Virus record (IMG/VR): IMGVR_UViG_3300038441_000042
Coordinates: 1-21,491 of that record
DNA: 21,491 nucleotides
Origin: a virus
Reading direction: 5' to 3' (one strand)
Of the stretch, positions 1 to 21,491 are shown piece by piece; positions within the stretch are counted from its first letter, which is position 1, and every line of letters begins with the position of its first letter. A program made the translations under genes and the position numbers. The notes under the pieces were generated by a model. That model was given only the letters and a program-made list of their open reading frames with translations, was not told where the DNA came from and searched no databases.

Positions 1-1843
1 TATTGGTGTCTCCCGAGAATGTCATGACCGGGTTGTCAAGAGGTAGGATAGTCACCTCTTCAATAGAGGTCCTCGTCCCCGAGCTTCCCTGGTTCTGAAT
101 GACGAACCCTGTCGACTTTCCTTCAGTGATCGGACTGGAGATGTTCTGGTCGATCTTCAGCACTCCGTTTACATAAGCTCTCAATTTCGTCTTAGACAGT
201 CTCATCTCCATGATGGTCCCGTTTGCGAAATCGCACGCTACAGGAGTTGTAGAAACTCCGTGAGCGACTGTCGATACCGTGCTTGCGATGCAGTCGATGA
301 ACATACCCACCTCATAGTCATCTCCATCGTGTCCAGCTACTAGCCAAACACCCTGGTCTGCTGCGGTTCTGATCTTCGCCTTGACGGTAATCTCCTGACC
401 GGGTACATCAACTAGACCCAATCCGTACTGTGAGACAGTCAAAGTTCTCGCCATGCCGTCTTCGCAGTAGATCACGTCATCGTCATTGTCGAGCCACTCC
501 CCGTAGTTGACGGTTCGTGTCGGACTTGTCCCCGCCAGTTTGATCAGTGCGCTGTTGCGACTGAAGTCGTCTTTGACATACTCCTTGCCGACATATGAGT
601 TTCTTAGAGTGAACTTGCCTTGGTAGTCGAACGTGAAGATAACTCCCTCTGCAAGAGCAAGCTCTCCGAACAGTTCCCAAGGGGCTGTATCATGTAGGAA
701 CACAACAGGGTAGTTCCTTGTTGTATCTACATCAATCACCATATCCGCATACCTGATCCCCGCATATGACAGAAGCTCTACAAACGGCACAGTCACGTTC
801 GTATCCTCCCATACCCTCCCGAAATCCTCAGGCACATCTTGAAGGAACTTTGAGAAGTCTCTACAGTTGACAGTTACAGACATGCTGCTTCCGTCTTCAT
901 TCCACTCATCAGTCCAGAAGACACCCATCTGCACTTCCTCGCCGCCAGCTTGAATGCGAGGCGTCACCTTGCAGTTCTCAACGAGATACTGAGAGAAATC
1001 TCCGTCCCCGTTCATGCAGAACTCCTGGCCCGTATTGTCCAGTTCGAAGTCGAAGCTGTTGGCTGATGTTGTTCCAATAGGTCGCTGACCCTCGTACTGC
1101 TCACGAACCTCGCTAACATCAGATGACACGATATAATCGTGCTGACTGAAAGTCTTTGTGAAGAATGCGTTGAACTCACTCAATCTCGCATAGTCTCCAG
1201 CAATTCTTGTCGAGTAGATAGTTGCCCTCAGTCCGTACACCTCAATGTCATCATCCAATGAGACGCTGACGGTGTACTCGTCTTCACCAAGAAGGTAAGG
1301 GGTATCCCAGATATCGATCCACTCCCCCTCCCCGTCTTTGTAAGCGGCATTGATGGATTTCATATTCGGGTAAGCCTCATCGAAGAACAGAGTCAGGTCG
1401 TTCGCCAGTCTTCCCTTCGGGGTTGTACCGTCGTCTTCAAACCACTCGCTCTTCACCCACTGAGGCGCAGCAAACACCCCTGTGGAGTCGTTAGAGCGCT
1501 CGCTGCTCCACCAGCCAAGCTCTAGGTCATCTACATGATCGGGGTCAATACAGCGGTATGTAGCGCCTGTGTCTTTGCTCTCTAGCTGCGCTCCCGCATC
1601 ACAAACCAGCCATTTGAGGGTGTTGTGGTTCTTGTTGTTGAACGCCTGGTCTGCTTTCCAGAAGTCAACAAGATCCTTCTTGATGAAGTTCTCGATACTC
1701 CGTGACTCGTCTTTAACAGACGACGCACTGCAAACTTGATGATCGTTGAATCGGTTGTTGCCGAATTCGATCTCCAATGTCATTCCGATTTCAATTGCAT
1801 CCTTGTTGAATTCGGCCACGAAGTCTTCATGTGCCTGCTTCAT
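1..1843 (-). CDS. Large minor tail (hub/tail-tip-like) protein, partial, runs off left edge
   Basis: An open frame begins at the ATG at 1843 and stays open through position 1 (614 codons), so the C-terminus is missing. The ATG overlaps the stop of the preceding gene (TAATG), with a GGAG about 11 bases upstream. Residues about 238-268 (DYIVSSDVSEVREQ, then PIGTTSANSFDFELDN) resemble the conserved hub region of siphophage tail proteins. Residues about 480-600 (QEITVKAKIRT, VWLVAGHDGDDYEVGMFID, LRAYVNGVLKIDQ) look like a concanavalin A/LamG-type beta sandwich, which would suit sugar binding. The first 230 residues are acidic and rich in Trp and Asp, and I do not recognise them. Position after the tape measure and a small tail gene suits a tail-tip structural protein contacting the host surface. 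The structural role is well supported by context; the LamG assignment is by eye. Confidence 0.85.
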   Translation of the reverse strand, partial: MKQAHEDFVAEFNKDAIEIGMTLEIEFGNNRFNDHQVCSASSVKDESRSIENFIKKDLVDFWKADQAFNNKNHNTLKWLVCDAGAQLESKDTGATYRCIDPDHVDDLELGWWSSERSNDSTGVFAAPQWVKSEWFEDDGTTPKGRLANDLTLFFDEAYPNMKSINAAYKDGEGEWIDIWDTPYLLGEDEYTVSVSLDDDIEVYGLRATIYSTRIAGDYARLSEFNAFFTKTFSQHDYIVSSDVSEVREQYEGQRPIGTTSANSFDFELDNTGQEFCMNGDGDFSQYLVENCKVTPRIQAGGEEVQMGVFWTDEWNEDGSSMSVTVNCRDFSKFLQDVPEDFGRVWEDTNVTVPFVELLSYAGIRYADMVIDVDTTRNYPVVFLHDTAPWELFGELALAEGVIFTFDYQGKFTLRNSYVGKEYVKDDFSRNSALIKLAGTSPTRTVNYGEWLDNDDDVIYCEDGMARTLTVSQYGLGLVDVPGQEITVKAKIRTAADQGVWLVAGHDGDDYEVGMFIDCIASTVSTVAHGVSTTPVACDFANGTIMEMRLSKTKLRAYVNGVLKIDQNISSPITEGKSTGFVIQNQGSSGTRTSIEEVTILPLDNPVMTFSGDTN

Positions 1844-2268
1844 TATTCGATCTGCTCCAGTTCAAGATTTACCTTCCATCTCCAGTTAGTTAGGTCCCCT
1901 CGTCTATGAGAGACCTCACTGGAGAAGTCGGTTACGAACACCTGATACGACTGACTGTTCACTACTGGCCCTTCTCTAGAAGAAGTAGTGAACACCAGCG
2001 GCCTTCCGTCAGTAGCCATAGAACTCAATTCGTAGAATCCAGCGCCCCCATCGAACGACTGATCACTCGACCAAGGCATGTAGTCCCATGAGATCGACCA
2101 ACGGGAAGTAGACGGCTTCATGATGAAGCGCTTCTTCTTCCCGCCAGCAAGAGTCTTGTCGATCAATCTTGGGTCGCTTGCTGTACTCACGGGGGAACGT
2201 GACTCCTCGCACATAGGTACGAGGGTGTCTCCGATAAACCCTAGGGAAATCAATGCTGGTTGGTACAC
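1843..2268 (-). CDS. Minor tail protein (distal-tail candidate), 141 aa
   Basis: This 141-residue protein starts at a GTG that shares one base with the tape measure stop (TAGTG), so translation is probably coupled; a GGGAG lies about 10 bases upstream. It contains SRWSISWDYMPW, FDGGAGFYELSSMATDG, YQVFVTDFSSEV and NWRWKVNLELEQ. The W-x-I-S-W core is a pattern I associate with small beta-rich minor tail proteins encoded just after the tape measure in siphophages, but no enzyme motif is visible. In the usual gene order this slot holds a distal tail or tail-tip adaptor protein joining the tube to the hub. The next gene overlaps its stop codon. A tail role is likely; the exact component is inferred from position. 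Confidence 0.8.
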   Translation of the reverse strand: MYQPALISLGFIGDTLVPMCEESRSPVSTASDPRLIDKTLAGGKKKRFIMKPSTSRWSISWDYMPWSSDQSFDGGAGFYELSSMATDGRPLVFTTSSREGPVVNSQSYQVFVTDFSSEVSHRRGDLTNWRWKVNLELEQIE

Positions 2269-5200
2269 TACTTAGTCACTCCCTTGAAGGAGGTCTTTGT
2301 GACACCCCTTGCCTTTTGAATCTTAGGAACAATATCCTGCTCCAGCTTCAACTGAAGCTTCTCCAGTTCACGATCTGTTCCGAAGAACCCGCCTTCGAAG
2401 TGAAGATTGATCTCCACATCTCCACCAACACTACCAGCATTCAGTGCATCTGTCAGCTTTTTCGTTAAAACGGTTTCGCCCTTGTGGACCTGAGCAACAC
2501 CGTCTTGCACAACATATCCACCAGTATCCATTGCAGGAAGAACCAATCCGCCCTTGTGGTATTCCTTGATTGAGTCATACACACCCATCCACTTAGCAAT
2601 GTACTTTCTCATAGTCAGCGGGTTGCCGTAGCCCATTTCCTTGTCCCAGTTTCCTGAGGCGAAGACAGCAGGGTTGTACCAGTTTCCAGGCACAGCACGA
2701 AGATCGTTGTTGTAAGACGCAAGGAAGCGCCTTACGTCTGACGCCGCTCTCGCATCCTGAACACTCGCCGGGGCCATAGCTGCATTAGCGTATCCTCCGT
2801 AGTTGTTCCATGTTCCGTTGACGTACTGGTATGCTCCTGAAGCTGTTGAGTACTTGTTGCGTGCCTGGTAGTTTCCGCCTGATTCAAGAGTTCTAATGGT
2901 CTTCAGGATTCTCGCCATCGGCCCCGCAGGAGTTGAAGTGTTTGCATTACCCAACCCCGGAATCATCGATCCTGTTGAACCGCCTGAAACCAGTCCAGGC
3001 CGGATTACAAGTCCGCTTGGACTTGTTGATCCTGCACCAATTCCCATGTTCGCAAGAGGGTTGCCCTTGCGCATTGCAGCTCTCCAAGCCTTCGCCTCGA
3101 CAGGCTGTACGTGCCAAGGCTCGTAACTCATAGGCCATTCAAGTCCGTACTTAGCTCCCGCTGCTCTTTGTGCAGCAGTTGTTGAAGACGGAGCCAAGTC
3201 GATGGCAAGACCAAAGTTATGCATAGATGAGCCAGGAGGCGCAGCTTGTGCTTGGCCCGGAACTCTCGCTAGCCAACGGGCGTATAGGCGAGCCTGCTCT
3301 GCCATAGTTCTGAACCCAGAACCGATTGAGAACTTGCCTCCCATTTCCTTGTTCCACGCCTGGAATCTACGTACGAACTCAGGAAGAAGCCCAGATGCAA
3401 ACTCTCCTGGCGCAATCGCTCCTCCCGCCATAGATGTATCCATGACAGAACCGGCAGCAGCACGCAGTGCAGACTTGTAGTCGTCTACACTGTACTTTCT
3501 CGTACCGAACTTGAGCTTAGCCTTGCCCTTACCCCAAAGATCAGCGGCCTTCTTGAAAGAGCTTCTTGTTGCGTTTCCAACAGCAGCTTTCATTCCCTTT
3601 GTTGCCTTAGGAGAAACATATCCCCCTGTGTGGAAGAAAGGCATCTCATCTCCAGCCCCGCTGTTGAGTCTGTCTAGGAACCCAGTTCCTAGTTTCTGAA
3701 CAGTTGAGCGCTTGACAACGTACTCTCCGCTCTGAAGAGTTGCGGGAATGTCATGTGCGTTTGAGTTCTTAGGACCGACGTGCCCGCCTGTGTGAAGATG
3801 AGCCGTAGAACCTGTTGTTCCAGTTGTAGGCAATCCACCAGTTGACGGGTATGCTTGCCAGTATCCAGGGTTGTTTGAAGCGGAAGCCCCACCGTTCGGA
3901 CCAGCACTCGACTTGTCTGATGCAACAATGTCAATACCAAGAGCAGCAGCAAAGAACTTCATAGCTGCATCTCCTGACCAGTAAGCCTCTTCAGCTACCT
4001 GCTTCTTTGTTGCAGCGAACGCATCTCCCCAGCCCTTGTTCCAGTTTGCAGCTTGATCAGCACCGATCTTGCCGTAGCCGTTGGTGAACTCCATCATCTT
4101 GTTCTGGATGGCCTGGTGCATCAACTGCGCAGCAGCGACGTTCTTCGGAATGTACTCAGTCATGAGATCTAGCTGCTTCTGCAACTGATCCTTGCGTACA
4201 GCAAGAATCTTCTGAAGGTTGTCCTTCTCAATCTCAAGCCGCTTCCGGGCCTCGTCTCTTGTGCGGTCCGTCAACTGCTGCTGACGGTCCTTATCTACCT
4301 CCTGCTCTTCCTTGTCGAGATCGTTCATATCTCGCTGGTGATCGTAAGTTAGCTGCTTAGCTTCATCGTATCTTCCCTCGTAGATCGCCGCATCATAGTC
4401 GGCGTGGTACTTGAGAAGAGCAGCCTTTCGCTGCTGACGAAGCTCATCCTTGCGGGCAAGGTAGTCCAAATCCTCTGAACGCTTGCGCTCAGCGTCAACC
4501 TCGTCGTCAATCGCCTTGATGCGCTTATCGACGCCCTCAATTAGACCCTCTGAATACTTGTCAAAGGCGTCTAGAGCGGCTTCCTTCCAGCCATCAACAA
4601 TCTTCTGTAGCTGCCCCTGGAAAGCACTGATGAAGTTCTGTACTGCTTCCTTACCCTTATCCTCAGCCTCTCCTGGGTCTACTTCGGGGGCAGGAACATT
4701 AGGCGTATCTGCACCCTCTTCAACGCCCTTGTTGAAGTCGTCCTTTGACTTCTTACCCTTCTTCTTGCTCTTCAGAGGATCGGGACCAACCCAGTTGTCG
4801 ATCTTCTCGGCAAAGCCATCGACAAAATTATCTGTGTTTGTGTTCCACTGCTTGAGAGACTTCTCCCAGCCCTTCATGAAATCAAGGCCAGGTACCTTCC
4901 CAACGAATCCCGCAATCTTTCCAAGACCGTTCAGAACACCCTTGATTCCCTGTGCCCATACACGGACAAGAATCATAACCATGTTCGTCCAGAGCTTCTT
5001 GATGCCCCAAACAACAATCTCGAAAATCTTCTTCATTCCCTCCCAAGCATCCGACCAATCACCTGACAGAACAGCCATGATGACACGGAACACCTGAACG
5101 AAAACGAAGATGATCTTTGTAATTACCTGCATGACGCCAGAGACAACCGGAGTGATTGTACGTACAATCAGAGCGATAAGCTGAAATACCTTGCCGATAA

Positions 5201-8200
5201 TCTCACCGACGTTCTTCCACATGCTACCCGTCTGATTTGCACCGTTGTCCTGAGTTCCACTGATGGCATCCCAAAGTCCGACGATAGGCTCCTTTACGGC
5301 GTCCCAAAGTCCCTTGAAGGCCTTCTTAACGGCGTCGATTCCATCCTGTGCTGCGTTCTTCCACTTATTGAAATTGATTACAAGCACGGCAATTGCAGCA
5401 GCAATAACGGCAACTACAGCAATGATAGGAGCGGCAGCAACCACCAACTGGGGAATAGAGCCAGAGAATGCACTTATAAGTCCCGCAACTGGTCCGGTTG
5501 CTCCCTCGGCTGCTGCTCCTACTCCCGCAGTAGCACCTTCTAGTCCTGCCATTCCTGTCGAAGCCTTCTTCAACGGGTTGATCATGTTAATTAGGTTTAC
5601 GGGGTTGAGAAGCCCACCCTTCTTCTTGGTGTAGTCTCCCTTGACTGCTGATCCAGCCTTCTTGATTCCACGACGAATACGTCCACGTCCAGCAACAGGA
5701 AGTACAGCATCGTCGGCCTCGTCAATGAGCGCTGCCTTGTTGCCCTCCCACTTGAAGCGTGACTTCTCTGTACCGACCATTCCGGCATTCTCAATGTCGT
5801 CAAGGTCGTCGTAAATATCAGCGTGAGCGGCAGCGTTACGTGCTGCGGCAGCCTCAGCTAGAGCCTCCGTCTCCTTGTTACGACGGTATGACTCTTCTAG
5901 CTCAGCGAGAATAGCTGCACGCTCAGCCTCTTCAATGTCCGACATATCAAGCATTGAAGCAGCTTTCTCCGCCTGGGCTGCCTTGGCTGCACGGTACTCA
6001 GCAAGAGACTTGTACTCGACAAGCTCCTTGGTATCTAGATCGAATACCTCGTACACCTTTGTGTGTGCTGACTCAAATGCTTCCTGTGCGGCAGTTAGCT
6101 CCTTCTGGGCCTCTTCAGCCTCAGCTAGAATCTTCTTCTTTGCTGCCCCGATCTTGGCTGCTCGACGTGAGCGCCAGCTACGGTGAGCCTTTGCCTCCTG
6201 AGCATCAAGACGGTCTGCTTCAGACTCAAGGTCTGCTAGAACGTCTTCAGCCTTTGCCACCCGCTTCTTTGTCTTCTCAACCTCTTCAATCTCGGGGATT
6301 GCGTCAGTTACTTCCTGCTCTGTTAGAACAGCAATTCTCTTGCGGTTAGTATCTAGGCTCTTCTCAGCAGACTCTAGGTTTGAGCGGTGGGCGTTCAGTT
6401 TGGCATCTAGCCTGCTCTTCGTGTCGTTATCAAACGTACCATCAAGAATACGAGCAGCAATCTCGTCCTTGATCTTATTCATTTCGGCCTTGGCGTGAGA
6501 GATATTGTCATTGGCCGCATCAACAGCCTTCCAGGCCCGCTTGACCTTCTCTTCGTTGACACTTGAAGCTGTACGAGAAATCTTCTCAGCGGCCTTTACG
6601 TCATCGTCAATGACAGGAGCGAAGCCTGAAGTAAGGTCGTCCACCATTGACTCGACCCCGTTCACCTTCTTCTGATTTACCTTCTTACGTGCTTGCTCGT
6701 TTACAGAGTCATCTAGGCTCAAATCCTTCTGACGTGTACGGTTATCATTGGTGCTTACACGGCCGTCACGTCCCGCTGCTGCGCTCTCTGCGGCTGCTCT
6801 AGCGTTTGTGGCCTGTCCGGTGTAGATAGAAGCCTCAGCGAACTGACGCTGAATTGCATCATTCACCTCAACTAGCTTCCCGGCATATGCCTCAGCAATA
6901 TCGTCTCCCATTTCAGGGTGGTACTGCTTCACAACCTTGAGTGCGTTCTTGACAGTCTTCTCCTCGTTGTTCGCCATGAACTCATGTAGGCTGTCTGCCA
7001 TTTCAGGCGACAGGTTTCCTACAAGTTTATCTAGCTGACGAGGTGTGAACATACGTCCATCGGGACCCTCTAGCTTGCTCATGAACTGACCATTGCGCTT
7101 ACGCTGCGGCTTAAGGGCTTCCTCAAGGACGTTCATATCGTCCCCGCCATCAACGAAGTCCTTTGTTAGTGCGTTTACAGCACGGCTAGCGCCACGCTTG
7201 TTAGCCTCAGACTTCTTGATACGGCTCTCAGCACGAGCAATCTCGTCATCGTATGCCTTCTTACGGTAGTTGTCTGCTAGAGAAGTTTTCTTAGCCTCAG
7301 CCTTACGACGCTCGGCGGCAATATTCTCTTCTAGTCTCTGAGCATCACGTAGCTCTTCGTCAGCGAACTTCTGCTTGATGGCCTTACGTGCGTTAATAGA
7401 CCCCTTACCTACAGCGGGGTTAGCCTTGAGTTCATTTTCAAGAGCCTTATTGCGGATCGTACGCTCCTTAGCATGACGAGTCTCTAGCGCCTCAATTCGA
7501 TCCTCTGTTGCACTGTCGATCTGATCGAACAAGTTCTGCTCATCGGCAGCTAGCTGCTTAAGCTTTCCTCTGTAATCAGCGATACGGGCCTTGTCTCTGT
7601 TGATCTGATCCTGAGCAGCACGAACTGAAGCCTGTGCTTCATCAAGCATGGCTGCACGCTGCCCAGTTCCCTTCTTCAGACGTGAGGCTCCTTCTCCCTC
7701 AAACTTGGGCTTTCCAACTGTCTGGGCACGGAGAGCATTTCTCTTAGCCTGCTTGCGGAATGTTGCTGTGTCGTCAGGATTTGCTCCAGGCAGCCCTTGT
7801 GAGATTTCAGCAGCCAGTTCGTTGACGATTGACATTGCGTCATCTTCGTAGCCTGTCTTACCAACTAGATCACGGAACACTCCACGGAAGCCCTGCTTTC
7901 CTCCCCGTGACTTTCCGCTCATCGGATTGCCCTCATACATGTCCCCGAATAGAGCGCTAGCTAGTGTCTTCTTAAGCTCTTCGGGCATACCGAATTCATC
8001 AGCGTATGCAGAAATATTTCCTGATGCTCTCGCTGACTTGATCCAGTTCTCAATAAAGCTCTTTGAGCGCTCGGCGTTCTTTCTTCTGATGCTGACATTA
8101 GTAGCCTCAGTACGAGCCTTCATCTGATTCAAGGCCTTCTCTGCTTTGGCTGCATTCTCAGGACTGTAACGCTTCTTAGCTGCGATCTTCTCTAGACGTG

Positions 8201-11200
8201 AAACTTCTGAAGGATCAAGCCCAATCTCCTCCAGAATATCTGGAGCAGCAGTCTTGATAGACTTGTCAATAAGCGCCGGACCTCTTGACTCAGGGAAGTT
8301 CTTCTTCATGTAGTAGTTAATATCTGAGTCAGAGTGCTGACGCACCCATGACTTAGAATCAAGCAGTTTCGGAGTACGAGCAGTTCCGTCAGCACGCTTT
8401 GCATACTTCCAAGACTTACCGGGGTTCAACTCGTTGTTGAGCGCAATAGCCATAGAAGCTAACTCTTCACGCTTCTTCTCAAGCCTGCTGAGAAGCTTGC
8501 CGTTCGGGTTCTTCTCCTTGCGAAGCTCCTTGATCTTCTTCGTTACCTTATCATATTCCTTTTCAGTGTCCTGCATCGACTTGCCGTAGATGTTCTTCTT
8601 TACACTGTTGACATACCTCTCGACCTCTTCAGCAATAGGTGAGTTCTTCTTCGCCCACTCAACAGGATCATTACCACGACGAGCGGCAGCCATAGCCTTC
8701 TCAATCTCTTTTCTCCAACGGGCATCATCCATGTCGTTGACGTTCTTCAGCACACCTTCGTTGAGTCCATCACGCAGTTCGTCGTAGATACGACCTGTTC
8801 TCAACTGAGGAAGTCCATCAGATGAAAGCTCAGCTAGCTTCTCAATTACTGCACTGAGAGGCTTGTTGTTCTTTCTTCCGTTCTTAGGTGACTTCGTAAC
8901 ATTCAGTGCCTCAAGACCAACATCATCTACAATGCCATTAGAGGCATCTAGAGCGCCCTTGATAACGTCGTGAAGCTGCTCTGGCTCTCCGTTACGGAAA
9001 TCTCTCAAGATGCCGTCTAGATTCACGTCAGGACGTGCTAGAGAATCATCTAGAGACTCGTAGAACTTGTTCAGACGCCCCTCGTACTCAGTTAGACGGT
9101 CGCCAACATCTTCGATGCCTAGATCGGGACGAACTGGTAGAGGCACACCGAATGTCTCTTGGAAGCCGAGGATCTTCGAACGGATATCAGCGACTCTCTC
9201 ACGGCCCGCCTTCACTTCGCTCAGGTCAGCCTCGCCTAGACCCTTCTCACCCTCAAGGACGGATAGGGCCTGGATTGAATCTGCGTCGAACTTATCTACC
9301 TGCTTCTGCGCCTTGTCGATCTTCTTCTGTAGGCTGTCTGCCTTCTTCTCGTTGAGGATCTTCTTCTTGGTAATAACACGCCCCGCATCTTCTGACATTG
9401 AAGCGCTGGCGATATCCCTAGCAGCCTGCTTACGGCGTGCATCCATACGCTTGGACAGTTCAGTATCAACAACGTCATCTGGGACAGTCGGTCCTGACTT
9501 ACCTCCCCCGCCTAGATCGACACTATCATCAATTGCAGCACCCTGTGCACGGGCAGCGTTAAGTCGCTCCTGCGCAGCAGTATTCGCATCAGTAGCCTTT
9601 GTCTGTGCCTCAGTTGTATGTATTCTCTTATTAGCTAGGTCATTAAGAGTCTTCTCAATATCAGGCAGGAGCTTCTTGTCTCCTGTCTCGTCAAAAGCTG
9701 CCGTAAGCTCGTTCAACTTGGTGATCAACGGGTTTACACCGTTGGCTGTATCGATAAAGCGGCTGCGCATACCGAAGATAAGCCCAAATGGCTTCATAAG
9801 CCCCTTGGCAATCGTTCCAAGGAACACAAGAGACTGTCCGTAGACATACACAGCGGGACCGACAAGAGCGATAGCTGCTACTAGCATGAGGATCTTCTTC
9901 TTCGTCCCCTCGCTCATCCCCTCAAACTTGTCAACGACCTCGTTGATCTTCGTAAGCACCTTCGTAGCGACAGGGATGAGCTTCTTGCCTAGATCCTGTC
10001 CTGCGTTGATAAGGTCCTGAACCTGTGACTGGAACTCGACAGTAGGATCGTTGAGTACGATCCCGATCTGCTTCTTCCAGTTCTGCATTGCAGCAGACGA
10101 CTCATCACGGGCAATACCCATTGCCTTAGCCAAGTCCTGACCTGAGGCTGTTGTCTGATCCATGCTCTTCGATAGAGACTCTAGAAGCGCAACACCCTGG
10201 CCTGAACGCTCGCCTCCGAACATGTTGCGGATAAGCGTTACTGCCTGTTCCTGGCCTGTGATAAGACTGCCCTGCTCTGAGTTAAGCACCTGATATGCCT
10301 GAGCTAGCTGGCTCACCATATCTACAGCATCACGCATCTTGCCAGTCTTAGGATCGTTGAAGCTCAACCCCAATCCGGTTGTCTTGTTGATCTCCTCAAA
10401 TGTGTCCTTCAACGCCTTCAGCCTGTTTCCGCTGCTGTCGTTGTTCACAAGAGCAAGGGCTGGCGCTAGCTTGGTGAACGAGGCACGCAGCGCATTGGCA
10501 GCTTCTGAGGCCGGGAAACCAGCCTGTGTGATGCCCGAGAGAAGCGCAGCAGTCTCAGTTGCGCTTGCTCCAAGCTGCTTTGTCAACGGATAGATCTTCG
10601 GGAACGACTCAGCGATATCCTGCATGGACAGGTTCGTCTGGTCTTCAATCATGTTGAACTTCGCCAGTGTTTCCGTCAGTTCGTTTCCGACGATTCCACC
10701 TTGACGCAGAACCCGAACAACCTCAGCAGCCTTTGTCGTATCGATATCTCCGAGTGCAGCAAACTTGACAGTTGCGTCGGTCAGTTCTGCAATGTCTGTG
10801 TTCTTGAATCCGATCTGTGCGAAGATGCCCTGGATCTCCTTGATCTCAGAACGAGCCTTTCCAAAGCCCTTCTGCATCTCGCCCTCAAACATGCCTCCAC
10901 CCGACAAAGCCTTGGACTGCTTGTCCAAGTACTCCATGTCCTTAGCGACCTGCTTGACTCCCTGGCCCTGATCAACCAGCTTCTTAAGCTGTAGCTCGAC
11001 CTTGCCGATCTCCATGGCGGACTTGAAACTCAGGGCAGCGATAGCTACAAGAGGGGCAGTGATACCCACCATCATCTGACGACCCGTCCACTGTGCGTTC
11101 TTGCCCACGTTCTGTAGGTTGTTCGCCATATTTGCGAAGGTTCTTGTAGCCAAGTTAGCCTTCATCATGAAGCGCTCCATCTTCAATGAAGCGTCGTCAA

Positions 11201-11624
11201 GCGTCTTTACCTGGCCCTTGTGGATCACAATAGCTGTCTTGGCCTCACGGTTGAACTTGACCATTGCCTCTCTCAGTCCAGTGATGGACTTCAGGTAGTG
11301 GTTGTCAACAACGTTCGTGCCTTCACGCCAAGCGTTGACCAGCAGCCTGTTTCCGCTCACAAGCTGCTGTGCTGTCAATGCCTGCTGCTTGCCTGCACTG
11401 GCTGCCCTCTGCCCCGCAGAAGCAGCGTCCTTTGACGCCTTGGCTGCCTCTCTTGCCTGCTTTACAATAGCCTTCTGGCTATCAACGGCCTGCTTATTAG
11501 CAGCGGCAAAATCCTGCCCCATCTTCTTGCCTGCATTAGCAAGCTGCTCCAACTGCTTAGTGGCGCCTTGGAGTTTAGCATCGGCAAAGATTTGTACGAC
11601 TACTTGAATAGGGGTGTTTGACAT
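2268..11624 (-). CDS. Tape measure protein with M15 peptidase and lytic transglycosylase domains, 3118 aa
   Basis: The product sets tail length and is released during DNA entry. The ATG at 11624 has GAGG six bases upstream. Order along the chain: Ala/Lys-rich coiled coil (35-85); PhageMin_Tail-like region (about 195-410); hydrophobic stretch (about 577-605); very long charged coiled-coil region (about 640-1985); strongly hydrophobic segment VVAAAPIIAVVAVIAAAIAV (about 2059-2085); further hydrophobic helices (about 2139-2190); coiled coil (about 2375-2490); GG-V...GE-V type motifs near 2609, 2663 and 3020-3050. A peptidase M15 (VanY-like) domain shows SGFRTMAEQ, H2802-x6-D2809 and E2835-P-W-H2838. 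A lysozyme-like transglycosylase domain shows TLESGGNY with catalytic candidate E2914, then SGAYQY. The two hydrolases should cut peptide cross-links and glycan strands during wall penetration. The length is large even for this family; 3118 residues predicts a tail near 0.47 um. Confidence 0.97.
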   Translation of the reverse strand: MSNTPIQVVVQIFADAKLQGATKQLEQLANAGKKMGQDFAAANKQAVDSQKAIVKQAREAAKASKDAASAGQRAASAGKQQALTAQQLVSGNRLLVNAWREGTNVVDNHYLKSITGLREAMVKFNREAKTAIVIHKGQVKTLDDASLKMERFMMKANLATRTFANMANNLQNVGKNAQWTGRQMMVGITAPLVAIAALSFKSAMEIGKVELQLKKLVDQGQGVKQVAKDMEYLDKQSKALSGGGMFEGEMQKGFGKARSEIKEIQGIFAQIGFKNTDIAELTDATVKFAALGDIDTTKAAEVVRVLRQGGIVGNELTETLAKFNMIEDQTNLSMQDIAESFPKIYPLTKQLGASATETAALLSGITQAGFPASEAANALRASFTKLAPALALVNNDSSGNRLKALKDTFEEINKTTGLGLSFNDPKTGKMRDAVDMVSQLAQAYQVLNSEQGSLITGQEQAVTLIRNMFGGERSGQGVALLESLSKSMDQTTASGQDLAKAMGIARDESSAAMQNWKKQIGIVLNDPTVEFQSQVQDLINAGQDLGKKLIPVATKVLTKINEVVDKFEGMSEGTKKKILMLVAAIALVGPAVYVYGQSLVFLGTIAKGLMKPFGLIFGMRSRFIDTANGVNPLITKLNELTAAFDETGDKKLLPDIEKTLNDLANKRIHTTEAQTKATDANTAAQERLNAARAQGAAIDDSVDLGGGGKSGPTVPDDVVDTELSKRMDARRKQAARDIASASMSEDAGRVITKKKILNEKKADSLQKKIDKAQKQVDKFDADSIQALSVLEGEKGLGEADLSEVKAGRERVADIRSKILGFQETFGVPLPVRPDLGIEDVGDRLTEYEGRLNKFYESLDDSLARPDVNLDGILRDFRNGEPEQLHDVIKGALDASNGIVDDVGLEALNVTKSPKNGRKNNKPLSAVIEKLAELSSDGLPQLRTGRIYDELRDGLNEGVLKNVNDMDDARWRKEIEKAMAAARRGNDPVEWAKKNSPIAEEVERYVNSVKKNIYGKSMQDTEKEYDKVTKKIKELRKEKNPNGKLLSRLEKKREELASMAIALNNELNPGKSWKYAKRADGTARTPKLLDSKSWVRQHSDSDINYYMKKNFPESRGPALIDKSIKTAAPDILEEIGLDPSEVSRLEKIAAKKRYSPENAAKAEKALNQMKARTEATNVSIRRKNAERSKSFIENWIKSARASGNISAYADEFGMPEELKKTLASALFGDMYEGNPMSGKSRGGKQGFRGVFRDLVGKTGYEDDAMSIVNELAAEISQGLPGANPDDTATFRKQAKRNALRAQTVGKPKFEGEGASRLKKGTGQRAAMLDEAQASVRAAQDQINRDKARIADYRGKLKQLAADEQNLFDQIDSATEDRIEALETRHAKERTIRNKALENELKANPAVGKGSINARKAIKQKFADEELRDAQRLEENIAAERRKAEAKKTSLADNYRKKAYDDEIARAESRIKKSEANKRGASRAVNALTKDFVDGGDDMNVLEEALKPQRKRNGQFMSKLEGPDGRMFTPRQLDKLVGNLSPEMADSLHEFMANNEEKTVKNALKVVKQYHPEMGDDIAEAYAGKLVEVNDAIQRQFAEASIYTGQATNARAAAESAAAGRDGRVSTNDNRTRQKDLSLDDSVNEQARKKVNQKKVNGVESMVDDLTSGFAPVIDDDVKAAEKISRTASSVNEEKVKRAWKAVDAANDNISHAKAEMNKIKDEIAARILDGTFDNDTKSRLDAKLNAHRSNLESAEKSLDTNRKRIAVLTEQEVTDAIPEIEEVEKTKKRVAKAEDVLADLESEADRLDAQEAKAHRSWRSRRAAKIGAAKKKILAEAEEAQKELTAAQEAFESAHTKVYEVFDLDTKELVEYKSLAEYRAAKAAQAEKAASMLDMSDIEEAERAAILAELEESYRRNKETEALAEAAAARNAAAHADIYDDLDDIENAGMVGTEKSRFKWEGNKAALIDEADDAVLPVAGRGRIRRGIKKAGSAVKGDYTKKKGGLLNPVNLINMINPLKKASTGMAGLEGATAGVGAAAEGATGPVAGLISAFSGSIPQLVVAAAPIIAVVAVIAAAIAVLVINFNKWKNAAQDGIDAVKKAFKGLWDAVKEPIVGLWDAISGTQDNGANQTGSMWKNVGEIIGKVFQLIALIVRTITPVVSGVMQVITKIIFVFVQVFRVIMAVLSGDWSDAWEGMKKIFEIVVWGIKKLWTNMVMILVRVWAQGIKGVLNGLGKIAGFVGKVPGLDFMKGWEKSLKQWNTNTDNFVDGFAEKIDNWVGPDPLKSKKKGKKSKDDFNKGVEEGADTPNVPAPEVDPGEAEDKGKEAVQNFISAFQGQLQKIVDGWKEAALDAFDKYSEGLIEGVDKRIKAIDDEVDAERKRSEDLDYLARKDELRQQRKAALLKYHADYDAAIYEGRYDEAKQLTYDHQRDMNDLDKEEQEVDKDRQQQLTDRTRDEARKRLEIEKDNLQKILAVRKDQLQKQLDLMTEYIPKNVAAAQLMHQAIQNKMMEFTNGYGKIGADQAANWNKGWGDAFAATKKQVAEEAYWSGDAAMKFFAAALGIDIVASDKSSAGPNGGASASNNPGYWQAYPSTGGLPTTGTTGSTAHLHTGGHVGPKNSNAHDIPATLQSGEYVVKRSTVQKLGTGFLDRLNSGAGDEMPFFHTGGYVSPKATKGMKAAVGNATRSSFKKAADLWGKGKAKLKFGTRKYSVDDYKSALRAAAGSVMDTSMAGGAIAPGEFASGLLPEFVRRFQAWNKEMGGKFSIGSGFRTMAEQARLYARWLARVPGQAQAAPPGSSMHNFGLAIDLAPSSTTAAQRAAGAKYGLEWPMSYEPWHVQPVEAKAWRAAMRKGNPLANMGIGAGSTSPSGLVIRPGLVSGGSTGSMIPGLGNANTSTPAGPMARILKTIRTLESGGNYQARNKYSTASGAYQYVNGTWNNYGGYANAAMAPASVQDARAASDVRRFLASYNNDLRAVPGNWYNPAVFASGNWDKEMGYGNPLTMRKYIAKWMGVYDSIKEYHKGGLVLPAMDTGGYVVQDGVAQVHKGETVLTKKLTDALNAGSVGGDVEINLHFEGGFFGTDRELEKLQLKLEQDIVPKIQKARGVTKTSFKGVTK

Positions 11625-11680
11625 ATATTACCTCGGGTACAGGTGGAGCTTATTCAGTATAGCCTTAATACTGTTTAAAC

Positions 11681-12336
11681 TCACACCTTCTTGTACCCCA
11701 ACCCAGCAACTAGGTCCGGTGGTTTATCCGCAGCGGCTTTACGCTTACGGAACTCGGCCTCAAATGCCTTTATTTCTTCAGGAAGATCATCGTTTGACTG
11801 GTCATCTTCAAACGGATCAATCTCAATCCCTTGGAAAGAACCCATAATCCTGAAGTAGTTATGGTTCTTCTTCTTCAAGCTCTCATGGAGCAACAAGAGT
11901 TCGTCTAAGATGAGATGTTCTTCGATATCGTCAAAGCTCTTCCAGGCACCTATGCCCTCAACTAGAAGATCTGACTCCATCTCGGAGAAAGGGATATCTT
12001 CGAACGCTACCCCTTCCCCCGACTCTACTCGTTTGGGGCCGAGTTACCCATAGCTACGTTCATCATTTTATTGAACGAAACCAAATCAACAGCATCTTCT
12101 AATGCCTCACGGTCGGCAGCCAGCTTAGGATCTACCTTGGCTAGAATAATCTCCGCTGCATCTACCATTGTATCGATATCTTCATCAGACATGGTTGTAG
12201 CGTCCTCAGTGGAACCAAGCTTCTCAATCACCTTGACGAACTTACGAAGCTGCTTGAGTGTCAGAGGCCTGACTGTTCTTGTAATGTCATCCCCAAACTC
12301 AATAGCTTCTCCCTGTCTCACATCATTCTTGTTCAT
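11681..12336 (-). CDS. Tail assembly chaperone, -1 frameshift fusion product (G-T type)
   Basis: A second frame, ending with TGA at 11681, has no ribosome binding site before its first ATG (11980). Traced upstream, it stays open back to a TAA inside the end of the preceding gene. The overlap holds the slippery heptamer C CCA AAC (12031-12037), with CCA and AAC in the zero frame. A -1 slip after AAC joins residue 102 of the first protein to RVESGEGVAFEDIPFSEM and on to the second frame, giving a 218-residue fusion. This is the lambda gpG/gpGT arrangement: the short form coats the tape measure and the long form recruits tube protein. The slot between major tail protein and tape measure is the canonical one. 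The extension is acidic in the middle and ends in a basic patch (EFRKRKAAADK). Frameshifting is inferred from sequence and synteny. Confidence 0.85.
12025..12336 (-). CDS. Tail assembly chaperone, short (G-type) form, 103 aa
   Basis: This 103-residue acidic, helical protein starts at the ATG at 12336 behind an AGGAG about 10 bases upstream. It contains TRTVRPLTLKQLRKFVKVIEKL, shown here only as the motif RPLTLKQLRKFVK, then ATTMSDEDIDTMVDAAEIIL and a tail ending in NSAPNE. That pattern matches the small tail assembly chaperones encoded between tube protein and tape measure in long-tailed phages. It should bind the tape measure and keep it soluble while the tube polymerises, without being part of the virion. 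A strong terminator separates it from the major tail protein gene. Its last codons carry the -1 slippery site, so a minority of ribosomes should make the longer fusion. Confidence 0.85.
   Translation of the reverse strand: MNKNDVRQGEAIEFGDDITRTVRPLTLKQLRKFVKVIEKLGSTEDATTMSDEDIDTMVDAAEIILAKVDPKLAADREALEDAVDLVSFNKMMNVAMGNSAPNE
12031..12037 (-). promoter_or_regulatory. Programmed -1 ribosomal frameshift site CCCAAAC
   Basis: On the minus strand the last codons of the short chaperone read TCG GCC CCA AAC GAG TAG. C CCA AAC is an exact X XXY YYZ heptamer in the zero frame. Slipping one base back gives CCC AAA, then CGA GTA GAG, which is the frame of the second chaperone ORF. The stop TAG lies only three bases past the heptamer. 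Downstream sequence is G-rich (GGGGGAAGGGG), but I did not identify a definite stimulatory hairpin or pseudoknot. Confidence 0.85.
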
Positions 12337-12350
12337 TTCATCACTCTCCT

Positions 12351-12390
12351 ATTAAAAAAGAATAGCGCAGAGGCCGAAACCTCTGCGCTA
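12351..12390 (-). terminator. Strong rho-independent terminator after major tail protein
   Basis: A perfect 11-bp stem (12363-12373 with 12380-12390; TAGCGCAGAGG paired with CCTCTGCGCTA) with a 6-base loop is followed on the minus strand by TTCTTTTTTAA. It lies in the 112-base gap between the major tail protein stop and the tail chaperone start. It should lower read-through into the chaperone and tape measure genes, matching the large excess of tube protein needed per tail. Confidence 0.9.
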
Positions 12391-12437
12391 GACTCAAATT
12401 TTTAGTTAACTGCTGAAGTAGTTCTTCAATTAGGCTA

Positions 12438-12451
12438 TGAGCTTAAGCTCA
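12438..12451. repeat. 14-bp perfect palindrome over the major tail protein stop codon
   Basis: TGAGCTTAAGCTCA is identical on both strands. On the minus strand its first TGA is the stop codon of the major tail protein gene. It could be a protein-binding site or a small mRNA hairpin, or it may be chance. No other copy was noticed in the window. Confidence 0.5.
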
Positions 12452-12994
12452 CGATTCCTTATCTTCAACAATACCGTACTCAGCGCCGCTAGCAGCACCG
12501 TCAGGTAGAATACGGAACTCCACCGGGAATACGGTTGCCTCTCCACGCTTGTACGAATGTCCTGAAGCCGAAGCCGACACAGCACGGTTGCATGTGTAGA
12601 CACGATCGAATCCCTCAGGTGACTTACCTGTGAAACGAAGCTGACGCTCCGTAGGACGACCAGTCGGGTTAACTCCTAGCTCAAGTACGCCTCCGTTAAC
12701 GCCTGCGGTGTAAGCAGCGTCAGGACGGCCCCAAGCAATAGCCAGGTTGGAAAGCGTACCCTCAGCGAGAGTGGTCTTAACCATGACCTTAATTGACTGC
12801 TCAATCAAACGAGCAGCGTCACCGAACTGGTCAACGATAATGTCGACAATATCCGGCTCAAGTGTGATCTCCACACCATCAATGGTGAAGCCCATATCGG
12901 CTAGCGGGGTAGCAGGGACACCATCAGGGTCTAGCTCTCCAGAAAGCTCAATTGTTCCAACACCAACAAGAATGTTCTTTACTTCTCTTGCCAT
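12449..12994 (-). CDS. Major tail protein (tail tube subunit), 181 aa
   Basis: The product is the likely tube subunit that stacks in hexameric rings. It has the features seen in tail tube proteins of long-tailed phages: a short N-terminus followed by GVGTIELSGELDPDGVPA, then the insert-like segment MGFTIDGVEITLEPDIVDI and VDQFGDAARLIEQSIKVMVK, and C-terminal beta-rich sequence with EATVFPVEFRILPDG. The 'dG..i...pdi.di.vDqfgd' pattern is typical of this family. The ATG at 12994 has a perfect AGGAGG eight bases upstream, fitting a highly expressed protein, and a strong terminator follows. Context between a neck-protein candidate and the tail chaperones supports the call. No Ig-like C-terminal domain is present. 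Confidence 0.9.
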   Translation of the reverse strand: MAREVKNILVGVGTIELSGELDPDGVPATPLADMGFTIDGVEITLEPDIVDIIVDQFGDAARLIEQSIKVMVKTTLAEGTLSNLAIAWGRPDAAYTAGVNGGVLELGVNPTGRPTERQLRFTGKSPEGFDRVYTCNRAVSASASGHSYKRGEATVFPVEFRILPDGAASGAEYGIVEDKES

Positions 12995-13002
12995 TTCAAA
13001 TT

Positions 13003-13008
13003 CCTCCT
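13003..13008 (-). promoter_or_regulatory. Consensus ribosome binding site of major tail protein
   Basis: AGGAGG on the minus strand, eight bases before the ATG at 12994. It is a full match to the anti-Shine-Dalgarno core and among the best in the window. It sits in a 101-base gap that otherwise shows no clear structure. Confidence 0.85.
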
Positions 13009-13095
13009 AAGAATGATGAACGAGGCGGTCATATGCGTTCCTTCTGCCTCTACGTTCTATAATCGAAGGTATCTGGATTCTGCTTCTATTGCAAA

Positions 13096-13878
13096 CTATC
13101 TACGGATAGTAGTCGGGATGCCGAACTCCTTAGCTCCCTTGAACCTAATTGAGCCGTTCGATGATCTTCCCATGAGAAGAATCTGCCCCTTAGGTGTCAC
13201 CCTTACATTCTCAACTCCCATAGTTGCAAGGAGAGCTTTGCTCACACCCGCTCTTTTCAGAGCGACCTTGGCACTTTTGTCGATAGACACCTTGCCTTTT
13301 GTTGCCGACTCAACCACCTCTGCTGCTGCCGTATTGGCTGTGATGGCAGCTAGGACGGTTGCAGATGATTCAATCTGTGATCTCAAGGACTGAATGAGCT
13401 TGTTCACGCTCCCCGTCCTGTTTGTAATCTGTCCTCCAGACCTGCTTTTTGTGAAGACCAACTGGCCTCCATCATCTTTTGAGAACACCATGAGCTTGCC
13501 CTCTGTAGGGTCGTATGTTGCACCGAACTCATGCCGTGCCCACAGGTTTGTAGAGGGGTTCACCACTCCACCACCTGAGCGAGTCTCTTCTGCATCAGGT
13601 GTCTCGCCTTCTGTAAGGCCGTTAACTGCAACCACAACAGTCCCATTAGACCAAGATACGTTGATCGCTGTTCGTGCCGCCATGAACGCCCAGAAATTCC
13701 TGTCGCTCTTGCTCCCCGTTCTACTGCGCTCCAGCATTTCGCCAATCACCATACGGGATACGACCTCACCCACAGCAGGGGCAGCATCTTCTACAATGCT
13801 CTCCATCTTGGTTCCAGATAGGCTCAACTGCCTGGTGAATTCCTCTAGGTCTTTTTGATTGACTGTGACTTTCAGCAA
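13096..13878 (-). CDS. Putative neck / tail-completion protein (HK97 gp10-like candidate), 260 aa
   Basis: The frame opens at a TTG directly after the TAA of the preceding gene (TAATTG). No ATG lies nearby, and the sequence MLKVTVNQKDLEEFTRQLSL reads like a natural N-terminus, so TTG is preferred; translation is probably coupled. The segment PSTNLWARHEFGATYDPTEGK resembles the ARxxEFG motif of HK97 gp10-like neck/tail-completion proteins, which join the head to the tail. Their usual length is about 110-150 residues, so residues about 160-260 are an extension of unknown role, basic and with an Ala-rich helix. Position just upstream of the tail tube gene fits. Moderately sure of a head-tail joining role, unsure of the family. 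Confidence 0.65.
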   Translation of the reverse strand: MLKVTVNQKDLEEFTRQLSLSGTKMESIVEDAAPAVGEVVSRMVIGEMLERSRTGSKSDRNFWAFMAARTAINVSWSNGTVVVAVNGLTEGETPDAEETRSGGGVVNPSTNLWARHEFGATYDPTEGKLMVFSKDDGGQLVFTKSRSGGQITNRTGSVNKLIQSLRSQIESSATVLAAITANTAAAEVVESATKGKVSIDKSAKVALKRAGVSKALLATMGVENVRVTPKGQILLMGRSSNGSIRFKGAKEFGIPTTIRR

Positions 13879-14148
13879 TTAATAGTCGTAGTAGTCTTCA
13901 GCATCTTCAACTGAGGCCCGCACGAAAAACACATATCCGTCTTCGGGAAGCGACAGTAGATGCACTGACTCATCCTCTCCCACCCATTGAAACGGATGTT
14001 GCTTAAAAAAGCGAGTACCAGAAGTAGTTGTATAGGTTAACGGGCCTTTCTTCATCTTAAGAAGCACTTTGCCACGGCTCTTGCGCTTGTCGAACAGATC
14101 CTTGTAATCGAAGAGAACTCTATTGTTCTCCCTGTAACGTCTTTCCAT
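13879..14148 (-). CDS. Small unknown head-tail region protein, 89 aa
   Basis: The frame can be extended to an ATG at 14202, but that start would lie upstream of the HNH-gene terminator, with the hairpin itself inside the coding region. The ATG at 14148 is a better start: GGTGAT precedes it and a TATACT box ends six bases upstream. The 89-residue product begins MERRYRENNRVLFDYKDLF, is basic in its first half, and ends in acidic DAEDYYDY. No motif is recognised. Being between capsid and neck candidate, it could be a head-closure or adaptor protein, but this is by position only. Its stop abuts the TTG start of the next gene. Confidence 0.65.
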   Translation of the reverse strand: MERRYRENNRVLFDYKDLFDKRKSRGKVLLKMKKGPLTYTTTSGTRFFKQHPFQWVGEDESVHLLSLPEDGYVFFVRASVEDAEDYYDY

Positions 14149-14154
14149 ATCACC

Positions 14155-14160
14155 AGTATA
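14155..14160 (-). promoter_or_regulatory. Putative -10 box, leaderless-type, for the 89-aa gene
   Basis: TATACT on the minus strand is followed by GGTGAT and then the ATG at 14148. With the usual 6-base gap the transcript would start on the A of the ATG, giving a leaderless mRNA. It directly follows the U-tract of the HNH-gene terminator. No convincing -35 was found, so this rests on the box and spacing. GGTGAT could alternatively act as a weak ribosome binding site on a read-through message. Confidence 0.5.
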
Positions 14161-14189
14161 AAAGAAAATGCCACCCCGAAGGGTGGCAT
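14158..14189 (-). terminator. Rho-independent terminator after the HNH endonuclease gene
   Basis: A perfect 9-bp stem (14168-14176 with 14181-14189; ATGCCACCC paired with GGGTGGCAT) closes on a C(UUCG)G tetraloop on the minus strand, an extra-stable loop. It is followed by TTTTCTTTTAT. It lies about 25 bases past the HNH stop codon. Confidence 0.9.
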
Positions 14190-14213
14190 GTTCAAAAATC
14201 AATTATCTAAGGA

Positions 14214-14774
14214 CTAGATATCTTGAACCTTACGAAGATAGGCGGCTGCGGCTTCAAGCCATTCAGGATCATCTTGAAATTTACCAAGCGATGTATTGCA
14301 ATGCCAGCACAGCAGTCCCCGAACTACCTGAGTTTTGTGACAGTGGTCAATCGCCAGCCGTTCGTCTCTTCCACATATTGCACACTTAGCTTCTTGAAGT
14401 TCAAGTAGTTCATAGTATTCCTCAGTAGAGATATTTAATTTCTGCCCTCGCCTCTCTGCTACCCGTTTTTTATCACAGAGCTTGCAATATGTAGCTAGGC
14501 CATTTGGCTGACGCTTATTTTTGTAAAACTCAGTAATAGGTAAATCGGTATCGCACCGTCTACACAACCGTGTACCTCCTACAGCGTAAGGATCACGATT
14601 TTCGTTAACTTCGATATAGCCTTGGACTCGTCTCTTATTTTCTTCAGAAAGTCGCTGACGATCTTCGTCTGTTTTAACACGTCTAGCATCATTGAAACAC
14701 TCAATACACTTGCGACTACGACCGTGAAACGAGTCTTGAGGTTTACATTGTAGACATATTGAACACTGCTTCAT
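14214..14774 (-). CDS. Endonuclease VII-type HNH endonuclease with zinc ribbons, 186 aa
   Basis: The C-terminal third is a clear recombination endonuclease VII (His-Me finger) domain: zinc pairs C131/C134 and C156/C159, the catalytic cluster D143-H144-C145-H146, and N160 in RGLLCWHCNTSLG, as in T4 endonuclease VII. Two further Cys4 ribbons precede it: C4/C7 with C23/C26, and C71/C74 with C97/C100 (CRRC..., YCKLC). Such N-terminal zinc modules are often DNA-binding. The gene sits alone between capsid and head-tail genes, is framed by two terminators, and has no ribosome binding site. A TATACT box lies just before its ATG. This looks like a free-standing homing-type endonuclease inserted in a structural operon, though a role in resolving branched DNA at packaging is possible. 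The enzyme family is secure; the biological role is inferred. Confidence 0.9.
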   Translation of the reverse strand: MKQCSICLQCKPQDSFHGRSRKCIECFNDARRVKTDEDRQRLSEENKRRVQGYIEVNENRDPYAVGGTRLCRRCDTDLPITEFYKNKRQPNGLATYCKLCDKKRVAERRGQKLNISTEEYYELLELQEAKCAICGRDERLAIDHCHKTQVVRGLLCWHCNTSLGKFQDDPEWLEAAAAYLRKVQDI

Positions 14775-14781
14775 CAGGTAC

Positions 14782-14790
14782 AGTATAACA
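14782..14790 (-). promoter_or_regulatory. Putative extended -10 promoter, leaderless-type, for the HNH gene
   Basis: TGTTATACT on the minus strand (extended -10, hexamer 14782-14787) lies seven bases before the ATG at 14774, so transcription should begin at or one base before the start codon. The gene has no Shine-Dalgarno sequence, which agrees with a leaderless message. No -35 is evident, as is common for extended -10 promoters. It directly follows the capsid terminator. Confidence 0.55.
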
Positions 14791-14812
14791 CAAAAAGGAG
14801 CCTTTCGGCTCC
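14791..14812 (-). terminator. Rho-independent terminator after major capsid gene
   Basis: A 6-bp GC-rich stem (14797-14802 with 14807-14812; GGAGCC paired with GGCTCC) with a GAAA tetraloop on the minus strand is followed by TTTTTGTGTT. It lies 28 bases past the capsid stop and just upstream of the HNH gene. Confidence 0.88.
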
Positions 14813-14821
14813 CTCTTGCTC

Positions 14822-14839
14822 ACTAACTATTTAGTTAGT
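14822..14839. repeat. AT-rich inverted repeat after the capsid stop
   Basis: ACTAACTA-TT-TAGTTAGT forms an 8-bp inverted repeat immediately after the capsid stop codon. On the minus strand it also places a second in-frame stop (TGA AAC TAA) and stops in other frames. It could stabilise the capsid mRNA 3' end ahead of the terminator hairpin, or serve as a back-up stop. Confidence 0.5.
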
Positions 14840-14840
14840 T

Positions 14841-15833
14841 TCAAATTTCGGCTACCTTGATATCGGTCACTGTCACAGCAGCGTCGAGGTTCTCAATCTG
14901 GTTCGCAACTCTTGTGTACACAGTGTACTCAATTGCGTCCTTCTTCGGAATGTACTCACGGTAGACCTTGATCTCACGCTGAACACCGATGATCATGTTC
15001 TTCGGGAAGGTCCACACGCCGTAGCCGTGATCGCCATCTGCTCCCGAGTAACTTCCCTCAGCATCCTCAGGGAAGAGAGGAATCTCTACGCTGGTCACAC
15101 CGAAAGGCTTGAACCATACGCTTCCTCCACCCTGGCCGCTGACAGCCTCAGTAGTAACAGCACGCTCCTGAATGTTCAGGAATGCTCCACCTGATGCGTC
15201 AGATGCGTTGTTGATGAAGTCCTGTAGGAGTCCCGGTGAGGTGAAGAAGCGAAGATCGCCTCTACGGCTCAGGTACTTACGAGGAAGAGTCTTCACAACT
15301 GAGTTGAAAACACCCTTATCAAGTACTGATCCACCTGCTGAAATCACATGTGCGCCAGCAAGGAATCTCTTTAGGAATCCATCAAGCGACTTAAGCAAGT
15401 CGTCAGAATCGCCGGTATCACCGTTGATATACAGATCTTCCAAATCGTTTCCAAGCTGAGTTGCCATCAGTCGAGCAACATGATCCTCTAGGGAATCTCC
15501 CTCAAGGTTATCCTCCAAAGACTCTGTAGTCAGCTCCCAGTCCAGACGAATCTTCACAGTCGTCATTGAGATCTTGGAGAATGTGGGATCAACGTTGACA
15601 CCAGTGTCAACGCCCTCAGTGGCCTTCTTAGCAAGACGACGGCCGACCGCAATCTTGTCAAGTTCCTCTGTAGGGTTGTTCATCTTCTTACGGCGAACCA
15701 AGCCCGTTAGAGCCGCCTCGTCCCACATGTAGTCGATGAACTTGTCCGCCTGAGCGGGCTTAAGAATACCTCCACCAGCAGCACCTACGGCTGTAGTGTT
15801 CAGTACCTTCTCTAGTAGTTCTTCTGCACTCAT
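14841..15833 (-). CDS. Major capsid protein (HK97 fold), 330 aa
   Basis: The product forms the icosahedral shell. It begins MSAEELLEKVLNTTAVG and carries GGGILKPAQADKFIDYMWDE, the N-arm-like region, then KISMTTVKIRLDWELTTESLEDN, ATQLGNDLEDLYINGD, and LPRKYLSRRGDLRFFTSPG. This order is typical of HK97-fold capsid proteins of actinophages and related siphophages. At 330 residues it lacks the long N-terminal delta domain found in HK97 gp5, which agrees with a separate scaffold encoded by the upstream gene. It starts four bases after that gene's stop, with a GGAAGG-like site upstream. A terminator follows it. Confidence is high from sequence style and from the portal-protease-capsid order. Confidence 0.93.
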   Translation of the reverse strand: MSAEELLEKVLNTTAVGAAGGGILKPAQADKFIDYMWDEAALTGLVRRKKMNNPTEELDKIAVGRRLAKKATEGVDTGVNVDPTFSKISMTTVKIRLDWELTTESLEDNLEGDSLEDHVARLMATQLGNDLEDLYINGDTGDSDDLLKSLDGFLKRFLAGAHVISAGGSVLDKGVFNSVVKTLPRKYLSRRGDLRFFTSPGLLQDFINNASDASGGAFLNIQERAVTTEAVSGQGGGSVWFKPFGVTSVEIPLFPEDAEGSYSGADGDHGYGVWTFPKNMIIGVQREIKVYREYIPKKDAIEYTVYTRVANQIENLDAAVTVTDIKVAEI

Positions 15834-15837
15834 TTAA

Positions 15838-16356
15838 TTATCCCTTCCGAAGAGCGTATGTAGGAACGATCGAATCGCCCCAGAAACCCTCTTCCTTTTC
15901 AATCTTCTGCTCGCCGGTCTTAACCTCGTCGCCTGACTTCTGCACAGCGCCAGAGTTCTCAACAGTATCTAGTCTACCCTTGATTGCCTCAAGCTCAGCA
16001 GTAATGTCAGTCTTAATTGTCTCAACAGCTTCAGCAGTTGCGACCTTCTCAAGTGCGCCTGCCACCTTCTCAAGTGACTCAGCAACCTGAGCAAACCTCT
16101 CGTCGGCTGACTTAGCAAGGTCTGCTGATGCAGCCTCAAGCTTCTCGTCAATAGCCTTCGCTAGCTCTTCTTCGTTCATTAAATCCTCTTCCTTGTTCAG
16201 TGGCTCTTCAGAAGCCTCAGCCTCTTCGCCCTTTACAAAATCTACGAACTTACGGAAGATGCTCTTCTCGGCATCCGTAAGCTCTTCTACACTAGTTGTA
16301 ACAGAAGCTTCCTTATTCTGCAAATCTTCTGCGCCCTTATTTAGTTCGTCAGTCAT
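15838..16356 (-). CDS. Nested in-frame scaffolding protein, 172 aa (internal start)
   Basis: Inside the protease frame, ATG at 16356 (codon 327) is preceded by AAGGAGG five bases upstream, one of the best ribosome binding sites in the window and better than that of the full-length gene. Starting here gives 172 residues (MTDELNKGAEDLQNKEASV onward) that are acidic and helical with heptad-like segments such as EKLEAASADLAKSADERFAQ and SLEKVAGALEKVA. This is a typical scaffold, without any protease residues. The layout is that of lambda C/Nu3. A weaker second internal start is possible at codon 386 (ATG at 16179 behind GAGGAT). Not proven without protein data. Confidence 0.7.
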   Translation of the reverse strand: MTDELNKGAEDLQNKEASVTTSVEELTDAEKSIFRKFVDFVKGEEAEASEEPLNKEEDLMNEEELAKAIDEKLEAASADLAKSADERFAQVAESLEKVAGALEKVATAEAVETIKTDITAELEAIKGRLDTVENSGAVQKSGDEVKTGEQKIEKEEGFWGDSIVPTYALRKG

Positions 16357-17334
16357 ATTTTCCTCCTTGTCGTCTGACTTTGAAATTTCAGACTGATACT
16401 TCGCCTCGCACTCTTCGCTGTTCTTTCTCGACCGAACGCCAGTCAGAAGCTCAGTAGAGCGGATCACGTCGTAATCAGCCTTGTTTCTAATCGCTGCTCC
16501 CTGCCATCTCTCAAGAGCGTCAACAACGTCCCCGATTTCAGATGACAGATCAGCAAATTCGCCAGTCTCACCATTCCATGCTTTCTCAATCTCCCCATCG
16601 GCAATAGCCTCACTGAACTCAGTGTCGCCGTCAACCGACTTAATCAGCGAGATTGTCGCAAATCGGTTACAAGGATTATCTACTAGAGATAGCTCGGTAA
16701 GTCTGTACTTAGTGATTCGCCAGGCAGGAACTTCTTTATCCCCGTCCTTGGCTAGTACACGTTCTTTCTCCTGTGTAGCTCCTCCTACTGAGAAGCCACC
16801 TAGGGTGCCATCCAACACCTTCTGCCAGGTGTCTTCAGCCCCTTTTGAGATCTTCGCCTCAACCCACACACCTGAGAACTCATTACCATCGTCATCAGTG
16901 TATGTATCTTGACGCCAATCGACTGCTTTTCCAACAGCCTTCTTCTGATGCATTTCACGAATATTCCCGAACCAGTTTGCAAAAGCCTCTGTTGACGCAT
17001 CTGCGTCCAGAATATCTCCCGCCTGATCCAAGTTGTCCAAGGTAGCGAAGCCACCTACGATACGCTTCTTAACATCAATCTTAATCAACGGAACGCCAAG
17101 CTCGAAAGAGCCGTCGTCGTTCAGTTCTAAATTCGTTTCAAAATCCATGCTTTTACTCCATTTGCCATCCTGGCCCTTTGAAAAACCAGCACGCTTTACG
17201 GCTGCCCATGCTTCTTGAGAAGCATCTTCCTCAGCCTCTCCCTTATCCAGCGCATCGTTGAACACCTTAAGCCAGATCTTCTGTCCGGCCTTCGGTAGAA
17301 CTCTTGCTGCTTCGGGAAGTACGTTCTTCGGCAT
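15838..17334 (-). CDS. Prohead protease with ChaB-like N-terminus and scaffold C-terminus, 498 aa
   Basis: Three parts are visible. Residues about 1-60 (LPKAGQKIWLKVFNDALDKG, then ASQEAWAAVKRAGF) match the ChaB-like domain found in phage structural proteins. Residues about 70-235 resemble XkdF/HK97-type prohead serine proteases: RIVGGFATLDNLDQAGDILD, candidate catalytic H129 in REMHQKKAVGKAVDW, S182 in GGFSVGG, and E214 in TELSLVDNPCN. Residues about 330-498 are acidic, Ala/Glu/Lys-rich coiled coil typical of a scaffold. The protease matures the procapsid and the C-terminal part directs shell assembly. A strong internal ribosome binding site precedes M327, so the scaffold is probably also made alone. 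It lies between portal and capsid, the expected slot. The acyl-enzyme Ser and His are assigned by motif only. Confidence 0.88.
   Translation of the reverse strand: MPKNVLPEAARVLPKAGQKIWLKVFNDALDKGEAEEDASQEAWAAVKRAGFSKGQDGKWSKSMDFETNLELNDDGSFELGVPLIKIDVKKRIVGGFATLDNLDQAGDILDADASTEAFANWFGNIREMHQKKAVGKAVDWRQDTYTDDDGNEFSGVWVEAKISKGAEDTWQKVLDGTLGGFSVGGATQEKERVLAKDGDKEVPAWRITKYRLTELSLVDNPCNRFATISLIKSVDGDTEFSEAIADGEIEKAWNGETGEFADLSSEIGDVVDALERWQGAAIRNKADYDVIRSTELLTGVRSRKNSEECEAKYQSEISKSDDKEENMTDELNKGAEDLQNKEASVTTSVEELTDAEKSIFRKFVDFVKGEEAEASEEPLNKEEDLMNEEELAKAIDEKLEAASADLAKSADERFAQVAESLEKVAGALEKVATAEAVETIKTDITAELEAIKGRLDTVENSGAVQKSGDEVKTGEQKIEKEEGFWGDSIVPTYALRKG
16362..16368 (-). promoter_or_regulatory. 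Internal ribosome binding site for nested scaffold
   Basis: AAGGAGG on the minus strand, five bases before an in-frame ATG at 16356, in the middle of the protease coding region. The codons it overlaps (Lys-Glu-Glu) also suit the acidic linker, so chance is possible, but the match and spacing are optimal. Confidence 0.7.
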
Positions 17335-17362
17335 CTTCTTAGTTTGCTACAGTTTCAGACTA

Positions 17363-17397
17363 AAGTGCCAATCAACGTCTCGTTGACTTCGGCACTT
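17363..17397 (-). other. Two-part hairpin spanning the portal stop codon
   Basis: An outer 7-bp stem (17363-17369 with 17391-17397; AAGTGCC and GGCACTT) and an inner 6-bp stem (17372-17377 with 17381-17386; TCAACG and CGTTGA) form one interrupted hairpin. The portal TGA (17372-17374) lies in the inner stem. Only three U residues follow on the minus strand, so it is a weak terminator at best. It could be an mRNA processing or stability element between portal and protease. Confidence 0.55.
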
Positions 17398-19210
17398 CGC
17401 CCTTATCTGCTGCACTTCCTCTCGTTCCAACCCCTTGAGGAGTCTGACCTGCGGGGGTGGAAGTCTGTTGTTTGTTCTTAGATGAACCGTCTGTTGTCTT
17501 ACGTGGAGCGCCAGCAGTTCCTCCTGTTGAAGCGCTTCCCTTTCCTCCCGCAGTTGCGCTGGTGGCCTTCACGGTCGCAACCTTCTCCGCAATAGCTGTC
17601 TGCTGAGGAACTGCTTCAGCCTGAGCTTCAGCCAGTTCAGCATTTGCGTTCTGCAACCTGATCTTGGCCTCAGAATCAGCAGCCATATCAACGAACTTGT
17701 CTCCACGCTTACGAGGTGTGTAACCCGTCTGCGCTCTAGCTTCGTTCGGTGACTCAACACCAAGACGGATATAGCGGTCGTGGATCCTGCTCTGCGTCTC
17801 CGCATCAAGAAGGTCGTACTCCATGAACTCAAAGCTGTACATGTCAGTTATCTCACTGACGATACGGTTCACCTTCTTCGCTACCCGACGCTGTTCGGGT
17901 TTGCATACTTGATACTTGAAACTCTTGTCATCTTCACGGGCAGCAGCAACACCAGTCCCCAGACCGATCTTGGACTTGGGAACTCTGTGTACCATTGCGA
18001 TGCTCTCATGGTTACCAGCACGGTACTTCTCAAATGAGGCCTCTTGAACCTTGTTCTCAATAGCCTCCAGTTTTACATCTACATTGCTTCCCATATGTGC
18101 AGGGACAGGAATGTAGAGAGTGCCGTGGTGCTTGCCCTTCACCTCTCGCCTGAAGTAGTCGAGAATTCTCTTCTCGGCCTGCATCGAGAGCTTTGCTCCC
18201 TTGACGATCAAGGCATAGCGGGGCACAGCTTTGTTTTCGAAGTAATCCAGATTGTACTCTGATGCGAACTTCTGCCCTGCAATTGCGCTCATGGCAGAAA
18301 TAATGTCAGGCACTCCGTAGTAGACGTTCTTAGCTGTGTGCTTCTTAAAGTGAATGATCTCATTCGGCCTTGAATCTACGCCGAAGTAATCGGGTGTCGT
18401 ACGATCCCCGAAATTACGGAAGAACGTAATCTTGTCCTGAACGATCTGAATGAACCCGTCTCGGTTCTTTCTCACTCTCATAGTCGGAGACGGAATGTAT
18501 CCCACGTATCCGATCTGCCCATTCAGCTTACGGCTAATCTCTAGGTAGCCGTTTCCAGTAGCCTCAACGTCGAACCAAACCTTGAAGAGAATGTCATTGA
18601 AGTCCTCATCCTCGTTCAGTCCCTCTAGCCACTCATCAAGTCCCTCTGTGACACGAACGAGCTTGCGGCCTAGCTTCGCAGCCTTGTCGTCATCATCCTC
18701 TACGTTCGAACGGGCTTCCTTGACCTTGGACTTCTCCTTCCACTGATAGCCGAGGCCAACGATGTTGATTGCCTTGGTTACAATGCAGGCGTAGTGGGTG
18801 TCGTTCTCGACACTTAGATCAACGAGATGGTCTAGGTTATATGGCGGCATCGCAAGCTCATAAAGCTCGTACCCGTTGATCTGCTCAACGTTCCAAGCCT
18901 TAGTCTTAGCTGTTCCGGTGCCAGGAGTCTTCGGAGCGTTTCTCGACGGTCCGACCATATCCTTCTTCAGTGCATACTTTACTCTGCGCTTAGCATTCTT
19001 GTCCAGTGAATCGAAGGGAATGGCAGCGAAGCGATCCTCGCCCCCGCCCAACTTCTTCAATTCCTGTCTGTAGAACGAGTCCTGGGCCTCGTCCAGTTTT
19101 ACATCATCGAGAATATTGGGGTCGCCATCTTCATTGCTGAACCCTTCCCAAGTCTCATCCTCTTCATCAAATTGCGCTCTAGACAACTCCGTCAGCCTGA
19201 AGCACAGCAT
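17372..19210 (-). CDS. Portal protein, 612 aa
   Basis: The product forms the dodecameric ring at the packaging vertex. The core (about residues 110-500) shows portal signatures: ELAMPPYNLDHLVDLSVEN, CIVTKAINIVGLGYQW, TGNGYLEISRKLNGQIGYV (about 217-235), PNEIIHFKKHTAKNVYYGVPD (about 281-300, here split as NEIIHFKKH and YYGVPDIISA), FFENKAVPR-like YFENKAVPRYALIVKGA, and a stem/wing region ending GVESPNEARAQTGY. This matches the HK97/PBSX-type portal family. The last 80 residues are Gly/Ser/Thr/Gln-rich and probably disordered. The ATG at 19210 is preceded directly by an in-frame TAG, so it is the only ATG start; its ribosome binding site is weak. It overlaps the previous gene by 32 bases, suggesting coupled translation. 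Confidence 0.93.
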   Translation of the reverse strand: MLCFRLTELSRAQFDEEDETWEGFSNEDGDPNILDDVKLDEAQDSFYRQELKKLGGGEDRFAAIPFDSLDKNAKRRVKYALKKDMVGPSRNAPKTPGTGTAKTKAWNVEQINGYELYELAMPPYNLDHLVDLSVENDTHYACIVTKAINIVGLGYQWKEKSKVKEARSNVEDDDDKAAKLGRKLVRVTEGLDEWLEGLNEDEDFNDILFKVWFDVEATGNGYLEISRKLNGQIGYVGYIPSPTMRVRKNRDGFIQIVQDKITFFRNFGDRTTPDYFGVDSRPNEIIHFKKHTAKNVYYGVPDIISAMSAIAGQKFASEYNLDYFENKAVPRYALIVKGAKLSMQAEKRILDYFRREVKGKHHGTLYIPVPAHMGSNVDVKLEAIENKVQEASFEKYRAGNHESIAMVHRVPKSKIGLGTGVAAAREDDKSFKYQVCKPEQRRVAKKVNRIVSEITDMYSFEFMEYDLLDAETQSRIHDRYIRLGVESPNEARAQTGYTPRKRGDKFVDMAADSEAKIRLQNANAELAEAQAEAVPQQTAIAEKVATVKATSATAGGKGSASTGGTAGAPRKTTDGSSKNKQQTSTPAGQTPQGVGTRGSAADKGEVPKSTRR

Positions 19211-19508
19211 CTACTGCATCAGGCACCTTTCCGTCGAGCAGTCTCTCCATCTGATCTTCCCACTCGCTTGTGGTGATCTTACGGAATGACGGAAACCATA
19301 CCGGACGCCCCTTAAGATCGAAGTTCGACTTAACTGCGTCAATCATTCTCTGCTCTAGTCGCAAGTCTCCTACACGACCTTGAACACAGAAGTAGTCGCC
19401 CTCACCGTTCTTGAGGTAGACGCCTCTCTCCAACTCCCAGACACACACACCGAATCCAACGTCGGGGTAGTCCATAACTTGCTTCGGTACTAGAATTCCT
19501 TCACTCAT
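19179..19508 (-). CDS. Unknown 109-aa protein at the head of the structural operon
   Basis: I do not recognise this family. The ATG at 19508 has AGGAG about seven bases upstream. The 109-residue product begins MSEGILVPKQVMDYPDVGFG, has aromatic-rich segments (GVCVWELERGVYLKNGEGDYF, given here as WELERGVYLKNGEGDYF; GRPVWFPSFRKITTSEWEDQ), and ends in an acidic helix. There is no signal peptide, membrane segment or Cys motif. It overlaps the portal start by 32 bases and is the first gene after a promoter-like element, so it is probably made with the portal. It may be a small packaging or portal-associated factor, but that is only positional. Confidence 0.75.
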   Translation of the reverse strand: MSEGILVPKQVMDYPDVGFGVCVWELERGVYLKNGEGDYFCVQGRVGDLRLEQRMIDAVKSNFDLKGRPVWFPSFRKITTSEWEDQMERLLDGKVPDAVDAVLQADGVV

Positions 19509-19516
19509 GCTGCTTC

Positions 19517-19542
19517 TCCTATTCAGGATAACCTGAATAGGA
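19517..19542 (-). promoter_or_regulatory. 11-bp inverted repeat overlapping leader and ribosome binding site
   Basis: TCCTATTCAGG and CCTGAATAGGA flank an ATAA loop (19528-19531). On the minus strand the 3' arm carries AGGA of the AGGAG site for the 109-aa gene, so an RNA hairpin would mask it. The repeat also lies close to the predicted transcription start, so it could be a DNA operator instead. There is no U-tract, so it is not a terminator. Confidence 0.65.
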
Positions 19543-19544
19543 CC

Positions 19545-19553
19545 ACTATAGCA
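19545..19553 (-). promoter_or_regulatory. Putative extended -10 promoter of the structural operon
   Basis: TGCTATAGT on the minus strand (hexamer 19545-19550) lies in the 74-base gap between the glycosyltransferase and the 109-aa gene. A TTGACG lies only eight bases upstream of the hexamer, too close for a standard -35; CTGACG at a 19-base spacing is a weak alternative. The start site would fall near 19538, within the inverted repeat. Confidence 0.45.
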
Positions 19554-19582
19554 ACAGTCGTCAACCCTTCGTCAGTATTTAG

Positions 19583-20581
19583 TTAATTTAGTTCGTACTT
19601 GGTTCGCATATACTCAATCCTGTCGATTGCTTGCTTGGCTATCGAATCCCATGAGTAGTGCTTGTGCATCTGCTCAGTGAGAATGCTCTGCACCCCTGAG
19701 TAGTAATCGTAGTCACGGATCATGACTTCCATCTTCTCAACAAGCTCTTCAACAGAGATATCCAACCACTCACCGGGGTGAATCTTCTGATTGTCCGATA
19801 GAACCCACTTGGTGTCTTTCAACTGAAGAGTCGAATGTCTAGCTACATCTGCTGCTACACCCTCGTTGGTAACGATCGTAGGCAATCCTGAAGCTTGAGC
19901 TTCCCAAGGGATGAGTCCCCAGCCTTCTCCCCGTGTTGGATATACGAGGCAGTCAACGCTTCTGTAGAGTTCCCACAGTTCTTTCTGCGTCATCACATGA
20001 CTGATGATTCTCAAGTTGTTGTCGAACATACCTGGGGACGCAATGATCGACCCGCTCGCATCTTTGACCCGTGCCTGAGGATATTTGATACACTTGATGA
20101 CAAGTTCTACGTCGTTTCGGTCCTTGAACGCTTCATACCAAGCACGCAGAACTAACTCCCCGCCTTTTCTCACAGCAGGCTCACCTACATGCAGGAAGCG
20201 GAACGGCCTGTTCTCTCTCCTGTGTTCAACTGGCTGCCAGCATTCCTCAATACCATGAGGCAGAACGAAGATATCTTCAGTCCGGTTTCTTCTGTACTGA
20301 GAGAACACGTCCTTGACAAACGGCGAGGTAACCCACAGATCATCAACCGCTTTGAGTCCCGCAACCCAGTTCTTCGGGACCTCAGTTGACTCCCACGGCG
20401 TGTAGCCGATCGTCAACCTGTCTTTGAATTCATAGTCAGGCGGCATACAGAAGTTCAACTGAACGTCAGAATCGGGGAGTATTGTAACTCCCCGATCCAT
20501 CAACGACTTTGTTAGCAACCTAGAGGCATTACCGTAGCCGGTGTGTTCACCGATCACTACTGTCTTGTAAGAAATCTTCAA
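19583..20581 (-). CDS. GT4-family glycosyltransferase, 332 aa
   Basis: The protein should transfer a sugar from a nucleotide donor, in the cytoplasm, with a retaining GT-B fold. The N-terminal half has VVIGEHTGYGNASRLLTKSL, a donor/acceptor Gly-rich loop, then GYTPWESTEVPKNWV, DDLWVTSPFVKDVF and VLPHGIEE. The C-terminal half has FLHVGEPAVRKGGELVLRAW and the GT4 EX7E motif, E219 and E227 in PTRGEGWGLIPWEAQASGLP. No signal peptide or membrane segment is seen. The ATG at 20581 overlaps the zinc-ribbon gene by 35 bases. Next to head genes it may glycosylate virion proteins; modification of phage DNA or of the host surface are alternatives. The family is secure and the substrate unknown. Confidence 0.92.
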   Translation of the reverse strand: MKISYKTVVIGEHTGYGNASRLLTKSLMDRGVTILPDSDVQLNFCMPPDYEFKDRLTIGYTPWESTEVPKNWVAGLKAVDDLWVTSPFVKDVFSQYRRNRTEDIFVLPHGIEECWQPVEHRRENRPFRFLHVGEPAVRKGGELVLRAWYEAFKDRNDVELVIKCIKYPQARVKDASGSIIASPGMFDNNLRIISHVMTQKELWELYRSVDCLVYPTRGEGWGLIPWEAQASGLPTIVTNEGVAADVARHSTLQLKDTKWVLSDNQKIHPGEWLDISVEELVEKMEVMIRDYDYYSGVQSILTEQMHKHYSWDSIAKQAIDRIEYMRTKYELN

Positions 20582-20753
20582 TTCTATAGCCTAATTCTAA
20601 TGGCTGAGTTACCTTTACGACCTTGAAAGTTGTGGTTCTTCCGCACTCATCGCATGGAAGAGTAATCTCAGGGAAGAAGAGTCCTTCGATATCGAACTCC
20701 TCCCCGCACTCAAGACATTCATACTCTGCGACAAAACGCTTTGCTAGTTCCAC
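20547..20753 (-). CDS. Small zinc-ribbon protein, 68 aa
   Basis: This 68-residue protein has two CxxC knuckles, C13/C16 in YECLECGEEF and C34/C37 in LPCDECGRTTTF, which should bind one zinc ion. The rest is acidic. It begins with GTG six bases after the reductase TAG, which is in the same frame, so no longer start is possible. It overlaps the glycosyltransferase start by 35 bases. Such small ribbons in phages may be nucleic acid-binding or regulatory, and a partner role with the reductase is possible, but nothing in the sequence specifies one. Confidence 0.8.
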   Translation of the reverse strand: MELAKRFVAEYECLECGEEFDIEGLFFPEITLPCDECGRTTTFKVVKVTQPLELGYRIEDFLQDSSDR

Positions 20754-20759
20754 ATCAAC

Positions 20760-21491
20760 CTATCTGATCGGGCAACCGTTAACTGAACAGGCTAGTTCTC
20801 CCTGCCCAAATTCCTTGATGTACTCAGCGTTCTCAAACTCAACCTGAGTGATCCGCTCCAACGGAGCCTGAGGGCGTGATCCATCAACCATAATGGTTGT
20901 GCCCTTCAAGTGCGGGAGGTAATGGATAATTGTCTTTGCTGCTGCATCGACAGTGGCATCGTCAGCGGGACCGATCTTTAGATCGTAAACACTGACTCCC
21001 TCATCCAACTGACGCTCCAAGTTGTTGACCTGCTTGGCGTCAGGTTCGATATTAACCGTGAACGACACAGCGTTATCTGCGTAGCACTCTTGGAACATCG
21101 CCTGGACGGCCAACATATCTCCAAGAGATACGTCGCTGGCTCCCTCGACAATCTCAGGGTCATATCCTGCGTCGATTACCTGCTGCACCAATGGGTCCTG
21201 AACATAGAATGTCACTACCTTTGTGTTAGGCGAGTAGATGCAATCCTCTACCTCATATCCCTGGTCAGCGTATTCCTGAACCTGAGGATCGTCGGCGCTG
21301 TAACGAACACGGCGTTTCATCCAAGGTGCGTAACAGGTCTGACCGCTAGGTGTCTCACCGGGAAGGTTGGCGATTGAGCCAGTCGGTGCGAGGGTTGAGT
21401 TCTTGACAGGCACAGGGATGCGAAGCTCTCTAGCATAGAGTGAGCAAGCCTTGTCAACTGTTGACTTCCAGTCCCGCAAAGTCTTACGCAC
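20760..21491 (-). CDS. nrdJ: Class II (adenosylcobalamin-dependent) ribonucleotide reductase, C-terminal part
   Basis: Only the last 243 residues are in the window; the N-terminal catalytic barrel and B12 site lie beyond position 21491, and the GTG at the edge is not a real start. NSTLAPTGSIANLPGETPSG, YAPWMKRRVRYSADDP and ADNAVSFTVNIEPDA match the monomeric class II reductase family, which makes deoxynucleotides from ribonucleotides with coenzyme B12. The chain ends ACSVNGCPIR; the C-x4-C pair corresponds to the C-terminal redox thiols (C731/C736 in the Lactobacillus leichmannii enzyme) that re-reduce the active site. The presence of these thiols suggests a functional protein. B12 dependence suits an aerobic, B12-making host. 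The small zinc-ribbon gene follows six bases later. Confidence 0.9.
   Translation of the reverse strand: MRKTLRDWKSTVDKACSLYARELRIPVPVKNSTLAPTGSIANLPGETPSGQTCYAPWMKRRVRYSADDPQVQEYADQGYEVEDCIYSPNTKVVTFYVQDPLVQQVIDAGYDPEIVEGASDVSLGDMLAVQAMFQECYADNAVSFTVNIEPDAKQVNNLERQLDEGVSVYDLKIGPADDATVDAAAKTIIHYLPHLKGTTIMVDGSRPQAPLERITQVEFENAEYIKEFGQGELACSVNGCPIR

Follow-up and report, generated by a model that had tools for sequence, protein, structure and literature searches.

Described systems and the post-capsid locus

Morons are segments found in one phage genome and absent from a relative and typically consist of an open reading frame flanked by a promoter and a terminator (PMC3029335). In T4-like phages, free-standing homing endonucleases of the HNH and GIY-YIG types occupy intergenic positions, where several use upstream phage promoters; T4 has a middle promoter between mobE and nrdB, and its segD lies between capsid gene 23 and gene 24 in the opposite direction (PMC2988022). 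Leaderless mRNAs are established in actinobacteria (PMC8780764 and PMC4633059): in S. avermitilis, 22.2% of mRNAs are leaderless, with a 5'-UTR under 9 nt (PMC8780764), and in mycobacteria the -10 element lies directly ahead of RTG starts (PMC4633059). For cluster O mycobacteriophages, leaderless SigA-like promoters have been predicted whose +1 coincides with the first base of the start codon (PMC4351075).

The genes that can be recognised in the window analysed here, the whole 21,491-base stretch of a virus record, all lie on the minus strand. They encode part of a ribonucleotide reductase, a glycosyltransferase, a portal, a ChaB-domain protease, a capsid protein, and an HNH protein, followed by an 89-aa gene, a 260-aa ORF, a tail-type gene of the Ig-domain family, two small genes, and, in tape-measure position, a 3118-aa gene. 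The ChaB domain is N-terminal in the head protease (15838-17334; PF06150, E 2.9e-12), and the glycosyltransferase and adenosylcobalamin-type ribonucleotide reductase genes adjoin the head genes (19583-20581 and 20760-21491). The tblastn search with the capsid protein matched 204 phage records, 200 of them covering at least 80% of the query, and most of the 60 matches listed carry the label major capsid or virion structural protein; identity to Annadreamy, Karimac, and Mandalore was ~50-52%. Within the 21 kb compared, the order portal, protease, capsid, small gene resembles that of Stanwilliamsviridae, with fewer genes between the small gene and the tail gene. The source is an uncultured phage related to Stanwilliamsviridae and to soil Streptomyces phages. 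A capsid search of genome contigs for a host gave three distant matches only (28-34% identity; Bacillus badius and two uncultured Clostridia-type bins) and no host.

The moron, the homing-type endonuclease, and the leaderless promoter all appear to be represented at the locus behind the capsid gene. Like a moron, the HNH gene is an insert between genes that are adjacent in relatives, has promoter-like and terminator-like sequences at its sides, and deviates in composition; unlike a moron, it has probably captured, as the predicted promoter in front of it, a conserved post-capsid element that belongs to the phage itself, and it is followed by a further promoter-like -10 element, both starts being of leaderless type. 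It resembles the T4 genes as an intergenic nuclease gene that would use an upstream phage promoter, but differs in its leaderless-type start, in its orientation, which is that of the capsid gene (opposite in segD), and in that its homing is presumptive. The cluster O promoters share with the window junctions a predicted +1 that falls exactly where the start codon begins, but belong to a different phage group and, in the passages describing them, are not tied to post-capsid terminators or inserted nucleases. Karimacvirus PumpkinSpice gp263, an Endonuclease VII-type HNH protein with 34% identity over 96% of the window HNH query, likewise has a -10-type start (TAAAAT-N6-ATG, read by eye), but its gene sits at ~119 kb in a 132 kb genome, close to the opposite end and not behind the capsid gene.

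Two terminator-like and promoter-like junctions

The features of the locus, in window coordinates, are as follows.

14841..15833, minus strand: major capsid protein gene, 330 aa (phrog_1623 virion structural protein, E 1e-86)
14823..14838, minus strand: 16-nt palindrome CTAACTAAATAGTTAG just 3' of the capsid stop (sequence; folds as its own small hairpin)
14790..14819, minus strand: terminator-like hairpin A, core GGAGCC GAAA GGCTCC, T-tract 14796-14792 (fold and sequence)
14782..14790, minus strand: P_A, candidate extended -10 TGT-TATACT (sequence; TGn plus -10-like hexamer in 50/75 hairpin-bearing relatives)
14214..14774, minus strand: HNH gene, 186 aa (PF02945, E 1.7e-22; phrog_2633, E 1.8e-36)
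14168..14189, minus strand: terminator-like hairpin B, ATGCCACCC TTCG GGGTGGCAT, then TTTCTTTT (generic scan and fold)
14155..14160, minus strand: P_B, candidate -10 TATACT without TGn and without -35 (sequence; TATAAT-N6-ATG before the L006 homologue)
13879..14148, minus strand: 89-aa gene, homologue of the relatives' small post-capsid gene (small-gene HMM, N-terminal alignment)
13096..13878, minus strand: 260-aa ORF, TTG start immediately after the 89-aa stop (ORF list and homology to an L002 gene)

The original prediction had described a stop codon, a terminator, TATACT, and an ATG twice in succession, and every element was found at its place on the minus strand. The capsid stop (14841) is followed by the palindrome, hairpin A, TGT-TATACT (hexamer at 14787-14782), 7 nt, and the HNH ATG at 14774; the HNH stop (last base 14214) is followed by hairpin B, TATACT, 6 nt, and the ATG at 14148. 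P_A and P_B account for two of the three TATACT on the minus strand of the window. The remaining one lies ahead of the 3118-aa gene (11661-11656) and, with a 12-pair terminator-like hairpin 3' of the tail-type gene (12390-12363), may mark further late transcript boundaries. The palindrome contains AACTAAATA, and AACT[AG]A[AT]TA, a pattern picked after looking, was present no more than 60 nt from the capsid stop in 7/82 relatives (shuffle mean 0.16).

Hairpin A together with the neighbouring palindrome (50 nt) folded at -25.2 kcal/mol (z -7.15; 0/200 shuffles as stable), and its 25-nt core by itself at -15.4 kcal/mol (z -3.38; 1/200). For hairpin B, the 54-nt region reached -19.7 kcal/mol (z -3.66) and the 32-nt core -17.2 kcal/mol (z -5.30), each with 0/200 shuffles as stable. 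The G+C-rich hairpin and T-tract of an intrinsic terminator were recognised in B by the generic scan and fold, and in A by fold and sequence; the scan, whose totals were not above those of shuffles (promoters 7 vs 9.4 expected; terminators 7 vs 7.7 expected), called neither hairpin A nor a standard promoter at either junction. In the whole window, Rfam at the gathering threshold gave no match, and a tRNA search found none. Because the hairpins occupy the place of a -35 element, P_A would depend on its extended -10 and P_B would be the weaker promoter, with predicted +1 positions at the A of ATG 14774 and of ATG 14148, respectively.

The claim that both genes lack a normal ribosome binding site held for the HNH gene (anti-SD duplex -1.7 kcal/mol) and needs correction for the 89-aa gene, whose start is abutted by GGTGAT (-8.1 kcal/mol), too close for a normal SD. 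Two points speak against a leaderless 89-aa transcript: P_B, without TGn and -35, could be weak, and the GGTGAT beside ATG 14148 could serve a leadered mRNA. The homologue of the 89-aa gene in L003 has an SD and no such -10 upstream. The protease gene, the gene at 11681-11980, and the TTG-started 260-aa ORF also lack an SD, so the absence of an SD by itself proves nothing. Such gaps, together with the missing -35 at both sites and the failure of the generic scan to call either a promoter, would suit a reading in which the -10 boxes are fortuitous or belong to ordinary leadered transcripts, and the HNH and 89-aa genes are expressed by read-through of the capsid operon. We regard this as quite unlikely in view of the two stable hairpins, the -10-N6-ATG before the L006 homologue, the conserved TGn-TATAAT-like element behind the hairpin in relatives, and the spacing of -10 hexamers from start codons in related phages.

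This spacing was counted as the distance from TA[TC]A[AC]T hexamers to an ATG opening at least 40 codons, in 755 kb from six phages, five of Streptomyces and one of Rhodococcus, whose capsid proteins are related to that of the window (four whole genomes, with Mandalore and Trina in part). The 6 nt distance had 42 sites and the 7 nt distance 21 (63 together), against 120 at the other 19 distances taken together (mean 6.3 each), and a reversed-hexamer control gave 7 and 3; the peak had P < 0.001 in five of the six phages and 0.01 in Trina. GTG starts gave little signal (8 at 6 nt, 3 at 7 nt). Five uncultured relatives (165 kb) contained 13 sites at 6 nt (control 2), seven of them in one record and none in another, and showed no peak at 7 nt (2; control 5). 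The 24 strict hexamers of the window included one site each at 6, 7, and 2 nt, and at its junctions the -10 lies 7 nt before the HNH start and 6 nt before the 89-aa start. Upstream terminators were not general at such sites (10/63 vs 9/120 at other distances).

T4, as a control, showed no significant peak (5 and 4 vs 3.05 per other distance, P 0.16), and in lambda and the GC-rich control phages strict hexamers were too few to test (1-38). A looser hexamer set brought out a lean to 6-7 nt in three of four GC-rich actinophages, namely phiC31 (P 3e-4), HufflyPuff (0.013), and Mollymur (0.04), and no such lean was seen in Phlei or lambda. Because the -10 peaks sharply 6-7 nt before ATG, leaderless starts look like a real trait of the related phage group, which supports the original description of the boxes as leaderless-type, though not one shown to be special to the group; since GC-rich actinophages also lean to this distance, the trait may be wider.

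An HNH insertion at a conserved junction

The HNH protein has N-terminal CxxC motifs and a C-terminal Endonuclease VII domain, and had no match in NCBIfam at 0.01. Searches of viral contigs found four distant loci with the HNH query and no relative of the 89-aa protein. The HNH gene has a GC content of 43.1% and a GC3 of 33.2%, compared with 45.2-52.2% and 45.1-57.4% in seven other window genes, and its codon score was the lowest among the seven genes scored. Composition unlike that of the neighbours is a mark of morons, and the window HNH gene bears it; against the argument from composition, the 89-aa gene also tends to be rich in AT (GC 45.2%).

Annadreamy, Circinus, Moab, Faust, Karimac, Mildred21, Wakanda, Dorin, Trina, and Peregrin all have one small gene after the capsid gene. 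An HMM of this gene from ten relatives, with the window protein excluded, found the 89-aa protein at E 1.8e-5, as well as homologues in L006 (1e-6) and L003 (2.8e-9); this ten-seed repeat was read for the window and six chosen loci. The first residues of the 89-aa protein align with those of the L003 and L006 homologues, which supports the start at ATG 14148.

Loci for the wider comparison came from capsid searches (21 loci; best 80 of 597) and eleven named phages. A capsid match was present in 113 loci, among which 109 had a capsid stop and 91, the window included, a small-gene match; the 18 others comprised distant loci (L013-L016, L018, L019, L022), contig ends (L005, L007, L183, L226, L229), L002, where another gene is next, and L222-L224, L235, and L238. 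Removal of exact repeats of the first 70 nt, with near repeats kept, left 82 loci, which represent nearest relatives and not a random sample, and whose counts are not independent, the genomes being related. The HMM used here had the window protein among its seeds, and four intended seeds were empty or a 5-residue piece. A small gene was scored as directly behind the capsid gene when its stop-to-stop segment begins at most 137 nt from the capsid stop, a criterion applied to segments and not to individual start codons; this was so in 77/82 loci, with an insert between the two genes in five (L003, L006, L008, L009, and L212, of which L008 and L009 are close copies).

Because a homologue of the 89-aa gene directly follows the capsid gene in 77 of the 82 loci, this comparison of gene orders establishes the HNH gene as an insertion relative to the relatives, as originally proposed. 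It lies between genes that are contiguous there, and its promoter-like and terminator-like flanks were seen as sequence and fold. The HNH/Endonuclease VII domain and the sporadic presence at an intergenic site are those of a homing endonuclease, and the insertion is probably a moron or a free-standing homing-type endonuclease with presumed homing activity. A precise empty site was sought among the nearest relatives and not found: L003 and L004 hold another HNH gene, and L002 also lacks the small gene. At the L002 junction (5993-6060), which belongs to the closest capsid relative (86%) among the matches listed, neither an HNH gene nor the small gene is present; the capsid gene is directly followed, after a hairpin, by a homologue of the window 260-aa ORF (27% identity, 204 columns).

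The other inserts differ from that of the window. L003 carries an HNH gene matching PF01844 and PF13392, L212 an HNH_3 gene (PF13392) laid out as capsid, hairpin, TACACT-N6-ATG, and L009 two genes without a Pfam match. By BLASTP, the window HNH protein matched neither the L003 nor the L212 protein, and a single comparison of the latter two gave a weak alignment (26%, E 0.003). A count of three HNH families in the slot was dropped, as L003 also matches PF13392, the L212 family. In L006, the hairpin and TGTGCTATACT are followed by genes for tRNA-Met, -Gly, and -Trp (6056-6332), and then by a fresh TATAAT-N6-ATG before the small gene. Behind the L212 HNH gene there is a new TGCTACAAT with a leader and SD, and no hairpin was seen between; in L003, the small gene behind the HNH gene starts from an SD, with no fresh leaderless-type -10. 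L006 thus appears to follow the same logic as the window and L212 too has a new -10-like element behind its HNH gene, which L003 does not.

The original prediction had named relatives without the HNH gene as a check on whether one terminator/promoter copy remains, and they usually keep one. A hairpin followed the capsid stop in 75/82 loci, compared with 0-1/82 in each of 10 shuffles. Behind it, a -10 with at least 5/6 matches occurred in 65/75 (shuffle mean 30.9), TGn plus such a -10 in 50/75 (mean 2.4, maximum 8 in 200 rounds), and the strict TGnTA[TC]A[AC]T in 39/75 (mean 0.8), with shuffles that preserve base composition only, as in the flank test below. The copy A sequence, TGTGTTATACT, compares with TGTGTTATAAT in Karimac and L171 and TGTGCTATACT in L006. 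An ATG or GTG stood 6-7 nt after the -10 in 20/82 loci, some not being the gene's own starts; among the 65 relatives in which a -10 follows the hairpin, 45 had none at this distance, and many of these have an SD leader instead. The leaderless layout occurred at the junction without any HNH gene in L126 (Mandalore), L171, L172, L184, and L191. A separate arrangement, TATAAT/TACAAT-N6-ATGGAGGAAATATGAG, was found in L119 (4055-4069), L120, L190, and L192 and, longer, in L186: the predicted +1 falls on the ATG of a 4-codon ORF (e.g. MEEI*; 7 codons in L186), which overlaps the small-gene start and contains the small-gene SD, as read by eye. This is perhaps a leaderless mini-ORF coupled to the small gene.

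The hairpins might instead be mainly RNA-processing or 3'-stabilising elements, or partial attenuators, that partly uncouple the capsid gene from downstream genes. The L003 hairpin has no T-tract, and in L010, L187, and L211 the order is reversed, a -10-like box preceding a hairpin in the presumed leader, followed by an SD and ATG. Both hairpins of the window, however, have T-rich tails, and 74/82 relatives have at least three T in an 8-base window near the hairpin end by a lenient test; we consider this alternative unlikely.

Because P_A alone has the TGn-TATACT form common in relatives, at their position, hairpin A/P_A is most likely the phage's own older element, now starting the HNH gene, an assignment resting on form and place and not on an exact empty site. 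On the same grounds, hairpin B/P_B was rejected as the older copy; it would have come with the insertion or arisen afterwards, as compensation.

The similar flanks had also been proposed to mark an insertion boundary, which the comparison did not bear out. The best local match between them, 15 bases TTTTnTnTTATACTG around the -10, scored 11 (shuffle fraction 0.04), and nothing was left once the -10 was masked (0.62); the stems of hairpins A and B are unrelated, and only the -10 and T-rich sequence are shared. Flank similarity was therefore rejected as an insertion mark. It is improbable, for the same reasons, that both flanks are copies of one ancestral terminator/promoter duplicated at HNH entry, even though each reads as hairpin, T-tract, TATACTG, and ATG, since two ordinary terminator/promoter junctions suffice to produce a T-tract and -10 on both sides. 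A case that fits duplication is a partial direct repeat, CCGGCTCT-CTA...ATG, on either side of the unrelated HNH gene of L003 (6051-6073 and 6418-6440; near copy L004), which is possibly a trace of that insertion (score 13, shuffle fraction 0.0015, tested after seeing).

Predicted transcription restarts and a possible insertion slot

We consider it probable that the HNH gene, which would encode a free-standing endonuclease, probably of homing type, entered a conserved post-capsid terminator/promoter junction in the manner of a moron, with leaderless restarts. The anatomy, the insertion relative to relatives, the conservation of the first junction, and the 6-7 nt spacing in relatives are observed, and the starts and stops of transcription are deduced from them. 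The capsid mRNA would end at hairpin A; RNA polymerase would restart at P_A, producing a transcript that opens with the HNH start codon and ends at hairpin B; and P_B would start a leaderless 89-aa transcript running on into the 260-aa ORF, presumed to share it, and probably into the head-tail genes. A restart for downstream head-tail genes, as originally suggested, would be consistent with these elements. A capsid-specific stop could allow an excess of capsid protein over neck proteins.

What stands out most is the conserved post-capsid junction and its repeated occupation by inserts, which include HNH genes of at least two unrelated kinds, a tRNA array, and other genes. We suggest tentatively, with somewhat more doubt than conviction, that the terminator and extended -10 behind the capsid gene act throughout the family as a regulatory switch and also as a landing slot, just downstream of which unrelated mobile genes insert time and again; some of them would capture the leaderless start, and they would be kept because a replacement promoter behind them restores the head genes. 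Among the titles listed on leaderless transcription and promoters in actinobacterial phages and on capsid terminators, none describes the junction for this group, which is no proof of absence, and the Stanwilliamsviridae literature, by title or abstract start, held nothing on transcription.

If the predicted starts are right, the late operon in a large group of actinophages is divided right after the capsid gene by a terminator followed by a promoter, and leaderless messages are frequent in the group, with starts that SD-based annotation may overlook. The locus would also be a natural case of homing-type genes settling in an essential operon without breaking it, and relatives with different inserts in the one slot allow this settling to be tested.
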